A stretch of 64,000 bases of DNA from Alicyclobacillus contaminans DSM 17975 (GTDB lineage: Bacteria > Bacillota > Bacilli > Alicyclobacillales > Alicyclobacillaceae), in contig NZ_AUCA01000001.1 in the NCBI RefSeq assembly GCF_000429525.1, positions 124,001-188,000 of the forward strand, read 5' to 3'. The notes beneath the pieces were generated by a model. It did no database searches. It was not told the origin of the DNA and saw nothing but the letters and a program-made list of their open reading frames with translations. Positions 1 to 64,000 of the stretch are shown piece by piece. Every line of letters starts with the position of its first letter. The first letter of the stretch is position 1. A program made the translations under genes and the position numbers.

Positions 1-324
1 AATTTCGCGCAGATTCCGCATGTGCAAGAGCGGGATGAGTGGTGGCGGATTAAGCAGGCCGGTCTGGCGGACGCGTATCGCAAAGTCAATCTGAACGAAC
101 TGGAGCCGATTCACATGCCGAAGAATTCGGGGATACCGTTCCTGATGGGTGTTTCATTCTTCGTCGGCGGATTTGGCTTGGTGTTTGGCTGGACGGTCGT
201 CGCCATTATCGGGTTTGCCGGTGTGTTCCTCTGCCTGTTGGCTCGGTCGCTGCAGGAGAAGACCGATTACCACATTCCGGTGAGCGAAGTGCAGCAGACG
301 GAAATCTCGCTGGGGAGGGCTTGA
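1..324 (+). CDS. qoxB: aa3-type quinol oxidase subunit I, C-terminal end (partial)
   Basis: The reading frame is open from the first base, so the gene starts outside the window. The visible 107 residues begin NFAQIPHV and include the stretch HMPKNSG followed by two hydrophobic segments (about residues 46-80) and a short tail with YHIPV. This matches the last two membrane helices and cytoplasmic tail of Bacillus-type heme-copper oxidase subunit I. The catalytic core (heme and CuB ligands) is not in view. The stop codon lies one base before the next ATG, as expected in a tightly packed oxidase operon. Subunits III and IV downstream look like QoxC and QoxD, which favours a quinol over a cytochrome c oxidase. 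Confidence 0.85.
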   Translation, partial: NFAQIPHVQERDEWWRIKQAGLADAYRKVNLNELEPIHMPKNSGIPFLMGVSFFVGGFGLVFGWTVVAIIGFAGVFLCLLARSLQEKTDYHIPVSEVQQTEISLGRA

Positions 325-325
325 C

Positions 326-955
326 ATGGCGGTCATGGAGCAAACGCTGAAAGATCTCCACGGCGCCGGGGAGCACAGGAAGCCGCTGGAGTACACGCAC
401 GGCGGTTCCGTGAACATCTTGGGATTCTGGTTGTTCCTCGCCACCGACCTGATGGTGTTCGCCACGCTGTTTGCGACGTACCTGATTTTGAAGACACATA
501 CCGATGGCGGGCCAACGGCGGCCGGGATCTTCGATATCCCCGGCTATGTGGCGGAGACGTTCATCTTGTTGACGAGCAGTTTCACGTGCGGATTGGCCAC
601 CTATTCGATGCGGAAGAATGCGAAAGCTGCGGCGTTGACGTGGCTGGCCATCACCATGGCGCTGGGGCTGGCCTTCGTGGGACTGGAAGCCAGCGAGTTC
701 GCCAAGGACGTGGCGGACGGCGCCACGATGCAGCGCAGCGCGTTTCTCAGTGCCTTCTACACGCTGGTGGGCACGCACGGAGCGCACGTGTCGCTCGGCA
801 TTCTCTGGATGGCGTCGCTGTTCTTCCAAATTGCCCGCCGCGGCTTTGACGCGGTGCGGGCGCGGAAACTGTTCGTGGTCGGCCTCTACTGGCACTTCCT
901 CGATATCGTTTGGGTGTTCATCTTTACGGTTGTGTACACGATGGGGGTGAGATGA
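326..955 (+). CDS. qoxC: aa3-type quinol oxidase subunit III
   Basis: 209 residues, the usual length for the short five-helix form of subunit III. The motifs LNILGFW-like (VNILGFWLFLATD, about residues 29-41), SSFTCG, GTHGAHV and YWHFLD are family hallmarks. About five membrane segments can be seen. The protein packs beside subunit I and is thought to support oxygen entry and proton uptake. It begins one base after the subunit I stop and its own stop abuts the next start, so translation is probably coupled. It resembles QoxC of Bacillus more than the cytochrome c oxidase version. Confidence 0.93.
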   Translation: MAVMEQTLKDLHGAGEHRKPLEYTHGGSVNILGFWLFLATDLMVFATLFATYLILKTHTDGGPTAAGIFDIPGYVAETFILLTSSFTCGLATYSMRKNAKAAALTWLAITMALGLAFVGLEASEFAKDVADGATMQRSAFLSAFYTLVGTHGAHVSLGILWMASLFFQIARRGFDAVRARKLFVVGLYWHFLDIVWVFIFTVVYTMGVR

Positions 956-1297
956 ATGGCCAATTCAGCCGTCAGTCAATCCACGAATCTGGAGCCGCAG
1001 TTTCATGAAGAGGCGTTTCCCTGGAAGCACATCATCGGGTATGTCCTCTCTCTGGTGCTGACGGGGGCCGCGCTCTGGTGCGCGTTGGGATATCATCTGC
1101 GCGGTAGTGCGCTGATTGTCACAATTCTGGCGATGGCTGTTCTGCAGATTGTGGTTCAGCTGTTCCTGTTCATGCATCTGACGGAGAGTGACGGGACGCG
1201 GGCGCACGTGTGGACCATATGTCTCGGATTTTTCTTCACCTTCGTGGTGGTGGCGGGGACCATCTGGATTATGTCGTTCGGTTCCCAGGTTGCTTGA
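956..1297 (+). CDS. qoxD: aa3-type quinol oxidase subunit IV
   Basis: 113 residues with three membrane segments. The motifs FPWKHIIGYVLS near the N-terminus and FLFMHLTES in the middle are typical of the small subunit IV of quinol oxidases (QoxD/CyoD family), which helps assemble the complex. The ATG immediately follows the qoxC stop (TGA then ATG with no gap). The next gene, heme O synthase, follows after 27 bases, so one transcript probably supplies both the enzyme and its heme. Confidence 0.9.
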   Translation: MANSAVSQSTNLEPQFHEEAFPWKHIIGYVLSLVLTGAALWCALGYHLRGSALIVTILAMAVLQIVVQLFLFMHLTESDGTRAHVWTICLGFFFTFVVVAGTIWIMSFGSQVA

Positions 1298-1324
1298 CGA
1301 CACAGCGGGAAGAGAGGCACGAAC

Positions 1325-2257
1325 ATGTCCATGATTTCCGGTGACGTCCATGCGATTCCAAACCAAGCGGACTCTGTCCGCTCGGTTTGGAAAACCGTAC
1401 AGGCTTACGTTGCTCTGACCAAGCCGAAAATTCTCGTCATGCTTCTCATCACCGGCTACTGCGCGATGGTCGTTGCCAACCGCGGCGTGCCTTCGGCGTT
1501 TCTGACCGCCGCGACGCTTGTGGGATTGGCGCTGTCGTCTGCGGCGGGGGCCGTGTTGAACATGTGGTACGACCGAGACATTGACGGCCTGATGCGGCGG
1601 ACATCCAGCCGCCCGCTGCCGACCGGCGCTGTCAAACCCGGACACGCGTTGGTGTTCGGCATTGGTCTGGAAGCCGCTTCGTTCGCGCTGCTGTACGGGC
1701 TGGTCAATCCATTGACGGCGCTGCTCTCGTTCCTTGGCTTCGTGTATTATGTGCTGATTTACACCATCTGGTTGAAACGGCGGACGCCCCAGAACATCGT
1801 CATCGGCGGCGGCGCGGGCGCCATTCCGCCCCTCGTCGGCTGGGCGGCGGTGGCGGGGCATCTGTCCTGGTTGGCGTGGCTCATGTTTGCGGTCATCTTC
1901 CTGTGGACACCACCGCACTTTTGGGCGTTGGCGTTGTACAAGAACGAGGACTACGTCCGCGCGGGCGTTCCCATGATGCCCGTGGTGCGCGGCTTTCGGT
2001 CCACCAAGCGGCAGATGTTCGCGTATTCCGTCGTATTGTTGACGGCTACGCTGATTCCGAGCTTCACCGGAACGGCGACGCTCGTCTACACGGTGCCCAC
2101 CGTCGTGCTCGGCGGACTGTTTTCGATGCTCGCTTGGCGGTGTTTGCGCGAACCGGACACGAGCATGATCTGGGCAAAACGTCTGTTTCTGTCATCCCTG
2201 CTCTATTTGCCGGTCTGGTTTCTGGCCATTGTTCTCGGCGTTCGCGGGATGCTCTGA
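1325..2257 (+). CDS. ctaB: heme O synthase (protoheme IX farnesyltransferase)
   Basis: 310 residues with about nine membrane segments, the normal size. The UbiA-family prenyl-diphosphate binding motif is clear: N79 with D83, D85 and D87 in NMWYDRDID. The second aspartate-rich loop follows at YKNEDYVRAG. The enzyme transfers a farnesyl group to protoheme to make heme O, the precursor of the heme A used by the oxidase upstream. An AAGAGAGG-like ribosome site precedes the ATG. Its position between the oxidase genes and ctaA supports a heme A supply role. Confidence 0.95.
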   Translation: MSMISGDVHAIPNQADSVRSVWKTVQAYVALTKPKILVMLLITGYCAMVVANRGVPSAFLTAATLVGLALSSAAGAVLNMWYDRDIDGLMRRTSSRPLPTGAVKPGHALVFGIGLEAASFALLYGLVNPLTALLSFLGFVYYVLIYTIWLKRRTPQNIVIGGGAGAIPPLVGWAAVAGHLSWLAWLMFAVIFLWTPPHFWALALYKNEDYVRAGVPMMPVVRGFRSTKRQMFAYSVVLLTATLIPSFTGTATLVYTVPTVVLGGLFSMLAWRCLREPDTSMIWAKRLFLSSLLYLPVWFLAIVLGVRGML

Positions 2258-2287
2258 CGGGCGCGACCATGAAAGGGGGAGAGGGGT

Positions 2288-3280
2288 GTGACGCAGACGA
2301 GGGGATTCGCGCGCCTGACCTTTTGGCTGGGCGTTGTGGTCACCGTAGGGTTCTTCTGGGTCAACACTGTGGGCTTCGTCGACACGCACACCGGCTCGGC
2401 GTTGGGCTGTGGGCACAACTGGCCGCTGTGCAACGGCAACGTCATCCCGTCGGTGTGGGGGCTGCACACGTTGATTGAGTTCCTGCACCGCGCCATCGTG
2501 GCCGTGGTGGTGCTGCTGCTCGCGGTGTTTGCGGTCTGCGCACTCGTTCGCTACAGGCAGTGGACGGAGGTAAAGAGCCTGGTCGGCCTGTCCATCCTGT
2601 TTACGATTCTGCAATCGTTCCTCGGGGCGCTTGGCGTGTTGTTGCCCCACGATCCGCCCGCAGTACTGGCCATTCACCTCGGCGTCTCCCTGCTCGCGCT
2701 GACGTCTGTCCTGCTGGCCACAGTGGTCATTGGCCAAATCCAGCGGGCGGAACGGACGGGGGGGCGTGTTGTGCTGCGCCCGCAGCTGCCCGACCTGCGA
2801 TTTCGGCTGTGGGCCTGGTTTTCCACCGTGTTCACGTTTATCGCCATGTACGTCGGGGCGTTCGTGTCCAGCACGGGCGCCGGCGGTCGATTTCAAGGAT
2901 GGCCGCTGCCGGCAGAAACGTACCAGGTGGCCGGCTGGGCGTTCGAGCTCGACGTACTGCACCGGACGCTGGCGCTGTTGTTGGTGCTGAACCTGCTGTT
3001 GGGGGTTCGTTGGACGTGGCAATTTCGGCGGCAGCGCCCCGACCTCTTTCGCGGAGCGCTCACAGCGCTGATTTGCGTCTGTCTGCAAGCGCTGAGCGGC
3101 ATGCTGTTAATCGCCACCAGCCTGAGCATTCAGGCGTTTCTCACGCACGTCACGATTGTCACCGGCCTGTTCGCTTCCATGTGCTATCTGTCTCTGCAGG
3201 TGTGCGGAGAACCGATACGAAAAAAGACAACGCATCTCCGAGCCATCCACGGGGGACGTCAGAACGCGTCCACTTACTGA
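2288..3280 (+). CDS. ctaA: heme A synthase
   Basis: 330 residues, eight membrane segments in two four-helix halves. Histidines in EFLHR, AIHLG, DVLHR and LTHVT are the expected heme ligands. The cysteine pair in the first extracytoplasmic loop (GCGHNWPLCNG) is characteristic of Bacillus-type CtaA. The enzyme oxidises the C8 methyl of heme O to a formyl group. The start is GTG at 2288, chosen because GGGGGAGAGGG lies just upstream and the next in-frame starts are inside the first helix. It directly follows ctaB, unlike B. subtilis where the two genes diverge. Confidence 0.94.
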   Translation: MTQTRGFARLTFWLGVVVTVGFFWVNTVGFVDTHTGSALGCGHNWPLCNGNVIPSVWGLHTLIEFLHRAIVAVVVLLLAVFAVCALVRYRQWTEVKSLVGLSILFTILQSFLGALGVLLPHDPPAVLAIHLGVSLLALTSVLLATVVIGQIQRAERTGGRVVLRPQLPDLRFRLWAWFSTVFTFIAMYVGAFVSSTGAGGRFQGWPLPAETYQVAGWAFELDVLHRTLALLLVLNLLLGVRWTWQFRRQRPDLFRGALTALICVCLQALSGMLLIATSLSIQAFLTHVTIVTGLFASMCYLSLQVCGEPIRKKTTHLRAIHGGRQNASTY

Positions 3281-3313
3281 GACCAACCGGGGTAAGGGTT
3301 TCGGTTCGGGAAA

Positions 3314-3365
3314 CGGCAGACCTTGCGTGCCCACCTGCTGCGGCGATGGGTCGGAAGGTCTGCCG
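3314..3365. repeat. 11-bp perfect inverted repeat after ctaA
   Basis: CGGCAGACCTT (3314-3324) pairs with AAGGTCTGCCG (3355-3365), with a 30-base loop that can pair a little further. It sits between ctaA and the convergent kinase gene. There is no U-run, so it is either a bidirectional transcription barrier or an RNA-stabilising stem; the sequence does not decide. Confidence 0.55.
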
Positions 3366-3427
3366 TCTGACTGTATGCTGTATGAATGCGTGACAGACGG
3401 GGCCAGGATGTCCGAGCTTTTCCTGGG

Positions 3428-4498
3428 TCAGTGCAAAGGAATGGTGAGCGTCACCCGCGTCCCCTGTCCCGGGGCGGAGTCGATGGATAGGCGACCGCCA
3501 ATGAGTTCGCAGCGTTCGCGCATGGTGCGTAGGCCGTAGTGATCGGACGTCGCTTTCTCCGCAGTGGAGAACCCCACGCCATCGTCTTGGATGACGAGCC
3601 TGAGCAGGGACGGCTTGGCCGTGGCGGGCGTCGTCTCCAAGTGCACCACCACGTGCGTCGCCGACGCGTGTTTCCGTACGTTGTTCAGTGCTTCCTGCAT
3701 CGCTTTGACCACCTGGTTCGCCACGTACGGCGGAACGGTGATGTCGTCGCCGCGGTGATGGAATTCCGTATGGATGTGATGCCGGTTTCCAAACTCCAGG
3801 ACGTATCGCTGCAGATACGGAACGAAATGCCCCGTGACGCGAAAGGTCAGGTCGTAGATGGCCTGCCGGAGATCCACCAGGCTATTGTCCAAGACGCGGC
3901 TGAGATTCTCCAACTGGGCGGCGTCCACGGCCTCTCCGCGGCGAACATCGTCCAGCATCAGTTTGATTTGCAAATTCACATAAGCAATGTCCTGTGCGAC
4001 TCCGTCGTGAATGTCCCGGGCAATCCGTTCGCGTTCCTGCAGGGTGTAGTGCAGCTCTTGATTGCGCATCTGTTCCTGTTGAAGCCGTTTCTGCACGGAG
4101 AGGTCGCGGATGGACATCAGCAGATAGGAGTCAGCGTCATTCACTTCAATCGGAGAATAGGTGACGGAGACCGGAAGAGTTCGTCCGTCCTTCGTTTGAA
4201 TATTCATTTCCACATTGGTCATTGGCTGTTTTGCCGTCAACGCGCACTGACCCACGCAGTTCTGTTCGTACATGGGAATGTTGGCAGGGTCGTGGCACTG
4301 AAAGAGATGTCCGCAAAAGCAGCCCGCCAAAGACTCTCTGCCGAGCATCCGTTTGGCGGCCGCGTTGACGTAGACCACCCGCCGCGATGCGTCCAACAGT
4401 ACCAAGCCGTCCGCAGAGCATTCGAAAATCGCCTGGAAGATGGCCACGGACAGCCGTTCTTCCGTTTTCACCACTGGATTCGCCGTGTTGCGTTTCAC
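3428..4498 (-). CDS. PAS-domain sensor histidine kinase, NarX/DegS (HisKA_3) type, cysteine-rich
   Basis: 356 residues, no membrane segment, so cytoplasmic. An N-terminal PAS domain (about 16-130) is followed by a HisKA_3 dimerisation helix with the phospho-acceptor H164 in ARDIHDGVAQD, and an HATPase domain (about 250-356) ending in the DDGVGF and GLRTM boxes. The PAS domain holds cysteines C60, C62, C68, C81 and C85 (CFCGHLFQC and NCVGQC), a pattern suited to a metal, iron-sulfur or redox switch (inference). Start GTG at 4498 follows GAGGTGAGG. No response regulator is adjacent; kinases of this class normally pair with NarL-type regulators, and one lies at 39500. The gene is convergent with the oxidase/heme operon. 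Confidence 0.88.
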   Translation of the reverse strand: MKRNTANPVVKTEERLSVAIFQAIFECSADGLVLLDASRRVVYVNAAAKRMLGRESLAGCFCGHLFQCHDPANIPMYEQNCVGQCALTAKQPMTNVEMNIQTKDGRTLPVSVTYSPIEVNDADSYLLMSIRDLSVQKRLQQEQMRNQELHYTLQERERIARDIHDGVAQDIAYVNLQIKLMLDDVRRGEAVDAAQLENLSRVLDNSLVDLRQAIYDLTFRVTGHFVPYLQRYVLEFGNRHHIHTEFHHRGDDITVPPYVANQVVKAMQEALNNVRKHASATHVVVHLETTPATAKPSLLRLVIQDDGVGFSTAEKATSDHYGLRTMRERCELIGGRLSIDSAPGQGTRVTLTIPLH

Positions 4499-4866
4499 TC
4501 GGTCCTCACCTCGGTTTCATGGACGATTATGAGCCGTGGCAACGCACGAAAACAGGGTACGACCTCATTGTAAGGAAACCCCATCCGAATGGCGTAGTAC
4601 AAACGGACTATTTCTAGCCACAGATTCAGGATTTTGTCACGTGGCGGCGCGGTGTGGCGCGGGGGATGCTCAGGTGCGAGGACTGTGCCGGCGCCTCCCC
4701 GGCCGGTCCGCATGGACTAGGCGGTTTGGAACTACTGCCAGCGTTGTACCCGGCTGCATAATGGGTGCAACACCTGCGGCCATTGTGCCTTTGGGCGTCG
4801 CGTTTCGCAGAGAAGCGGCGTTGGCGCGGAGCGCTGTCGGGTGCGGTGTGCGAGGAGGAATGGAGC
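4499..4866. other. divergent intergenic region between kinase and pfkA
   Basis: About 370 bases with no convincing gene. It must carry the promoters of both divergent genes. An imperfect inverted repeat GTTGTACCC (4743-4751) / GGGTGCAAC (4763-4771) lies about 100 bases before pfkA and could be an operator or leader stem. A good ribosome site GAGGAGGAA sits just before the pfkA ATG. I could not identify a confident -35/-10 pair. Confidence 0.4.
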
Positions 4867-5826
4867 ATGCGACGAATTGGCGTACTCACGAGTGGCGGTG
4901 ATGCACCGGGCATGAATGCCGCCATTCGCGCTGTGGTTCGTTCCGCGATATACAACCGGGTGGAAGTGTTGGGCATTCGCCATGGCTTTCAAGGGCTATT
5001 GGAGGGAGACATGGTCCCGCTGGGGCTCGGATCCGTGGCGGACATCATCCAGAGAGGCGGCACGATGCTGTTCACGTCGCGGTGCGAAGCGTTCAAGACA
5101 GACGAAGGACAGGCGCAGGGCGTGGAACGCCTGCGCGCCGCTGGCATAGAGGGACTTGTGGTGATTGGCGGGGACGGATCGTTTCGCGGTGCCAGGGCGC
5201 TGTCACAGCGAGGGATTGCCACCGTTGGCATCCCGGGCACCATTGACAACGACATTCCGTGCTGTGACACCACCATCGGCTTTGATACGGCGGTCAACAC
5301 AGCCATTGAGGCGGTGGATAAGATCCGGGACACCGTCGCATCGCACGACAGGGTCTCCGTGGTGGAGGTGATGGGACGGAATGCAGGGGACATCGCGCTC
5401 CACGTGGCTCTGGCCGGCGGTGCCGAATCCGTGTTGGTGCCGGAATATCCGGTTGACCTGGACGATGTGGTGGCTCGGCTGTACCGGGGGCTGGAGCGCG
5501 GAAAGCGGCACTCCATTGTGGTGGTGGCCGAGGGGACGCTTTCCGGACCAGAAGTCGCCGCGTATCTCACGCGTCACACCGGATTTGACGTCCGCGCGAC
5601 GGTGCTCGGGCATATCCAGCGCGGCGGCGCGCCGACCGCACGGGATCGGGTGTTGGCCAGTCAATTGGGAAATCTAGCGGTTCAACGGTTGCTCGACGGG
5701 GCAACCGGGCAAATGGTGTGTGTGCGAGACGGCAGTCTCTGCGCCGTCGACTTCGAAGAGGTGTTTCAGGGTCGGCACACGGTGGAACCGTCGTTGTATC
5801 GATTGGTGAATACGCTCGCCATTTGA
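4867..5826 (+). CDS. pfkA: ATP-dependent 6-phosphofructokinase
   Basis: 319 residues, exactly the usual length of bacterial PfkA. The nucleotide loop LTSGGDAPGMNAAIR is at the N-terminus. GGDGS (G101-D103) contacts ATP, where the glycine after D103 fits an ATP rather than a pyrophosphate enzyme, and TIDND carries the catalytic D127. MGR and RGGAPTARDR motifs bind fructose 6-phosphate. It catalyses the committed step of glycolysis. The ATG at 4867 is preceded by GAGGAGGAA; a longer reading frame upstream lacks a ribosome site. No pyruvate kinase gene follows, unlike the common pfkA-pyk pair. Confidence 0.96.
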   Translation: MRRIGVLTSGGDAPGMNAAIRAVVRSAIYNRVEVLGIRHGFQGLLEGDMVPLGLGSVADIIQRGGTMLFTSRCEAFKTDEGQAQGVERLRAAGIEGLVVIGGDGSFRGARALSQRGIATVGIPGTIDNDIPCCDTTIGFDTAVNTAIEAVDKIRDTVASHDRVSVVEVMGRNAGDIALHVALAGGAESVLVPEYPVDLDDVVARLYRGLERGKRHSIVVVAEGTLSGPEVAAYLTRHTGFDVRATVLGHIQRGGAPTARDRVLASQLGNLAVQRLLDGATGQMVCVRDGSLCAVDFEEVFQGRHTVEPSLYRLVNTLAI

Positions 5827-5846
5827 ACGGAAATGGAGGAAAGACG

Positions 5847-5948
5847 ATGCACGACGAGGAACTCACGCAAAAGCAGAAGGTGGCTCTGTTCGCGTTCATC
5901 GCGCTGGTCAGCGCCATCGTGGTGTACGTTGGGATTGTGGTGCTGTAA
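5847..5948 (+). CDS. 33-residue single-span membrane protein
   Basis: Begins 20 bases after pfkA with a strong ribosome site GGAGGAAAG. The peptide has a charged head (MHDEELTQKQK) and one hydrophobic segment ending in VVL. No known family is recognised. Its spacing suggests co-transcription with pfkA. The good ribosome site and clean charged-then-hydrophobic layout make it a credible small membrane protein, though function is unknown. Confidence 0.6.
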   Translation: MHDEELTQKQKVALFAFIALVSAIVVYVGIVVL

Positions 5949-6140
5949 GCGGCGCGCCTTTCGCTGCGGGTGAGCGCGGCGGAAGGGGTGCCGGAGGGTG
6001 GCTGACGGCGCGGGTGAGGATGTGCTATGTTGGTATCAGTCCGAATGGGAGGGGCTGTCACCCGTTGCACGGACAGGTGGTGTTCGTCTCAGGATGAACC
6101 GGTGTCCACCATCTTGCGCATGAGAGGAAGATCGGCGGCG

Positions 6141-6272
6141 ATGAACCACGTCAGTTCTCTGTTCGTCATTCTGTTCGCGCTGGTGACCTGCATTACGTAC
6201 AACGTGTCTCTCCTTTTGCGCAACGGGACCCCGGGAGCACGCACCACATGGGAAAGTACCGACGGCCTTTGA
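6141..6272 (+). CDS. 43-residue putative membrane peptide
   Basis: ATG at 6141 follows AGAGGAAG. Residues 5-25 are hydrophobic (SSLFVILFALVTCITYNVSL) and the tail is polar. The stop codon falls in the loop of the terminator at 6257-6287. No family recognised. It could instead be a short untranslated stretch ahead of that terminator, so confidence is modest. Confidence 0.4.
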   Translation: MNHVSSLFVILFALVTCITYNVSLLLRNGTPGARTTWESTDGL

Positions 6273-6287
6273 GTCCGTCGGTATTTT
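6257..6287 (+). terminator. Rho-independent terminator
   Basis: Stem TACCGACGG (6257-6265) / CCGTCGGTA (6275-6283), nine perfect pairs, followed by TTTT. It separates the pfkA region from the sigma-54-controlled gab operon. Confidence 0.8.
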
Positions 6288-6295
6288 GTCTTGGA

Positions 6296-6336
6296 ATTGA
6301 TGCAATCGTGAATGCGCGTGATGCAGATATGCATCG
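6296..6336 (+). promoter_or_regulatory. candidate upstream activator sites for the gab promoter
   Basis: TGATGCA occurs at 6298-6304 and again at 6319-6325, 21 bp apart (two helical turns). The second copy is part of the palindrome GATGCA-N4-TGCATC (6320-6335), and the first lies in ATTG-N3-CAAT (6296-6306). The group is about 100 bp upstream of the sigma-54 promoter, the usual place for enhancer-binding-protein sites. Assignment to the activator at 9415-11163 is an inference. Confidence 0.5.
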
Positions 6337-6432
6337 AAACTTGGATAAAACCACGGAACATCCGGGGAACGGCGAATGCCTGCGCGCATCCGCGACGCGG
6401 CCGTCGCACGGCACGGTCGGTATGCACCGTCG

Positions 6433-6449
6433 TTGGCATGGAACTTGCA
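6433..6449 (+). promoter_or_regulatory. sigma-54 (-24/-12) promoter of gabTD
   Basis: TTGGCATGGAACTTGCA matches the sigma-54 consensus (TGGCAYG-N4-TTGCW), with GG at 6435-6436 and GC at 6447-6448 correctly spaced. Transcription would start near 6460, about 75 bases before gabT. A sigma-54 activator gene lies immediately after gabD, which supports the call. Confidence 0.85.
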
Positions 6450-6457
6450 TGTCTCAT

Positions 6458-6491
6458 CGGTTCGATCCGAACCGCGCCCTGTCTGGGGCGC
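6458..6491 (+). repeat. two stem-loops in the gabT leader
   Basis: CGGTTCG-ATC-CGAACCG (6458-6474) is followed directly by GCGCCC-N6-GGGCGC (6474-6491). Both lie around or just after the predicted start of transcription. They could stabilise the 5' end of the mRNA or be DNA sites for a repressor. Confidence 0.45.
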
Positions 6492-6535
6492 GGGCAACGC
6501 AGGTCCATCTATGATGCGGGAGGAAGGTAGAACAT

Positions 6536-7885
6536 ATGCAGAGCACAGACAAGACCACCATTGCAATGCACACGTCCATTCCGGGGACGCATTCCCAGGA
6601 GTTGCTGGCGCTCCGCCAAAAACATGTGCCGCGGGGCGTTTCCAACAGTGTACCGGTATTCGTCGAGAAGGCCGAGGGCGCCGTGGTGGTGGATGTCGAC
6701 GGCAATCGCATGATTGACTTGGCGGGCGCCATCGGGACGCTGAACGCGGGGCATTGCCCGCCGCGCGTGGTCGCCGCGCTGAAGGCGCAACTCGACCAAT
6801 ACATCCATCCTGGCTTCAATGTGCTCATGTACGAACCGTACGTGCGCTTGGCGGAAACGTTGAACGCGTTGACGCCTGGAGATCACGAAAAGCGGACGTT
6901 CTTCCTGAACAGCGGGGCCGAAGCCGTGGAAAACGCGGTTAAGATTGCGCGCAAATTCACGGGACGCCGCGGGGTGCTGTCATTCCGTGGCGGATTTCAC
7001 GGGCGCACCCTCTTGGCCATGTCGCTCACCAGCAAGGTGAAGCCGTATAAATTTGGATTTGGCCCGTTTGCCGCGGACGTGTACAGGCTGCCGTATCCGA
7101 ATTACTACCGTGCGCCTCTGAACATGACGCCGGACCAATTGGATGACGCGCTGCTCTCGCGAATGGAGGAATTTTTCATCTCCGACGTTCCGAAGGAGGA
7201 GATTGCCGCGGTCATTATGGAGCCTGTGCAAGGGGAGGGGGGCTTCATCGTTCCGTCCCGCCGCTTTGTCCAAGGGGTGCGCGACATCTGCCGCAAAAAC
7301 GACATTCTGTTCATCGCCGACGAAGTGCAGACCGGGTTCGGAAGAACGGGCCGGCTGTTTGCCGTCGAACATTTCGGTGTGGTGCCGGATCTGATGACCA
7401 TGTCCAAGTCCATCGCGGCAGGACTGCCCATCAGTGCCGTCACGGGCAGGGCGGATGTGATGGATGCGCCGGAGCCCGGCGAAATTGGCGGTACGTACGG
7501 CGGCAGCCCCCTCGGTTGCGTGGCGGCGCTCGAAGTGATCCGGACGTTGCAAGAAGAGCATTTGGTGGAGCGGGCCAATGTCATCGGCGATATCATCCGC
7601 ACCAACCTGGAGCAGCTGCAGCGGCAATATCCGGTGATTGGCGACGTGCGGGGGCTCGGAGCCATGATGGCCATGGAGTTGGTCAAAGATCCCGTGACCA
7701 AGGAACCGCATCCCGAGTTGACCAAGCGGATTCTCGCCGAGTGTTACCAGCGCGGCGTCGTGCTCCTCAATGCGGGCATGTACGGGAATGTCATTCGTTT
7801 TCTGTCTCCGCTCGTCATCACCGATGCGCAGTTGGAGGAAGCGTTCGCCGTCCTTCGCGGCGTCTTTGCGGACCTCCTCGGCTGA
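6536..7885 (+). CDS. gabT: 4-aminobutyrate (GABA) aminotransferase
   Basis: 449 residues, class III PLP aminotransferase of normal length. NSGAEAVENAVKIAR (phosphate-binding region), ADEVQTGFGRTG (aspartate to the PLP pyridine) and K291 in MTMSKSIAAGLP, which forms the Schiff base, are all present. The enzyme moves the GABA amino group to 2-oxoglutarate, giving succinic semialdehyde. ATG at 6536 follows GGGAGGAAGG. gabD follows after 37 bases and the pair is preceded by a sigma-54 promoter. Related 5-aminovalerate or other omega-aminotransferases are possible, but the SSADH neighbour favours GABA. Confidence 0.9.
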   Translation: MQSTDKTTIAMHTSIPGTHSQELLALRQKHVPRGVSNSVPVFVEKAEGAVVVDVDGNRMIDLAGAIGTLNAGHCPPRVVAALKAQLDQYIHPGFNVLMYEPYVRLAETLNALTPGDHEKRTFFLNSGAEAVENAVKIARKFTGRRGVLSFRGGFHGRTLLAMSLTSKVKPYKFGFGPFAADVYRLPYPNYYRAPLNMTPDQLDDALLSRMEEFFISDVPKEEIAAVIMEPVQGEGGFIVPSRRFVQGVRDICRKNDILFIADEVQTGFGRTGRLFAVEHFGVVPDLMTMSKSIAAGLPISAVTGRADVMDAPEPGEIGGTYGGSPLGCVAALEVIRTLQEEHLVERANVIGDIIRTNLEQLQRQYPVIGDVRGLGAMMAMELVKDPVTKEPHPELTKRILAECYQRGVVLLNAGMYGNVIRFLSPLVITDAQLEEAFAVLRGVFADLLG

Positions 7886-7922
7886 CGTGGACGACGAGTA
7901 GGACTGGAAGGAGGAACCATCC

Positions 7923-9365
7923 ATGTTGCGAGAATACGGTCTTTACATCGATGGCCAGTGGCGGGCGGCTCGCGGGGGTGAAACGTTCCCGGTGCACAAT
8001 CCAGCCACCGGCGAGGTGGTGGGACAGGTGGCCGATGCCCGGGCGGAAGACGCCCTGGACGCGGTGGAAGCCGCCACTCGCGCCTTTCCCGAATGGGCGT
8101 CGCGGCCTGCCAAAGAGCGTTCGGAGATATTGCGCAGGGCGTACGACCTGATGGTGGCCCATCGCGACGAGTTGGCGGAAATCATGACGAGGGAACAGGG
8201 GAAACCGCTGGAAGAAGCCCGCGGGGAGGTTCAGTACGCGGCGGACTTCATCCTGTGGTACAGCGAGGAGGCCAAGCGCGTCTACGGCGAGGCGATTCCC
8301 GCATCCCATGCCGACAAGCGGCTGCTGGCGCTGCGTCAGCCGGTGGGCGTGGTCGCAGCCATCACGCCTTGGAACTTCCCGGCGGCGATGATCACTCGCA
8401 AGATTGGTCCCGCGCTCGCCGCTGGTTGTACGGTGATTGTGAAGCCGGCCGAGCAGACACCGCTGACCGCCTGTCGGTTGGTGGATTTGTTTGAGGAGGC
8501 GGGATTGCCGGCGGGTGTGCTCAACCTGGTGGCCACGACCCAGCCGCAGGCGGTGGGCGATGCGCTGTTGGCCGATGCGCGCGTGCGGAAGCTGACATTC
8601 ACCGGATCGACGGAGGTTGGCAAAATTCTGATGCGGAAAGCGGCGGACACCGTCAAACGCATCAGTCTCGAACTGGGCGGCCACGCGCCGTTCCTGGTGT
8701 TCGAGGACGCCGACATCGAACGGGCTGCGCGCGAGGTGGCCGCGAGTAAGTTTCGGAATGCGGGCCAGACCTGCGTCTGCACCAATCGGGTGTACGTGCA
8801 CGAATCCATCGCCGACACCTTCACGGCGGCGCTGGCCGATGTGGTTCGCGGGCTGAAGATGGGCAACGGGCTGGAACCCGGCGTGCAGATTGGACCGTTG
8901 ATTGACGGAGCGGCTGCGGAAAAAGTGGATCGACACGTACAGGACGCGGTGGACAAGGGCGCGACGCTGGTGCTGGGCGGACGGCGGCACAGCGACGTGG
9001 ATCGCGGCGTTCACTTCTTCGAACCGACCATTCTGGCGAACGTGCAGGATGACTCGGTCATTCTGCACGAGGAGACGTTCGGGCCGGTGGTGCCGGTGCA
9101 GGTGTTCCGGACTGAGGAAGAGGCGGTGGCGAAAGCGAACGGGACGCCGTATGGTTTGGCGGCATACCTGTACACGCGGGACTTGTCACGGGCCATCCGC
9201 GTCAGCGAACAACTGGAGTACGGGATTGTCGGCGTGAACGACGGACTGCCTTCGGTCGCGCAGGCGCCGTTCGGCGGTGTCAAGGAAAGCGGCCTCGGCC
9301 GGGAGGGCGGTAAATACGGTATCGAGGAATACCTGGAGGTCAAATACGTATCCATTCGGCTCTGA
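7923..9365 (+). CDS. gabD: succinate-semialdehyde dehydrogenase
   Basis: 480 residues, an aldehyde dehydrogenase of the GabD subgroup. The general base E250 in ELGGHAPF and the nucleophile C284 in NAGQTCVC are present, together with the N-terminal WNFPAAM nucleotide-site motif. The C-terminus ends IEEYLEVKYVSI, typical of GabD. It oxidises succinic semialdehyde to succinate, completing the GABA shunt started by gabT. A ribosome site GGAAGGAGG precedes the ATG. It is the last gene of the operon; a strong terminator follows. Confidence 0.93.
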   Translation: MLREYGLYIDGQWRAARGGETFPVHNPATGEVVGQVADARAEDALDAVEAATRAFPEWASRPAKERSEILRRAYDLMVAHRDELAEIMTREQGKPLEEARGEVQYAADFILWYSEEAKRVYGEAIPASHADKRLLALRQPVGVVAAITPWNFPAAMITRKIGPALAAGCTVIVKPAEQTPLTACRLVDLFEEAGLPAGVLNLVATTQPQAVGDALLADARVRKLTFTGSTEVGKILMRKAADTVKRISLELGGHAPFLVFEDADIERAAREVAASKFRNAGQTCVCTNRVYVHESIADTFTAALADVVRGLKMGNGLEPGVQIGPLIDGAAAEKVDRHVQDAVDKGATLVLGGRRHSDVDRGVHFFEPTILANVQDDSVILHEETFGPVVPVQVFRTEEEAVAKANGTPYGLAAYLYTRDLSRAIRVSEQLEYGIVGVNDGLPSVAQAPFGGVKESGLGREGGKYGIEEYLEVKYVSIRL

Positions 9366-9381
9366 GCGTCGGCATATTTCA

Positions 9382-9415
9382 GGGGGATTGTGGTGAACAA
9401 TCCCCCTTTTTTTTT
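9382..9415 (+). terminator. Rho-independent terminator of gabTD
   Basis: Ten perfect pairs, GGGGGATTGT (9382-9391) / ACAATCCCCC (9397-9406), five-base loop, then nine T residues. It overlaps the stop of the convergent regulator gene. Confidence 0.95.
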
Positions 9416-11163
9416 CACTCTGCGGCTCCATCGGGCGGATGAATGCCGTATTGTTTGAGCTTGCGGACCACGGTGGATTGACTGATGCCCAGTTGCGCGG
9501 CCATCTCGTACGTGGTTCTACAGCGACCCGCGGCATCGGCGATGAGTGCGCGCTCCACCGCTTCCAATTGGGCTCGCAGACCTCCGTATGGAGCGCCCAC
9601 CAGAGGAGTCGGAACGGGCTTTGCTGTCTGTGGTCGGTTGGGCGCCGCTGTGGCCAACACGTTCGGCGGAAGATGTTCCGGGAGGAGCACCGGATCTTCG
9701 ACGGTGATGACCAGGCGTTCCAGCAGGTTCTCGAGCTCTCGGATGTTGCCCGGGAACGCGTATCGTTTGAGGCAGTCCAGGGCGTCTGGGTGCATAACCT
9801 TGGTCGGAATTTGATTGCGCCTGCAGAAATAATCCAGCAGCGAGTGGACCAGGTGTGGTATATCCGTTGGCCGCTCTCGCAGCGGCGGCAGGGTGACCGG
9901 GACGACGTTGAGTCGGTAATACAGATCTCTGCGGAACCGGCCTTCCTGAACCAGCGTCTCGAGGTCTTGATTGGTGGCGGCAATGATGCGAAGATTCACG
10001 CGCCTTGGCCGCTCTCCTCCCACGCGCGTGATGACGTGTTCCTGCACCAGGTCCAGCAGCTTCGCCTGGATGTGCAGCGGGACCTCGGCAATTTCATTCA
10101 AGAACAGGGTGCCGCCGTCCGCCAGTTCCGCCTTGCCCGGTTTGCCCTCGCGGCGGGCGCCCGTGAACGCGCCTCGTTCATATCCGAACAGCTCGCTTTC
10201 AAACAGAGATTCCGGAATGGTGGCGCAGTTGATTTCGACGTACGGGCCGTCTTTGCGCCCGCTCAGGGTGTGAATGAGGTGCGCGACGCGGTTCTTGCCA
10301 ACGCCGGTTTCCCCCAGCAGCAGCACCGTGGCCTGAGTGGGCGCGACCCGTCGGCACAGGGCCAGCACGCGCTGCATCGCCAAATCCGCTGCGACAAAGG
10401 CGGGGCCCGGCGTTTCCTCGGAGGCCGAGGGTGCGGTCCATTCCGAGTCGGTGGGCGAGGTGATGTCGCGCGTGTACGAAATGACCCGGACAATGTCTCC
10501 GTTCGCGTCGAACACCGGATTTCCGGTGACAATCAGGCGCCGGCCGAGCCGCGTGGTCTGCAGGGCGGTGATCCGCTTGCGCTCACGCAGCACCATGGCG
10601 GTGACGGAGGGGTAGAAGACCTTGTCCCGCTCGAGATCGAACACTGATTTGCCAACGAGCTCGTCCGCAGTCAGCCCGTAATTCACATCCACCATCCGAT
10701 CCACGCGCACCGTGATGCCGCTGCCGTCGGTCACGAACACCTCGTCGAACAACGTGTTCAAAATGCGCTCCAGCTCTTCGTTTGTCTGCTGCAGTCGGCG
10801 AAGCTCCTCCGCCATCGACGTGTCCGACCGGGCCGTGCACTCCACGAGCATCCACCGCCCGGACTGCGGACGCTCCGGCTGTGGGTGGCCCGGCTCCCAT
10901 CCGGGGTATTCAGTCTGGGCGCGACCTGTCACCGATGGTTTGTGAATGTCCAGGAGGGTGTCCGGCACTTCGTGAAACCGATAGATGTAATCTGCCGGCA
11001 GCTTGTCCTGAATGTCAGACCAGCGTTGCTCCATGCAAGACACGCCCAGTCGAGACTGCGCGGACTCATTGGCGAACACCACCAAGCCGCGTTCGTCCAC
11101 CAGCAGCATGGGGGCATCCAACAGATTCAACACGGTTGCCACGCTGTCAGCCATCTCTTCCAT
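9415..11163 (-). CDS. sigma-54-dependent PAS-AAA-Fis transcriptional activator of the gab operon
   Basis: 582 residues. Two PAS-like regions (about 10-70 and 125-240) precede the AAA+ domain (about 255-485), which has Walker A GETGVGKNR, the sigma-54-contacting GAFTGA motif (RGAFTGARR), and the Walker B region GGTLFLNEI. A Fis-type helix-turn-helix closes the protein (AAQLGISQSTVVRKLKQ). The gene is convergent to gabTD, whose promoter is of the sigma-54 class, so it is very likely their activator, with the PAS region sensing GABA or a metabolite (inference). The sensory part is PAS, not a receiver, so no kinase is needed. Start ATG at 11163. Confidence 0.92.
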   Translation of the reverse strand: MEEMADSVATVLNLLDAPMLLVDERGLVVFANESAQSRLGVSCMEQRWSDIQDKLPADYIYRFHEVPDTLLDIHKPSVTGRAQTEYPGWEPGHPQPERPQSGRWMLVECTARSDTSMAEELRRLQQTNEELERILNTLFDEVFVTDGSGITVRVDRMVDVNYGLTADELVGKSVFDLERDKVFYPSVTAMVLRERKRITALQTTRLGRRLIVTGNPVFDANGDIVRVISYTRDITSPTDSEWTAPSASEETPGPAFVAADLAMQRVLALCRRVAPTQATVLLLGETGVGKNRVAHLIHTLSGRKDGPYVEINCATIPESLFESELFGYERGAFTGARREGKPGKAELADGGTLFLNEIAEVPLHIQAKLLDLVQEHVITRVGGERPRRVNLRIIAATNQDLETLVQEGRFRRDLYYRLNVVPVTLPPLRERPTDIPHLVHSLLDYFCRRNQIPTKVMHPDALDCLKRYAFPGNIRELENLLERLVITVEDPVLLPEHLPPNVLATAAPNRPQTAKPVPTPLVGAPYGGLRAQLEAVERALIADAAGRCRTTYEMAAQLGISQSTVVRKLKQYGIHPPDGAAE

Positions 11164-11365
11164 CCGCTCCTTTGCGCCGTGGAGTCATCGTATCACCGAA
11201 ACCATTGCGCAGGATTTGCTTCGCACGTACTCGTTCCTCTTCAGTATACCGGGAACCGCCCTGCCCGGCGACGCGGCTCGGGATTGTCGCGACGGCGAGA
11301 ACCGCACGGTGATTCCACAAAGAATTTTTAACCAACCCAGCAGGAAATCTTCAGAAAACATTGAA

Positions 11366-11392
11366 TATAGTGTGCTAAGCGAAACCGCTTTC
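11366..11392 (+). promoter_or_regulatory. -10 element and LacI-type operator 1 of the repressor gene
   Basis: TATAGT (11366-11371) is a plausible -10, with no clear -35. GAAACCGCTTTC (11381-11392) is a near-palindrome with a central CG, the classic LacI-family operator form, sitting at about +5 to +15. The same core occurs twice more after the repressor gene, which suggests autoregulation. Confidence 0.6.
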
Positions 11393-11451
11393 GGATTGAA
11401 TCCCCTTCTGAGCGGACGCGCGAAGGACTGCAACCAGAAGGAAGTTTGGCT

Positions 11452-12474
11452 ATGACCACCATTTACGACATTGCGAAACGTGCCGGCGTGTCGGCTGCGA
11501 CCGTGTCGCGGGTGCTCAACGGGTACCCGGACGTCAGTCCGCGGACGCGTGAAAAAGTGCAGCGTATCACGGCTGAACTCGGCTATCAACCGAGCGCTGT
11601 CGCGCGCGGGTTGGCCACGCGGAAATCGATGACCATCGGCGTGTTCTATCAGGACCATGTGAACAGCGGCTTTCGACATCCCTTTCTGCACGATGTGGTG
11701 GCGAGTTTCAAGGACGTGGTCGGCGAGTACGGGTATGATCTGTTGTTTTTCGCCAATATGCAGGGAGCTGGATTTGAGGCCAAAGCGCGTCACCGAGACG
11801 TGGATGGACTGTTCCTGCTCGGCGTGCCGCGGACGGATCAGGGACTGGTCGCCTTGGCGAGAAGTCGAATTCCCATTGTGTCCGTCGACCTCGACCTGCT
11901 CGGACCGAAGGCCAGTTACGTGGCATCGGACAATATCGGCGGAACACTTCAGGCCATCGGCCACCTGGTGGAGTGCGGCCATCGCAACATCGCGTTCGTC
12001 GGCGACAAGTTCGGGACGAAGCCTGGGCATGACCGGATGGTGGGTTTCCAGGAAGCGCTGCGCAAGTGGAATCTACCCTTCCGATCCGACTGGATGCTTG
12101 AAGGCGATTTCACCGAGGAGTCCGGGTATTGGGCGACGAGCGCGCTCCTGCAACAATCGGAGTGGCCCACTGCGATTTTCTACGCATCCGACATGATGGC
12201 CATCGGAGGGATTCACGCAATGAACGCGGCGGGCGTCAAGCCCGGAGACGACATTTCGCTGGTCGGGTTTGACGATGTGCTGTTGGCGAGTTACGTCACG
12301 CCGAGTCTGACGACCATTCGCCAAAACAAGGAGGCCATGGGCGGGAAGGCCGCCCACGAACTGCTGGCGTTGATGGCTGATGACAACAAGCTTCCGACGG
12401 TAATCACGGTGGATACGGAATTGGTGATCCGGGAGAGTGTGAAGCGCTTGACCACCCCGTGCGGCGGAAGTTGA
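11452..12474 (+). CDS. LacI-family transcriptional repressor of the sugar locus
   Basis: 340 residues. An N-terminal LacI helix-turn-helix (TIYDIAKRAGVSAATVSRVL) and hinge helix (YQPSAVARGLA) precede a periplasmic-binding-protein-like ligand domain (about 60-335). ATG at 11452 is preceded by AGAAGGAAG; an in-frame TTG two codons earlier is less likely. It stands directly upstream of the importer and glycosidase genes in the same direction, and three matching operators flank it. The ligand is probably a beta-linked oligosaccharide or its product (inference). Confidence 0.92.
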   Translation: MTTIYDIAKRAGVSAATVSRVLNGYPDVSPRTREKVQRITAELGYQPSAVARGLATRKSMTIGVFYQDHVNSGFRHPFLHDVVASFKDVVGEYGYDLLFFANMQGAGFEAKARHRDVDGLFLLGVPRTDQGLVALARSRIPIVSVDLDLLGPKASYVASDNIGGTLQAIGHLVECGHRNIAFVGDKFGTKPGHDRMVGFQEALRKWNLPFRSDWMLEGDFTEESGYWATSALLQQSEWPTAIFYASDMMAIGGIHAMNAAGVKPGDDISLVGFDDVLLASYVTPSLTTIRQNKEAMGGKAAHELLALMADDNKLPTVITVDTELVIRESVKRLTTPCGGS

Positions 12475-12525
12475 CGGAAGGCGGAATGCACCCCGGGGAG
12501 GCCCATGTGTTCTGCGCGATGTTCC

Positions 12526-12537
12526 GGAACCGCTTTC
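12526..12537 (+). promoter_or_regulatory. LacI-type operator 2
   Basis: GGAACCGCTTTC differs from operator 1 by one base, and the match extends by GG on the right side. It lies in the 275-base gap between the repressor gene and the importer operon. Confidence 0.6.
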
Positions 12538-12634
12538 GGTCATCGCCTTCTTGAAGAGAGGGGAGGAACCCGGACAATCCTGTGACCACAGGCTCTGCGA
12601 GCGCTCTTGGATAGAGAGAATGCCTCGGAATTTT

Positions 12635-12646
12635 GAAAGCGGATTC
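12635..12646 (-). promoter_or_regulatory. LacI-type operator 3
   Basis: GAAAGCGGATTC reads GAATCCGCTTTC on the minus strand, one base from operator 1. It is 109 bp from operator 2, a distance that could allow a DNA loop. The importer promoter should be close by, but I could not fix its -35/-10. Confidence 0.6.
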
Positions 12647-12749
12647 ATCATGAGAAGTCCGTGAAGGAGGTGATGGGCGGGACGGAAGCATCGGTTTGTG
12701 CTGTGCGTTGTCGTAGCTGTAACGGAATCTCAAAGAGGGGGGACATGGT

Positions 12750-14417
12750 GTGAACAAGAGCACTTCGAAGTTGGGGGTCATCACCGGCACCGTGGTGGCA
12801 CTTGCGCTGGCTGCCGCCGGATGCGGCCAATCCACAGGAAACGCATCGAACCAGCCGGGAGGGGACAGCGCGAGCGGCGTTGGCAAGCCCATTACCGTTG
12901 TGCCCGCACCCTACGGCAGTTTCCAGGACAACTTCAACCCGTTCCAGTACCAGACGACCGCAAACGCCGGTACGTTTGGCCTCATCTATGAGCCGCTCTT
13001 CTATTACAGCTTGGTCAGTCCCAACGTTTACAGCCTGCTTGGCAAGAGTCAGACGTGGAGCAACGGCAACAAGACACTGACCGTTCAGCTCAACACGAAC
13101 GCCAAGTGGAGTGACGGCACACCTTTCACGTCAAAGGACGTGGTCTTCACCTTCAACCTGTTGAAGAAGTACCCGACCATTGACACCTCCGGCATCTGGA
13201 CCAAGCTTTCCGACGTCCAGGCGCAGGGCGACGGCACCGTGGTGTTCACGTTCAAACAACCGGACGTGCCCTTCGGCCTGTACGTCGTTCAGGAACCCAT
13301 TGTCCCGGAACACATCTGGTCGTCCGTGGGTGATCCGTCCAAGTACTTGAACAGCAATCCGGTCGGCACCGGGCCCTACGTGCTGGAGTCCTTCTCCGCC
13401 CAGGACTACAAGTTGAAGGCGAATCCGAACTATTACCTCGGCAAGCCGCCGGTGCCTGAGATCAACTTCCCTGCCTACAACAGCAACGACAGCGCGAACC
13501 TGGCGCTGGCGCAGGGGACGGTGGACTGGGGTGGACAGTTCATCAACAACATCGACAATGTCTATGCATCGAAGAGCCCCAACAACAAATACTGGTTCCC
13601 GCCCAACAATGTCGTCAGTCTGGTGCCAAATCTGATGAATCCCATCCTCAGCCAGGAGGTCGTGCGCAAAGCCATGAGTCTCGCCATCAACCGAGACGAT
13701 CTCGCCAAGAAGGGCGAGTACGGTTACGTGGATGTGGCCAGCCCGACCACCATTCTGCCCACCAACAAGGACTGGATAGATCCGAACCTGCCGACGCAGG
13801 ACCAGCAGTTCACGTACGACCTGAACCAGGCGACGCAGCTTCTGGAGAGCAACGGTTACAAGAAGGTCAACGGCGTGTTCCAGACGCCGGACGGCAAACC
13901 GCTGAAGTTCAGCTTGGCTGTGGTGTCCGGCTGGACCGACTGGGATGAAGACGCGCAGTTGATTCAGCAGAACCTGCAGCAGCTCGGCATTTCGGTCGAT
14001 GTGCAGCAGATGCAGTACGCCGGCTATGAGGCGGCGCTGCAGAGCCACAAGTTCGACCTTGCCATCGCCTCCTCCGGCGGCGGGCCGAACCCGTACTACA
14101 TCGACGAGAACGTGTACCAGTCCCACGGCAGTCTGAACTACGAACAATGGAACGATCCAGCGACGGACCAGGCGTTTGCCCAGTTTGAATCCACCACGGA
14201 CGAAACGAAGCAAAAACAGGCCATGTACACCATCGAGCGGACTGTGGCGGAGAAACTGCCGACCATTCCGCTCTTCTACGGCGGCACCTGGTATGAGTAC
14301 AACACCTCCAAGTACACCGGTTGGCCGAGCCAGGACAATCCGTACGTGTCTCCCGCGCCATGGTCGTGGCCTGCGGCAGGCATTGTGCTGATGCACCTGA
14401 AACCCGTCAACGGTTGA
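12750..14417 (+). CDS. ABC transporter substrate-binding lipoprotein (family 5, Opp/Dpp type), probable oligosaccharide binder
   Basis: 555 residues. A lipoprotein signal with lipobox AAAGC (C25) anchors it to the membrane. The rest is an SBP_bac_5 fold (PNLMNPILSQEVVRKAMSLAINRD is the typical hinge-region motif). Start GTG at 12750 follows AAAGAGGGGGG. Family-5 proteins bind peptides, nickel or sugars. Here the four transporter partners are followed by a beta-glucosidase and a beta-mannosidase and preceded by LacI, so cello- or manno-oligosaccharides are the likely cargo. Thermotoga has comparable Opp-like sugar binders near mannan genes. Confidence 0.88.
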   Translation: MNKSTSKLGVITGTVVALALAAAGCGQSTGNASNQPGGDSASGVGKPITVVPAPYGSFQDNFNPFQYQTTANAGTFGLIYEPLFYYSLVSPNVYSLLGKSQTWSNGNKTLTVQLNTNAKWSDGTPFTSKDVVFTFNLLKKYPTIDTSGIWTKLSDVQAQGDGTVVFTFKQPDVPFGLYVVQEPIVPEHIWSSVGDPSKYLNSNPVGTGPYVLESFSAQDYKLKANPNYYLGKPPVPEINFPAYNSNDSANLALAQGTVDWGGQFINNIDNVYASKSPNNKYWFPPNNVVSLVPNLMNPILSQEVVRKAMSLAINRDDLAKKGEYGYVDVASPTTILPTNKDWIDPNLPTQDQQFTYDLNQATQLLESNGYKKVNGVFQTPDGKPLKFSLAVVSGWTDWDEDAQLIQQNLQQLGISVDVQQMQYAGYEAALQSHKFDLAIASSGGGPNPYYIDENVYQSHGSLNYEQWNDPATDQAFAQFESTTDETKQKQAMYTIERTVAEKLPTIPLFYGGTWYEYNTSKYTGWPSQDNPYVSPAPWSWPAAGIVLMHLKPVNG

Positions 14418-14430
14418 AGCGGAGTGGCGC

Positions 14431-14451
14431 GGGGCGGCCGCTGGCCGCCCC
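14431..14451 (+). repeat. stem-loop between binding-protein and permease genes
   Basis: GGGGCGGCC-GCT-GGCCGCCCC is a perfect nine-pair hairpin with no U-run. Such stems commonly protect the upstream mRNA, letting the binding protein be made in excess of the permeases. Confidence 0.65.
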
Positions 14452-14490
14452 CACATCGGCGCTCACAGAGGACGTCTGGGAGGAAACGAC

Positions 14491-15480
14491 ATGAAGTACG
14501 TACTCAATCGCCTGTTGTTTTTCATCATCTCCGTCTGGGCTGCGGTGACCATCAATTTCATCCTGCCTCGCATGATGCCGGGAGATCCGGCGGACGCCAT
14601 GTTCGCCAAGTTCCAGAACAACCTGACGCCGCAGGCGATGCAGGCGCTGAAACTGCAATTTGGCTTCAGCAACCAGCCTCTGATTGAGCAGTACTTCACG
14701 TACCTGAAGGGGTTGGTGACAGGACACTGGGGGCTGTCGTTCACCTACTATCCCACGCCCACCACGACGGTCATCGCGCAGAGCCTGCCGTGGACCATCG
14801 GACTGGTGGGGATCACGACGCTGTTGTCCGTGTTTCTCGGTACGGCACTCGGCATTTACACCGCCTGGCGGCGAGGCGGTTGGCTGGATAACACGCTGCC
14901 GATTGCCTCCCTGTTCGTGCAGGCAGCACCGTACATGTGGACGGGGCTGTTGCTTGTGTATTTTCTCGGCTTCAAGCTCAATTGGTTTCCCTTGTCCCAC
15001 GGGTACGGGGATTCGGTGGAACCGTCCGCAAGCGCGGCGTTCATTCTGTCCGCTCTGCGCCACGGGATTCTGCCAGCGCTCACAATTTTCCTCGGATCGT
15101 TCAGTGGCTGGTTGATTGGGATGCGCAACAACATGGTGGTCACGTTGGGCGAAGACTACGTGGTGTTTGCGGAGGCCAAAGGCGTGCGACCATCCCGGCT
15201 GATGCTGATGTACGCCGCCCGCAACGCGATTCTTCCGCAAATCACCAGTTTCGCCATTGCCATTGGCAACATCGTGAGCGGATCCATCCTGACTGAAGTG
15301 GTCTTCTCCTATCCCGGTATTGGCTTGCAGCTGCAGGCGGCCGTGCTGCAGCAGGACTATCCGCTGATTCAGAGCGCCTTTCTCATCATCGCGGTGTCCG
15401 TGTTGTTGGCAAACCTGATTGTGGACCTGCTCTACGCCCGGCTCGATCCGCGCGTGCGAACGGGAGGTGTGGCCGCATGA
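14491..15480 (+). CDS. ABC transporter permease, DppB/OppB family
   Basis: 329 residues with six membrane segments and the N-terminal FI..WAAVTINFILPRMMPGDPA motif of DppB-type permeases. The EAA loop that touches the ATPase appears as EAKGVRPSRLMLMYAARNAILPQ (residues about 229-250). ATG at 14491 follows TGGGAGGAA. Its stop overlaps the next start (ATGATGG), so the two permeases are translationally coupled and form the channel of the importer. Confidence 0.93.
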   Translation: MKYVLNRLLFFIISVWAAVTINFILPRMMPGDPADAMFAKFQNNLTPQAMQALKLQFGFSNQPLIEQYFTYLKGLVTGHWGLSFTYYPTPTTTVIAQSLPWTIGLVGITTLLSVFLGTALGIYTAWRRGGWLDNTLPIASLFVQAAPYMWTGLLLVYFLGFKLNWFPLSHGYGDSVEPSASAAFILSALRHGILPALTIFLGSFSGWLIGMRNNMVVTLGEDYVVFAEAKGVRPSRLMLMYAARNAILPQITSFAIAIGNIVSGSILTEVVFSYPGIGLQLQAAVLQQDYPLIQSAFLIIAVSVLLANLIVDLLYARLDPRVRTGGVAA

Positions 15481-16409
15481 TGGAAAAATCGGTGACGGCC
15501 ACCGGGCTGCCCATGGTGAGGACGACGCGGCCGAAGACATCGCGGCTGTTCCGGGCGCTGGCAGCGGACGGCAGGGCCCGCGTGGGGATGGGGCTGTTTC
15601 TCGTGTTTGTGTTGGTCGCCCTGTTTGCGCCGTGGATTGCGCCGTATCATGCGCTGGCAACGAATTTTCCCATGAACCTGCCGCCGAGCCACGCGCATTG
15701 GTTTGGCACCACGGCGACCGGCCAGGACATTTTTTCGCAGTTCATATACGGCACGCGCACCACGCTCGCGGTCGGGATTGGCGCCGGTCTGCTGTCCACG
15801 GTCGTGGGACTCGCCTTCGGCGTCACCGCCGGGTACATCGGCGGCTGGGTCGACACGGTGCTCAACTTCATCACCAACATCTTTCTCGTGCTCCCGAGTC
15901 TGGCGTTGCTGATTGTGATTGAGGCCTTGGTTCACAACACCACCCCTTGGATCAACGGGCTCATCATCGCGTTGACCGGATGGGCGTGGGGCGCCCGCGT
16001 CTTTCGGGCGCAGGCGATGTCGCTGCGCGGCCGCGAATTTGTGATTGCCGCAAGATTGTCCGGCGCGTCACACCTGCGAATCATGGTCGCGGAAATTCTC
16101 CCGAACATGACCAGTGTGATTGCGTCCAACGTGATTTTCGCCAGCCTCGGCGCGATTCTCGCGGAATCCGGCCTAGCGTTCCTGGGGCTGGAAAGTGTCA
16201 ACTCGGTCAGCTGGGGCACGATGCTGTACTGGGCGCAGACGGGCGGCGCGCTCCTGAACGGCGCATGGTACTGGATTGTACCGCCCGGGCTCGGAATCGC
16301 TCTGGTCGGCCTGTCGCTGGTCCTGATGAATTTCAGCATCGACCAATTGACCAATCCGCGGCTGCGGGTGGAAAGGAGGAAGCGGCGTGGAGGAACAACC
16401 GGTGCTTGA
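15477..16409 (+). CDS. ABC transporter permease, DppC/OppC family
   Basis: 310 residues, six membrane segments. The N-terminal region has the OppC_N pattern, then HWFGTTATGQDIFSQFIYGTR, a strong DppC signature. The EAA loop is AARLSGASHLRIMVAEILPN. Either ATG at 15477 or the adjoining ATG at 15480 can start it; the first overlaps the dppB stop. It pairs with the preceding permease. Confidence 0.92.
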   Translation: MMEKSVTATGLPMVRTTRPKTSRLFRALAADGRARVGMGLFLVFVLVALFAPWIAPYHALATNFPMNLPPSHAHWFGTTATGQDIFSQFIYGTRTTLAVGIGAGLLSTVVGLAFGVTAGYIGGWVDTVLNFITNIFLVLPSLALLIVIEALVHNTTPWINGLIIALTGWAWGARVFRAQAMSLRGREFVIAARLSGASHLRIMVAEILPNMTSVIASNVIFASLGAILAESGLAFLGLESVNSVSWGTMLYWAQTGGALLNGAWYWIVPPGLGIALVGLSLVLMNFSIDQLTNPRLRVERRKRRGGTTGA

Positions 16410-17412
16410 ACTGGACAGGGTATCCGTGGTGTACGAATCGTCCGCGGGGCCGGTGCGGGCCGTGAGCGATGTCAGCCTCAAAGTGTATCCCGGGACCATC
16501 ATGGGGCTGATTGGGGAATCGGGGTGCGGCAAGTCCACGCTCGGCAACGCCATCATGCGGTTGCTGCGCGGGAACGCGCGGCTGGCCGAAGGCACCATTC
16601 GCGTGATGAGCACCGATGTGTACGCCCTGAGTCCCCGGGAACTGCGGACGTTCCGTTGGAACACCATGTCGATGGTGTTTCAGAGCGCCATGACAGCGCT
16701 CAATCCAGTGATGACCGTGGAGCAGCAGATTGTGGATACCCTAAAGAGCCACCGCCCGCATCTCTCCACCCGTGCCGCGCGGGAGCGGGCGCGCGAGCTT
16801 CTGCACATGGTGCGCATCGACGAGAAGCACCTGCGCAGCTACCCGCATGAACTGTCCGGCGGCATGCGTCAGCGGGTGGTGATTGCAATTGCCATTGCGC
16901 TGGAGCCGTCCCTGGTGATTATGGATGAACCCACGACGGCGCTGGACGTGGTGGTGCAGCGCTCCATCCTCCAGCAGATTCAGGAGCTTCAGGCGGAGCA
17001 GGGATTCGCCATTCTGTTCATCAGCCACGACTTCAGTCTGGTGGCGGAACTGGCGCGGCAGGTGGCCGTGATGTACGCGGGCCGCATCGTGGAGGTGGCC
17101 GATGCGAAATCGCTTCACCTGGACGTTGCGCACCATCCGTACACCGAAGGTCTGTTGCGCGCCATTCCGCGGTTGACACACGAAGACGTGGAAATCGAGG
17201 GCATCCCGGGGCAGCCGCCGGATCTCCTGGACTTGCCAAACGGCTGCGCCTACGCGCCGCGCTGTCCGTACGTTGCGCCCATCTGCAGCAGCCATCAGCC
17301 GGAGTTGCATCCGCATCCGAACGGCCTGGCGGCGTGCCATCGATTTCATCCGACCGAAGGAGGTGCTCCCGGATGGCCCAGCCCAGCCCCTTTGTCGAAG
17401 TGGACGACCTGA
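16387..17412 (+). CDS. ABC transporter ATP-binding protein, DppD/OppD family
   Basis: 341 residues. Walker A GESGCGKST (about 39-47), the signature LSGGMRQR, Walker B LVIMDEPTTALD and the switch histidine in ISHDF are intact. The C-terminal oligopeptide/dipeptide extension with four cysteines (CAYAPRCPYVAPIC...C) is present; in OppD/DppD proteins these bind an iron-sulfur cluster. Start GTG at 16387 lies inside the end of the permease gene, with GGAGGA just upstream. Confidence 0.93.
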   Translation: MEEQPVLELDRVSVVYESSAGPVRAVSDVSLKVYPGTIMGLIGESGCGKSTLGNAIMRLLRGNARLAEGTIRVMSTDVYALSPRELRTFRWNTMSMVFQSAMTALNPVMTVEQQIVDTLKSHRPHLSTRAARERARELLHMVRIDEKHLRSYPHELSGGMRQRVVIAIAIALEPSLVIMDEPTTALDVVVQRSILQQIQELQAEQGFAILFISHDFSLVAELARQVAVMYAGRIVEVADAKSLHLDVAHHPYTEGLLRAIPRLTHEDVEIEGIPGQPPDLLDLPNGCAYAPRCPYVAPICSSHQPELHPHPNGLAACHRFHPTEGGAPGWPSPAPLSKWTT

Positions 17413-18347
17413 TTCTGCGGTTTCCCGTGCGAACGCGCGGCGGACGGCAGTTCATCACCCCGGTCCATCACGTCAGTTTCCAGATTGCCGACGGCGAGGT
17501 GCTCGCGCTGGTGGGTGAATCGGGCAGCGGCAAAAGCACCATTGGCCGCACCTTGGTGCGCATTCTCGAGCCGAGCGGCGGGCGGGTATCCGTGGGGGGA
17601 CAGGACGTGACGCATCTGCGCGGGCGCGCGCTCACTCAGTACCGCCGTGTGACGCAGATGGTGTTTCAAGATCCGTTCGGCAGCCTGAATCCGGTGCGAA
17701 CGTTGGAGCAACATCTGGCGCCGCCGTTGAAAAAATTTCAGGGCTACCGCGGCCGGGCGCTGTCCGACGCGGTGGACGGGCTGCTGGAAAGAGTCGGCCT
17801 TTCGCCGGTTCAGACGTTTCGCGGCAAGTATCCGCATGAACTGTCCGGCGGGCAGCGGCAGCGCGTGGCCATTGCGCGGGCATTGGCCGCGAATCCTCGC
17901 TTCATTGTGGCGGACGAACCCATCTCCATGCTGGATGTCTCCATTCGCGCCGGCATCCTGGAACTGATGAATGAGTTGAAGCGGGAATTCAAGCTGTCCT
18001 ATTTGTACATCACGCACGACCTGGCCTCGGCGCGCTACTTCGGCGATCGCATCATGGTGCTGTACGGCGGCCGCGTGATGGAGACCGCAGCGTCTCGGGA
18101 ACTGCTCAAACGCCCACTGCATCCGTACACGCGCTTGATGTTTGCCGCCACGCCAGGCAGTCGCTGGAATGCACCGCTCCCCGAGACGCGGAGCGAACCA
18201 CCGAACCTGTTGGAAGGTCGCATTGGCTGTCCATTTGCGCATCGCTGCCCCTTTGCGGAGGCGAGGTGCCGGGAGGAGACGCCGGAGCTGCGGGCGCTGA
18301 CCAGCGATCACCAGGTGGCGTGTCACTTGGCTGAAGTGTTGAATTAG
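17373..18347 (+). CDS. ABC transporter ATP-binding protein, DppF/OppF family
   Basis: 324 residues. Walker A GESGSGKST, signature LSGGQRQR, Walker B FIVADEPISMLD and the switch ITHDLA are intact, with a C-terminal cysteine-containing extension (GCPFAHRCPFAEARC). The ATG at 17373 has AAGGAGGTG upstream and overlaps the previous gene by 40 bases; a longer frame starting at 17334 lacks a ribosome site. With DppD it forms the ATPase pair that powers the importer. Confidence 0.93.
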   Translation: MAQPSPFVEVDDLILRFPVRTRGGRQFITPVHHVSFQIADGEVLALVGESGSGKSTIGRTLVRILEPSGGRVSVGGQDVTHLRGRALTQYRRVTQMVFQDPFGSLNPVRTLEQHLAPPLKKFQGYRGRALSDAVDGLLERVGLSPVQTFRGKYPHELSGGQRQRVAIARALAANPRFIVADEPISMLDVSIRAGILELMNELKREFKLSYLYITHDLASARYFGDRIMVLYGGRVMETAASRELLKRPLHPYTRLMFAATPGSRWNAPLPETRSEPPNLLEGRIGCPFAHRCPFAEARCREETPELRALTSDHQVACHLAEVLN

Positions 18348-18436
18348 CAGACGTTCTCCACGCACCCGTCCATGGTGCACAACAACCATCGCGGCGCAAA
18401 ACCCGCGTCACAACCAGCGAAAAAGGACGTGGAAGT

Positions 18437-19801
18437 ATGACGAGACCGTTCCTGGATTTTCCGAGAGATTTTGTGTTTGGGGTCGCCACCGCAGCCTATC
18501 AAATTGAGGGGGCGCACGACGAAGGCGGCCGCACCCCGTCCATATGGGACACGTTCTCTCATACCCCGGGCAAGACGTGGAAAGGGCACACGGGGGATGT
18601 GGCCTGCGATCACTACCACCGCTATCCAAAGGACATCGCGCTGATGAAGGAACTGGGCATCCGGGCCTACCGCCTGTCCATTGCCTGGCCGCGGATGGTT
18701 CCGGAGCGCGGGGTGAAAAACCAGCAAGGCATTGACTTCTACAAGCACCTCCTCACCGCGCTGCACGAGGCGGAGATTACGCCGGCGGTCACCCTGTACC
18801 ACTGGGATTTGCCGCAATGGCTGGACGATTTGGGAGGCTGGTTGAACCGGGATGTCACGGAGCATTTCGCTGAGTACGCAGAGTTGGTCCACCGCGAGCT
18901 CGGCGACCTCATACCGCGCGTCATCACGCATAATGAGCCGTGGTGCTCCTCATTTCTCGGATACGCCTTGGGCGTCCACGCTCCTGGCCACACCGATTGG
19001 CGGGAGGCGTTCACGGCTGCGCACCATATTTTGTTATCCCATGGTCGGGCCGTGCAGGCGTACCGCGCGGCGGGCGGCAGCGGAGAGGTTGGAATTACGT
19101 TGAACTTCACGTGGATTGACCCGGCGTCCACGCAGCCAGAGGACGTGGCGGCCGCCGAGCGCGTGGCTGGGTTCTCGAACCGTTGGTTCATCCAGCCTGT
19201 GTTTTCCGGCACGTATCCGACGGACGTCGCGGCGCTGGTGGAGTCGCGCTTCGGCGCCATGGACTTCGTGAAAGCGGGGGATTTGGACGTCATCTCCACG
19301 CCGGTGGATTTTCTCGGGGTTAACTACTACACGCGCAATGTGGTGGCGCATCAGCCCAACGGAGACTGGCTGCAGGTCCGGCATGTTGCACCGCCCAAAG
19401 AGGCGCAGACGGAGATGGGCTGGGAGATACACCCCGAGTCGCTGTACCGGTTGCTGCACTGGATTGAGCGCAACTACACCAAGGGGACACCTCTGTACAT
19501 CACCGAAAACGGGGCGGCTTTCGACGACGCCGTGGAGGATGGCGCCGTGCACGACGTGCGGCGCATTGACTACGTGGCGGATCACCTGGCGGCAGCACAG
19601 CGCTTCATCGCCGAGGGCGGTCGGTTGAAAGGGTACTACCTATGGTCGCTGCTTGACAACTACGAGTGGGCGTTTGGCTATTCCAAACGGTTTGGCATCG
19701 TCCATGTGGATTACGAGACACAGGCGCGAACGGTGAAAGACAGCGCCAGGTGGTACAGCGGGCAGATTGCCCACCAACACGCGGCACCGACTGCCGAATG
19801 A
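18437..19801 (+). CDS. GH1 beta-glucosidase (or related beta-glycosidase)
   Basis: 454 residues, standard for glycoside hydrolase family 1. The N-terminus has FVFGVATAAYQIEGA. The acid/base E167 is in THNEPW and the nucleophile E357 in ITENGA. No signal peptide, so it acts in the cytoplasm on imported disaccharides. Members include beta-glucosidases, 6-phospho-beta-glucosidases and beta-mannosidases. An ABC importer rather than a PTS upstream argues for a non-phosphorylated substrate such as cellobiose or mannobiose. Confidence 0.93.
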   Translation: MTRPFLDFPRDFVFGVATAAYQIEGAHDEGGRTPSIWDTFSHTPGKTWKGHTGDVACDHYHRYPKDIALMKELGIRAYRLSIAWPRMVPERGVKNQQGIDFYKHLLTALHEAEITPAVTLYHWDLPQWLDDLGGWLNRDVTEHFAEYAELVHRELGDLIPRVITHNEPWCSSFLGYALGVHAPGHTDWREAFTAAHHILLSHGRAVQAYRAAGGSGEVGITLNFTWIDPASTQPEDVAAAERVAGFSNRWFIQPVFSGTYPTDVAALVESRFGAMDFVKAGDLDVISTPVDFLGVNYYTRNVVAHQPNGDWLQVRHVAPPKEAQTEMGWEIHPESLYRLLHWIERNYTKGTPLYITENGAAFDDAVEDGAVHDVRRIDYVADHLAAAQRFIAEGGRLKGYYLWSLLDNYEWAFGYSKRFGIVHVDYETQARTVKDSARWYSGQIAHQHAAPTAE

Positions 19802-19844
19802 AAATGACGACGGGTGTTGGACGAGGGGAAGGGGGAAGGACGAG

Positions 19845-22352
19845 ATGACTGCCAAGCAAACCCTCGACCTGGGCGGGGCCTGGAGAATGCGGCGGGTGGA
19901 CAGCGAGGTGTGGCTGCCTGCGCGCGTGCCGGGTTCCGTACTTGAGGACCTGCTGCGGGCGGGTGCTGTACCAGATCCGTTTTACCGCGACAATGAAACC
20001 CGGGTCGCTGCGGTGCTGGATGCAGCGTACGAGTATGCGCGGACGTTTTCCGTGCCGGAGGACCTGCTCGCCGCCGATTGTGTGGAATTGATGTGCCACG
20101 GGCTCGATACCCTGGCCACCGTTTGGTTGAACGATGTGAAAGTGGGGACCGCCGACAACATGCACCGTACGTACGCGTGGGATGTCCGGCATCTGTTGCG
20201 GCCGGCGGACAACGTGTTGCGTGTTCGGTTCGACTCGGCGGCCGCCTACGTGGCGGCCCGGCAGCGCGAGTTCCCGCTGTGGGGGCCGGATCATACCCTG
20301 GCAGGCTTTCCGCACCTGCGGAAGGCGCATTACATGTTCGGGTGGGACTGGGGGCCCAGGCTGCCGGACGCCGGAATGTGGCGGCCGGTGGAGCTGCGGG
20401 CGTACCATGTCGCGCGGTTGACGGACGTCCGCGTCCAACAGGTACACCGGGAGGGAGTCGTTGAACTCACGGTGACCGCCGCGGTGGAGCGGTTTCAGTC
20501 AGCGGCCCTCTGCAGGCTCGCGGTTCGGGTGACGGCGCCGGACGGCTTCTCGTGGCAGGCGGAAGTCCCCTGCGCGGACAGCGCTGGACAGGCGCGGCTC
20601 ACCATCGAAAACCCACACTTGTGGTGGCCCCATGACCTCGGGGAGCAGCCGTTGTACACGGTGTCCGTGGCGTTGCTCAGCGACGGGCTGCCGGTGGACG
20701 ACTGGACGCGGAGAATTGGTCTGCGGACAGTGACGGTCACGAGGACCCCGGATGCGTGGGGGGAATCCTTTGCCCTCACCGTCAACGGAGTGCAGCTGTT
20801 CGCCCGCGGCGCCAACTACATTCCGGAGGACAACCTGCTGGGACGAACCTCCAGGGCGCGCACCGAGCGGCTGCTTCGCGATTGCGTTGCGGCGAATTTC
20901 AACACCATTCGCGTGTGGGGGGGAGGGATTTACCCGGACGACGCGTTCTACGACCTGTGCGACGAACTCGGCCTGTTGGTTTGGCAGGACCTGATGTTCG
21001 CGTGCGCAGTGTACCGTTTGACCGATCCGTTCCTGACCACGGTTACCGAGGAAGTGCGCGACAACCTGCGGCGTATTCGCCACCATGCCTCACTGGCATT
21101 GGTTTGCGGGAACAACGAAATGGAAGTCGCGTGGGCGGAATGGAACTTTCCGAAGCCCGTCTCCCTGCGCGTGGACTATTTGAAACTGTTTGAGCATCAC
21201 CTGCCCGAGGTGTGCCGGGAGGTGGCGCCCGATGTTTTTTATTGGCCGGCCTCGCCGTCATCCGGCGGCGGCTTTGTGCAACCGAACAGCGAACACGCGG
21301 GAGATGTCCACTACTGGGACGTGTGGCACGGCTTGAAGCCATTCACGGAGTATCGGAAGTACCATTTCCGCTTCTGTTCGGAGTTTGGTTTTCAATCGTT
21401 TCCGTCGATGAAAACCATCGAATGGTTCACTGAGCCGGAGGATAGGAACATTTTCTCGTATGTGATGGAACAGCACCAGAAGAACGAAGCCGCCAACGGG
21501 AAAATTCTCTACTATCTCTCCGACAACTTCCAATATCCAAAGGATCTGGCTGCGCTCAGCTACGTCTCACAGGTGCTGCAGGCGGAGGCGATTCGCTACG
21601 GCGTCGAGCACTGGCGGCGGCACCGGGGACGATGCATGGGCGCGCTGTACTGGCAGTTGAACGATTGTTGGCCAGTGGCCTCCTGGTCCAGCATCGACGC
21701 ATTCGGCCGCTGGAAAGCCCTGCACTATTTTGCCCGCCGCTTCTTCGCGCCCGTTCTCGCATCAGCCTGCGAGAACGGCCCTCGCGTGGATCTGTACGTG
21801 ACCAACGATACGCGGCGCCGCGTGGTCGGGGAGCTGCGCTGGCAGCTTTGCAGGTTCAACGGCGAGGTTTTGACCGACGGATCCGTGCGGATTGACGTAC
21901 CTGCCCTGGAAGCTTGGCCGGTGGCCGCGCTGGATGTGTCCGATTGGGTGAATGGCGAGACTGCGCGCGATGTGTATCTGAGGTACGGGATCTGGGTGGA
22001 TGGCGACGAGGTATCCGGAGGCACCGTGTTGTTCTGCAAGGCGAAGTACCTGCGGCTGGCATCCCCGCATCTGCGGTGCCGGGTGACCGAAGCTGCGGAT
22101 GATTTTGTCATCGACGTATCGGCGGATCAATTCGCGAAGTACGTCCAGCTGGATTTGTCCGATGCAGACGGCGTGTTCAGCGACAATTACTTTGATGTAT
22201 CAGCAGGAGAAACCCGGCGGATTTTGCTGTCGAAGCAGACCCTCAGCCGGCCGCTCTCGCTGTCGGAGTTGCGGGATCAACTGACGGTGACCAGCCTGGT
22301 GGACACCTACTCGGCGCGTTCGGAACGAGCAGAGGTGGAGGTCTTGGCCTGA
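19845..22352 (+). CDS. GH2 beta-mannosidase
   Basis: 835 residues. The N-terminal sugar-binding domain contains FGWDWGPRLPDAGMWRPVEL, a strong beta-mannosidase signature. The TIM barrel has the acid/base E425 in CGNNEME and the nucleophile E513 in FCSEFGFQSFP, then WPVASWSSIDAFGRWKALHYFARR. No signal peptide, so cytoplasmic. ATG at 19845 follows GGGGGAAGGA; an in-frame upstream ATG overlaps the previous gene and lacks a site. It removes non-reducing beta-mannose from manno-oligosaccharides or glycan cores, which suggests the locus uses plant mannan. Confidence 0.94.
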   Translation: MTAKQTLDLGGAWRMRRVDSEVWLPARVPGSVLEDLLRAGAVPDPFYRDNETRVAAVLDAAYEYARTFSVPEDLLAADCVELMCHGLDTLATVWLNDVKVGTADNMHRTYAWDVRHLLRPADNVLRVRFDSAAAYVAARQREFPLWGPDHTLAGFPHLRKAHYMFGWDWGPRLPDAGMWRPVELRAYHVARLTDVRVQQVHREGVVELTVTAAVERFQSAALCRLAVRVTAPDGFSWQAEVPCADSAGQARLTIENPHLWWPHDLGEQPLYTVSVALLSDGLPVDDWTRRIGLRTVTVTRTPDAWGESFALTVNGVQLFARGANYIPEDNLLGRTSRARTERLLRDCVAANFNTIRVWGGGIYPDDAFYDLCDELGLLVWQDLMFACAVYRLTDPFLTTVTEEVRDNLRRIRHHASLALVCGNNEMEVAWAEWNFPKPVSLRVDYLKLFEHHLPEVCREVAPDVFYWPASPSSGGGFVQPNSEHAGDVHYWDVWHGLKPFTEYRKYHFRFCSEFGFQSFPSMKTIEWFTEPEDRNIFSYVMEQHQKNEAANGKILYYLSDNFQYPKDLAALSYVSQVLQAEAIRYGVEHWRRHRGRCMGALYWQLNDCWPVASWSSIDAFGRWKALHYFARRFFAPVLASACENGPRVDLYVTNDTRRRVVGELRWQLCRFNGEVLTDGSVRIDVPALEAWPVAALDVSDWVNGETARDVYLRYGIWVDGDEVSGGTVLFCKAKYLRLASPHLRCRVTEAADDFVIDVSADQFAKYVQLDLSDADGVFSDNYFDVSAGETRRILLSKQTLSRPLSLSELRDQLTVTSLVDTYSARSERAEVEVLA

Positions 22353-22677
22353 GCGTTGGATGCAATGGCGCCACGCGGACTTGTCCGGGACGTGATGGGC
22401 ACGCGCGTGGCGCCACTGCGAGATCCGGGGGCCTGCGTGGGTTCATCAGGTGGTTTGGAGCAAAACAGGCAAGCAGCAGCAGAGGTTTCCCGTGATTTCA
22501 GCACCGGCTCCCCCCCTGATGACGGACGGTTCTCCCCAATCACGGCCGGTTTCACATAGTTTCCCCAATCGTCAGTATTCTGTATCATTCCAGATGTGGA
22601 ACCATTCTCGGTGCAATGCAACGTTTTTCCAAGAACGGGGTGGTTCTTGTGTGCATCACACCTGGGAGGGGATATCG
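22353..22677 (+). other. intergenic leader with back-to-back stem-loops
   Basis: About 325 bases without a convincing gene. Just before the next ribosome site lie two adjoining hairpins: AAGAAC-N6-GTTCTT (22631-22648) and GTGTG-CAT-CACAC (22649-22661), followed by GGGAGGGG. They would sit in the 5' leader of the next mRNA. No U-run follows, so this is not a terminator for the mannosidase. Confidence 0.45.
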
Positions 22678-23361
22678 ATGCGACGCATGGCTGTGGCAAC
22701 GGTGGTGGCTGTGTTGATGTTGTCCATCGCCGGGTTTGCGTTCGACATCGCCGTGTACGCGAACGAGGTGACACAGGATGAGGCGACGGCCATCGCGAGT
22801 GAGGCGGTCGTGTTTGATGTGAACCAGGCATCGCTGTTTCGAATGGAAGCGGCGACCTCAAAGGCGGACATGAAGTTGACTCCCGCGTCGGAACTTCCTG
22901 TGACCGCGAAGGGGCCGGACGACGCGCGATGGGTGCTGACGTTTCCCCGTCCTCTCGAATTGACGCGCAGGATTTCGCTGACGGACGCCGACCGAGCCAC
23001 CCATCTCCGGCGCCTCAACGATATCGCGCGTCAGATTTTCACGGAAGACGGGCCGTATCTGCAGCGAGCGCGCGGAATGTTTCCGCGCATCGTAGCCAGT
23101 GAATCGCCGGATCATCTGCAGATGGACGGCGGTATCGGTGAATTGCGGTGGTCCGACGTTCACGTCAACGTCCTCACGGGCACCGCGGTGCTCCACGGGC
23201 GCGGGGTGGCCTGGTGTGCCGGGGCCGGTTGGCAGGGCGACCACTATCGCGTGGTCACACCCACCAACCAGATGAAGTTCACCGTGCGTTTGAAATCCGT
23301 GCATGGCCACTGGAAAGTGGACGAGCTCGAGCGAACCTTCGCCTCGGGATCTGAGCCGTGA
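22678..23361 (+). CDS. exported protein of unknown function
   Basis: 227 residues with an N-terminal signal peptide (MRRMAVATVVAVLMLSIAGF and a plausible cut after VYA near residue 27). No family is recognised. The mature part is polar, with few cysteines, and its C-terminal half has beta-rich stretches (DVHVNVLTGTAVLHGRG). ATG at 22678 has GGGAGGGG upstream; a longer frame from 22450 lacks support. It is convergent with an anti-sigma gene; whether it is part of that stress circuit cannot be told. Confidence 0.65.
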   Translation: MRRMAVATVVAVLMLSIAGFAFDIAVYANEVTQDEATAIASEAVVFDVNQASLFRMEAATSKADMKLTPASELPVTAKGPDDARWVLTFPRPLELTRRISLTDADRATHLRRLNDIARQIFTEDGPYLQRARGMFPRIVASESPDHLQMDGGIGELRWSDVHVNVLTGTAVLHGRGVAWCAGAGWQGDHYRVVTPTNQMKFTVRLKSVHGHWKVDELERTFASGSEP

Positions 23362-23418
23362 AGCCATGGGCCGCCCGCCTGTTCAGGGGGCGTCATGACT
23401 GGCCTTTCCGGCGAAAGT

Positions 23419-24105
23419 TCACGAATGCGCCTGGGTGAACTCCCCTTCCCAATCACCGTCTTTCAGCCAATGGAACAGCTGCGGTGCCTTCAAATACACG
23501 GTTTGATCTCCTGAGACGCAGGTCACCACGTCCTGCACGTACCGAATCTGGACCTGATGCGCACTCACCTGCACGAGGTACGAGGTCGGACAGAGTGTCA
23601 TGGTTTGATGGTTCACCGTCACCATGCGCAACTGTGCCGGACCGATGTTTCCCTGTAGGACAATACTCCGATCCGACGCGGGGATGTCCCCGAGGAACAG
23701 GGAGGCCCGGTTGAGCCACGACAGGACCTGCGTGGCGACACGCTGGGGACTTGCCGCATGCCATAGCATAAAACCTGGACCAGTTTCCACAGATATAGAC
23801 TGAATGGACGACGGCGCAGGGAATGACAGAACATGTTGCGCCGAGGCTGTCGTATTTTCGGCCTGTGTGCCGTGTGGCGCTTGGCGATGGGAGACCGCGT
23901 AAACGCCACCCACCAGGCAGGCGACCGCGGCCGTAGCCGCGACAAGCGATGGCCACGTTTCGAACCGTCCGCGTCGGCGACCGGGGGGAGGGGATGGGTT
24001 CATTCGCTGTTCGATGGCCAGCCAAATTGCTTTCTCCTTTTGAGGAGACATACGAATCTCGGAGACCATGGACAGTCTCTTGCGCACGTCTTCGTCAGAT
24101 GCCAT
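23419..24105 (-). CDS. putative membrane anti-sigma factor
   Basis: 228 residues. A short cytoplasmic N-terminus (about 1-50, containing EDVRKRLSMVSEIRMSPQKEKAIW) precedes one membrane segment (about 55-75, LVAATAAVACLVGGVYAV) and an extracytoplasmic domain of about 150 residues. This is the layout of anti-sigma factors. It begins one base after the stop of the sigma-region-4 gene, with AAAGGAGGTG inside that gene's end, so the two are co-translated. The family is assigned from layout and neighbour, not from a recognised zinc-binding motif, which is absent. Confidence 0.65.
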   Translation of the reverse strand: MASDEDVRKRLSMVSEIRMSPQKEKAIWLAIEQRMNPSPPPGRRRGRFETWPSLVAATAAVACLVGGVYAVSHRQAPHGTQAENTTASAQHVLSFPAPSSIQSISVETGPGFMLWHAASPQRVATQVLSWLNRASLFLGDIPASDRSIVLQGNIGPAQLRMVTVNHQTMTLCPTSYLVQVSAHQVQIRYVQDVVTCVSGDQTVYLKAPQLFHWLKDGDWEGEFTQAHS

Positions 24106-24106
24106 C

Positions 24107-24349
24107 TTACCGGTGCACCTCCTTTGATGTTTCCCCCAGTAGGTCACGGAGTTTGAGCATGGCCCGATGCGTTGAATTCCGCACCTTTTTTTCGGACCAA
24201 CCGAGAATCGCTGCGGTCTCCGGTACGGAGAAGTTTTCCACGTACCGCAGGATCACGACCTGGCGATAGCTGGGGTTCAGTTGGTGCAGCGAGGCTGCAA
24301 CCTCCACCATTAGGTCCATGGGCGGGGCCGGATCGCCGATGTCCAGCAA
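24107..24349 (-). CDS. sigma-70 family protein reduced to region 4
   Basis: About 80 residues, counted from a TTG at 24349. The body is ECF-type region 4: YRQVVILRYVENFSV, then the helix-turn-helix PETAAILGWSEKKVRNSTHRAMLKLRDLL. Region 2, which melts the -10, is missing: the frame is closed by a TGA only 14 codons upstream, and no frame of the roughly 220 bases up to the divergent operon encodes it. In-frame ATGs occur at about residues 11 and 14. It is either a truncated pseudogene or a half-sigma that needs a partner, as SigO/RsoA do in B. subtilis. Coupling to the anti-sigma gene is intact. Confidence 0.7.
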   Translation of the reverse strand: MLDIGDPAPPMDLMVEVAASLHQLNPSYRQVVILRYVENFSVPETAAILGWSEKKVRNSTHRAMLKLRDLLGETSKEVHR

Positions 24350-24510
24350 TTCACGCGTCTGGCTGAAGCTTCCGCACTCATGGTTTTTTCACCACCTCAC
24401 CCCCCTTGCCTGAATAGACGTGTCTGTGGGCGGAATGTCTCACTCGCGCCATCCGACCCTTTTCGACGGCGCACTTCCGCGCCGTGCTCACCGTGGACAG
24501 GCGGCTGGTG

Positions 24511-24550
24511 TATAATCGCTACAGGACTTGTTTCGTACATTGAAACAAAG
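24511..24550 (+). promoter_or_regulatory. -10 box and inverted-repeat operator of the acylation cassette
   Basis: A perfect TATAAT lies at 24511-24516; no good -35 was found at 16-18 bp. Immediately downstream is TTGTTTC-N7-GAAACAA (24528-24548), placed to block transcription start. A related sequence lies just after the -10 of the MFS gene at 51396-51401. The site suggests a repressor not encoded in the window. Confidence 0.6.
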
Positions 24551-24568
24551 GTAGTTCAGGGAGGGACT

Positions 24569-25630
24569 ATGACGCCCACGAGAGTTTGGACGTTTCTGCT
24601 ACCGAAGCTGAATCTGTGGATTTTGGCGGTGGTCGTGGCGGTGTTTGTGGTTATCGATCAACTCGCAATACCGCCCATTCTGGCCCATGAAGTGGTGCCG
24701 AATGCCGACTACCGGACGAAAGTGGACTACACGGATATTAAGGCGTTCATCGAGGAGGTCAATCGGGACCGGTCCCCGAAAATCATCCTGGTTGGCGACT
24801 CCATCACGCAGGGCGGCGGGGTTGCCAACGGCGACGAGACCATTTCGCATTACCTGCAGCAGAATGTATCCCGGGCCGGATACGCTTATCACGTATACAA
24901 TTTCGGCATTGAAGGCGCGGAACCCGGGGATTGCTACGCCATCGTCAAATCGCTGCGGCTCACCTCAAAAGATCTCGTCGTGTATGACATGAACGTGGGC
25001 GATTACGGCGTCAGTCCCGTTCGCTTTCGCGAAATCACGCCGATGCTCGTGCCGATGCCTGTGCATACCAAATCCACCGCGCTGGTCGATCCGGTCGAGG
25101 ATTGGCTGCGCCGCTTCGTGAACAACCACTGGAAGTTGTTTGCGTATCGCGGGATTGTCAAAACCTATCTCGCAAACTGGGGTGGAGGTCCGCCCATCAC
25201 GGCTTCCTCGACGAAGCACGCACCGGATCCACCGCCGTGGTACACCAAGGACTGGACCGCGCAGACGAAGGGCATGTGGAAACGCGGCAGCAACGTGTTT
25301 CATGACAACGACGGAGCGCTTACGTTCAACCGCTTGATGATTCAGGATGTACGGTCACACGGGGCCAAAATCCTCGTGTACAACATCCCTCTGAATCAGA
25401 AGATGATGGCGCAGTACCAGATGATAGACGAGCCGAAATACAAGCAGAACATCGCACGTCTCAAGGCTGCCATGCTGGGCGCCGGGGCCATCTATCGGGA
25501 CTACGAATACCTCATCCCGAGCGATGACTTCATCGACAGTCTGCATCCGACCCGTGCGGGCAATGAGATTTTGGCGAACCAACTGATGAAGGATCTGACA
25601 CCTTACTTTGCGACAGGGAGTTTATCATGA
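24569..25630 (+). CDS. membrane-anchored SGNH-type protein, DltD/AlgJ-like partner of MBOAT
   Basis: 353 residues. One N-terminal membrane anchor (about 14-36) and an extracytoplasmic SGNH hydrolase fold: S78 in LVGDSIT and the C-terminal D323/H326 pair in DSLHPT. Start ATG at 24569 follows TTCAGGGAGGG. Its stop overlaps the MBOAT start (ATGA). In envelope acylation systems, proteins of this class (DltD, AlgX/AlgJ, PatB) take the acyl group exported by the MBOAT and place it on a polymer. Which polymer is unknown; the operon lies beside envelope-stress regulators and close to envelope glycosylation genes. Confidence 0.82.
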   Translation: MTPTRVWTFLLPKLNLWILAVVVAVFVVIDQLAIPPILAHEVVPNADYRTKVDYTDIKAFIEEVNRDRSPKIILVGDSITQGGGVANGDETISHYLQQNVSRAGYAYHVYNFGIEGAEPGDCYAIVKSLRLTSKDLVVYDMNVGDYGVSPVRFREITPMLVPMPVHTKSTALVDPVEDWLRRFVNNHWKLFAYRGIVKTYLANWGGGPPITASSTKHAPDPPPWYTKDWTAQTKGMWKRGSNVFHDNDGALTFNRLMIQDVRSHGAKILVYNIPLNQKMMAQYQMIDEPKYKQNIARLKAAMLGAGAIYRDYEYLIPSDDFIDSLHPTRAGNEILANQLMKDLTPYFATGSLS

Positions 25631-26910
25631 TCTTTAATACGTGGACTTACGGGGCGTTTTGCGCGCTGACGTTTCTCGTCTATTGGTTTGTCTCTCCCCC
25701 CCGATGGCGATCCGCGGTTCTTCTGGTGGCCAGCTACGTGTTTTTCACCTATCACTATCCGTGGCATGCGCTGCTGATCTTTGGGATGACGGTGGTGGTG
25801 TACACGCTGTCGCTCGGCATCTTCCGATACCGGGACGCGCTTCGCCGAGGGGATCCACTGCGGTGGTACCAACATCCCAAGCTGTACATGATTGCCATCA
25901 TCGTCTTTTGCGTGGGAACGCTGTCCTATTACAAGTATCTGAAGATGGCCATCGCCAGCCTGAACGGTCTGCTTCACCTTGCCGACATTCACAAAACCTA
26001 CGCCATCCCATCGATGGTGGTCCCGCTCGGCATTTCGTTTTTCGTCTTTGAATTTATTCACTACGCCGTCGACGCGTACCAGGGCAAGGCGCAGCGCGTG
26101 AACTTTTTCCGATTTGCGGTGTTCATCATGTACTTTCCGACGCTGGTCTCGGGTCCCATCAAGAGATACCAAATTTTTGTAAACCAGATGTTTGAAATGA
26201 AGCGGTTCCGAATGGAGTATCTGAACGAGGGGCTGGCGCGAATCCTGATTGGCCTTGGCAAAAAGGTGATCATTGCGGATCAGATGACACCTTATGCCGC
26301 ACCGCTTTTGAACCCGCATGCGGCCACAGCAGGGCAGCTGTGGTTGGCCATGTACGCGTACGCCATGAAAATTTACTTCGATTTCTCCGGGTACTCGGAT
26401 ATCGCGATTGGCAGCGCCCGCCTGTTTGGATACCAGGTGCCGGAGAACTTCAATTTTCCGTATCTGCAGAAGAACATTGCGACGTTTTGGAACAACTGGC
26501 ACATGTCTTTGTCCAGTTGGATCCGGGATTACATCTACATTCCCCTTGGCGGCAATCGCGGCAGTGTGGCGTTTGCCGCGCGCAACAGTCTGATTGCCAT
26601 GGCCATCAGCGGTCTCTGGCACGGCGCGGCCTGGCATTTCGTGCTATGGGGCGTGTACCACGGCCTGGGTCTCGTTTGGATGCGATACTACGGGCACTGG
26701 AAGAAATCAGGCCAAGCCCCGGAATTTCTTGCGAGAGTCACCATTGGGACCGCGGGATTAAAACGGCCTCACATTGCGGGGATTCGCGATGTGCTGTCGA
26801 TTCTCGCGACGTTCCAATTCGTGTGCTTCGGGTGGATTTTGTTTTACTGTCCGAGCGTTCACACGGCGGCGTACGCTGTACTGAAAATGTTCGGTATCGT
26901 GGGAGGGTGA
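25627..26910 (+). CDS. MBOAT O-acyltransferase (DltB/AlgI family)
   Basis: 427 residues with about ten membrane segments. Family signatures are FPTLVSGPIKRY, FDFSGYSDIAIGSARLFG, FWNNWHMSLSSWIRDYIYIPLGG and the catalytic H332 in SGLWHGAAWHF. It moves acyl groups across the membrane from a cytoplasmic donor. It overlaps the SGNH gene by four bases and is followed after five bases by the DltX-like peptide. No DltA (adenylation) or DltC (carrier) gene is in the window, so the donor may be acyl-CoA, as for AlgI-type enzymes. Confidence 0.92.
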   Translation: MIFNTWTYGAFCALTFLVYWFVSPPRWRSAVLLVASYVFFTYHYPWHALLIFGMTVVVYTLSLGIFRYRDALRRGDPLRWYQHPKLYMIAIIVFCVGTLSYYKYLKMAIASLNGLLHLADIHKTYAIPSMVVPLGISFFVFEFIHYAVDAYQGKAQRVNFFRFAVFIMYFPTLVSGPIKRYQIFVNQMFEMKRFRMEYLNEGLARILIGLGKKVIIADQMTPYAAPLLNPHAATAGQLWLAMYAYAMKIYFDFSGYSDIAIGSARLFGYQVPENFNFPYLQKNIATFWNNWHMSLSSWIRDYIYIPLGGNRGSVAFAARNSLIAMAISGLWHGAAWHFVLWGVYHGLGLVWMRYYGHWKKSGQAPEFLARVTIGTAGLKRPHIAGIRDVLSILATFQFVCFGWILFYCPSVHTAAYAVLKMFGIVGG

Positions 26911-26915
26911 CCGGG

Positions 26916-27044
26916 ATGAAATTCTGGCAGTCGGCGAACTTCTGGCACGCGGTCTACAGCTGCGTCTTTTGGATAGTGCTGGTGACGGCCATTGTGCTGT
27001 GCAGTTCCGGTGTGGAGTCGAAGTTCATTTATACCGATTTTTAA
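26916..27044 (+). CDS. DltX-like 42-residue membrane peptide
   Basis: Begins five bases after the MBOAT stop, with GGGAGGGTGA as ribosome site. Residues about 12-32 form one membrane segment (YSCVFWIVLVTAIVLCSS) and the protein ends with KFIYTDF at the stop codon. This fits DltX of Gram-positive dlt operons: a short one-span protein whose extreme C-terminus carries an FIYxxF motif essential for D-alanine transfer. Such a peptide next to a non-dlt MBOAT/SGNH pair is unusual. The identification rests on size, topology, position and the C-terminal motif. Confidence 0.75.
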   Translation: MKFWQSANFWHAVYSCVFWIVLVTAIVLCSSGVESKFIYTDF

Positions 27045-27266
27045 CGCGTCAACCTGCAGGTGAAATCCTGCCACTGCGCGAGGCCCCGCGTGCGCCTGAC
27101 CACCCATCCCTTTTTGGAACATCACCGTGCCGCAGGACCGGAACGCTAGCTCTTCAGCAACTGTTCAGCTTTGCCTCATGTGTACCTCAGCTAGCGGGGG
27201 CAGGATGGGTTCGTACCCTTGAATCCTGAATGGAACGGTCATCGGAACAACGTTTTGCGGAGGTTG

Positions 27267-27695
27267 ATGGGCATGGCAGACGGTGGGAACGAAGAGAGGC
27301 CGAATGGACAAAGAAAACCGATGCGGGGGAAGCGCGCGTTAATTGCCTTTTCGTGGATCACATCACTGGCCACCGTGATTGGGTTTGTCGGCGCCTGGGA
27401 GTGGCTGCAGTCCGCATCAGCTGCAACCGCAAGCGCATCCGGAGGCAACGCTTCGACAGCGACCACGAGCGAATCCCAAGGCACCGCATCGGCGGCTGCA
27501 GGAAGTTCCAACGGGGGCAGCGATGACGTCGGCGGAGGAACGGGGGATGCTTCGGACAGCTGGTCGGGGTGGTCCGGAGGCACCGGGAATCCCGATGGTT
27601 CCTACGGCGGAGACGAAGGATTTCGAGTCCATCGCCACGGCGGGGTTTCTCTGGCATCTGGGGGCAGTCCCGATGTGCAATCGGGGGCGTCATGA
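27267..27695 (+). CDS. small membrane protein with Ser/Gly/Thr-rich tail
   Basis: 142 residues from ATG 27267 (GCGGAGG upstream; a second ATG is at 27273). A basic N-terminus (about 12-24) precedes one hydrophobic segment (about 25-48) and a low-complexity extracytoplasmic tail rich in A, S, G and T (SASGGNASTATTSES and similar). The end has RVHRHGGVS. No family recognised. Its stop overlaps the next start (ATGATGA), so it is coupled to the ferric-reductase-like protein and may be its partner. Confidence 0.65.
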   Translation: MGMADGGNEERPNGQRKPMRGKRALIAFSWITSLATVIGFVGAWEWLQSASAATASASGGNASTATTSESQGTASAAAGSSNGGSDDVGGGTGDASDSWSGWSGGTGNPDGSYGGDEGFRVHRHGGVSLASGGSPDVQSGAS

Positions 27696-28366
27696 TGACG
27701 AAGCGACTGAGTAAGACCATGACGCTGGAACCAGAGCAGCGGGCTCCTCTGTGGTTTGTGGCGGTGTTCGCTGTGGTGGTGGTACTTATCGCGGAAGTGT
27801 TCAGCCGGGGGGTGGCTGTCGGCAGCCGAGTCCAGGTGAACCAAGACTTCTGGCTGCTGGACCGAGCCGCAGGTTTGGTGGCCTATGAGGTGCTCGCATT
27901 GAGCGCCATCCTCGGCGTCTCCATGACGTCCGGTGTCTGGGATAGGATGGGGCTGCGACGTCATGTCCGATTGCTGCACCAACTGGCGACGCTGTTGATC
28001 CTGCCGTTCACAGCGCTGCACCTGTTCGGCCTGTATGAGGACACAGATGTTCCCTTCACGCTGGCGGACCTGTTGATTCCGGGGAAGTCCCGCGTCACGC
28101 CGCTGGCCACCGCATTGGGCGTTTTGAGTTTGTATGCCGTGGTCGTCCTGGTGGTCAGCTCCTACCTGCAGTCGCTGCTCACGGTTCGCGTGTGGCGTAC
28201 GCTGCACCTGCTGGCGTTTCCGATGTTCGTGGCGGTGACGCTCCACGGGCTGCTCGGAGGAACGGATTCTCGCACCGTGATGGGGGCGCTCCTCTACGCC
28301 ATTCCTCTGCTGTTGTTTTTCGGATTCACGCTGGAGCGCTGGACGGCGGCCCGGCGCCGAGGATAA
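27692..28366 (+). CDS. ferric-reductase-like transmembrane protein
   Basis: 224 residues with about six membrane segments. Histidine pairs in LRRHVRLLHQL, FTALHLFG and WRTLHLLAF...TLHGLL are placed to hold heme in the membrane, as in the ferric-reductase-like (MsrQ/YedZ/NOX core) family. It lacks FAD and NAD domains, so another protein must feed electrons. It is coupled by overlap to the preceding Ser/Gly-rich protein. Substrate unknown. Confidence 0.8.
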   Translation: MMTKRLSKTMTLEPEQRAPLWFVAVFAVVVVLIAEVFSRGVAVGSRVQVNQDFWLLDRAAGLVAYEVLALSAILGVSMTSGVWDRMGLRRHVRLLHQLATLLILPFTALHLFGLYEDTDVPFTLADLLIPGKSRVTPLATALGVLSLYAVVVLVVSSYLQSLLTVRVWRTLHLLAFPMFVAVTLHGLLGGTDSRTVMGALLYAIPLLLFFGFTLERWTAARRRG

Positions 28367-28401
28367 ACGAAGGAGGTTGTGTAAAGACCAGCGGCGGCTG
28401 G

Positions 28402-28430
28402 TTGACACGGGCCTCCCTCGGTCGTAAAAT
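28402..28430 (+). promoter_or_regulatory. sigma-A promoter of glpF
   Basis: TTGACA (28402-28407), 17-bp spacer, TAAAAT (28425-28430). Transcription would start near 28437, giving a leader of about 210 bases before the facilitator gene. Confidence 0.85.
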
Positions 28431-28505
28431 AATCTTAATCAGAACTTTGAATGCGCTTTCTATGGCAACAGCAGGGAAAAGTTAAAAGTCCACTGAGACT
28501 CGGAG

Positions 28506-28551
28506 AACCACAAGTTGCTCGGATGCGTGCATCCTGGCCTTGTGGTTTTTA
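28506..28551 (+). terminator. leader terminator (probable antitermination control) before glpF
   Basis: AACCACAAG (28506-28514) pairs with CTTGTGGTT (28539-28547), with an inner stem GGATGC-GT-GCATCC and a following TTTATT. It lies about 70 bases into the transcript and about 100 bases before glpF. In B. subtilis the glpF and glpD leaders carry such terminators, relieved by GlpP with glycerol 3-phosphate; the same logic is inferred here. Confidence 0.75.
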
Positions 28552-28648
28552 TTGTCTTTCGGGAGGTGAAAACGGCATCGACGCGGTTTCCGCAGTGGCA
28601 CCGGCCAATCGGGTAAGCGGATTCAATAGGTGAAATGGGGGGAAGAAC

Positions 28649-29491
28649 ATGAGGCAGTCCATATGGGGTGAATACCTCGCCGAGTTGATTGGTACTGCAT
28701 TTCTGTTGATGGTTGGCGACAGTGTCGCCGCCATGGCGATTCTGTACAACGCGTTCAGCGGAGATTACTGGGGAATCTGTATTCTCTGGGGGCTTGGCGT
28801 CACCATGGCGGTGTATCTGACGGGGGCCATTTCCGGTGCGCACCTGAACCCCGCCGTCACCATCGGGTTTGCCATGTACGGCGGCTTCCCGTGGAAGAAA
28901 GTTCCCGGCTTCATTGTGTCTCAGGTCATAGGCGGTTTTCTCGGTGCGGCGTTGACCTATCAACTCTTCTCGCCCGTGATCAACGCGTTCAACGCGGCGC
29001 ACCACACCACCCGGGCAGCGCTCGGAGGGCTGACCACGTCGGGGATCTTTTTCACACATCCGAATACGGGCATCACCACGGGACACGCACTGGTCGACGA
29101 GATCATTCTGACCGCTGCGCTCGTCATCGGAATTCTCGCCATCAGCGACAATTACAACTCCAATCGCCCCGGCGCGAACACCGCGCCGCTGATGGTTGGT
29201 CTGCTCGTGTCCATGGTCGGCGGTTTTGGCGGCCAGTTGGAGGCGTGGGCGCTCAACCCCGCGCGCGACTTTGGCCCGCGCTTGTTCGGCCTGCTGGCTG
29301 GCTGGGGCAACAACGCGTTTCCGGGTCCGAGCGGATATTGGTGGGTGCCCATTGTCGGCCCCATCGTCGGCGCCGTCATTGCCGGAGCCGTGTACAATTA
29401 TCTGCTGCGTCCATTCATGCCGGAAAACCCGCGGCGCCTCGCGAAAGCCGCCGGTGTGATGAAAAAGACCAGCGGCGCATCCGCGTCCTGA
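28649..29491 (+). CDS. glpF: glycerol facilitator / aquaglyceroporin (MIP family)
   Basis: 280 residues, six membrane helices and two half-helices with the NPA boxes: SGAHLNPAVT and ALNPARDFGPRL. The aspartate after the second NPAR is the mark of glycerol-conducting members, as opposed to water-only channels. GGGGGGAAG precedes the ATG. No glpK follows. The leader terminator upstream fits glycerol-regulated expression. Confidence 0.92.
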   Translation: MRQSIWGEYLAELIGTAFLLMVGDSVAAMAILYNAFSGDYWGICILWGLGVTMAVYLTGAISGAHLNPAVTIGFAMYGGFPWKKVPGFIVSQVIGGFLGAALTYQLFSPVINAFNAAHHTTRAALGGLTTSGIFFTHPNTGITTGHALVDEIILTAALVIGILAISDNYNSNRPGANTAPLMVGLLVSMVGGFGGQLEAWALNPARDFGPRLFGLLAGWGNNAFPGPSGYWWVPIVGPIVGAVIAGAVYNYLLRPFMPENPRRLAKAAGVMKKTSGASAS

Positions 29492-29524
29492 GCCGCGCGT
29501 CTTCGATTTCAAGAAGCATCCTAC

Positions 29525-29557
29525 CGAGCCGTCCGCCGTGCGGGCGGCTCGCGTTTT
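29525..29557 (+). terminator. Rho-independent terminator of glpF
   Basis: CGAGCCGTCCGC (29525-29536) pairs with GCGGGCGGCTCG (29540-29551) including one wobble pair, followed by CGTTTTAT. Confidence 0.85.
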
Positions 29558-29732
29558 ATCCTCCCCTCGGACTTCGGCTTTCCGGGGCCACGGGTGGCTC
29601 ACACTCGCGCATGGAGATGCCCGCCCTGTTGCCTGTTTGATTTTTTCAGGGAACGTTCAGCTACGACTTATACCCGCTTCAGTTTCTTCGGAGAGGATGG
29701 GAGGGAAAAGAGAGGACTGGGGAGGACATCTC

Positions 29733-31886
29733 GTGAAACGGAAACGTTGGCAATGGAATCATACCGTACTGGCCATCATTCTGGCGGTCAGCGCTTTTCT
29801 GAACTTGTACGCGCTGCAGAAAGAAGGATACGGCAACGCGTATTACGCAGCCGCCATCAAGAGCATGTTGATGAGCTGGCACAACTTTTTCTACAACTCG
29901 TTCGATCCGAACGGTTTTATTACCATTGACAAACCTCCGGTCGACTTCTGGATCCAGGCGCTCTTTGCGTGGGTGTTTGGATATCACGGCTGGGCCCTGC
30001 TGCTGCCGCAGGCGTTGGCCGGCGTGGGTAGTGTGGCGGTGCTCTACGTCCTCGTCCGGCGGGTGTTCGGTGTGTCAGCCGGCCTCATCGCCGCTGCCGT
30101 CCTCGCGCTGACGCCGATTGCCGTGGCGGTGCAGCGGACCAACGAAGTCGACGGGCTGCTGGTGTTGGTCATGCTGTTGACCACCTGGTGTTTCTGGCGC
30201 GCCTTGGAGACGCGCCGACTGCGGTGGTTGATCTATGCTGCCGTGTTGGAAGGCGTCGGATTCAACGTCAAGATGATGGAGGCGTATCTCATTCTGCCCG
30301 CCCTGTACCTCGTGTACTGGTTCGCCACCCACGGTGGCTGGCGGCGCAAGCTGGTTCATCTGGGCGTATTCACGGTGGTGCTGGCCGCTGTGTCGTTTTC
30401 GTGGCCGATGGCGGTGGACATGACGCCGGCCGCCGACCGACCGTATGTGGGCAGCAGTCAGACAAACAGTGAAATGGAATTGATCTTCGGGTACAACGGA
30501 TTGTCTCGACTCACGGGCAACATGGGCATGGGGGGTGGCACGCATCGTTTCGGCACAGGGACGGTGGCCAACGGTGCGAATGAGATCCCTGGGTACGGAT
30601 GGCCGGGGGGCCGGGGCTTCGCGGAAGGATGGTCGAATGGGGACCGTTTGGGCGCGGCGAGCGGCAACAATTCGTCCGGGAATTCCGACAGCGGCAACAG
30701 CGCGATGTCCCCGGGGGACGGCCCGTGGCGTGGCGATGGACGCGGGATGATGGATAACGGGTATCGCTTTACCGGCGGCCCGAATGGTCGTGCCCCGCAG
30801 GGCATGCGCGGCGGTGGCATGTTCAACACGGGTCAACCCGGTGTGCTGCGGCTGTTCCAGAGTTCGTTGCGAGACCAAATCAGCTGGCTGCTGCCCATGG
30901 CCTTGCTCTCCTTGGCACCGTTGCTTCGGCGCGTACGCTGGCGGCGGAAACTGACGCGCAAAGAGACCGGCGCGCTGTACTGGGGGCTGTGGTTGTTGCC
31001 CATGGCCGCGTTCTACAGCATCGCTGGCTTCTTCCACCAGTACTACCTCATCACCATGGCGCCTGGGATTGCAGCATTGACCGGCGCCGGGCTGGTGCGG
31101 ATGTGGAAGGACCTGCGGGTGAAACGCCGGTGGCGCTGGTACTTGCTCGTCGTATTCTTGCTGAATATCGCGTTTGAACTGCTGATTGTGCAGGCGTATC
31201 CGTCGGTTCGCGCCCCGTTGCTCGTGGGCACCGCTGTGGCGGCTGCGCTCGGAATCCTGTTCCTGGTGTCGTGGTGGCGCAGCGGTATCGGCAGCCAGAC
31301 CGGGATTGCGCTGAGCCTGGCGGCGCTGTTGGTGGGGCCAGGCTTCTGGTCGCTGACGCCGATTCTCTACGGCGTGAACACCTCGATGCCCGCTGCGGGC
31401 CCCACCGCCAGTCAAGGGTTCGGCGGTCGCGCGATGTCCTTCGGAAACAACGGCATGGACGGTGGCGTGGATAGCGCGCTCATTCAGTACCTGGAAAAGC
31501 ATTATCAGGCGAGCCCGGGCAGTTATCTCGTGGCCACCGAGAACGCCAACACGGCAGCGCCCATCATCATTGAAACCGGTCTGCCGGTGATGGCGATGGG
31601 AGGATTCAGCGGGTCCGATCCAGCCCTGACCGTGAGTGAGTTGGAGGCCCTGACCAAGGCCGGGAAGCTGAAGTACTTCCTGGTTGAGGGAATGCGGATG
31701 CCGGGAAGAACGGGCCAATCCGCCGTCATGCAATGGATTCAGCAGCATTGCAAACAGGTTCCGGAAAGCGAGTGGAACCCTGCCGCCGCCGCATCGAACG
31801 GATCGACAAGCGATGATTCCACAGGCATGTCCGGTTTCGGACGGGGCTTTGGAGGTGCAACCCTGTATGAATACACCGGTGATTGA
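29733..31886 (+). CDS. GT39/ArnT-like membrane glycosyltransferase (YkcB type)
   Basis: 717 residues with ten or more membrane segments. The first extracytoplasmic loop has the GT-C motif around SFDPNGFITIDKPPVDFW. Between about residues 262 and 370 there is a large Gly/Asn/Arg-rich insert (MGMGGGTHRF... GMRGGGMF). The enzyme would take a sugar from undecaprenyl phosphate outside the cell and pass it to a surface acceptor. The next two genes supply the matching GT2 and GtrA proteins, completing a three-component system like YkcB/YkcC/YngA of B. subtilis. Start GTG at 29733 follows GGGGAGGA; an ATG at 29697 is possible. Confidence 0.87.
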   Translation: MKRKRWQWNHTVLAIILAVSAFLNLYALQKEGYGNAYYAAAIKSMLMSWHNFFYNSFDPNGFITIDKPPVDFWIQALFAWVFGYHGWALLLPQALAGVGSVAVLYVLVRRVFGVSAGLIAAAVLALTPIAVAVQRTNEVDGLLVLVMLLTTWCFWRALETRRLRWLIYAAVLEGVGFNVKMMEAYLILPALYLVYWFATHGGWRRKLVHLGVFTVVLAAVSFSWPMAVDMTPAADRPYVGSSQTNSEMELIFGYNGLSRLTGNMGMGGGTHRFGTGTVANGANEIPGYGWPGGRGFAEGWSNGDRLGAASGNNSSGNSDSGNSAMSPGDGPWRGDGRGMMDNGYRFTGGPNGRAPQGMRGGGMFNTGQPGVLRLFQSSLRDQISWLLPMALLSLAPLLRRVRWRRKLTRKETGALYWGLWLLPMAAFYSIAGFFHQYYLITMAPGIAALTGAGLVRMWKDLRVKRRWRWYLLVVFLLNIAFELLIVQAYPSVRAPLLVGTAVAAALGILFLVSWWRSGIGSQTGIALSLAALLVGPGFWSLTPILYGVNTSMPAAGPTASQGFGGRAMSFGNNGMDGGVDSALIQYLEKHYQASPGSYLVATENANTAAPIIIETGLPVMAMGGFSGSDPALTVSELEALTKAGKLKYFLVEGMRMPGRTGQSAVMQWIQQHCKQVPESEWNPAAAASNGSTSDDSTGMSGFGRGFGGATLYEYTGD

Positions 31887-32862
31887 GGATGATTTCGCAT
31901 CGTCGAACATGTCTGCACGGGATGTGACCTACAGCGTGGTGATCCCCGTGTTCAACGAGCAAGAGGTGCTCCCGTTGACGTACGTTCGCGTCAAAGCGGT
32001 GTTGGACACACTGGGGGAGCCGTATGAACTGGTGTTTGTGAACGACGGAAGCCGCGACGCGAGCGGTGAGCAACTCGACGCGTTGGCCGCTCGCGACGAC
32101 GCGGTGAGGGTGATCCACTTCTCCCGCAACTTTGGCCATCAGGTGGCCATCAGCGCGGGGATGGCGTACGCTTCAGGAAAAGCCGTGATTGTGATGGATG
32201 CAGATCTGCAGGATCCTCCGGAGGTGATTCCTGACCTGGTCAGGCAGTGGCAAGCGGGCTACGCGGTCGTCTATGCGCGGCGCATTCAGCGCGAAGGCGA
32301 GACCTGGTTCAAGCGGTGGACAGCGGCTGCGTTTTATCGAATTCTGCACCGAATGGCCAACGTGGAGATCCCCCTCGATGCGGGGGATTTCCGCCTGCTG
32401 GATCAGTCCGTTTGCCGCGTGTTGACGAGTTTGCCTGAAAAGCATCGATTCGTCCGAGGGCTGGTGGCCTGGACCGGATTCAAGCAGACCGCTGTCGAGT
32501 ATGTGCGGGCGCCGCGGGAAGCGGGAGAGACCAAGTATCCACTGCGCCGGATGATCCGCCTGGCCACCGACGCCATCACGTCCTTTTCCGACAAACCACT
32601 GCGGTGGGCGCTGACCGTCGGCCTTCTGCTTCTGCTGCTGTGCGGGGGCGGATGGGTGTACGCGCTGTTGGCCGCCGTGGCCTGGCACGGTGCGAGCGGA
32701 CGGCTGTTGTGGGGCCTCGCCAACCTCACCGGCGACGCGTTGATCCTGACCGCCATTGGCTGTATCGGGCTGTACGTGGGGAGACTTTACGAGCAAGCGC
32801 TGCAGCGGCCGTTGTACATTGTGGAACGCACCCGCGGTTTTCACAGGGGATCTAACTCATGA
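31867..32862 (+). CDS. GT2 polyprenyl-phosphate glycosyltransferase (YkcC/DPM1-like)
   Basis: 331 residues. The catalytic domain starts YSVVIPVFNEQEVLP and has the DxD-like VMDADLQDPPEVIP motif and AGDFRLLDQSV; two membrane segments follow near the C-terminus (about 240-305). It makes undecaprenyl-phosphate sugar on the cytoplasmic face. ATG at 31867 lies inside the end of the GT39 gene with TTTGGAGGTGC upstream; a later ATG at 31909 is possible. It overlaps GtrA by ATGA. Confidence 0.92.
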   Translation: MNTPVIEDDFASSNMSARDVTYSVVIPVFNEQEVLPLTYVRVKAVLDTLGEPYELVFVNDGSRDASGEQLDALAARDDAVRVIHFSRNFGHQVAISAGMAYASGKAVIVMDADLQDPPEVIPDLVRQWQAGYAVVYARRIQREGETWFKRWTAAAFYRILHRMANVEIPLDAGDFRLLDQSVCRVLTSLPEKHRFVRGLVAWTGFKQTAVEYVRAPREAGETKYPLRRMIRLATDAITSFSDKPLRWALTVGLLLLLLCGGGWVYALLAAVAWHGASGRLLWGLANLTGDALILTAIGCIGLYVGRLYEQALQRPLYIVERTRGFHRGSNS

Positions 32863-33380
32863 AGGCGCCGCTGATGATGGGGAGAAAGCGGCGTCCAGCG
32901 CCCGTTCTGCCACACCCGTCCCATCGTCAGTTCGTGCGCTTCTGCGCGGTTGGGCTGCTCAACACCGGCGTGGACTGGGGATTGTTCGTGCTGCTGCTCT
33001 GGCTCATGCACTGGGGCGTGCTGGAGGCTCAGACCATCGCGTATGTCTGCGGGGTGGCGAACAGCTTCCTTTGGAATCGGCGCGTGACGTTTGGAGAAGG
33101 GGCTCGTTTTCGAACTCGCCACCTGGTACGATTTGTGTGGGTCAACCTTGCGTCGTACGCAGTTTCCGCGGCGGTGCTGTACGGATTGAGTCACACCGCG
33201 TCGCCGCTGTGGTTGGATAAGGCCGGAGTCAACCTGTTGACACTGGTCCTGAACTTTTCGGGAAACAAATGGTGGGTGTTTCGTTCGGACGGAGCGCCTC
33301 CCTCTGCGGAGGCTGCAGCGTCTGAAGGAGGTACGGACGATGTACAGACCGGAGGACATCAAGATCTTGCTGGTGGATGA
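32859..33380 (+). CDS. GtrA-family lipid-linked sugar flippase
   Basis: 173 residues with four membrane segments and the family pattern QFVRFCAVGLLNTGVDWGLF, then NSFLWNRRVTF and FSGNKWWVF. GtrA proteins are thought to flip undecaprenyl-phosphate sugar across the membrane. It starts in the stop of the GT2 gene (ATGA) and overlaps the response-regulator gene by 41 bases, so enzyme and regulator genes form one transcription unit. Confidence 0.92.
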   Translation: MKAPLMMGRKRRPAPVLPHPSHRQFVRFCAVGLLNTGVDWGLFVLLLWLMHWGVLEAQTIAYVCGVANSFLWNRRVTFGEGARFRTRHLVRFVWVNLASYAVSAAVLYGLSHTASPLWLDKAGVNLLTLVLNFSGNKWWVFRSDGAPPSAEAAASEGGTDDVQTGGHQDLAGG

Positions 33381-34020
33381 CGAGGAGAGTATCCTTCAGT
33401 TTTTGGAACTCGGACTGGTGGGCGAGGGATACCAGGTACGCACGGCTCAGGACGGCATTCAGGCCGTCAACGTGGCGCGTGACTTTCAGCCGCACGTGGC
33501 GGTGCTCGACGTCATGATGCCGGGCATGGACGGGTTTGAAGTGTGTCGTTTGTTGAAGAAGCAGGGGCCGTTGGCGGTGATTATGCTGACGGCGAAGGAT
33601 GAGGTGGATGACCGCGTCAAAGGTCTGATGACGGGGGCCGATGACTACATGGTGAAGCCGTTCAGTTTTCAGGAACTGCTCGCGCGCATCCATGCCCGGC
33701 TGCGCAACCAGTTTCCGCACCTGTTGGACGAAGTGGTGGTGGGACCTTTTCGCATTGATGACGCCCGCAAGGAGATTCGTTATCACGGCGAACTGCTGTC
33801 CCTGTCTTCGAAAGAGTACGATCTTCTGCGCTATCTGGTCTTGAACCACGGCATCGTCCTCAGCAAAGCCAAGATCCTCGATGAACTGTGGGGCTACGAC
33901 TTTGGCGGCCAGGACAACATCGTCGAGGTCTACATTCGCGCACTGCGCGAAAAACTCCGCGACACCAACCGCCAGGTCATCTGCACGGTCCGGGGTCTCG
34001 GATATCGGGTGGACTTATGA
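33340..34020 (+). CDS. OmpR/PhoB-family response regulator
   Basis: 226 residues. The receiver has D57 in VAVLDVMMPG as phospho-acceptor and K in MVKPFS; the winged helix contains SKEYDLLRYLVLN and VRGLGYRVDL. ATG at 33340 follows GAAGGAGGT. It overlaps GtrA upstream and the kinase downstream. It probably regulates envelope genes, perhaps its own operon. Confidence 0.95.
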   Translation: MYRPEDIKILLVDDEESILQFLELGLVGEGYQVRTAQDGIQAVNVARDFQPHVAVLDVMMPGMDGFEVCRLLKKQGPLAVIMLTAKDEVDDRVKGLMTGADDYMVKPFSFQELLARIHARLRNQFPHLLDEVVVGPFRIDDARKEIRYHGELLSLSSKEYDLLRYLVLNHGIVLSKAKILDELWGYDFGGQDNIVEVYIRALREKLRDTNRQVICTVRGLGYRVDL

Positions 34021-35558
34021 ACGCGGCGCGTCTTCGGCCGGCCGTGCAGGCATGGGCACGGCGAGTGGGCAGCTCATTGCAGCGCGGGTGGCGGAATCTC
34101 TGGCCGAAATCGCTGCAATATCAACTGTTGACGCGCACCCTCCTCATCCTGTGCGGGTTGCTGTGTTTGATCGGCGTGTTTCAATACGTGTTGATGAGCA
34201 AGTTCCTGTACGGAAATACCGCCCAGACGATTCGATCCCAAATCTGGAGCATGCCTCAACAAATGTGGAGTCACCCGCTATTCGGGCGCGTTCCCGACGG
34301 TGATGCCTACGGCTCTCCCCATTTCCCGGCGTCTTTCACACTGCCGGATGCCACGGTGTCGTTCATCGACACGGCAGGGAATTACTCGGTGGTGAATCGA
34401 CCGATGGACATGGACCAGACGGAGAGCCCTCCGATTGAACTGCCCGCGCAGGACTACGAGGCGGCTCTCGCCTATCACACGCGGGATCGGTCGTATCAGG
34501 TGGTGACTGATGCCGCGGGAACACGGCAACTGGTGGTGCTGGTTCCCGTGGGACCGCCGGATCTGCCCAGCGGTGTGGTGCAGGTGACGATGCCCGTCCG
34601 ATCACTGCAGCACATGTTGGTTCAGCAACTGCTGATTTTTGTTGTTCTGGCGGCCGTTGCCGTGGTGGCCGCGGTCGTCACCCTGCTGCCCACTGTCCGG
34701 CGAACGCTGGTGCCCCTGGCGCGCGTGGTGCATTCCGCCAGTCGGGTCAACGCGGGCAACCTGGATGAGCGGGTCACGGTCGCCGGGGCCCAGACCGAGG
34801 TGGCCACGCTGGCCAAGTCATTCAACGACATGTTGGATCGGCTGCAGCAGGCGTTCGAAGCGGAACGGGCGGCGAAGGAAAAGATGCGCACGTTTGTGGC
34901 CGACGCGTCCCACGAGCTCAGGACCCCTCTGACGTCCATCCACGGTTTTCTCGAAGTGTTGCTGCGCGGTGCGGCGAAGCAGCCCGAGCAGCTGGAGCGG
35001 GCGCTGAAGAGCATGCTTGGCGAGTCGCAGCGGTTGACCAAACTGGTGCAGGATTTGCTCACGCTGGCCCGGCTCGACCAAACGCCGGGACTGCTGCGCG
35101 CTCCCTGTGACCTGGCAGACATCCTGCGCGACATGCAGCCGCAGCTGGCCCTCTTGGCCGGTGAGCGCGAGGTTGCGCTGGAGCTGCCGGCTTCCGCGGC
35201 GGTGTTGGGGGATAAAGACAAGTTGAAGCAGGTCGTCCTCAATCTGTTCCAGAACGCGGTACAGCACACGTCCGCAGAGACTGGCCGCATCGCCATCGTA
35301 CTCCGCGATGAGGACACAGGCATTCGACTCGAGGTAAAGGACAATGGCGAAGGGATTCCGCCCGACCGGATGGCGCACATTTTTGAGCGCTTTTACCGGG
35401 TAGACAGCGCGCGGTCGAGAAAGCACGGCGGCGCGGGGCTGGGGCTGTCCATTTCGCAGGCCATCGTCCAGGCGCACGGTGGAACCATCGCGTGCGAGAG
35501 CGCGGTGGGCGAAGGAACGGTGTTCACGGTGTGGCTGCCGAAGCAGGCGAGCGCGTAG
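34017..35558 (+). CDS. HAMP-containing sensor histidine kinase
   Basis: 513 residues. Membrane segments near 40-62 and 200-225 bracket an extracytoplasmic sensor of about 140 residues. Then come HAMP (VHSASRVNAGNLDERV), HisKA with H299 in DASHELRTPL, and HATPase boxes (NLFQNAVQH, DNGEGIP, GGAGLGLSI). The ATG overlaps the regulator stop (ATGA). It is the cognate kinase of the preceding regulator. Confidence 0.95.
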   Translation: MNAARLRPAVQAWARRVGSSLQRGWRNLWPKSLQYQLLTRTLLILCGLLCLIGVFQYVLMSKFLYGNTAQTIRSQIWSMPQQMWSHPLFGRVPDGDAYGSPHFPASFTLPDATVSFIDTAGNYSVVNRPMDMDQTESPPIELPAQDYEAALAYHTRDRSYQVVTDAAGTRQLVVLVPVGPPDLPSGVVQVTMPVRSLQHMLVQQLLIFVVLAAVAVVAAVVTLLPTVRRTLVPLARVVHSASRVNAGNLDERVTVAGAQTEVATLAKSFNDMLDRLQQAFEAERAAKEKMRTFVADASHELRTPLTSIHGFLEVLLRGAAKQPEQLERALKSMLGESQRLTKLVQDLLTLARLDQTPGLLRAPCDLADILRDMQPQLALLAGEREVALELPASAAVLGDKDKLKQVVLNLFQNAVQHTSAETGRIAIVLRDEDTGIRLEVKDNGEGIPPDRMAHIFERFYRVDSARSRKHGGAGLGLSISQAIVQAHGGTIACESAVGEGTVFTVWLPKQASA

Positions 35559-35694
35559 CATATCCCTGACCGGCGTCTTCCATTTCACATCATATCCTCA
35601 TCAGATTGTAAACTGGTTTTCACGCGAATCCCACACCTACGGCGTATGATTTCTCCAGCATTCCATTTGGGTATGCAGGAGGTGTGGCGCGTGT

Positions 35695-37110
35695 ATGAAG
35701 AACCTGCGCATGAAAATGCTGTGTCTCCTCAGTGTTCTGGCCGCGTCCACCGCGTTGGTGGGGTGCAGCCGAAACCAGGCCAGCGAGGTGGAGCCCAAGC
35801 ATCCCACGACCACCACGGCATGGGCGACACCGCAGTCGCGTCCAATACCCGTCTCTGTGCGGAACACGGACACGGCGCCGCGGGTGCTCGGGCAGCGGAA
35901 GTTCCCGTATCCCTATGACGCCATGCTGGCCCTGTCCTCCGACGCGGACAGTGAAACATTGCGGAAGTTCAACCTTGTCCACGAATTCATCAACACCACA
36001 GCGATGACGCCGGTGGGTCGGGGGCTCGGATTGGATTTCGCCGATTCCTTCTTTATGTATAACGGCAACAACCAGTCCGGGTATGTGGACATCCACGGAC
36101 TGCCGATGTCTCGCGAATTGTCGTATTTCAAAGGCGTGTCAAACGTTCCGTACGCGGCATCGGTGATCAACCACTACATCCAGGTCGGATGGATAGACAC
36201 CATGCACACATACGGCGACTTCAGCGAAGTCAATTCGTCGAAGACCTTGTTTCGCCGCACGCTGGCCGTTCAGGCGATTCAGGCCCTGAAGCAGAACGGC
36301 GACGAGATTGAGGTCTGGACGGACCACGGCAACCAGTCGAACGTGGACAACTTCGGTCGCTATGGCGCGTCGGCGTTCGACAGCTATCAGCAGGGCGCGA
36401 ATCCCTGGTCTCCCTACTACCATACGGATGTCACGCTGCCGTACGGTATTCGGTTTGTGTGGGCGGACGGATCGAGCGACGCGTTTGGCATGAACTCGGT
36501 CATCTATCCGCTCCGGCTTCCGGATGGACGGCGCGTGTGGGGGTTCAACCGGTACACCAACTACGCCTACAACAACAAGGGCGGGCCCTTGTGGGATTGG
36601 ACAGTGTGGTCGCTAGACAAACAATTGACGCCGCAGAATTTGCACACGTTGGAGGAAAAGCATCAGTACTCGGTGGTTGCGCAACACCTCGACGGCGCCA
36701 CCACCCCGTTCCCGCTGCCGAAGGAAGCGGTCAACGCCCTGCGCCTGCTGGCGAATGAGTATCACCAGGGCCGCATTCTGGTGGCGAGGACCAGCCGATT
36801 GTTGAATTACAACGTGGCGCAACAGTACGTGCGATACTCGGTGACGTACAGGGATGGCAAGGCGTACATCGATATCACCGCCATCGCCGATCCGGTCTTT
36901 GGCCGGCATGTTCCGACGCTGGACGAAATCCGCGGGTTGACGTTTTACACCACCAACCCGGCTCGGACGGTGCTGGAACTGGCGGGCCGTCCGATTCTGG
37001 ATAAACTGGTGCAGCACAACGCCAGCGATGGCCGAGCGCCGAGCATTGGCATCGCCTGGTTCCCGGAGGACACGACAAATTATGTAATGACGGAACCGGG
37101 GGTATCATGA
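35695..37110 (+). CDS. lipoprotein of unknown function
   Basis: 471 residues. A lipobox ALVGC places the mature N-terminus at a cysteine near residue 24. A polar linker follows, then a large domain beginning FPYPYDAMLALSSDAD, with WTDHGNQSNVDNFG in the middle. The SSDAD segment with later TDHGN histidine recalls metal-binding motifs of NodB-type polysaccharide deacetylases, but I cannot confirm the fold. AGGAGGTG is upstream. It lies between the glycosylation/kinase operon and an OatA-like gene, so a role in wall polysaccharide handling is plausible (inference). Confidence 0.6.
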   Translation: MKNLRMKMLCLLSVLAASTALVGCSRNQASEVEPKHPTTTTAWATPQSRPIPVSVRNTDTAPRVLGQRKFPYPYDAMLALSSDADSETLRKFNLVHEFINTTAMTPVGRGLGLDFADSFFMYNGNNQSGYVDIHGLPMSRELSYFKGVSNVPYAASVINHYIQVGWIDTMHTYGDFSEVNSSKTLFRRTLAVQAIQALKQNGDEIEVWTDHGNQSNVDNFGRYGASAFDSYQQGANPWSPYYHTDVTLPYGIRFVWADGSSDAFGMNSVIYPLRLPDGRRVWGFNRYTNYAYNNKGGPLWDWTVWSLDKQLTPQNLHTLEEKHQYSVVAQHLDGATTPFPLPKEAVNALRLLANEYHQGRILVARTSRLLNYNVAQQYVRYSVTYRDGKAYIDITAIADPVFGRHVPTLDEIRGLTFYTTNPARTVLELAGRPILDKLVQHNASDGRAPSIGIAWFPEDTTNYVMTEPGVS

Positions 37111-37138
37111 GTCGAAGGAGCCGAAAGCGAGGGGCTGA

Positions 37139-37175
37139 GGACGCCGCCCGCCCATTGGGCGAGGTGGCGTCCTTT
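37139..37175 (+). terminator. terminator between lipoprotein and OatA-like genes
   Basis: GGACGCC (37139-37145) pairs with GGCGTCC (37166-37172), with an inner GCCC/GGGC stem, then TTT. It serves two convergent genes. Confidence 0.7.
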
Positions 37176-39076
37176 CATTGTCCGGATGATGTCTCAAAGT
37201 TGTGGATGGCCGTCGCCACCAGGTTCGCGTAGACGCGGGCGCCGGCCAGCGTGAGATGGACGCCGTCCGGGGCGAAGTATTCGGCGTGCCCGGCACTGGC
37301 CCGGTACCAATCCACCAGTTCCGTGTGTGGACGCTTGCGGGCAACCGAAGCCAGGGCTTGGTTGACCACGTCCTGCCACGGACGAGGCACCCGGGTGTTG
37401 ACCAGAATCACGTTGGCGTCGCCCGCTTCCGCCAACAGGGACGTCATCTGCTGTTGGCTGAAGGGACCGTTGGTTCCCAGTTCAATCACCACGATGTTGC
37501 CCAGCTTCCCGTCCGCCCTCCATTGGGCGAGGACTGGCGGAGCTTGGTACAACTGACGGCCAACCTTGCCATCGATGACAATCCCGGGAACGAGTTTTTG
37601 CAAATTCGGTGTGACGTCCACCATGATTGAGTCCCCGACGGCGCTGACCCGAAGGTTCCCCGAAGACGTGTGCCGGGAGACTCCGCTCGATGCCGGAGGA
37701 TTCGACGCGTCGGGCGATGCACCGTGGTTCGACGCAGTTGTGTCAACGGCGTCCGGGATCAGATTGCGTGGACTTGGCTGGGCGGATGGCGTCGGACGGT
37801 TCGATGGGCTGGAGGGCGTCGCGCCACTCGTTGCGGACGCCGCCATCGGCTGCACGTTCTTCGATTTTGGCGTTGGCATCACCATGCCGACGCAGAACAA
37901 CCCCATCACGACAGACGCCCCGCTGGTCACCAACCAGGGTCTGCGGCGTTTCGCGCGGCGGGAGCTGGATGGCCGGGATGGCCATCGCTTCGCCCACTCG
38001 CCGCGGCGGATGGGATCTTCCAGCCAACGCCAGGAGAGCGCGGCCAGGAGGATGCTCGCCGCCGCCTGTGCCGCACACCGCCATGGATGAATGCCACCCG
38101 TGTTCACCACAGGGCTGGTGAGTACAATCACCGGGTAGTGCCACAGGTAAATGCCGTATGACCGAACTCCCAACCAGCGCAGCGGACCCAGGCCGAGCGC
38201 GCGTCCCAGCCAGGAATCGGGATGCACAATCGCCGCAATCAAAAGCGCGGTCGCCACCGCCACCAGCACCATTCCGCCATCGTAGAGAAACGGGCTGTAC
38301 TCGCTGGTTCCGGCCATCGCGAAGACAATGCCCGCCAGTCCGACACACCCGATGCCATCCAGAACCGTGCGGTGTCCTGTGGGGAGTCTGTCGCTCAGTT
38401 TGTCACTGGGCCACACCATGGCCAGCGCCGCACCGATGAGCAGGGCGAACGCGCGCGTGTCCGTTCCGTAATAGACCCGGCTGGGATCCATTCCTGGCTG
38501 GTACAGGACCGCCATCCAGAGCGCCGACAACAGGGCCAGCACCAGAGTTGCGCCGGCGAGCCTGCCGCGCCGGCGGAACACGAAGAGGCCCAGCAGAAGC
38601 AGAAACGGCCAGAGCAGGTAGAATTGCTCCTCCACCGCCAGCGACCACAGGTGTCCGAGCGGGGACGGCATGCCAAAGCTCTGGAAGTAGGACACGTGGT
38701 GAAAGATGAGCCACCAATTGCTCACGTACAGTGCCGCGGCGATGGCGTCCGACCGAACGGTGGGCAGTTGTGTGCGGTGCCACACCGTCATCCAGGCAAT
38801 CACCAGCACGAGCATGGCGAGCATGCCCGGCAGCAGCCTGCGTGCACGGCGCATCCAGAAGCCGGTGAGGTCAATGCGTCGCTTGTTCCGCCACTCGGCC
38901 ATGAGTAGATCAGTGATCAGATAGCCGGATAGGACGAAAAACACGCCGACGCCGAGCAGGCCACCGGGTGCAAACGGAAGGTTGAGATGATAGGCGATGA
39001 CGGCGAGCACGGCGATGGCGCGCAGACCGTCCAGAGAAGCAATGTACCGGTGTTGGCGGTTGGTGGGTTGAGGCAT
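37175..39076 (-). CDS. OatA-like peptidoglycan/polysaccharide O-acetyltransferase
   Basis: 633 residues. An N-terminal acyltransferase-3 domain with about ten or eleven membrane segments (YIASLDGLRAIAVLAVIAYH, FFVLSGYLI, LWSLAVEEQFYLLWP) is linked by a Pro/Ser/Thr-rich stretch (about 425-500) to an extracytoplasmic SGNH domain with S in AVGDSIMVD and the D/H pair in FAPDGVHLT. This is the OatA architecture, which O-acetylates muramic acid and gives lysozyme resistance. The start ATG at 39076 follows AAAGGAG; upstream in-frame residues lack a site. Confidence 0.9.
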   Translation of the reverse strand: MPQPTNRQHRYIASLDGLRAIAVLAVIAYHLNLPFAPGGLLGVGVFFVLSGYLITDLLMAEWRNKRRIDLTGFWMRRARRLLPGMLAMLVLVIAWMTVWHRTQLPTVRSDAIAAALYVSNWWLIFHHVSYFQSFGMPSPLGHLWSLAVEEQFYLLWPFLLLLGLFVFRRRGRLAGATLVLALLSALWMAVLYQPGMDPSRVYYGTDTRAFALLIGAALAMVWPSDKLSDRLPTGHRTVLDGIGCVGLAGIVFAMAGTSEYSPFLYDGGMVLVAVATALLIAAIVHPDSWLGRALGLGPLRWLGVRSYGIYLWHYPVIVLTSPVVNTGGIHPWRCAAQAAASILLAALSWRWLEDPIRRGEWAKRWPSRPSSSRRAKRRRPWLVTSGASVVMGLFCVGMVMPTPKSKNVQPMAASATSGATPSSPSNRPTPSAQPSPRNLIPDAVDTTASNHGASPDASNPPASSGVSRHTSSGNLRVSAVGDSIMVDVTPNLQKLVPGIVIDGKVGRQLYQAPPVLAQWRADGKLGNIVVIELGTNGPFSQQQMTSLLAEAGDANVILVNTRVPRPWQDVVNQALASVARKRPHTELVDWYRASAGHAEYFAPDGVHLTLAGARVYANLVATAIHNFETSSGQ

Positions 39077-39176
39077 GGTGTGGTGACTCCTTTCGTCTCT
39101 GTCAAGTAGACGACAACGATGGAGCGAATGTGACAAATCCCGTTGAAACTCGACAGGTCGCCGCCCGCGTTGCACC

Positions 39177-39404
39177 GTGGCGGTCTGGGCTCCGATTTAC
39201 AGTGCCACCAAAGCGGGGCTGCATTCGTTCAGCGAATCCTTGCGTTGGCAACTCCAAGGCACGTCCGTCCAGGTGGTGGAAGTTTTGCCGCCTGCGGTCA
39301 ACACCGACCTCGGAGGCGTTGGGCTGCACACGTTCGGGGCGCGGTCTTTCTTTTGCGGTCGCGGGCCGGCACGGCGCCTTCCCTTTGCCTCCGGCATAGT
39401 CTGA
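39177..39404 (+). pseudogene. fragment of a short-chain dehydrogenase (DltE-like SDR)
   Basis: The translation of 39198-39345 reads PIYSATKAGLHSFSESLRWQ and continues VQVVEVLPPAVNTDLGG, the catalytic YxxxK helix and following strand of an SDR. The N-terminal nucleotide fold and the C-terminal part are missing, and the reading frame drifts into unrelated sequence. About 60 of some 250 residues remain, so this is a gene remnant. Confidence 0.7.
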
Positions 39405-39499
39405 AAGGACTAGTTCAATATCCCCTGATTGTGCCATGCGTCAGACTGGGAGAACAGGTTATCATGATAGGGGGATCTGTGAGCACCGGGGGTGAGTGC

Positions 39500-40195
39500 A
39501 TGGAACAGTCATCGGAAGCGAAACAGGGGCAGGAAAAAATCCGCGTTCTGGTGGTGGACGACCACGAACTGCTGCGGCATGGCGTCAGCGCCATTCTGAA
39601 TCGGAGTCCGAGCATTCGCGTGGTGGACGAGGCGGAGGATGGACAACAGGCCATTGAAAAGTGCCGCGAGCATTTGCCGGACGTCGTGTTGATGGATATC
39701 CACATGCCCGTGCTCGGCGGCCTGGAAGCCACTCGCACCATCAAACGGGAGCATCCCTACGTCAAGATTCTGATTCTCACGGCCTCCGACACGGAGGAGA
39801 TGTTGTTTGACGCCGTGAAATGCGGGGCTTCGGGATACATTCTCAAGAGTGCCAGTCCGGATGAGGTGATTGACAGCGTACGCCGGGTGTACGCAGGGGA
39901 ACCGGTGATTCCCGGCAATTTGGCGATGCAGATCATCTCGGAGTTTGCGAAGCCGGCGGTGCCGACCGTCCGACAGCAGGTTGATCCGCTGACGGACCGC
40001 GAGATGCAGGTGCTGCGGCACCTGAGCGTGGGCGCGAGCAACCGCGATATCGCCGCAGCCCTGTACATCAGCGAGAACACGGTGCGCAATCACGTCCGCA
40101 ACATCCTGGAGAAGCTGCACCTGAGCAACCGCGTCCAGGCGGCGGCGTACGCCATTCGCGAAGGGTATGTGATGGAGCCGCCGCACGATTCGTGA
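39500..40195 (+). CDS. NarL/LuxR-family response regulator
   Basis: 231 residues. The receiver has D66 in VVLMDIHMPVLGG and K in YILKSAS. The LuxR helix-turn-helix is LTDREMQVLRHLSVGASNRD then ISENTVRNHVRNI. ATG at 39500 follows GGGGGTGAG. The gene is convergent with a HisKA-type kinase that is not of the class that normally pairs with NarL regulators; a suitable HisKA_3 kinase is at 3428-4498. Confidence 0.93.
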   Translation: MEQSSEAKQGQEKIRVLVVDDHELLRHGVSAILNRSPSIRVVDEAEDGQQAIEKCREHLPDVVLMDIHMPVLGGLEATRTIKREHPYVKILILTASDTEEMLFDAVKCGASGYILKSASPDEVIDSVRRVYAGEPVIPGNLAMQIISEFAKPAVPTVRQQVDPLTDREMQVLRHLSVGASNRDIAAALYISENTVRNHVRNILEKLHLSNRVQAAAYAIREGYVMEPPHDS

Positions 40196-40203
40196 ACGGC
40201 GGC

Positions 40204-41319
40204 TCATTGCCCCGGCGGGTTCGACTGCGCCGAGCCGAGTGCGGCTGCGTCGCTGCCGGGCAGGGTGATTTCCACGGTGGTGCCTTGGCCCACCGCGCTG
40301 TCGAAGGTCACAGTGCCACCGTGTTGATTGATGATTTGCTGACAGACCATCAGGCCGAGCCCGGTGCCTTTCTCCTTGGTGGTGTAAAACGGTTCACCGA
40401 GTTTCTTCAACAGTTCCGTTGGAATGCCGACGCCCTCGTCGGTCACGCGGATGGTCACCCCGCCCTGGTCGTTGGCGTCCACCTGGACGAGGATCTCGCC
40501 GCCGTTCGGCATCGCTTCAATGGCGTTGTTGAGCACGTTCATGAACACCTGTTTGAGCTGGTTCTCTTCACAGACGACCAGGGGAACTCCTTCGGCGAAT
40601 TCGGTGCGCAGGCGCACGTTCTGTTGCTTTGCCGCCAACCGAATGAGCGACAGAGTGTCCTGCAGCAGTTGGCGAACATCCTTCACTTTGAATGGCACCG
40701 AGTGCGGCTTTGCCAAGCGCAGGAATTCACTGATGATGGAGTCAATCCGGTCCACTTCAGACAGCAGCAGCCGAATGTCGTCCCGCCGGTCTTCGAGGGA
40801 GGACTCCAGGGACAGGAGCGACCACTTGATGGCCGCCAACGGATTGCGCACCTCGTGCGCAATGGTGGATGCCAATTGGGCTGCGGCCTCCATCCGATCC
40901 GCTCTCCGTAAGTATTCCTCCGCCTTTTTCCGCTCCGTGATCTCAATTCGAAACGACACGTATTGATACGGCTTTCCGCGCTCGTTGAGGCATGGCACGA
41001 TGGTTGTGTCCATCCAGTAGATGGTGCCATCCTTGGCGCGATTGCGGATCTCTCCGCGCCACATTTTTCCGTTCGCGATGGTGCGCCACATGTTCCGGAA
41101 AAACTCCTTGGAGTGGTAGCCGGAGTTGATGATGCGGTGATCCTGCCCAATCAGTTCCTCACGGCTGTACTTGGAGATTTCGCAGAACTTGCGATTGGCG
41201 AACGTGATGATGCCGCGCTGGTCCGTGATGGCGACAATCAACGCCTCGTCCAGTGCGCTGTCGATGTCCACGATTTCCTTCAATGCGCTTTGCAAATTTT
41301 CTATTGACTCACGTAACAT
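40204..41319 (-). CDS. soluble PAS sensor histidine kinase (NtrB/sporulation-kinase-like)
   Basis: 371 residues, no membrane segment. PAS (about 25-130, with the PAC end YQYVSFRIEITERK), HisKA with H155 in STIAHEVRNPLAAIKWSL, and HATPase (NVLNNAIEAMPNGG, DEGVGIP, GTGLGLMV). The start ATG at 41319 follows AAAGGAGG; a longer frame lacks a site. Kinases of this form feed Spo0 phosphorelays or NtrC-type regulators. It lies downstream of murF on the same strand. Confidence 0.9.
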   Translation of the reverse strand: MLRESIENLQSALKEIVDIDSALDEALIVAITDQRGIITFANRKFCEISKYSREELIGQDHRIINSGYHSKEFFRNMWRTIANGKMWRGEIRNRAKDGTIYWMDTTIVPCLNERGKPYQYVSFRIEITERKKAEEYLRRADRMEAAAQLASTIAHEVRNPLAAIKWSLLSLESSLEDRRDDIRLLLSEVDRIDSIISEFLRLAKPHSVPFKVKDVRQLLQDTLSLIRLAAKQQNVRLRTEFAEGVPLVVCEENQLKQVFMNVLNNAIEAMPNGGEILVQVDANDQGGVTIRVTDEGVGIPTELLKKLGEPFYTTKEKGTGLGLMVCQQIINQHGGTVTFDSAVGQGTTVEITLPGSDAAALGSAQSNPPGQ

Positions 41320-41439
41320 GGCGGTTCCTCCTTTCCAAACTGCATACGAGTCCGGGGATTCACCCGCGCATTCCGCCATTGTATCCGTCATCGCGGCGAC
41401 GCCGGTCGAAACGTCCCTGGAAAAGTTCTCCGCTGTTTG

Positions 41440-42822
41440 TCATAACAGTGCGCGTACCACGTCTTCCAAATGCATACCGCGCGATCCCTTCACCAAGACG
41501 ACAGCATTCGGCGCGAGCAGGGCAGGTACTTGCGCCACCGCCTGTTCGGTCGCGGCGATGTGCGTGACGCGGGGACATCCGGCGGCTTCGGCCGCTTCGG
41601 CAATCCAAGCCGCCATGGGCCCCACGGCAATCAGGTGCTCCACGCCGTTGACCGCCACGGCCTCGCCGACCTGGCGATGTCCGGATTCCGCCAGTTGTCC
41701 CAGTTCATACATGTCCCCCAACACGGCGGCGGTTGGCCGTCCCTGCGCAATATCCCGCAAGGTGGACAGGCTCGCCGCCATTGACAGCGGGCTGGCGTTG
41801 TACGTATCATCAATCACCGTCCACCCGTTGTGGCCCGGCCTCATCTGCAGCCGACCGCTCGTAATCTCCACCGTTCGGAGAGCGGCCGCCATCGTTTCCA
41901 GTGAAATGCCGTGCGCCGCCCCCATCGTGAGGGCCGCCAGTGCATTGCGCACGTTGTGCGCGCCCACCAGCGGCAGGTCCACCGTGGCGGACTGCCCCAA
42001 CACCCGGGCGGTGAACGAAACGCCGTGCGGATGGGTGCGAATGCTGTGCGCGTAGCCGTCTGCATCGGGATCTTCCAGGCTGTGCCAAAGCACCCGGCAC
42101 GGCGCGCTCTGGCCCAGTCGAAGCAGCCACGGATCGTCCCGGGTCAGCACCGCCAGGCCGTCGACGGGCAGTGCTTCGAGCAGTTCGCCTTTGGCTTTCG
42201 CTATGTTTTCCTGGCTGCCGAGCAGCTCGAGGTGACTCTGTCCGATGTTCGTGATGACTCCGGCCGTCGGGCGGGCGATGTCGCACAGTGCGGCGATTTG
42301 TCCCAGGCCCCGCATCCCCATCTCCAGCACCATCGTCCGGTGCTCGTCCCGCCGGGCGAGCAAAGTCAACGGCAGACCCAGTTCGTTGTTGTGGTTGCCG
42401 GTGGTGGCCAGGCACGGCCCGGCGGCGGACATGACGGCGGCCAGCAGATCCTTCGTGGTGGTCTTGCCGTTGCTGCCGGTTACGCCGATGACCGGACCAT
42501 CGAATGTGCGGCGTTCTGCCTTTGCCAGGCGCTGCACCGCGGCGAGGGCGTCGTCCACCTGAATCAGGGCGGCGTCGTGTTGCGCGGGCAGGGATACCGG
42601 ACGCGTCACCATGGCTGCGCACGCCCCGCGCTGAATGGCGTCGGCCACATGGTCGTGGCCATCCACGCGCTCTCCTGCAAAGGCCACGAACACGTCGCCT
42701 GGCTGCACCCGCCGGCTGTCGATGGCCAGACCTGTCACACGCAGATGAGGCTGTCCAGTCAGCCACTGTCCCTCGACGAGTGCGCAAAGTTCCCCTGCCG
42801 TTCTCTCCATCAATCCATGCAC
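41440..42822 (-). CDS. murF: UDP-MurNAc-tripeptide:D-Ala-D-Ala ligase
   Basis: 460 residues, normal for MurF. The P-loop GVTGSNGKTTTKD, the carbamylated-lysine region MRGLGQIAALCDIARP and GVITNIGQSHLELLGS are present, as is DDTYNASPLSM in the C-terminal half. It adds D-Ala-D-Ala to the wall precursor. The start is ATG at 42822 or an in-frame ATG four codons later. It diverges from ddl, which makes the D-Ala-D-Ala substrate; the usual order in Bacillus is ddl-murF in one direction. Confidence 0.95.
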   Translation of the reverse strand: MHGLMERTAGELCALVEGQWLTGQPHLRVTGLAIDSRRVQPGDVFVAFAGERVDGHDHVADAIQRGACAAMVTRPVSLPAQHDAALIQVDDALAAVQRLAKAERRTFDGPVIGVTGSNGKTTTKDLLAAVMSAAGPCLATTGNHNNELGLPLTLLARRDEHRTMVLEMGMRGLGQIAALCDIARPTAGVITNIGQSHLELLGSQENIAKAKGELLEALPVDGLAVLTRDDPWLLRLGQSAPCRVLWHSLEDPDADGYAHSIRTHPHGVSFTARVLGQSATVDLPLVGAHNVRNALAALTMGAAHGISLETMAAALRTVEITSGRLQMRPGHNGWTVIDDTYNASPLSMAASLSTLRDIAQGRPTAAVLGDMYELGQLAESGHRQVGEAVAVNGVEHLIAVGPMAAWIAEAAEAAGCPRVTHIAATEQAVAQVPALLAPNAVVLVKGSRGMHLEDVVRALL

Positions 42823-43015
42823 AGAATTGGGCGCAGTCTGCCGTTGGTGCGGCGGTTTTGGCCGACGCCCAATCTGTTTCCTCCTTTCGCTTCACCAAAC
42901 CACATATATTCTCCATCTTACCGCTAGAAAGCCTGCCTGGATAGGTCGGTACGTGACAATCCCTATGTGTTAGGCATAAGCTAGGGAGGGTAAGGTGACG
43001 AAGGAGTTGACTTGA

Positions 43016-44167
43016 TTGAACAGGAAAATTCGCGTCGGTGTGATCTTTGGCGGAAAGTCTGGAGAGCATGAGGTGTCCATCCAGTCCGCGACTTCCATCA
43101 TGAACGCTTTGAGTCCAGATAAATTCGAGGTCGTGCCCATGGGCATTCGCCGATCCGGCACTTGGATTGTGGGTCCGACCGCGCTGCCCGCGCTGATGGC
43201 CGAAGCGCAAATCGCCCTGGGCGCGCCTGCGGAGGGCGCGGAATCAGCGGCCAATGCCGAAGGGACGGCCGCCGGTGGTGAGCTGGTGCGGAGGGACACG
43301 GCCGGATCGCTCGTGCCGCCCGATTTCAGCGCGCAGGTGGATGTGGTGATTCCGGTGCTGCACGGTCCCAACGGGGAGGACGGCACCATGCAGGGGCTGC
43401 TGGAAGTGTTGGATGTGCCCTACGTGGGGGCTGGCGTGCTCGCTTCCGCGGTGGGCATGGACAAAGTGGTGATGAAGCAATTGTTTGCCCAGGCGGGGCT
43501 GCCTCAGGTCCGTTACAGGCACTATCTCCGGCGCGCGTGGGAGGAAGAGCCTGAGGCTGTATTGGCGGACATCCGCGACAACCTTGGGTTTCCATGTTTT
43601 GTGAAGCCGGCCAACATGGGGTCGAGTGTCGGGATTTCAAAGGTGAAAGACGAGACACAATTGAATGCTGCTGTCCAACTGGCAGCACGCTATGATAGAA
43701 AAATACTCGTTGAGCAAGGGCTTGACGTGCGCGAGGTGGAGGTCGCGGTATTGGGAAACGATCACCCCGTCGCGAGCGTGGTTGGGGAAATCATTCCCTC
43801 GAACGAGTTCTATGACTATCATGCAAAATATGTGGACGGCGCGTCGACATTGGTAATCCCGGCGAATCTGCCCGATGCGGTGGCGAATGAAGTGCGGCGG
43901 TTGGCCGTGCGGGCATTTCAGGCGGTGGACTGCAGCGGCTTGGCCCGCGTCGACTTTTTCGTGGAGAAAGCCACGCAGCGCGTGCTGGTGAACGAAATCA
44001 ACACGATGCCGGGGTTCACGCGATACAGCATGTATCCGAAGCTGTGGGAAGCCACGGGTCTGTCCTACAGCGCGTTGATTGAGCGGCTGATCCATCTGGC
44101 GCTGGAACGTCACCGGGAGAAGCAGAAATCGTCCCAGGATCTGAGCCTGCCGACACCGGATATGTAA
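43016..44167 (+). CDS. ddl: D-alanine:D-alanine ligase
   Basis: 383 residues. ATP-grasp enzyme with GVIFGGKSGEHEVS at the N-terminus, HGPNGEDGTMQG, KPANMGSSVGISK and the C-terminal VNEINTMPGFT metal-binding motif. It includes an inserted Ala/Glu/Gly-rich loop (about 62-92). Start TTG at 43016 is chosen because GAAGGAG lies upstream and no ATG/GTG fits. A GTGACA/CATAAG pair (42953 and 42975, 16-bp spacer) is a possible promoter. Confidence 0.94.
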   Translation: MNRKIRVGVIFGGKSGEHEVSIQSATSIMNALSPDKFEVVPMGIRRSGTWIVGPTALPALMAEAQIALGAPAEGAESAANAEGTAAGGELVRRDTAGSLVPPDFSAQVDVVIPVLHGPNGEDGTMQGLLEVLDVPYVGAGVLASAVGMDKVVMKQLFAQAGLPQVRYRHYLRRAWEEEPEAVLADIRDNLGFPCFVKPANMGSSVGISKVKDETQLNAAVQLAARYDRKILVEQGLDVREVEVAVLGNDHPVASVVGEIIPSNEFYDYHAKYVDGASTLVIPANLPDAVANEVRRLAVRAFQAVDCSGLARVDFFVEKATQRVLVNEINTMPGFTRYSMYPKLWEATGLSYSALIERLIHLALERHREKQKSSQDLSLPTPDM

Positions 44168-44171
44168 CGGA

Positions 44172-44426
44172 GTGACGCGGATTGGGATAATTGTTGTTGA
44201 AGTCTGTGAAGGGAATCGGCTGATGGCATTGGACGTCATGCAGTTGGAGCAGGATTACCCGGAGGTGAGCGTGCTCATCAGCGAATGTCTGAGCTTTTGC
44301 GCGCTGTGTGGCGCTCGGCCGTACGCCTTGGTCAATGGGCGGAACATCCACGCGAAGACGCCGGAGGAGTGCCTCGCACAGGTGCGCGCCGCCATTGAAG
44401 CGGAATTGTCTGCGCTGCGGGGGTGA
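44172..44426 (+). CDS. DUF1450 family protein (YuzB-like)
   Basis: 84 residues. The core CLSFCALCGARPYALVNG matches the conserved CLxxCxxCxxxxfALVNG pattern of DUF1450 proteins in Bacilli, whose function is unknown; the cysteines suggest metal or redox chemistry. Start GTG at 44172 keeps the conserved N-terminal strand (IIVVEVCEGN); an ATG at 44223 has a better ribosome site (AAGGGA) but would remove it. It begins five bases after ddl. Confidence 0.82.
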   Translation: MTRIGIIVVEVCEGNRLMALDVMQLEQDYPEVSVLISECLSFCALCGARPYALVNGRNIHAKTPEECLAQVRAAIEAELSALRG

Positions 44427-44457
44427 GGCGGATGCTCGCGCCTTCACCGACGCAGGG

Positions 44458-44487
44458 CGCCGAGCTGCCCTTTTGGGCAGCTTGGCG
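44458..44487. terminator. bidirectional hairpin between convergent genes
   Basis: CGCCGAGCTGCCC (44458-44470), TTTT loop, GGGCAGCTTGGCG (44475-44487): 13 pairs with one wobble. No clear U-run, but the position between DUF1450 and DAHP synthase fits a shared terminator. Confidence 0.65.
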
Positions 44488-44538
44488 GTGAAGGGGCCAC
44501 AGACGTGCCGAGACATTCAACGTGCGCGGTGGCGCCCA

Positions 44539-45402
44539 TTATCCGCGCAATGCCATCGGCGTCGGTGCAAAGACCGCGGCGGACTCCGCCTGCATCAGGG
44601 TTTGCACGCGTCGCATGAGCAGGCGGAATTCCTCGGGGGTCAGACTCTGCGCGCCGTCGGACAGGGCCTTCTCGGGGTTCGGGTGCACTTCGAGCAGCAG
44701 ACCGTCGGCGCCCGCTGCGAGGCCGGCGAGGCTCATGGCCGGCACGTAGCGGGCGACGCCCGTGCCGTGGCTCGGATCGACCAAGATTGGCAGATGGCTG
44801 AGGTGCTTGACCACGGGCACCGCGTTCAGGTCCAGGGTGTTTCTCGTGGCGGTTTCGAAGGTTCGAATCCCTCGCTCGCACAGAATCACGTTCGGATTGC
44901 CCGCGGATAGGATGTATTCGGCGGCAAGCAGCCATTCTTCAATGGTGGCGGACAGACCCCGCTTCAGAATGACCGGTTTGGTCGTTTGGCCTACGGCTTT
45001 CAGGAGCGGGTAATTCTGCATGTTCCGCGCGCCAATCTGCAGCACGTCGACGTAATGCGCCACCATCGGCAGGTGTTCAATGTCCATCACCTCGGTGACC
45101 ACGGGCAGGCCGGTCTGCTCCCGCGCTTCGGCGAGATACCGCAAGCCGGTTTCGCCCAGGCCCTGAAAGGCGTACGGTGAACTGCGCGGCTTGAACGCGC
45201 CGCCGCGAAGCATGTGGGCGCCGGCCTGTTGGACCTGGACTGCGCTTTCCAAAATCTGCTCTCGACTCTCCACAGAACAGGGGCCGGCGATGACTGTGGG
45301 CTCGCCGTCGCCAATGGCATGGCTGCCGACGCGGACGACGGTGCTTTCCACGCGGCTCTGGCGGCTCGCCAGTCGGTACGGCAGAGTTTTTGCTTGAGAC
45401 AT
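44539..45402 (-). CDS. aroF: 3-deoxy-7-phosphoheptulonate (DAHP) synthase, type I-beta
   Basis: 287 residues, the short KDO8P-synthase-like form. [49 protein letters not shown] and LVDPSHGTG are all conserved; the cysteine, histidine and glutamate for the metal are present. There is no fused chorismate mutase or ACT domain, so feedback control is not built in. ATG at 45402 follows GAGGAGGAG. It is the first step of aromatic synthesis and is preceded by a Phe-specific T-box leader. Confidence 0.95.
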
Positions 45403-45440
45403 GCTGGCTCCTCCTCGCTTTTGGCATGATGATCAGGCTG

Positions 45441-45480
45441 GAAAAAACGAAACACCCCGTCCAATGAGGGACGAGGCGTT
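45441..45480 (-). terminator. second T-box terminator, next to aroF
   Basis: Minus strand AACGCCTCGTCC / GGACGGGGTGTT, 12 pairs with wobbles, six-base loop, then TCGTTTTTT. It duplicates the first terminator in layout. Confidence 0.88.
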
Positions 45481-45561
45481 GCTCGCGGTACCACCCTGCG
45501 AAAGGTCGGATGACCGTCGGTGAAACGCGAGGGACTCGGCGGCATGGCCGCGCCGAACATC

Positions 45562-45593
45562 AAAATACCTCGTCCGACGAGGGACGAGGTATT
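45562..45593 (-). terminator. first T-box terminator
   Basis: Minus strand AATACCTCGTCC / GGACGAGGTATT, 12 pairs, six-base loop, then TTTTG. It competes with the antiterminator formed by the T-box core at 45611-45598. Confidence 0.88.
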
Positions 45594-45827
45594 GACTCGC
45601 GGTACCACCCTGCTGAAAGGTTCATCCTTGCAACCTTCACTTCATTGAGATAACGAAAGCGTTTGGCGCTTCCGGTCCAGACTACTTGCCCGAGGCGTTC
45701 ACCTGACAGCTCCGGAGTGAACTTCCGCTTCGTGATTCACGTCGGTTTCCACCCACCACCGACTCTCTGCGCCGAACCACTGGCGTACTCTCTCCATCAC
45801 AGCGTTTTATGTTTGAAATTTTAGTTT

Positions 45828-45857
45828 ACTTTACTCCCCGTCGGGTGGAGATGTCAA
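45828..45857 (-). promoter_or_regulatory. promoter of the aroF T-box transcript
   Basis: On the minus strand TTGACA (45857-45852), 18-bp spacer, TAAAGT (45833-45828). It is correctly placed just ahead of stem I. Confidence 0.65.
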
Positions 45858-45948
45858 GGCATTTGTGAAAAACTTGTGCGTCTGTCACCGGATAAGAGGA
45901 ACCGACGAACCGGGTATCGTTCCATCCGGTTCGCCCACCACGCCACGT

Positions 45949-46848
45949 TCAGGCCTCTCCCAGCAGCCGCTTGTGGATCCAAATGGCCGCCTGGGCCCCT
46001 TCTCCCATGGCGACGGTGACCTGCTCTGAGTGGGCAACCACGTCCCCGGCTGCCCACACGTTCGGAACGTTGGTCATTTTGGTTCTCGGATGCACCAGAA
46101 TGTGGCGATTGGTGTGCAGTGTGACGCCCAGTTGTCGAGCCACCTGCGAATTCACGGTGTTTCCGCCGAAGGCGACAAATCCTCTTTCCGCCCGAACCAT
46201 CCGGCCGTTTTGCAGAACGACGCTTTGGATCCGTCCGTTGGTCTGGTCAATCCGCGTGACGGGGGAGGCGATGATTTCGATGGACCGTTGGTTGAACTGC
46301 GCACGCACGTCTGCGTCGAGGTCTGTCATCTCGTGGTTGATGTAGACGATATCGTCCGTCCAATACGTCAGGGTCAGCGCCATGTTCGCCCCCACTTTAC
46401 CTGCGCCGATGACCACCGTCCGGCGCTCGGTCACCTCGTAGCCGTCGCAATCCGGACAGACGTACACGCTGATGCCGAGACATTCTCGGACCACGGGCAG
46501 GATGGGAATTCGGTCCACGATGCCGGTTGCGAACAGCAGGGTTTTCGCCGGATACAGACTGCCACTTTGACAGAGAACCCGGAACTGGTCGCCGACCGCG
46601 GTTGCCTCAACCACCTCGTCCGCAGCGAACGCCACGCCCAGTTCGGCCGCCTGCATGCGCCCAAGGTCTCGGAGGGTTTGTCCGCTCACGCCGTCCGGCC
46701 AGCCGAGTACATTATGGTATCCCTGACAGAGGCTCCACCTACCGTGTCCCGCGTCAATCACCAGCACGCGGTGGCGGTAGCGGCCGAGTTGCACCGCCGC
46801 CTGCAGCCCGGCGATGCCACCGCCGACGATGACACAGTCGTATTGCAC
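45949..46848 (-). CDS. thioredoxin-reductase-like NAD(P)/FAD oxidoreductase
   Basis: 299 residues. FAD site CVIVGGGIAGLQAA at the N-terminus, redox pair in YVCPDCDGYE, NAD(P) site VVIGAGKVGANMA and the C-terminal WAAGDVV motif. This is the low-molecular-weight thioredoxin reductase fold, but VGANMA and CPDC differ from classical TrxB, so the partner may be another thiol protein. Start GTG at 46848 follows GAGGGGGG; a longer frame to 47163 runs antisense into prfC and is rejected. Confidence 0.87.
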   Translation of the reverse strand: MQYDCVIVGGGIAGLQAAVQLGRYRHRVLVIDAGHGRWSLCQGYHNVLGWPDGVSGQTLRDLGRMQAAELGVAFAADEVVEATAVGDQFRVLCQSGSLYPAKTLLFATGIVDRIPILPVVRECLGISVYVCPDCDGYEVTERRTVVIGAGKVGANMALTLTYWTDDIVYINHEMTDLDADVRAQFNQRSIEIIASPVTRIDQTNGRIQSVVLQNGRMVRAERGFVAFGGNTVNSQVARQLGVTLHTNRHILVHPRTKMTNVPNVWAAGDVVAHSEQVTVAMGEGAQAAIWIHKRLLGEA

Positions 46849-46991
46849 GCCGAATCCCCCCTCGATGGATGCCAACCTAGTGTGTGCACGACGGCAGGCG
46901 TTCCATGCGGATTGGAAAGTGAAAAAAAGGCCGAGGCGCACGGCGCCAGGCCCTTGTGGAATCGCTGGTTCACGAAGGAATGAGGCCGTTG

Positions 46992-48590
46992 CTACAGCCC
47001 GTAGGAAGTTGGCAACAGGCGAACGTCTGGGTTCTTGTCCGCGACAAAGCGGAGAGAGAACTCGTCCGGGAACAGCATCACGAGGCGATCCCGATGGTCC
47101 TTGACGAGCAAGCAGGAAGCGTGATCGTACTGCATCGCTTCCACCGCTTCCCCCTGCAGCCAACGGGCGAAACGGTACGGCAGGTGTTGAATCCGCAGTT
47201 CGGCGCCGTATTCGGACTGCAGGCGGTACTCGAAGACATCCAACTGCAGGGGGCCGACCACACCGAGGATCATATCTTCCGTGCGGTTGACCATTCGGAA
47301 CACCTGGACCGCGCCTTCCTCCGCCAGTTGTTGCAATCCTTTGTGAAACTGCTTGTACTTCATGGTGTCCTTGACTGTCACTCGAGCGAAGTGCTCCGGG
47401 GAAAACTGTGGCAGGGATTCAAATGAAAATCCGCCATCCACAGACAGCGTGTCGCCGATTTGAAACTGTCCCGGATCGAAAATGCCGATGATATCGCCGG
47501 GATACGCCACCTCGGTCACGGTTCGATCCTGGGCAAAAAACTGTTGCGGCTGCGACAGATTGATGGATTTGCCCGTTCGCTCATGGCGCACCGACATGCC
47601 GCGTTCAAACTGACCGGAACAGACGCGCAGGAACGCCACGCGGTCTCGGTGGGCCGGGTTCATATTCGCCTGAATCTTGAAAATGAATCCGGAGAACGGA
47701 GCGGTGATGTCGCGCAGCGTCCCGTCCTCGGTGCGCCGTGGTCCCGGAGGGGGCGCCATTTGGATGAACTGTTGAAGGAAGGTGCGCACGCCAAAGCTGG
47801 AGATGGCACTGCCGAAGAACACCGGCGTCAGCTGGCCGGCAGAGACCGCGGCCAAGTCAAACGGGTTGCCTGCGACGTCGAGCAGGGTGATGTCTTCGAC
47901 CAGTTTTTGATGGGATGACTCGCCGAGTACATCGCGCAGCGTGCTGCTTTCGACGCTGTCAACGACGATGGGGGAAGCCGCCGCCTCTGCGGACTTGCCC
48001 GCAAACGGTTCGAAGATTTGGGTCATGCGATTGTAGATTCCTTGGAAACTGGCGCCCATGCCGACAGGCCAGTTGACGGGACACGAACGAATGCCGAGGA
48101 CGGCCTCGATTTCTTCCAGCAACTCGAGCGGATCTTTGCCCTGTCTGTCCAATTTGTTGATGAAGGTGAAAATGGGAATGCCGCGCATGCGACAGACTTC
48201 GAACAGCTTAATGGTTTGCGGCTCCACGCCTTTGGCGGCATCAATGAGCATCACGGCGCTGTCCGCGGCGGTCAACGTGCGATACGTGTCATCGCTGAAA
48301 TCTTCGTGTCCAGGCGTATCCAAAATGTTGACGTGACAGCCCTCGTATGTGAATTGCAGAACGGTGGACGTGACGCTGATGCCGCGCTTCTTTTCAATCT
48401 CCATCCAGTCGGACGTCGCGTGCCGGCGGGCCTTGCGCCCTTTGACGGTACCGGCTTCGCGAATGGCGCCGCCAAACAGGAGCAGTTTTTCCGTCAGGGT
48501 GGTTTTGCCCGCATCCGGGTGTGAGATAATGGCAAAGGTGCGTCGTTTGTTCGTTTCCGTCCGCACAATCTCGCGTTCTTGCGTGGCCAT
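46992..48590 (-). CDS. prfC: peptide chain release factor 3
   Basis: 532 residues, a translational GTPase. G1 SHPDAGKTTLTE, G3 DTPGHEDFSDDTYR and G4 NKLDRQ are intact, and the downstream domains match RF3 (VEPQTIKLFEVCR, QPQQFFAQDR, VGPLQLDVFEYRL). It recycles RF1/RF2 after termination. ATG at 48590 follows TTGGAGGC; an upstream in-frame extension lacks a site. Confidence 0.95.
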   Translation of the reverse strand: MATQEREIVRTETNKRRTFAIISHPDAGKTTLTEKLLLFGGAIREAGTVKGRKARRHATSDWMEIEKKRGISVTSTVLQFTYEGCHVNILDTPGHEDFSDDTYRTLTAADSAVMLIDAAKGVEPQTIKLFEVCRMRGIPIFTFINKLDRQGKDPLELLEEIEAVLGIRSCPVNWPVGMGASFQGIYNRMTQIFEPFAGKSAEAAASPIVVDSVESSTLRDVLGESSHQKLVEDITLLDVAGNPFDLAAVSAGQLTPVFFGSAISSFGVRTFLQQFIQMAPPPGPRRTEDGTLRDITAPFSGFIFKIQANMNPAHRDRVAFLRVCSGQFERGMSVRHERTGKSINLSQPQQFFAQDRTVTEVAYPGDIIGIFDPGQFQIGDTLSVDGGFSFESLPQFSPEHFARVTVKDTMKYKQFHKGLQQLAEEGAVQVFRMVNRTEDMILGVVGPLQLDVFEYRLQSEYGAELRIQHLPYRFARWLQGEAVEAMQYDHASCLLVKDHRDRLVMLFPDEFSLRFVADKNPDVRLLPTSYGL

Positions 48591-48757
48591 TTTTTTGCCT
48601 CCAAAGAAGTTTGCTGTACAAGCGCGGAATGCGGTCTGCGGCATGACAGTCGCGCTGAGGGCCGGTATCCGCACATATCCCTTTATCATAGGGAAGCGCG
48701 GCTTGGTTCGCAATGGTGAAGAGGACGCGTAGACCGAGGCAAGGACGCAGGAGGCAG

Positions 48758-48787
48758 AAAAAAGTCCCCGTTCCGAAGAACGAGGAC
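48758..48787 (-). terminator. Rho-independent terminator upstream of prfC
   Basis: Minus strand GTCCTCGTTC / GAACGGGGAC (ten pairs with one U-G) and a run of six T. It ends a transcript that would include the small ORF at 48846-48977, and could also work as a leader terminator for prfC. Confidence 0.85.
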
Positions 48788-48845
48788 GTCGGACTAGGCC
48801 TGCAACAGCTCTCGCTCGGGCCGTATTCTCGCAGAGAAGCGGCCG

Positions 48846-48977
48846 TTACCCCCGGCGTCGGCCGGCGCTTTGAGGGCGACGGTCGGTTGCTTGGTCGGTG
48901 GTCTCCGTTTCCACTTCAACCTGGAACGGGATGAACCAAAGCCAAATCACTTTCAACCGAAACCTTCTCATCCTCAC
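48846..48977 (-). CDS. 43-residue small protein, unrecognised
   Basis: Start GTG at 48977 has GGAGGGG nine bases upstream. The sequence begins MRMRRFRLKVIWLWFIPFQV, then an acidic-Thr stretch (EVETETTD) and a basic end (SAGRRRG). The first 20 residues form a basic, aromatic, amphipathic or membrane-touching segment. A terminator lies about 60 bases after the stop. A small protein or the coding part of a regulatory RNA are both possible. The stretch 48978-49162 upstream holds a TATGAT -10-like box but nothing else I can name. Confidence 0.45.
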   Translation of the reverse strand: MRMRRFRLKVIWLWFIPFQVEVETETTDQATDRRPQSAGRRRG

Positions 48978-49162
48978 GTGTACCAACCCCTCCGTTCCCG
49001 GCGGGAGCTGCTAGGCCCTACAGCCGAAAGGGAGGCACAGGGTCGAGCGATGACCGTTGAACGCAGTCTCGGCTGCGTATCATACATTTCGACTGGTGGA
49101 GGAACGTACCTGCCGATTTGTATATGAATCATAAACGCTGTGGGCCATTGCAGTTGGATGGG

Positions 49163-49819
49163 CTAACGACGGTGCCTGCGCCGGACCATCCAGGTGACGC
49201 CGATGGTGGCCCCGACGGCAAAGACCCAAAACCACAGTGAGCTGTGGCGGTGTGAGATCCCTGTGTAGGCGAGAGCCAGGATGACTTCAAACGGCAGCAA
49301 GCCGACGGCGGTGGTCCAGGTGAAGTGGCGCAGCGGGATGTTGGTCAATCCGGCGCCGTAATTGACCGCGCTGTACGCCACAAACGGAATCAGCCGCATC
49401 AGCAGCAGTCCCGTGACACCGTACCGCGAGGTGATGTGATCCAGCTTGTCCATGGCTGCGCGGGGCACCCAGCGAATGGCCAAGGGCCGGGCCCATGTTC
49501 GGGCCATCCAGAATGACAGGTGGGCGCACATCATACCGCCAATCCACGAATACAACGTGCCCATCCAGGGACCGAACAGTGCCAGGTTGGACACCATCAC
49601 CAACTCGGACGGGATCCACACAATGCCATGCAGGGCGAGCAAACCAATGGTCAGGAGCGGACCGAAGGGGCCGCTCTGCCGGATCCATTGCTGCAGGTCC
49701 TGAATCGAGGAGACCAAGCGGTGAACGGTTGACATGTGCAGGATGAGGACTGCACAGATGGCGATGATCAGCGCGCCAAGCCACCAGCGGCGCAGCGGAG
49801 GACGTTTCATGGTTTGCAT
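49163..49819 (-). CDS. TVP38/TMEM64 (DedA-like) family membrane protein
   Basis: 218 residues from ATG 49819. About five membrane segments and the family core GIVWIPSELVMVSNLALFGPWMGTLYSWIG followed by RLIPFVAYSAVNYGAG. Members are scramblase- or transporter-like proteins linked to lipid carriers and envelope homeostasis. Start is uncertain: GTG at 49876 overlaps the MFS stop (GTGA), while ATG 49819 lies only six bases after a perfect TATAAT, which would give a leaderless mRNA. No ribosome site precedes either. A paralogue is at 51961. Confidence 0.85.
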   Translation of the reverse strand: MQTMKRPPLRRWWLGALIIAICAVLILHMSTVHRLVSSIQDLQQWIRQSGPFGPLLTIGLLALHGIVWIPSELVMVSNLALFGPWMGTLYSWIGGMMCAHLSFWMARTWARPLAIRWVPRAAMDKLDHITSRYGVTGLLLMRLIPFVAYSAVNYGAGLTNIPLRHFTWTTAVGLLPFEVILALAYTGISHRHSSLWFWVFAVGATIGVTWMVRRRHRR

Positions 49820-49872
49820 GGTTGGATTATACCGCTTCGACCGCTGGCGACATAGACGGGAAGTGAAGCGGG

Positions 49873-51342
49873 TCACGCATGCTCGGACGGCTTCGCGGAC
49901 AGCGATTCGCGCAACGCCGATACCGCGATGCCGGCCATGGTGGCGGCCAACAGCACCAGATACGCCAACCGGTAGCCGTTTGTGATTTGCTCCACATCGG
50001 GAAGTGCCAGCGGCTTGGCGGTGCCTTGGTACACGACGTCCTGCAGCCGCGCGGGCAGCACGGCGGTGACGAGAGTCAACGAGATGGCTGTGCTGAGCAC
50101 CTGTCCCATATTCTGCAGCATCGACCGCAGCCCATTGGCGAAGCCGCGGCGATCATAGGGAACGCCGGTCATGATGGATCGCGTGTTGGGTGTCAGGAAC
50201 AATCCGCTGCCGAACCCAACCAGCAGCATGCCGAGCGCATCCCACACGTAGACCGGCTTCGGCTGCAGTGCTGCCAGCAGGATGACCAATCCTGCGGCAC
50301 TGATGCCAAGGCCTGTGGTGGAGAGCACGCGCGCCGACCATCGACCGGTGAGCGCACCCGCCATGGGCGAGGCCACCAGCACACCTAAGGTGACGGGAAG
50401 GACAGCAAGACCTGCGTCGAACGCGCTGGTGCCGACAACCGACTGCAGGTACAGACTGCTCAGCAACACCACAGACACTCGGGCGAACGCGTTGAGGAAC
50501 GCGGCGAGATTGGCCATGGCGTAGGTCCGGTGGCGAAACAGCGTGAAGTCGAACATGGGTGAAGCCCTGCGGGGCTCCAGCCAACACAGAAGCGGCGCGG
50601 CGATGACGAACATCGCAAGTCCCGCGAGCACCACGGGATGCCCCCAGCCAAGCGTGCTTGCCTCTGACAGGGCCAGGACCAGCCCACCGATGGCCACAAA
50701 CGTCAGGAATCCGCCGACTCCGTCAATGGGACGTCCGCTTCCGGCGGAGCGGAACTTTCGCAGGATGATGATGCCGAGCCCCAGGCCGAGGATGCCAACC
50801 GGAACTCCCGACCAAAATACCCACTGCCATCCAAATTGGGACGCAATCACCCCTCCGATCACCGGCCCCGCCAGCTGTGCCGCAGAGCTGACGAGGACAT
50901 TCAGGCCAAGCCCGGTGCCGAGCTTTTCTTCCGGGAAGGCGTCGGTGATCAGGGCTGTGTTGTTGGCGATGATGAGTGCACCGCCGGCCGCCTGCAGCAC
51001 GCGAACGGCGAGAAACCACCAGATGTTCGGCATCCAGCCGATGATCAGGCTGGCCAGGGTGAAAATGAACATGCCCAACAGGTACAGGCGTTTGCGTCCA
51101 TAGGAATCGGAGAACTGCGCAAACACCAGGATGAGCACCGTGTTCACCAGCATGAAGGACAGGAGCACCCAGTTGGCCAAGGTGGCCGTGGTGTGAAAGT
51201 GCCGTGCAATGGCGGGCAACGCCACGTTGAGCGCGCCCAGGTTGATCATGACGAGTATGACACCGAGGCTGGTGATGCAGAGGACCAGCCACGGATTTAC
51301 CGCCGATGGTCGCGATGATTTTGGGATTGTCGCAGTGTGCAT
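49873..51342 (-). CDS. MFS drug exporter (DHA2 / EmrB-QacA family)
   Basis: 489 residues with 14 membrane segments. NVALPAIARHF near the N-terminus, the loop motif FAQFSDSYGRKRLYLLG (motif A) and AQLAGPVIGGVIA (motif C of exporters) are present. ATG at 51342 follows GTGGGGGG. Its end overlaps the longest form of the TVP38 gene. A -10 box and an operator-like element lie upstream at 51374-51401. Confidence 0.9.
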   Translation of the reverse strand: MHTATIPKSSRPSAVNPWLVLCITSLGVILVMINLGALNVALPAIARHFHTTATLANWVLLSFMLVNTVLILVFAQFSDSYGRKRLYLLGMFIFTLASLIIGWMPNIWWFLAVRVLQAAGGALIIANNTALITDAFPEEKLGTGLGLNVLVSSAAQLAGPVIGGVIASQFGWQWVFWSGVPVGILGLGLGIIILRKFRSAGSGRPIDGVGGFLTFVAIGGLVLALSEASTLGWGHPVVLAGLAMFVIAAPLLCWLEPRRASPMFDFTLFRHRTYAMANLAAFLNAFARVSVVLLSSLYLQSVVGTSAFDAGLAVLPVTLGVLVASPMAGALTGRWSARVLSTTGLGISAAGLVILLAALQPKPVYVWDALGMLLVGFGSGLFLTPNTRSIMTGVPYDRRGFANGLRSMLQNMGQVLSTAISLTLVTAVLPARLQDVVYQGTAKPLALPDVEQITNGYRLAYLVLLAATMAGIAVSALRESLSAKPSEHA

Positions 51343-51373
51343 CCATCATCCCCCCACTTCGTGACCGAAGCGA

Positions 51374-51401
51374 ATATTTCTATTGACGAAACAAAAGTAT
51401 A
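51374..51401 (-). promoter_or_regulatory. -10 and operator-like element of the MFS gene
   Basis: Minus strand TATACT (51401-51396) followed at once by TTGTTTCGTCAATAGAAATA (51394-51375). The latter matches the inverted repeat downstream of the -10 of the acylation cassette (24528-24548) at 16 of 21 positions and in the same place relative to the -10. A common repressor is suspected. Confidence 0.5.
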
Positions 51402-51539
51402 CCGCAAGCTGCTGTATTCAGCACGCGCGCGAAATGGACGAATGGTTCGGGACACGTGCACTGTGCTTCGTCCTGTGACAGCGAATTTACTGTGGAGGAG
51501 GGAAGCTTCCGCATGACGAGGCGCGAAAGGGGGAGTACG

Positions 51540-51824
51540 ATGATTCACCGTACCCATTGCATGCGATTCGTTGGACAACACGTGGTCTTCGCCACACGGG
51601 ACGGCATTCACCACGGCATCCTGCATTCCGTCACAGCGAACGGGATTCACATTCGCCCGGTATCCGGCAGCACAACGCGTCTGGCCGCCGGGGCAGCGCA
51701 GCCGGATGTCGAGATGTTGCCCGCTGCCGGTCAGCAGGTGGACGCGGAGCAAGCGTGGTGGCCGTTTTTCTTTTTCCCCTTCCTGGCACTGGCCTGGTTA
51801 TTGCCGTGGGCGTGGTGGTGGTAA
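51540..51824 (+). CDS. small protein with aromatic hydrophobic tail
   Basis: 94 residues from ATG 51540 (AAAGGGGGAG upstream); an in-frame ATG at 51513 has an even stronger site (GGAGGAGGGAAG) and would add nine residues. The N-terminal half (FVGQHVVFATRDGIHHGILHSV) is beta-rich and histidine-containing; the C-terminus is WWPFFFFPFLALAWLLPWAWW. This layout recalls small spore-coat or surface proteins of spore formers, but no named family is recognised. Confidence 0.65.
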   Translation: MIHRTHCMRFVGQHVVFATRDGIHHGILHSVTANGIHIRPVSGSTTRLAAGAAQPDVEMLPAAGQQVDAEQAWWPFFFFPFLALAWLLPWAWWW

Positions 51825-51907
51825 GGTCTGTATTGGAGAGGAACATGCCGGGTTGCTCTCGGTTGAATCAGGGGGCAGCCGCGCGCATGCCATAACGGGT
51901 GGACAGC

Positions 51908-51946
51908 AGAGCAGCCGGCTGTCCCGTGGGGCCCACCGGCTGCTCT
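51908..51946. repeat. 11-bp inverted repeat between convergent genes
   Basis: AGAGCAGCCGG (51908-51918) / CCGGCTGCTCT (51936-51946). No U-run; likely a bidirectional transcription stop or mRNA end stem. Confidence 0.6.
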
Positions 51947-51960
51947 GGACGCTGCGGCCA

Positions 51961-52788
51961 TCAGTGGGCCCAGCGCTGCGCTTTGTTCACGTACCGGTTG
52001 TACAGGTAGCCGCCCACCCAAACGGCGCTCACCACAATTCCACCGAGGACCAGATAGTGATGGAAGCGCGTGGACACGCCGAGGAAGACGAGCGCCGCAC
52101 CCAGGTCGTAAGGGAGCAGGCCAATGCCGGTGGTCCAGATATAATCGAGCACACGCACCGACTTCAGCACACCGGCCGCATAATTGACCACGATGAACGG
52201 CAACGGAACCAAGCGCACCAACAGCAGGCCGAGCGGTCCGCGATGGGTGATCCATCGATTGACCTGCCGCAGCCGTTCGGGCGAAACGAAGGCTTCCAGC
52301 AGGTGACGCCCCACGGTGCGCGCGAACCAGAATACCAAGAGCGCGCCGAGCATCGCCCCCACCCAAGTGTAGAAAATGCCCCACCAGACGCCAAACACCT
52401 TCATGTTCATAATCATCAAGAACTCGGAGGGCACCGGGATGACGCAGAACAGCGCCATGAGCAAGATGGACAGGACAATGCCCAGCCCGCCCGAGGCGCG
52501 GATCATATTTGAAATCTGATCATGTCGATCCAAATGAAAAAACACAATCATCAGAGCCACGCCCACCACAAGAATGACAGCGCTCCACAGCGCGCTCACA
52601 CCCTTGCTGAGTCGCGGTGCAGCGGCTGTGTCCGTTTCCTGTTCAGCGAATGCCTCCGGAACGCGAAACCCGCGGTTGCTCGACACGTCATACCTCCGTC
52701 CTGAACTGTCGTGGCGGTACACGTCCGCGACGTTGTCGCGGAATGTCGTGTCATGGATTGCTTGGAACGTCCTGATTGTATCATTCAT
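51961..52788 (-). CDS. TVP38/TMEM64 (DedA-like) family membrane protein, second copy
   Basis: 275 residues. A polar N-terminal region of about 60 residues precedes five or so membrane segments with VIPVPSEFLMIMNMKVFGVWWGIFYTWVG and RLVPLPFIVVNYAAG, the same core as the protein at 49163-49819. The extra N-terminal tail is unusual, and no clear ribosome site precedes ATG 52788, so the true start may be further in. Function is probably envelope lipid or ion homeostasis, from the family. Confidence 0.82.
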   Translation of the reverse strand: MNDTIRTFQAIHDTTFRDNVADVYRHDSSGRRYDVSSNRGFRVPEAFAEQETDTAAAPRLSKGVSALWSAVILVVGVALMIVFFHLDRHDQISNMIRASGGLGIVLSILLMALFCVIPVPSEFLMIMNMKVFGVWWGIFYTWVGAMLGALLVFWFARTVGRHLLEAFVSPERLRQVNRWITHRGPLGLLLVRLVPLPFIVVNYAAGVLKSVRVLDYIWTTGIGLLPYDLGAALVFLGVSTRFHHYLVLGGIVVSAVWVGGYLYNRYVNKAQRWAH

Positions 52789-52940
52789 TCGACGGAAACC
52801 GACCGCTTTCTCCTGTACATGCCCGCCATTTGTTGATCATTCTTCGGAAAACATCATCCTGGCCACCGGCCGGTGATACAATGAAATTACTCGGAATCCT
52901 CTGAATAGGATTGGAGCGGGCGAGAAAGGAGCGAGAGAAG

Positions 52941-53561
52941 ATGCTGGTGGCGGTCGGACGCTTTCTTCGCAGGCAATGGTTCTACGCATTGATTGGCGCG
53001 CTGTTGGCGACGGTTCTCGGCGGGATTGGATACATGTACGCATTCGGCAGTTCGCGCTTTCCGGTTCTCGGGCAGGCGCAGGATTTTACCCTTATTAACA
53101 CAGCTGGACGCAGCGTGACCCTGTCGACGACCAACGGTAAGGTGCGGCTGCTCACGTTCATTTACACGCGATGCGGCAGCGTATGTCCCATTACCACGTA
53201 CACCATGGCCGAGGTGCAGCGTCGCCTGCAGGCGAGCGGCGTCTTCCCGAACAAGGTGGAGTTCATCTCGGTGACCATCGATCCGGCGCACGACACGCCG
53301 CAGGTCCTCGCCAAGTACGCGGCGGAGTACCATGCGGATCTGTCCGGATGGGAATTCCTCACGGGCCCACCGAAACAGGTGTTTCAGGTGTTGCGGATGT
53401 ACAAGGTGGAAACGGTGCAGCAGGTGGACGGGCAGATTGGCCATCCGTCGCTCACGCTGTTGTTGGACGGCGCAGGGAACATTCGGCAGGAATACGGCAA
53501 TCTCAAGGTGACCGATGATAAGAATATCGCCTCGGATATTGAGCGGCTGATTCACCAATGA
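52941..53561 (+). CDS. SCO1/SenC family copper chaperone
   Basis: 206 residues. One N-terminal membrane anchor (about 14-36) and a thioredoxin-like domain with the copper ligands C78 and C82 in TRCGSVCP and H168 in GHPSLTLL. SCO proteins deliver copper to CuA of cytochrome c oxidase. The oxidase at the left edge looks like a quinol type without CuA, so another oxidase in the genome is probably the client. ATG at 52941 follows GGAGCGAGAGAAG. Confidence 0.92.
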   Translation: MLVAVGRFLRRQWFYALIGALLATVLGGIGYMYAFGSSRFPVLGQAQDFTLINTAGRSVTLSTTNGKVRLLTFIYTRCGSVCPITTYTMAEVQRRLQASGVFPNKVEFISVTIDPAHDTPQVLAKYAAEYHADLSGWEFLTGPPKQVFQVLRMYKVETVQQVDGQIGHPSLTLLLDGAGNIRQEYGNLKVTDDKNIASDIERLIHQ

Positions 53562-53662
53562 CTCGAAAGCGTATTCTGACGGGCCGCACTCACTGCGTGA
53601 ACCGGGAAAGGACTGACTGACCTATCGAGCTTCAGCCCATCATTCCATTTGAACCGATTCGC

Positions 53663-54577
53663 GTGGACGACCTCCCGGCTGGTCCGGGATGGGTGGCTCA
53701 GGTGAAGTGGGACGGGGTGCGCATCCTGACGTATTCCGACGGACGAGAGGTTCACCTGTTCAATCGTCGACGCAACAATCGGACGCTGCATTACCCGGAA
53801 CTGGTCGATGTCTCTGCGTATTCCACGGCGAAATCGGTCATCTACGACGGAGAAGTGATTGCTTGGCGGCGGGGGAAGCCGTCTTTTTTTGAAGTGATGA
53901 AGCGGGATGCGGTGCGCAGGCAGAGCGCCATTCGGTCCGTGGTTCAGCAGGTACCCGTCACCTACATGATTTTCGACATTCTGTACCTCGACGGAGAGTG
54001 GCTGACCTCTCTTCCGCTGCAGAAGAGGCAGGCGCTGCTGGCGGAGGTGACTCGGCCCACCGACCGGATTCAGCTGGTGCAAAATTTCGACGATGCGGAG
54101 GGGCTCTACAACGCCGTCCGGCAACAGGGGCTCGAGGGGATTGTCGTGAAAGATCTCGCCAGCACGTATCCACTGAATGGCAGAGATGGACGTTGGCGGA
54201 AAAAGAAGGTGTACCGCGATGTGGTGGCTGCGGTGGGCGGTGTCACCTTGCGGGATGGGGTGGTCAACGCCCTGCTGCTCGGGCTCTATGACACCGAGGG
54301 CCGCCTGTGGTACGTCGGACATGTGGGAACGGGCAAACTGAGCCACCAGGATTGGCTTCGACTCACCGAAGGCATTGCACCGCTTCGCCAAATGGACATG
54401 CCGTTTGTCGTCAAACCGCCGCGCAGTGCGGGCGCGGTTTGGCTGAAACCGACGCTCGCGGTCAAAGTGCAGTTCGCGGATTGGACGGACGGCCGTACAC
54501 TCCGGCAACCGAGCATTCAGGCGTTTGTCCCGATGGATGTGCGCGAATGCCGGTTTGAGGAATCGGAAGCCCCCTGA
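53663..54577 (+). CDS. stand-alone ATP-dependent DNA ligase, LigD-ligase type
   Basis: 304 residues from GTG 53663. The nucleotidyl lysine K15 is in QVKWDGVR (motif KxDG); DGEVIAW, FDILYLDG, LEGIVVKD and WRKKKVY are the later ligase motifs, followed by an OB-fold region (VGHVGTG... WLKPTLAVKVQF). No primase, nuclease or Ku is nearby. The frame stays open upstream to 53624, encoding IELQPIIPFEPIR with no ATG/GTG/TTG, while GGAAAGGA lies 11 bases before that point. The real start may be a non-standard ATC at 53624. Confidence 0.87.
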   Translation: MDDLPAGPGWVAQVKWDGVRILTYSDGREVHLFNRRRNNRTLHYPELVDVSAYSTAKSVIYDGEVIAWRRGKPSFFEVMKRDAVRRQSAIRSVVQQVPVTYMIFDILYLDGEWLTSLPLQKRQALLAEVTRPTDRIQLVQNFDDAEGLYNAVRQQGLEGIVVKDLASTYPLNGRDGRWRKKKVYRDVVAAVGGVTLRDGVVNALLLGLYDTEGRLWYVGHVGTGKLSHQDWLRLTEGIAPLRQMDMPFVVKPPRSAGAVWLKPTLAVKVQFADWTDGRTLRQPSIQAFVPMDVRECRFEESEAP

Positions 54578-54631
54578 ATCACGGAGAACCGTCCGCGATG
54601 GTCCAGAGAACAACGGTGCACATTTTGTAAA

Positions 54632-54697
54632 TAGACTTTGTCTAATTTGTGAATCCATCCGGCGGTGGTTGGTTTCCCTGTCACAAATCAATATAAT
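54632..54697 (+). promoter_or_regulatory. operator-like repeat and promoter of the MFS gene
   Basis: TAGAC-TTT-GTCTA (54632-54644) is a perfect inverted repeat in an A/T-rich frame. Downstream are TTGGTT (54669-54674) and a perfect TATAAT (54692-54697), 17 bp apart, about 45 bases before the ATG. TAGAC/GTCTA half-sites recall TetR-type LmrA boxes that control multidrug exporters in Bacillus; the match is by eye. Confidence 0.55.
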
Positions 54698-54742
54698 GGT
54701 GCTGGTTTTCGCACTCTTCCAGCATGGACGAAGATGTGACGG

Positions 54743-56257
54743 ATGAGGGGGATACTTGTGGAAAGAACGACAAACCGGCGCCTGGTGACGCTGGGCATGC
54801 TGGTTGCCATACTGTTGGTCGCCATCGATGTGACGGTGGTAGGGACCGCCATGCCGAAAATTGTCGCGGATCTCGGTGGGCTGGAGTCATTCAGCTGGGT
54901 GTTTGCCATTTACACGCTCACGACGTCGGTGACCACTCCGATTTACGGGAAGCTGGCGGATCTGTACGGACGGAAAGTGATTTTCACCGTGGGCGTCATA
55001 CTCTTCCTCATTGGCTCCGCGTTGTCCGGATTGTCCCATTCCATGTCGCAGTTGATCTGGTTCCGCGGCCTGCAGGGGATTGGTGCGGGCGCGGTGATGC
55101 CATTGACCTTCACCATCATTGGAGATCTGTTTCCCGGGGAACAGCGGGCGCGCATGCAGGGCCTGTTCAGCTCCATCTGGGGGATTGCCGGCTTGCTCGG
55201 GCCGTTGGTGGGCGGCTTTTTCGTCGACAACGTGACGTGGCAATGGATATTTTACATCAACATTCCCGTCGGTATTGTTTCCCTCGTCCTCGTGTGGGTT
55301 GCCCTGCACGAGAAGTTTGAAAAGAAGGCGCGGCGGCACATTGACGTAGGGGGCGCGTTGACGTTCACCATCGGCGTATCGGCGCTGCTCTACGCACTGC
55401 TCAACGGGGGGCAGAAATACGCTTGGGACTCCGCTGCCATCATTGGCCTGTTTGTCCTGGCCGTGCTGGCGCTGGCGCTGTTCGTGTGGATTGAAGCGCG
55501 TGTGCAGGAACCGATGCTACCCTTGTTCCTGTTCAAGCATCGCGTGATTCTGATGTCGAATTTGGTTGGATTTTTGACCAGCTGTGTTTTGATTGGCTTG
55601 ACCGCGTATTTGCCGTACTGGATTCAGGACATCATCGGGTTCAGCGCGACCAGTTCCGGCCTCACACTGATGCCGCTGTCCATCGCGTGGCCGATTGGCG
55701 CGACGTTGGCGGGGCGTTACATGTATCGCGTCGGATCGAAATTGACCGCCGTGGCCGGCACGCTGTTAATCACCGCCGGTGCCATTTGGCTTGCGTGCAT
55801 CACACTGGTCAGTCCCGCGTGGATGTTCGTGGCGGTGATGGTGTTGTCGGGCCTCGGCATGGGCTATGCGACGACGCCCATCACTGTCCTGATTCAATCG
55901 GCCGTGGGATGGAATCTGCGCGGGGCGGCCACTGCGTCGAGTACGTTCGTACGGTCGCTGGGTCAGACGGTCGGCATCGCCATCCTTGGAACAATGTTCA
56001 ACCAGTCGCTGGCCAGCTACGCGAAAGCACACCTGCAGCACCAGAATGGCATTCCACAGGGAGACGTGAGCACTGTGCTGCAGCCGGCGGCGGTGCAGAG
56101 ACTTCCGCAGAACGTCCAGAACCTCTTGCATCAGGTGCTGGCGCATGGTCTGCACACGGTGTTCGTGGCCATGCTGGTGGGCGCCATTCTATCGGTGGTG
56201 GCCGTGGCGTTCATGCCGCTGCATCGGACCATCATGAAACAGCAGGTGCAGGAGTAG
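54743..56257 (+). CDS. MFS multidrug exporter (DHA2 / EmrB-QacA family)
   Basis: 504 residues, 14 membrane segments. DVTVVGTAMPKIVADL (motif D1 region), GKLADLYGRKVIF (motif A) and GLLGPLVGGFFVDN (motif C of exporters) are clear. The second half has the 14-helix family features. It has its own promoter and an inverted-repeat operator. The regulator is not adjacent. Substrate unknown. Confidence 0.93.
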   Translation: MRGILVERTTNRRLVTLGMLVAILLVAIDVTVVGTAMPKIVADLGGLESFSWVFAIYTLTTSVTTPIYGKLADLYGRKVIFTVGVILFLIGSALSGLSHSMSQLIWFRGLQGIGAGAVMPLTFTIIGDLFPGEQRARMQGLFSSIWGIAGLLGPLVGGFFVDNVTWQWIFYINIPVGIVSLVLVWVALHEKFEKKARRHIDVGGALTFTIGVSALLYALLNGGQKYAWDSAAIIGLFVLAVLALALFVWIEARVQEPMLPLFLFKHRVILMSNLVGFLTSCVLIGLTAYLPYWIQDIIGFSATSSGLTLMPLSIAWPIGATLAGRYMYRVGSKLTAVAGTLLITAGAIWLACITLVSPAWMFVAVMVLSGLGMGYATTPITVLIQSAVGWNLRGAATASSTFVRSLGQTVGIAILGTMFNQSLASYAKAHLQHQNGIPQGDVSTVLQPAAVQRLPQNVQNLLHQVLAHGLHTVFVAMLVGAILSVVAVAFMPLHRTIMKQQVQE

Positions 56258-56366
56258 ATGGCTATCATGGGGATTGCTATCATGGGGGGCACCTCCAGGT
56301 GGCGAGCCTGCGCGGGCGCCCCTCTCAGGTACTGCAGACCAGCGTTGTTCAGAAAAGTATGATCAG

Positions 56367-56385
56367 ATCGACATTTTGCGACAAA
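56367..56385 (-). promoter_or_regulatory. pair of Spo0A-box-like sites
   Basis: On the minus strand TTTGTCGCA (56385-56377) is followed by AATGTCGAT (56375-56367), each within two mismatches of the 0A box TTTGTCRAA. They lie about 50-70 bases before a sporulation-type kinase gene. Weak evidence on its own. The remaining bases 56258-56435 hold a short direct repeat (GCTATCATGGGG twice) and no gene. Confidence 0.3.
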
Positions 56386-56435
56386 TTTTGATCTTCGGCT
56401 GTGGTATTCTTCAGATTGTGTCTTGAACAGCACTC

Positions 56436-57527
56436 ATGGGAGTGGGTTGGTTGACGGAGCAGCGGTATCACCGCCCGATGGACCTGGCACCGCACGGGAT
56501 TGCGGTGGTTCGCGGGCGACGGTTGGTGTTCGTAAATTCCGCAGCGGCCCGGATGCTCGGGGCCCGCAAGCCTGCGGAGTTGGTGGGAGCATCCATCCGT
56601 CGGTGGGTCCAACCGCGCGACCTGCGGAAGATGCTTCAACAGGTGTGCGCCCTGCGTGCCGGGGAGGGCGCTGTGCAACTGGGCGCCGTGCGGATCGTAC
56701 GACAGGATGGGACGGTGGCCGAAGTCGAACTGGCAGGAACCATCATGCGCTTTCAGCGACAGCCTGCTGTGTGTCTCATCCTTCGCGATGTGTCTCGGCC
56801 AGTCGCGGCGGACTTGCTGTTGCATCGAAGGGACGCGTCCGTCATGGTTGCGGAGATTGCCGCCGGGATTGCCCATGAAATTCGCAATCCGTTGACGGCG
56901 GTCCGAGGTTTCGCGCAGTACCTGCATGAAATCAATCCGCAGTATGCCCGCTACTATCGACTGATGCTGGACGAATCCGACAAGATTAATCACACGGTCT
57001 CGGAGTTGTTGGCGTTGGCGGCGGCAGTTCCCCATTGGGCGGAAGTGGTCGACATCGCGGAGGTTGCGGCGGCCGCGGTGGCAGATGTGCAGCCGGTCGC
57101 AGCGCGGCAGCAGGTGGCTGTCCAGCTGACCTCTCCGGCGCAGCCGGTGGCGGTCGACGGCAATTGGGCGCATTTGCACCAGGTGATTCTGAATGTGCTG
57201 CACAATGCCCTCGATGCCCTGCCCGAGGGCGGAAGGATTGCGGTGTCTGCGGCTGCTTCGGCAGACGGGTTTGCACTGGTGGAGGTCAGCGACAGCGGAC
57301 CCGGCGGCGACAGCGCTTCACCGTGTGGTGATGCGGCCGAGGGGGAGACGTCAGAGATGGGGGTACCGTGGTTAAACGCAACGGATCAACCCCGCGGTTT
57401 TGGCTTGCTCGTCAGTTTCCACATGGTTCAACTGTACGGGGGCACCATGCAGATTCGGACTCAGCTGCACCGCGGAACCTGCGTGCGCATTCGTTTGCCG
57501 GCCGCTGGCCAATGGGATAGGATATGA
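56436..57527 (+). CDS. orphan soluble PAS histidine kinase, sporulation-kinase-like
   Basis: 363 residues, no membrane segment. PAS (about 17-120), HisKA with H147 in IAAGIAHEIRNPLTAVRGFAQYL, typical of sporulation and related kinases, and an HATPase domain with HQVILNVLHNALDALPEGG. The G1 box reads DSGPGG rather than DxGxGI and is followed by an insert (about 292-320), so ATP binding may be altered. No regulator is adjacent. The start at 56436 has a poor ribosome site; ATG 56478 is an alternative. Confidence 0.85.
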   Translation: MGVGWLTEQRYHRPMDLAPHGIAVVRGRRLVFVNSAAARMLGARKPAELVGASIRRWVQPRDLRKMLQQVCALRAGEGAVQLGAVRIVRQDGTVAEVELAGTIMRFQRQPAVCLILRDVSRPVAADLLLHRRDASVMVAEIAAGIAHEIRNPLTAVRGFAQYLHEINPQYARYYRLMLDESDKINHTVSELLALAAAVPHWAEVVDIAEVAAAAVADVQPVAARQQVAVQLTSPAQPVAVDGNWAHLHQVILNVLHNALDALPEGGRIAVSAAASADGFALVEVSDSGPGGDSASPCGDAAEGETSEMGVPWLNATDQPRGFGLLVSFHMVQLYGGTMQIRTQLHRGTCVRIRLPAAGQWDRI

Positions 57528-57566
57528 ATAGAATTTCGAGCGACTGGCGTGAAAGGGGCCGTGAGC

Positions 57567-57794
57567 ATGGCAAAGACGGTGCGGTTGCACATTGGACTGT
57601 ATCAAATGCCGGACGGCATGTACGTGGCGTCCTGCGCGGAGGTCCCCCACTGCCGAATCCTCCGGCAGAACAAGGAGCACGCGGTCCAGGACGCAAAGAA
57701 GTACCTGCTGCAATTTTTGCGTGAGCGTCAGGCGGAGGGAAGGCCCTTCGAGCCACTCGAGTTACGCGCCATCGACTTCCCGCTTCCCGAGTGA
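57567..57794 (+). CDS. solo HicB-like protein
   Basis: 75 residues. The fold pattern HIGLYQMPDGMYVASCAEVPHCRILRQNKEHAVQDAKKYLLQFL resembles the partial RNase H fold of HicB antitoxins. No DNA-binding tail and no HicA toxin gene are next to it. ATG at 57567 follows AAAGGGG; a GTG at 57549 is possible. Its 3' end overlaps the convergent gene by 67 bases. It may be a regulator or an RNA-binding domain protein rather than an antitoxin. Confidence 0.65.
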   Translation: MAKTVRLHIGLYQMPDGMYVASCAEVPHCRILRQNKEHAVQDAKKYLLQFLRERQAEGRPFEPLELRAIDFPLPE

Positions 57795-58270
57795 TGTCCG
57801 CTGGCCCGCCTGGCACCCTCTGCCCACAGCGGCGACGGGAGGACACTGTGCAGCGTGCGGGCCGCCAAGTTCAGCTGACGCTTGCGGCGTCTGTGCCATT
57901 TGACGGCGGCCGCCATCCAGCCTGCCGCGTCTTCATGGTTGATTTGATCCAACTGTCGAAGGTATGTTTCGGCTTTCAGATCGTGCGCTCGCGTTTCGTA
58001 CAGGCATTCCACGGTAAGCACCATGAGCTGGTGGATATTCACACCGCTGTTGGCCAACGAACGCTGCAGGTGTCCGGCGGCGGTATTGCGATGATAGCTG
58101 GTTTCATAGTTTTCGCGATGAATGCTGGCCACCAGCGGTTGATCTTGAAACATCGGCAAGGTCTCCATTTCCGTGACCACTGAGCAAAAGACTTGTTCCG
58201 CATAGATACTGGCTTCCAGATGCCCCAGCACGCAGGACAGGGCGGGCAGCAATGCCGACATGTCGCTCAC
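57728..58270 (-). CDS. conserved-looking protein of unknown function
   Basis: 180 residues from GTG 58270, chosen for AGGAGGT eight bases upstream. The first 120 residues look mainly helical (LVASIHRENYETSYHRNTAAGHLQRSLA), with several histidines and tyrosines, and no signal or membrane segment. The last 30 residues are low-complexity (SGHHSGSGKSMARNSSGSKG) and lie antisense to the HicB-like gene, so the true protein may lack a conserved tail. No family recognised. Confidence 0.6.
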   Translation of the reverse strand: MSDMSALLPALSCVLGHLEASIYAEQVFCSVVTEMETLPMFQDQPLVASIHRENYETSYHRNTAAGHLQRSLANSGVNIHQLMVLTVECLYETRAHDLKAETYLRQLDQINHEDAAGWMAAAVKWHRRRKRQLNLAARTLHSVLPSPLWAEGARRASGHHSGSGKSMARNSSGSKGLPSA

Positions 58271-58403
58271 CAGGCATGACCTCCTCCGAGCCCCATCCGT
58301 GCGCGGGGGCTCCGGTGATGGAAACAATGCAGTTATATGGGCGAACGCCGAACTGTGTGCGTGAATGCCGCTTGGCATGACCGAATGGAAAGGAGAACGC
58401 AGG

Positions 58404-59144
58404 GTGAAGATTCATGTGTTGGGCTATTGGGGCACGTACCCGGCCCCGGGAGAAGCCACCACCGGCTTCTTGGTCGAGACGGACGGCGAAAAAGTGCTGT
58501 TGGACTGTGGTTCAGGTGTGTTGGCGCAGTTGTTTAAACTTTGCGGCGTGGAATCGCTGAGCGCCGTGGTGGTGACCCATCACCATTACGACCACACAGC
58601 CGACCTCGGCGTTTTGAGCTATGCCCTGTTGAAAGCGCGGGTGAATCAAACGCGGACGACGCCGCTGCCCATGTACATGCTGGAGGGGCCAGCCGGATTG
58701 ATGCGGGATCTGCGAACGGAGCCGCTGGCCGACGTCCGTCGCATTGATGCCACGGACACCGTGCACATTGGCGAATTGACGCTGACCTTTGCCCCGACGG
58801 TGCATCCCGTCAAGTGTCTGGCGGTTCGGTTTGAACACCAAGGAAAGGTGTTCGTGTTTTCGGCGGATTCAAGTGTCTGCCAACCTTTGCGGACGTTGGC
58901 ACATGGGGCCGATTTGTTCCTTTGCGAAGCGAGCATGTACGACGGGGAAGAGACGGTCGCCAAGCGTGCAGGCCACATGACCGCCGGTCAAGCGGGACAA
59001 TTGGCTCGGGAGGCCGGCGCCCGGAGGTTGGCCTTGACGCATTATCCCCATGAAGGGGATCTGGAGCGCCTGGTGGCGCAAGCGACGGAGGCCTTCGGAC
59101 AACCGGTGCAGCGATTGCACACGCTCGATGTGTTGACTGTATGA
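58404..59144 (+). CDS. metallo-beta-lactamase fold hydrolase (YhfI/RNase Z-like)
   Basis: 246 residues. The zinc motif H59-x-H61-x-D63-H64 (THHHYDHTADLG) is intact, with further ligands in FSADSS and LTHYPHEG. The family includes RNase Z-like and YhfI proteins; the flexible arm of true RNase Z is not evident. Start GTG at 58404 follows GGAGAA. Its stop overlaps the ABC gene (ATGA). Confidence 0.87.
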   Translation: MKIHVLGYWGTYPAPGEATTGFLVETDGEKVLLDCGSGVLAQLFKLCGVESLSAVVVTHHHYDHTADLGVLSYALLKARVNQTRTTPLPMYMLEGPAGLMRDLRTEPLADVRRIDATDTVHIGELTLTFAPTVHPVKCLAVRFEHQGKVFVFSADSSVCQPLRTLAHGADLFLCEASMYDGEETVAKRAGHMTAGQAGQLAREAGARRLALTHYPHEGDLERLVAQATEAFGQPVQRLHTLDVLTV

Positions 59145-59938
59145 GTGAGCAGCAGGCAAGCCAAGGCGCGCGGCGGGAGACAGCCAGTGCCGAATGGGCT
59201 GTGTCGTTTGAAGCCGTATCCGTCCGCTACAGCGCTAAGGAGGGCGAGCGGGTGTCTGGACTGCATGACGTCACGGCCCAGGTGCGCCCCGGCACCACCG
59301 TGACGATTGTCGGTCCTTCCGGCGCGGGCAAGAGCACGCTGCTATCGCTCTGCAATCTGTTGCGGACACCGACCCAGGGGCGAGTGCGCGTGTTTGGCGT
59401 GGAGGTGCGCGATTGGGATATCCCGGAATTGCGCAGACAGGTGGGCATGGTGTTTCAATCGCCCGTCATGCTGCCCGGCAGTGTTCGCCACAACCTGCTG
59501 CTCGGACCGTCGCTGCATGGAGGCACGTCCGACGACGCGGAGGCATGGCTGACCCGAGTGGGACTGGATGTGGCCCTGTTGGATAAGTCGGCGGCGGACC
59601 TGTCGGGCGGCGAGAAGCAGCGGCTGTCGTTTGTGCGCACGGTGTTGAATCGTCCGCGTGTGCTGCTCCTCGACGAAGTCACGTCGGCGCTTGACGCGAC
59701 GGCGACACAGCAGGTGGAGTCCGCCGTTCGCGCGTTGCAGCAGCGGACCGGTTGCACGGTGTTGTGGGTGACCCATCACCTTCATCAGGCGCGGCGCATG
59801 GGGGATGAAACCTGGCTGATGGTCGATGGGCGCCTCGTCGAGGCGGCTCCCACCGAACAATTTTTCCGTGCGCCGCAATCCGAGGCGGCGCGGTCGTTTC
59901 TGCAGTCCGCCGAGGCGGGAGGGGCGTTGCAGCCGTGA
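59141..59938 (+). CDS. fetA: ABC transporter ATP-binding protein, FetA-like
   Basis: 265 residues. Walker A GPSGAGKST, Q-loop VFQSPVMLPG, signature LSGGEKQRL, Walker B VLLLDEVTSALD and the switch histidine in VTHHLHQ. With the following UPF0014 permease it matches E. coli FetAB (YbbL/YbbM), which exports iron and protects against peroxide. It overlaps the genes on both sides by four bases. Confidence 0.88.
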   Translation: MSEQQASQGARRETASAEWAVSFEAVSVRYSAKEGERVSGLHDVTAQVRPGTTVTIVGPSGAGKSTLLSLCNLLRTPTQGRVRVFGVEVRDWDIPELRRQVGMVFQSPVMLPGSVRHNLLLGPSLHGGTSDDAEAWLTRVGLDVALLDKSAADLSGGEKQRLSFVRTVLNRPRVLLLDEVTSALDATATQQVESAVRALQQRTGCTVLWVTHHLHQARRMGDETWLMVDGRLVEAAPTEQFFRAPQSEAARSFLQSAEAGGALQP

Positions 59939-60690
59939 GTCTGTTGTCGTTGTCGTTCACCTTGGCGTTTGTCGCCTTTGCCATCGCCCTGTCGCTGCGC
60001 CAGCGGCTGGGATTGGAGAAGGACCTGGTGGTGGCATCGGTTCGTGCAACGCTGCAACTGCTGGCTGTGGGGTACGTGTTGAAGTTCATCTTCTCCCTCG
60101 ATACCCCCTGGTTTACCTTCCTGATGGTGGCTGCCATGGTGGCGGTGGCAGCGTACAACGCGGGGCGCCGGGCCAAGCGCTGGCAGGCGGTGTTCGGCTA
60201 CGTGTTCGCCGCCATCGCCGTGACCGAAGCATTGACCATGGCGTTTCTGCTGGCCTTGTCCATTTTGCCCGACCGTCCGCAGTACGTGATTCCCGTGAGC
60301 GGGATGATTGTGGGCAACGCCATGGTCATCGCGAGCCTGTTTCTCAATCGGCTGCGCAGCGAGATCGCCGCGCGCCGTCCGGAAGTCCTGTTGTTGCTGT
60401 CGCTCGGCGCAACCCCTCGACAGGCAATTCGCTCCATCCTCAAGGACTGCGTGAAAGCCAGCATGATCCCGACCATCGACGGGATGAAGACCACCGGCCT
60501 GGTCCAGCTTCCCGGGATGATGACCGGCCAGATCATCGCCGGGGCCGATCCGGTCCAGGCCGTCCGCTATCAATTGCTCATCCTCTTCGCCCTGCTGGCG
60601 GCGGCTGCGCTGACCAGCATCATCCTGGGCGTGCTCGTCTCACCGACCCTCTTCAACGCGCATCAACAGCTCCGCGATCCGGTCGAGTGA
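59935..60690 (+). CDS. fetB: UPF0014 permease, FetB-like
   Basis: 251 residues with about seven membrane segments and the family motifs VRATLQLLAVGYVLKFIF, VSGMIVGNAMV and IDGMKTTGLVQLPGMMTGQIIAG. Start GTG at 59935 overlaps the fetA stop (GTGA). Forms the membrane part of a probable iron exporter. Confidence 0.9.
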   Translation: MSLLSLSFTLAFVAFAIALSLRQRLGLEKDLVVASVRATLQLLAVGYVLKFIFSLDTPWFTFLMVAAMVAVAAYNAGRRAKRWQAVFGYVFAAIAVTEALTMAFLLALSILPDRPQYVIPVSGMIVGNAMVIASLFLNRLRSEIAARRPEVLLLLSLGATPRQAIRSILKDCVKASMIPTIDGMKTTGLVQLPGMMTGQIIAGADPVQAVRYQLLILFALLAAAALTSIILGVLVSPTLFNAHQQLRDPVE

Positions 60691-60697
60691 CGCGGGG

Positions 60698-61564
60698 CTA
60701 TCCATTGACGGCCGTACCCCCATTGGGGTGCAGCACCTGGCCGGTCATGTACGACGCGTCTTCGGAGGCGAGAAACACGTAGCTCGGGGCCACTTCCACC
60801 GGTTGGCCGGCCCGCTTCATCGGCGTGTCCTGGCCGAATTTGGCGACTTGGTCCGCCGTGAAGGTGCTCGGTATCAGCGGTGTCCAGATGGGCCCCGGCG
60901 CCACGGCGTTGACGCGGATTCCGCGGTCGACCAGCTGCTTGGCGAGCGACCGGGTGAACGCCACCATCGCCCCTTTGGTCGACGCGTAGTCCACCAGTTG
61001 TGGATTGCCCTCGTAGGCAGTGACAGACGCCGTGTTGATGATGGCGCTGCCCGGCGTCAGGTGGGGGAGGGCGGCCTTCGTCATGTAGAAGCAGGAGAAA
61101 ATGTTCGTCTGAAACGTTCGTTCCAATTGATCTCGTGTAATGTCCGCAATGCTCGCCTGGGGATGCTGCTCCGCCGCATTATTTACGAGAACATCCAATC
61201 TCCCAAACGCATCCACCACCTGTTTGACCGCCTGTTGACATTGCGTTTCATCGCGAACATCGGCGGCTATCGTCAGGCAGCGCCGTCCCAGCTGTTGGAC
61301 GCGTTGTCGAGTCCCCTCCGCATCGCCGTGTTCGTTCAAGTAGACGAGGGCTACGTCGGCCCCCTCACGAGCGAACGCCAGCGCGACCGACTTGCCAATG
61401 CCGCTGTCGCCGCCGGTGATGAGAGCAACCTTGCCGGCCAAACGGGGAGATCCTGCGTGCGGCGCATCCTCGTGAATGGGCAGCGGATTCATCTGGGATT
61501 CCAGTCCCGGCTGACGCGATTGGTGCTGTGCGGGCAACGAAGTGGGGTAAGTCATGGGTGCCAT
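60698..61564 (-). CDS. SDR oxidoreductase of the general-stress (YhxC/YdaD/GspA) group
   Basis: 288 residues. A 40-residue N-terminal extension typical of the group (PGLESQMNPLP) precedes the Rossmann motif TGGDSGIGKSVA, NNAAEQHP, and the catalytic S (INTASVTAYEG), Y and K (YASTKGA). ATG at 61564 follows GGAAAGGA. Substrate unknown; relatives are induced by stress in Bacillus. It is convergent with fetB with only seven bases between. Confidence 0.9.
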   Translation of the reverse strand: MAPMTYPTSLPAQHQSRQPGLESQMNPLPIHEDAPHAGSPRLAGKVALITGGDSGIGKSVALAFAREGADVALVYLNEHGDAEGTRQRVQQLGRRCLTIAADVRDETQCQQAVKQVVDAFGRLDVLVNNAAEQHPQASIADITRDQLERTFQTNIFSCFYMTKAALPHLTPGSAIINTASVTAYEGNPQLVDYASTKGAMVAFTRSLAKQLVDRGIRVNAVAPGPIWTPLIPSTFTADQVAKFGQDTPMKRAGQPVEVAPSYVFLASEDASYMTGQVLHPNGGTAVNG

Positions 61565-61619
61565 CGGGATCAGTCCTTTCCTTCAGTATCGTCCCTAGTG
61601 TGCCAATCTCTGCCGATTT

Positions 61620-61880
61620 ATGTTCACGTTTCCGGTGGATTCGCCATCCCGAAGGCGCGGCGGGCAGGCGCTGCCCACGCCCATTTCCCGGACGACGGTG
61701 GCCGTGGCGCCGTTGCAAACGGTGGACATTCAATTCACCGCAGACAATCCAGGCCATTGGTGTTTGCACAGTGCGAACCCGCATTGTGTCGCGGGCGACG
61801 GCCGGGCGCTCGGCGGAATGGTCGCCGCACTTCGGTATGTGGACTCAGTGGATGCAGTGGACGTCGAGAGGGCGGAATAG
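61620..61880 (+). pseudogene. remnant of a multicopper oxidase C-terminus
   Basis: The translation contains RTTVAVAPLQTVDIQFTADN followed by PGHWCLHSANPHCVAG and GGMVAALRY. This lines up with the last cupredoxin domain of multicopper oxidases (...TVDIxFxADNPGxWxxHCHxxxHxxxGM...). The HCH copper motif is damaged (HSANPHC) and the rest of the enzyme is absent. About 85 of roughly 500 residues remain. Confidence 0.6.
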
Positions 61881-61931
61881 AGAACGAGTGGATCTGAGCG
61901 CAATGGGCAAGCTCGCGCCGTCCGCCGTATG

Positions 61932-62255
61932 TCATGGCGAGCGCTTGGCGAACCATTGCTGCAGGCGTTCCACCAAGGATTGAATGACCTGGGGCGCCTG
62001 TGTCGGCGATACGTGCCGAATCGGCAGCGCGCCGTTGCCGTACCCGAGGTTTCGCCTAGGCAGCGGTCGCTGCAAAACGTGAATGGTCGCCTGCAGGGAC
62101 TGTTCATCGACATCCTCCAGGCCCACGGTCACAATATACCAGTAGTTTCCGATTTCTTGGACGCGGTGGTACATCAGCGGATGCTGCTGCTCGAATCCTG
62201 CGTCCTTCAGGAACGCCACCGCCTCATCGTACGCGGACTTCGCAAATGTGGTCAT
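61932..62255 (-). CDS. small protein of unknown function
   Basis: 107 residues from ATG 62255 (AAGGGCGG upstream). A mixed alpha/beta profile with YHRVQEIGNYWYIVTVGLEDVDEQ in the centre and a helical end (PQVIQSLVERLQQWF). No signal or membrane segment; no family recognised. The longer frame to 62621 is an antisense artefact over cheX. Confidence 0.6.
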   Translation of the reverse strand: MTTFAKSAYDEAVAFLKDAGFEQQHPLMYHRVQEIGNYWYIVTVGLEDVDEQSLQATIHVLQRPLPRRNLGYGNGALPIRHVSPTQAPQVIQSLVERLQQWFAKRSP

Positions 62256-62391
62256 GTCCGACACCGCCCTTCGTTGACTTTGCGGCCATTGTACCACATG
62301 GTGCGTCGGGCGCTGGCAGAGCGGACGGAAGGGTATGGTGCGCCGGTCGGCGCCGTGCCGCCGACGGCACAGAAGATAGTCCAAATCGCCA

Positions 62392-62422
62392 ATTGTCGAA
62401 CTCTGGTGAAACGTGATAGTAT
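62392..62422 (+). promoter_or_regulatory. promoter with Spo0A-box-like site before the CheX-like gene
   Basis: TTGTCG (62393-62398), 18-bp spacer, TAGTAT (62417-62422). The -35 lies inside ATTGTCGAA (62392-62400), which differs from the 0A box TTTGTCRAA at one position. If real, Spo0A would contact this promoter. Confidence 0.45.
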
Positions 62423-62541
62423 TTGTGCACATAGGCAAACGTGCACCTTCCCCGATGTGGTCTGAGGGATTGTCCGCTACCGGGTTGGCGGAGCACGCAA
62501 CGCACAACAAGTTCAACAGGATGGGGAAGGCGAGGAACGAG

Positions 62542-62997
62542 ATGTCCACGACATACGTGACTGGTTTGTTGAACGGAATGCTGAGCGCCGTCTCGACGGT
62601 GATCCCAATCCCTGCGCGCAACGAGAAACCGTTGTTGGTGGACGCGCCGATTATGAATGTGGAGATGGGCGTCCTGATTGGATTGGCCGGTCAGATCCGG
62701 GGGCGTTTCCTGTTGGCGGGAGAGCCGGCGGTTTTCGGGAACGTGGCAGAGGCCATGTTCGGCATGCGGATTGAAGGGGAAATGCTGGAATCGTTTGTCG
62801 GGGAACTCGGAAACATGATTGGCGGCACCATGTGTACCAATGTTTCTCAGGACGGAGTGCTGTTGGACATCACGCCGCCGACCGTGTTTGTGGGAGATAT
62901 CAAACTGTCCGGATTCCGGCACGCGCTGTCCGTTCCAGTGGAGCTGGAGACGAAGGGAATTTTGCAACTGGTGTTGATTGTTGAAGAAATGCCCTGA
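62542..62997 (+). CDS. CheX-like chemotaxis phosphatase domain protein
   Basis: 151 residues. The phosphatase signature S/D-x3-E-x2-N-x20-22-P is present as S84, E88, N91 and P112 (SFVGELGNMIGG... TPP), as in CheX/CheC proteins that remove phosphate from CheY. No other chemotaxis gene is nearby, so it may act on another receiver protein. ATG at 62542 follows GAGGAACG. Confidence 0.85.
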   Translation: MSTTYVTGLLNGMLSAVSTVIPIPARNEKPLLVDAPIMNVEMGVLIGLAGQIRGRFLLAGEPAVFGNVAEAMFGMRIEGEMLESFVGELGNMIGGTMCTNVSQDGVLLDITPPTVFVGDIKLSGFRHALSVPVELETKGILQLVLIVEEMP

Positions 62998-63056
62998 TGC
63001 GGACGTACGTCCGTGGATGCAATATGCGGATGAACGAGGATAAGCGACGGACCAAG

Positions 63057-63094
63057 AATGGCGTGCCGATGCCGTGATCCATGGGCACGCCATT
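63057..63094 (+). terminator. terminator after the CheX-like gene
   Basis: AATGGCGTGCC (63057-63067) / GGCACGCCATT (63084-63094), 11 perfect pairs, followed by a short T-rich stretch. Confidence 0.7.
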
Positions 63095-63204
63095 TGGTGT
63101 GTTCACCGGATGGCATCCAGGCATGTCGTGATGACGGGCATACCCCGGAGGACTCCACGCGGTCTTGCGGCGCATGGGGGATTCGGATATGGTGAAACGA
63201 GAGA

Positions 63205-63981
63205 ATGGAAAGCGGGGAATCAAAACTGGCTCAGCATCGTGTGCGTCTGTTGGCGCTCGACATGGATGGAACCACGTTGCAAAATCACGAAGAAATCTCG
63301 GATGAAACGCGCTGGTGGTTGTTCCGGGCGCGGGAATGCGGCATTGAGTTCACCTTTGCAACGGGTCGACACATCCGCGGACTCCCGTCAACGTACGCTG
63401 CGGCACTCGGTGTACGGGTGCCCATCGTCACCATGAACGGCGGTGAGGTGTGGACTCCGGACGGTCAACTGATTGAACGGCACACGCTGCCGACGGAGGA
63501 TGTCGCCTGGTTGCACGAATTGGCGCGGACCTATGGTGAGCGGATTGGGTTCTGGTCCGCGTACACGGGCGGCCTGGCCGATTGGGATGAATTCGCGAAG
63601 ACGTACGCGGAGCGGGCGTGGCTGAAAGTCGGATTCTTCGCGGAGGACGAAGCCGTTGTCGCGGAGCTGTGGCAGGTGTTGGGCGCGCACGGAGGATTTG
63701 AGTTGACCAACTCCCATCCCCTCAACATTGAGGTGAATCCCAAGGGCGTGACCAAGGCCAGCGGACTGCAGACGGTGGTGGACTTCCTCGGCTGGTCGGC
63801 GGAGGAGGTCGCGGCCATTGGCGACAGCTACAATGACATCCCGATGCTGCGCTGGGCTGGTCTCGGCATTGCCATGGGAAATGCGCAGGAGGCGGTGAAG
63901 GCCGAGGCGGACTGGGTCACCGCCCGGTGCGACGAAGAGGGCGTCGCACGGGCGATTGAACGTTTGTTGCACCAACCCTAA
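63205..63981 (+). CDS. Cof-type HAD hydrolase
   Basis: 258 residues. HAD motif I ALDMDGTTL, motif II ATGR, motif III lysine in VTKASGLQ and motif IV GDSYNDIPML, with a C2-type cap between II and III. These enzymes dephosphorylate sugar phosphates, flavin or other small metabolites. ATG at 63205 has only a weak site (ACGAGAG); a GTG about 12 codons later is possible. It appears to be transcribed alone. Confidence 0.9.
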   Translation: MESGESKLAQHRVRLLALDMDGTTLQNHEEISDETRWWLFRARECGIEFTFATGRHIRGLPSTYAAALGVRVPIVTMNGGEVWTPDGQLIERHTLPTEDVAWLHELARTYGERIGFWSAYTGGLADWDEFAKTYAERAWLKVGFFAEDEAVVAELWQVLGAHGGFELTNSHPLNIEVNPKGVTKASGLQTVVDFLGWSAEEVAAIGDSYNDIPMLRWAGLGIAMGNAQEAVKAEADWVTARCDEEGVARAIERLLHQP

Positions 63982-64000
63982 GGTCTCCTCGCGCGGGCGG

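Follow-up and report, generated by a model that had tools for sequence, protein, structure and literature searches.

A probable three-chain envelope acyltransferase cassette with a separate DltX-like microprotein in Alicyclobacillus contaminans

The closest described systems pair an MBOAT with an SGNH protein. A small shuttle protein of its own has so far been described from Dlt, which D-alanylates teichoic acid. In PatA the Tyr of an FxYxxF motif has been shown to carry the acetyl group of acetyl-CoA, and for Dlt the acyl-Tyr carrier is given as DltX (PMC12148441). In this 2025 paper, the acyl-Tyr shuttle is published for PatAB and extended by inference to other MBOAT/SGNH pairs, AlgI/AlgJ and PatA1/PatB1 being named together with PatA/PatB, and the non-Dlt MBOAT/SGNH pathways are stated to be without a DltX-like microprotein, the motif being fused to the MBOAT (PMC12148441). 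The PatB1 SGNH protein is placed in the DHHW family, with TDHHW as its block V (PMC9487903). The DltB of S. thermophilus docks DltC via a helix with the residues M302, V305, I306, and M309 (PMC11035591).

The window, which is the whole 64,000-nucleotide stretch of A. contaminans DSM 17975 DNA analysed here, contains three coupled genes at 24569-27044. The coordinates agree with the preliminary description of an SGNH protein, an MBOAT, and a 42-residue one-span peptide, and the DltX-type FIYxxF ending attributed to the peptide is present as FIYTDF and is kept in other cassettes. The features are as follows.

24569..25630, + strand: 353-aa acyltransferase of SGNH/GDSL type, a single N-terminal helix followed by an SGNH domain of DltD-like fold (PF13472/PF00657), proposed to perform the final O-acylation of the polymer
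24800..24802, + strand: codon of the proposed nucleophile Ser78 (GDS), an invariant column in the cassette SGNH alignment
25535..25546, + strand: codons Asp323 to His326, DxxH of the proposed triad, invariant columns in the cassette SGNH alignment
25627..26910, + strand: MBOAT, 427 aa, short form, proposed as acyl-CoA:Tyr transferase (PF03062, TIGR04091 score, trees, AF2 chain of a relative)
26542..26559, + strand: PLGGNR segment at the place of DltB's DltC-docking helix (alignment; docking residues as given in PMC11035591)
26620..26622, + strand: codon of His332 (WHG), proposed to be catalytic, an invariant MBOAT column aligning with the His of WHG in the solved DltB
26901..26907, + strand: GGGAGGG, Shine-Dalgarno-like, 5' of the peptide (sequence, start-codon scan)
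26916..27044, + strand: 42-aa one-span microprotein, the proposed free acyl shuttle (profile searches, conservation, start scan)
27024..27041, + strand: codons of the C-terminal hexapeptide FIYTDF, with the Tyr39 codon at 27030-27032 (F, I, Y, F invariant, 24/24)

The SGNH and MBOAT reading frames overlap by 4 bases and five bases separate the MBOAT from the peptide, which runs from an ATG at 26916 to a TAA at 27042-27044. An alternative in-frame GTG would give 45 aa and a 4-base overlap with the end of the MBOAT gene. A Pfam scan identified the first gene as a GDSL lipase and the second as an MBOAT, with only a chance-level match for the peptide (E 0.18). The promoter and terminator scan likewise returned chance level only.

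The SGNH-MBOAT-peptide arrangement was identified at 25 loci: the window, L005, 9 in the class sample, and 14 outside the class. Gene order, determined by script in 24 loci and separately for L151, with the variant in G406 counted apart, is identical in all 25. Ten relatives were picked by their MBOAT alone, these being L005 and the nine best class matches (E <= 5.6e-86). Conservation of the peptide and its motif among relatives had been set beforehand as a test, and all ten carry both. The 14 out-of-class loci were found using a peptide profile built without them, and all 14 of these peptides lie beside MBOAT and SGNH genes. Within the class the profile matches 10 of 398 genomes at E <= 3.2e-16, all ten being part of the profile; the next best match (8e-4) is within a 354-aa frame. 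The weakest match in the phylum (G435, 8.7e-4) is the tail of a fused MBOAT. Within the family, 1 of the 41 genomes has the MBOAT, and the A. contaminans genome contains a single MBOAT match. A contig scan with one protein produced two loci, of which L005 was the useful one, and the matches from a plasmid tblastn were all below 60% identity. At L156 an AMP-binding enzyme gene adjoins the cassette on the other strand.

A chance ORF is ruled out as an explanation for the peptide by its conservation, its codon mix, and the ORF background. The hexapeptide has constant F, I, Y, and F residues in 24 of the 24 cassettes counted, encoded by a mixture of synonymous codons. Across all loci, 73 of 9,085 ORFs of 25-65 aa end in F.Y..F; when this list was read by eye, 71 were MBOAT-linked microproteins and 2 were chance-like, with many of the loci redundant. 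No match is present among the 425 such ORFs in the window because the peptide sits within a longer mechanical ORF of 234 aa. Most of the cassette peptides have 34-44 aa, the length varying with the start codon chosen, and they can be aligned with the final helix and the motif of the fused MBOATs. At the variable positions the hexapeptide is DltX-like (FIYNEF, FIYDGF), unlike the common fused FIYFRF. The Pfam DltX model (PF12459) has no match to the window peptide nor to three of four other cassette peptides; the fourth, from L150, scores 13.3 bits against a cut-off of 25, with two true DltX controls at 35.6 and 51.1. Being short, and with all five scanned falling below the Pfam DltX cut-off, these peptides are easily missed in annotation. 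Judged by its sequence conservation, the peptide is a conserved gene.

The window MBOAT ends in KMFGIVGG, without the C-terminal helices and motif of the fused MBOATs. Its TIGR04091 score of 212.1 bits is well below the cut-off of 375. Four cassette MBOATs score 199-212, as compared to 477.4 and 498.8 for two true DltBs and 154-164 for three fused MBOATs. In the trees the cassette MBOATs are outside the DltB group, on a 100/100 branch. Smaller trees place them in one group (support 95/94 and 81/60), a grouping that is not reliable in the tree with the 14 out-of-class loci added, where it occurs in 52% of bootstrap trees. At the stretch where DltB docks DltC, the window MBOAT has YIPLGGNR and the docking helix is absent. 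The PLGGxR pattern is found in 24/25 cassette MBOATs and 21/27 fused MBOATs, the strict form being missed by the other 6, and in none of 7 DltBs; it is also absent from the one carrier-ligase-type MBOAT. It is possible that PLGGxR marks acyl-CoA use. An AF2 chain made from a relative's read-through, with the intergenic stretch as linker, matches DltB 6bug_C (Z 31.2), DltB being the only solved bacterial MBOAT among the structures listed. Its last 27 residues have a pLDDT of 66-79 and the preceding part of the peptide is below 50. From its scores, its place in the trees, and the altered docking stretch, the cassette MBOAT is not a DltB.

The GDS, Asp323, and His326 of the SGNH protein are invariant in 16 aligned cassette sequences, and GDS with F.D..H is present in 24/24 cassette SGNH proteins and also in that of L151. 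The AF2 model of the window SGNH (pLDDT 86.1) has DltD entries as its top four matches in a structural search, with Z 17.7-18.3 over 277-284 residues. There is no match between the window SGNH and the Pfam DltD model (PF04914). Among eight other cassette SGNH proteins, two are above its cut-off of 22.7 (26.3 and 28.7), one is below (18.2), and five have no match; the L151 SGNH scores 22.5 and a true DltD 261.3. At its Asp-x-x-His block the window SGNH has DSLHP rather than TDHHW.

Taken together, the cassette is likely to be an extracytoplasmic polymer O-acyltransferase made of three separate chains, in which the free microprotein serves as an acyl-Tyr shuttle and the acyl group probably comes from acyl-CoA. 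At the cytoplasmic face, the MBOAT would accept an acyl group, most likely acetyl, from an acyl-CoA and would use His332 to move it to Tyr39 of the microprotein. In the topology and complex envisaged, the single helix of the microprotein would position the FIYTDF at its C-terminus by the mouth on the outer side of the MBOAT, and Ser78 of the SGNH protein, which is DltD-like and membrane-anchored, would receive the acyl group from the acyl-Tyr intermediate. The SGNH protein would then esterify a wall or surface polymer. A carrier protein would not be needed. The preliminary description, in which three genes form an acyl-transfer cassette and the peptide is a DltX-like shuttle, is supported, although its proposal that acyl-Tyr chemistry was thereby newly extended beyond D-alanylation does not hold, this having been published already for PatAB (PMC12148441). 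The new element is a shuttle that is a microprotein of its own, in a system where no carrier is recognised.

It is unlikely, although not negligibly so, that the cassette is instead a Dlt-type aminoacyl module, with an unlinked carrier and ligase elsewhere in the genome, which D-alanylates or aminoacylates a polymer. The DltX-like motif, the DltD-like fold, and the two relatives with SGNH proteins above the Pfam DltD cut-off are in keeping with this. The cassette genome G149 also has a separate operon (L084), in which a carrier protein and an amino-acid--carrier ligase homologue are encoded together with an MBOAT and a DltX-like peptide, and a 299-aa gene without a family match is at the SGNH place. 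Sub-cut-off matches to the DltC model (TIGR01688) are present in 5 of 12 other cassette or variant genomes (G133, G139, G149, G169, and G406; E 1.2e-6 to 0.008). However, just one of these 12 has a DltC over the cut-off, about 2 Mb from its cassette, making 1 of 26 overall, with one of the 26 a variant locus. There is no DltC match at E <= 0.01 in any of the 41 family genomes, including that of A. contaminans, nor any match in the 14 out-of-class cassette genomes. The docking helix is replaced in the cassette MBOATs, and PLGGxR is lacking from the carrier-operon MBOAT of G149 and from the seven dlt MBOATs. The DltA search (TIGR01734) covered the family genomes, and 0/41 have a match over the cut-off, including A. 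contaminans itself, where the best of 22 matches is 147.9 bits against 559.85. Around the 25 cassettes no dltA/dltC pair was recognised by eye among the larger ORFs, in flanks of up to about 9 kb per side, which bears out the preliminary description of a cassette lacking these genes and argues against a pair hidden beside it in relatives. Part of the flank listing covered ORFs of at least 100 aa, thus for DltC the absence rests on the genome-wide searches. Given the sub-cut-off DltC-model matches in five genomes and the 22 DltA-model matches in A. contaminans, there may be an unrecognised carrier protein.

The peptide could also be purely structural, joining the MBOAT and SGNH proteins while the acyl group passes directly from the MBOAT to the SGNH or to a lipid acceptor. 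The Dlt peptide is reportedly said, in a 2023 paper, to hold the MBOAT and SGNH together. This is rather improbable as the whole role of the cassette peptide, since the invariant Tyr of its C-terminal F-I-Y-x-x-F (24/24) matches the residue acetylated in PatA (PMC12148441). A rearranged or decayed dlt operon, with dltB, dltX, and dltD left after the loss of dltA and dltC, would have the same three functional parts, but is largely ruled out and very improbable in light of the trees, the missing docking helix, the constant gene order, and the presence in G129 of both a dltC-X-A-B-D operon and a cassette, about 2 Mb apart.

Some indications of the polymer come from the relatives. CsaB (TIGR03609) is over the cut-off in 9 of the 10 class-sample cassette genomes and in 140 of the 388 others (Fisher p 8e-4, a test that ignores kinship). 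Three f37 cassettes are within about 4 kb of a TIGR03609 gene, and in L153 the start of the SGNH gene is followed, within 0.3 kb, by a pyruvyltransferase gene (PF04230). The target in the relatives may be a pyruvylated wall polysaccharide. Because the test is kinship-blind and there is no TIGR03609 match at E <= 1e-30 in the A. contaminans genome, such a polymer is not claimed for this species.

Dlt has a free shuttle and is carrier-fed, and the PatA/AlgI machines have a fused shuttle and are CoA-fed. There is perhaps an even chance that the cassettes represent a class of their own across the phylum, of envelope acyltransferases that are fed by acyl-CoA and have a free microprotein shuttle, between these two. 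Found in 25 of the genomes sampled, the cassette is a conserved exception to the 2025 statement on non-Dlt pathways (PMC12148441), and uncouples two traits that have been described together, the free shuttle and the carrier protein. It suggests a possible evolutionary route to the fused machines. With a root on the DltB side of the tree, the free shuttle would be the older form and a single gene fusion would have given rise to the fused machines. As a genetic system, it offers a shuttle that can be deleted, swapped, or mutated with the MBOAT untouched.

Two of the three cassette parts point to Dlt, since the hexapeptide is DltX-like and the SGNH DltD-like. Like Dlt, the cassette combines an MBOAT with an SGNH whose fold resembles that of DltD and with a free one-span microprotein that ends in FxYxxF. 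It differs in having no recognised DltA or DltC, in a peptide that misses the Pfam DltX model, and in an MBOAT that scores under the cut-off for DltB, falls outside the group of DltBs, and has no DltC-docking helix. The L084 operon of G149 shares the short DltX-like peptide and short MBOAT, but itself encodes a carrier protein and a homologue of amino-acid--carrier ligases, and its MBOAT is without PLGGxR. With PatA/PatB the cassette shares the SGNH partner, FxYxxF, the conserved His, and YIPLGGxR, which is common to the cassette and most fused MBOATs. Cassette MBOATs and motif-fused MBOATs fall together on one side of the DltB branch. In the cassette, however, the motif is unfused, the MBOAT stops short of the additional C-terminal helices, and the last helix and motif come from a gene of their own; from PatA1/PatB1 it differs also in an SGNH without the TDHHW block reported for PatB1.

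The three genes of the cassette were confirmed at the positions assigned to them in the preliminary description:

24569-25630, SGNH protein gene, with a Pfam GDSL lipase domain
25627-26910, MBOAT gene, with a Pfam MBOAT domain
26916-27044, peptide gene, 42 residues with the C-terminus KFIYTDF

The SGNH and MBOAT genes overlap by 4 bases and a gap of 5 bases separates the MBOAT gene from that of the peptide, which has a single hydrophobic span (mean Kyte-Doolittle 2.34 over 19 residues) and at most chance-level matches in a Pfam scan. The MBOAT is present in 1 of the 41 genomes of the family (E <= 1e-20), a distribution suggestive of acquisition by transfer or of widespread loss. Beside the cassette, an 80 aa ORF on the minus strand (24107-24349) contains sigma-70 region 4 alone (PF08281, 54.3 bits) with in-frame stops upstream, and is perhaps a truncated sigma factor. 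Its end is overlapped by a 242 aa ORF with no Pfam match (23419-24147, minus strand).

The nearest relative found is L005, a Bacillota contig from an uncultured Brevibacillus, which has the same three genes, an MBOAT that is 67% identical over the best segment, and a 36 aa peptide ending SRFIYTDF. When 398 genomes of the class were searched with the MBOAT, the nine best matches after its own (E 4.3e-185 to 5.6e-86) all had SGNH, MBOAT, and peptide genes in order; the peptide, previously proposed as an acyl relay, is conserved among relatives. The next short MBOAT, from genome G406, is in the variant order MBOAT-SGNH-peptide (L045:9363-11931). It has an FPLGGSR segment and a long tree branch, the second gene is a putative SGNH by place and size, and a 61 aa peptide ORF ending EFIYMNF overlaps the end of this second gene.

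Searched with A1, a profile built from 11 cassette peptides, the 398 class genomes yielded ten matches (E <= 3.2e-16), each from a genome whose peptide had gone into A1; no further match was better than 8e-4. Against 398 genomes drawn from the phylum there were 15 matches besides the window's own genome, one in genome G435 and 14 outside the class (E 4.4e-13 to 2.4e-5), none of the 14 having been used in the profile and all adjoining a short MBOAT. All 25 loci have the order SGNH-MBOAT-peptide, 24 of them as laid out by script; at L151, approximately 0.3 kb separates the MBOAT from the peptide ORF, which is beyond the distance limit of the script. GDS and F.D..H are present in all 25 genes upstream of the MBOAT. 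The hexapeptide keeps its F, I, Y, and F in all 24 cassettes counted, encoded by mixed synonymous codons. Position 4 is T (17), N (3), R (2), S (1), or Q (1) and position 5 is D (15), N (4), Q (3), R (1), or G (1).

A broken dlt operon is very unlikely, judged by DltB scores, trees, and searches for DltC and DltA. The NCBIfam DltB model (cut-off 375 bits) scores two true DltBs at 477 and 499, four cassette MBOATs at 199-212, and three fused MBOATs, which carry the FxYxxF motif at their own C-terminus, at 154-164. In MBOAT trees, DltB is set apart on a 100/100 branch and the fused MBOATs are one group (82/91 with all columns; 100/99 and 96/99 in two trees of core columns). In these trees, which were rooted at the midpoint only, cassette and fused MBOATs are on the same side of the DltB branch; in the tree with all 25 loci, the cassette MBOATs do not resolve as a single group.

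DltC had no match at E <= 0.01 in the window's own genome and 40 relatives, nor any in the 14 out-of-class cassette genomes. Among 12 genomes with the cassette or its variant, DltC was over the cut-off in one (G129), below it in five, and without a match in six; six further dlt genomes, used as controls, were all over it. In G129, some 2 Mb separate the cassette from the dltC-X-A-B-D operon to which this DltC belongs. DltA was over the cut-off in none of the 41 genomes of the family, and no DltA-like gene was seen by eye in the same operon at the 25 cassettes. At L156, the cassette has a gene for an AMP-binding enzyme (PF00501) as its neighbour on the other strand. Within these searches, the lack of carrier and adenylating genes noted in the preliminary description withstood the check for a hidden dlt operon.

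GDS, Asp323, and His326 are invariant in 16 aligned SGNH proteins. The Pfam DltD model does not match the window SGNH and scores two of eight others over the cut-off of 22.7 (26.3 and 28.7), with a true DltD at 261.3. The AF2 model of the window SGNH (pLDDT 86.1, pTM 0.85) has DltD entries as its top four structural matches (Z 17.7-18.3, 277-284 residues aligned), the others listed having Z 14.0-16.9 over 164-199 residues. Rows less than Z 1 apart were treated as tied, so the lead of DltD owes as much to coverage as to Z.

The MBOAT and peptide were modelled as the natural read-through of the relative L148 (MBOAT, intergenic stretch, and peptide, with TGA read as Gly; pLDDT 86.3, pTM 0.84). 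Its MBOAT core matches DltB 6bug_C with Z 31.2 and an rmsd of 2.8 over 370 residues. Residues 432-476, the linker and peptide start, have pLDDT below 50 and the last 27 residues 66-79.

In alignment, the cassette peptides pair with the final helix and motif of fused MBOATs, well past the point where the cassette MBOATs stop. The G435 match (L162:8138-9559) is itself a fused MBOAT ending GTESGFIYAQF (E 8.7e-4), so a profile of free peptides can pick up a fused tail, albeit weakly. In sequence, this tail is a bridge between free and fused shuttles. Fused MBOATs also occur in at least two cassette genomes (L066, L078, and L082 in G409; L067 and L077 in G133), thus two kinds of machine coexist there.

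Solved DltB docks DltC via a horizontal helix (Met302, Val305, Ile306, and Met309), according to PMC11035591. In HMMER alignments the docking stretch comes after the WHxSLSxWxRD motif. It is a hydrophobic, basic helix in true DltBs and YIPLGGNR in the window MBOAT. Of the cassette MBOATs, 24 of 25 have the pattern scored, [IVFLM]P[LMI]GGx[RK] (the exception, L005, reads SLGGNR), as do 21 of 27 fused MBOATs and the G406 variant; none of seven DltBs has it, nor does the MBOAT of the L084 carrier-ligase operon. From this correlation, and because PatA, with its motif fused to the MBOAT, is shown to use acetyl-CoA (PMC12148441), we infer that the cassette donor would be acyl-CoA.

A csaB gene is within about 4 kb of the cassette in three f37 genomes, and scanned neighbours at L041 also include a WecG/TagA glycosyltransferase and an SLH-domain protein. 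At L153, a PF04230 pyruvyltransferase gene is directly upstream of the SGNH gene. CsaB is over the cut-off in 9/10 cassette genomes versus 140/388 others, a count that ignores kinship. Bacillus PatA1/PatB1, adjoining csaB, O-acetylate an S-layer-anchoring wall polysaccharide (PMC9487903). At E <= 1e-30, however, the CsaB model TIGR03609 matches nothing in the window's own genome, therefore no polymer is assigned to its cassette.

A Dlt-like operon at L084:5749-9965 (G149:C13) has a carrier protein (PF00550; 27 bits to the DltC model, below cut-off), a GNAT, a 39 aa peptide ending TFIYEGF, a 378 aa MBOAT, and, in the SGNH place, a 299 aa gene with no family match. Its 400 aa class II aaRS-like protein scores 140 bits to the amino acid--[acyl-carrier-protein] ligase PRK07080 (cut-off 357), with 3mey as best solved match; an aaRS-type carrier ligase may stand in place of DltA.

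MBOAT/SGNH pathways other than Dlt are stated, in PMC12148441, to have no DltX-like microprotein, the hexapeptide being fused to the MBOAT. No description of a free shuttle without DltC was recognised among the titles and abstract starts of open-licence papers. On these two grounds we call the cassette a known kind of machine, but its free shuttle without a recognised DltC new.
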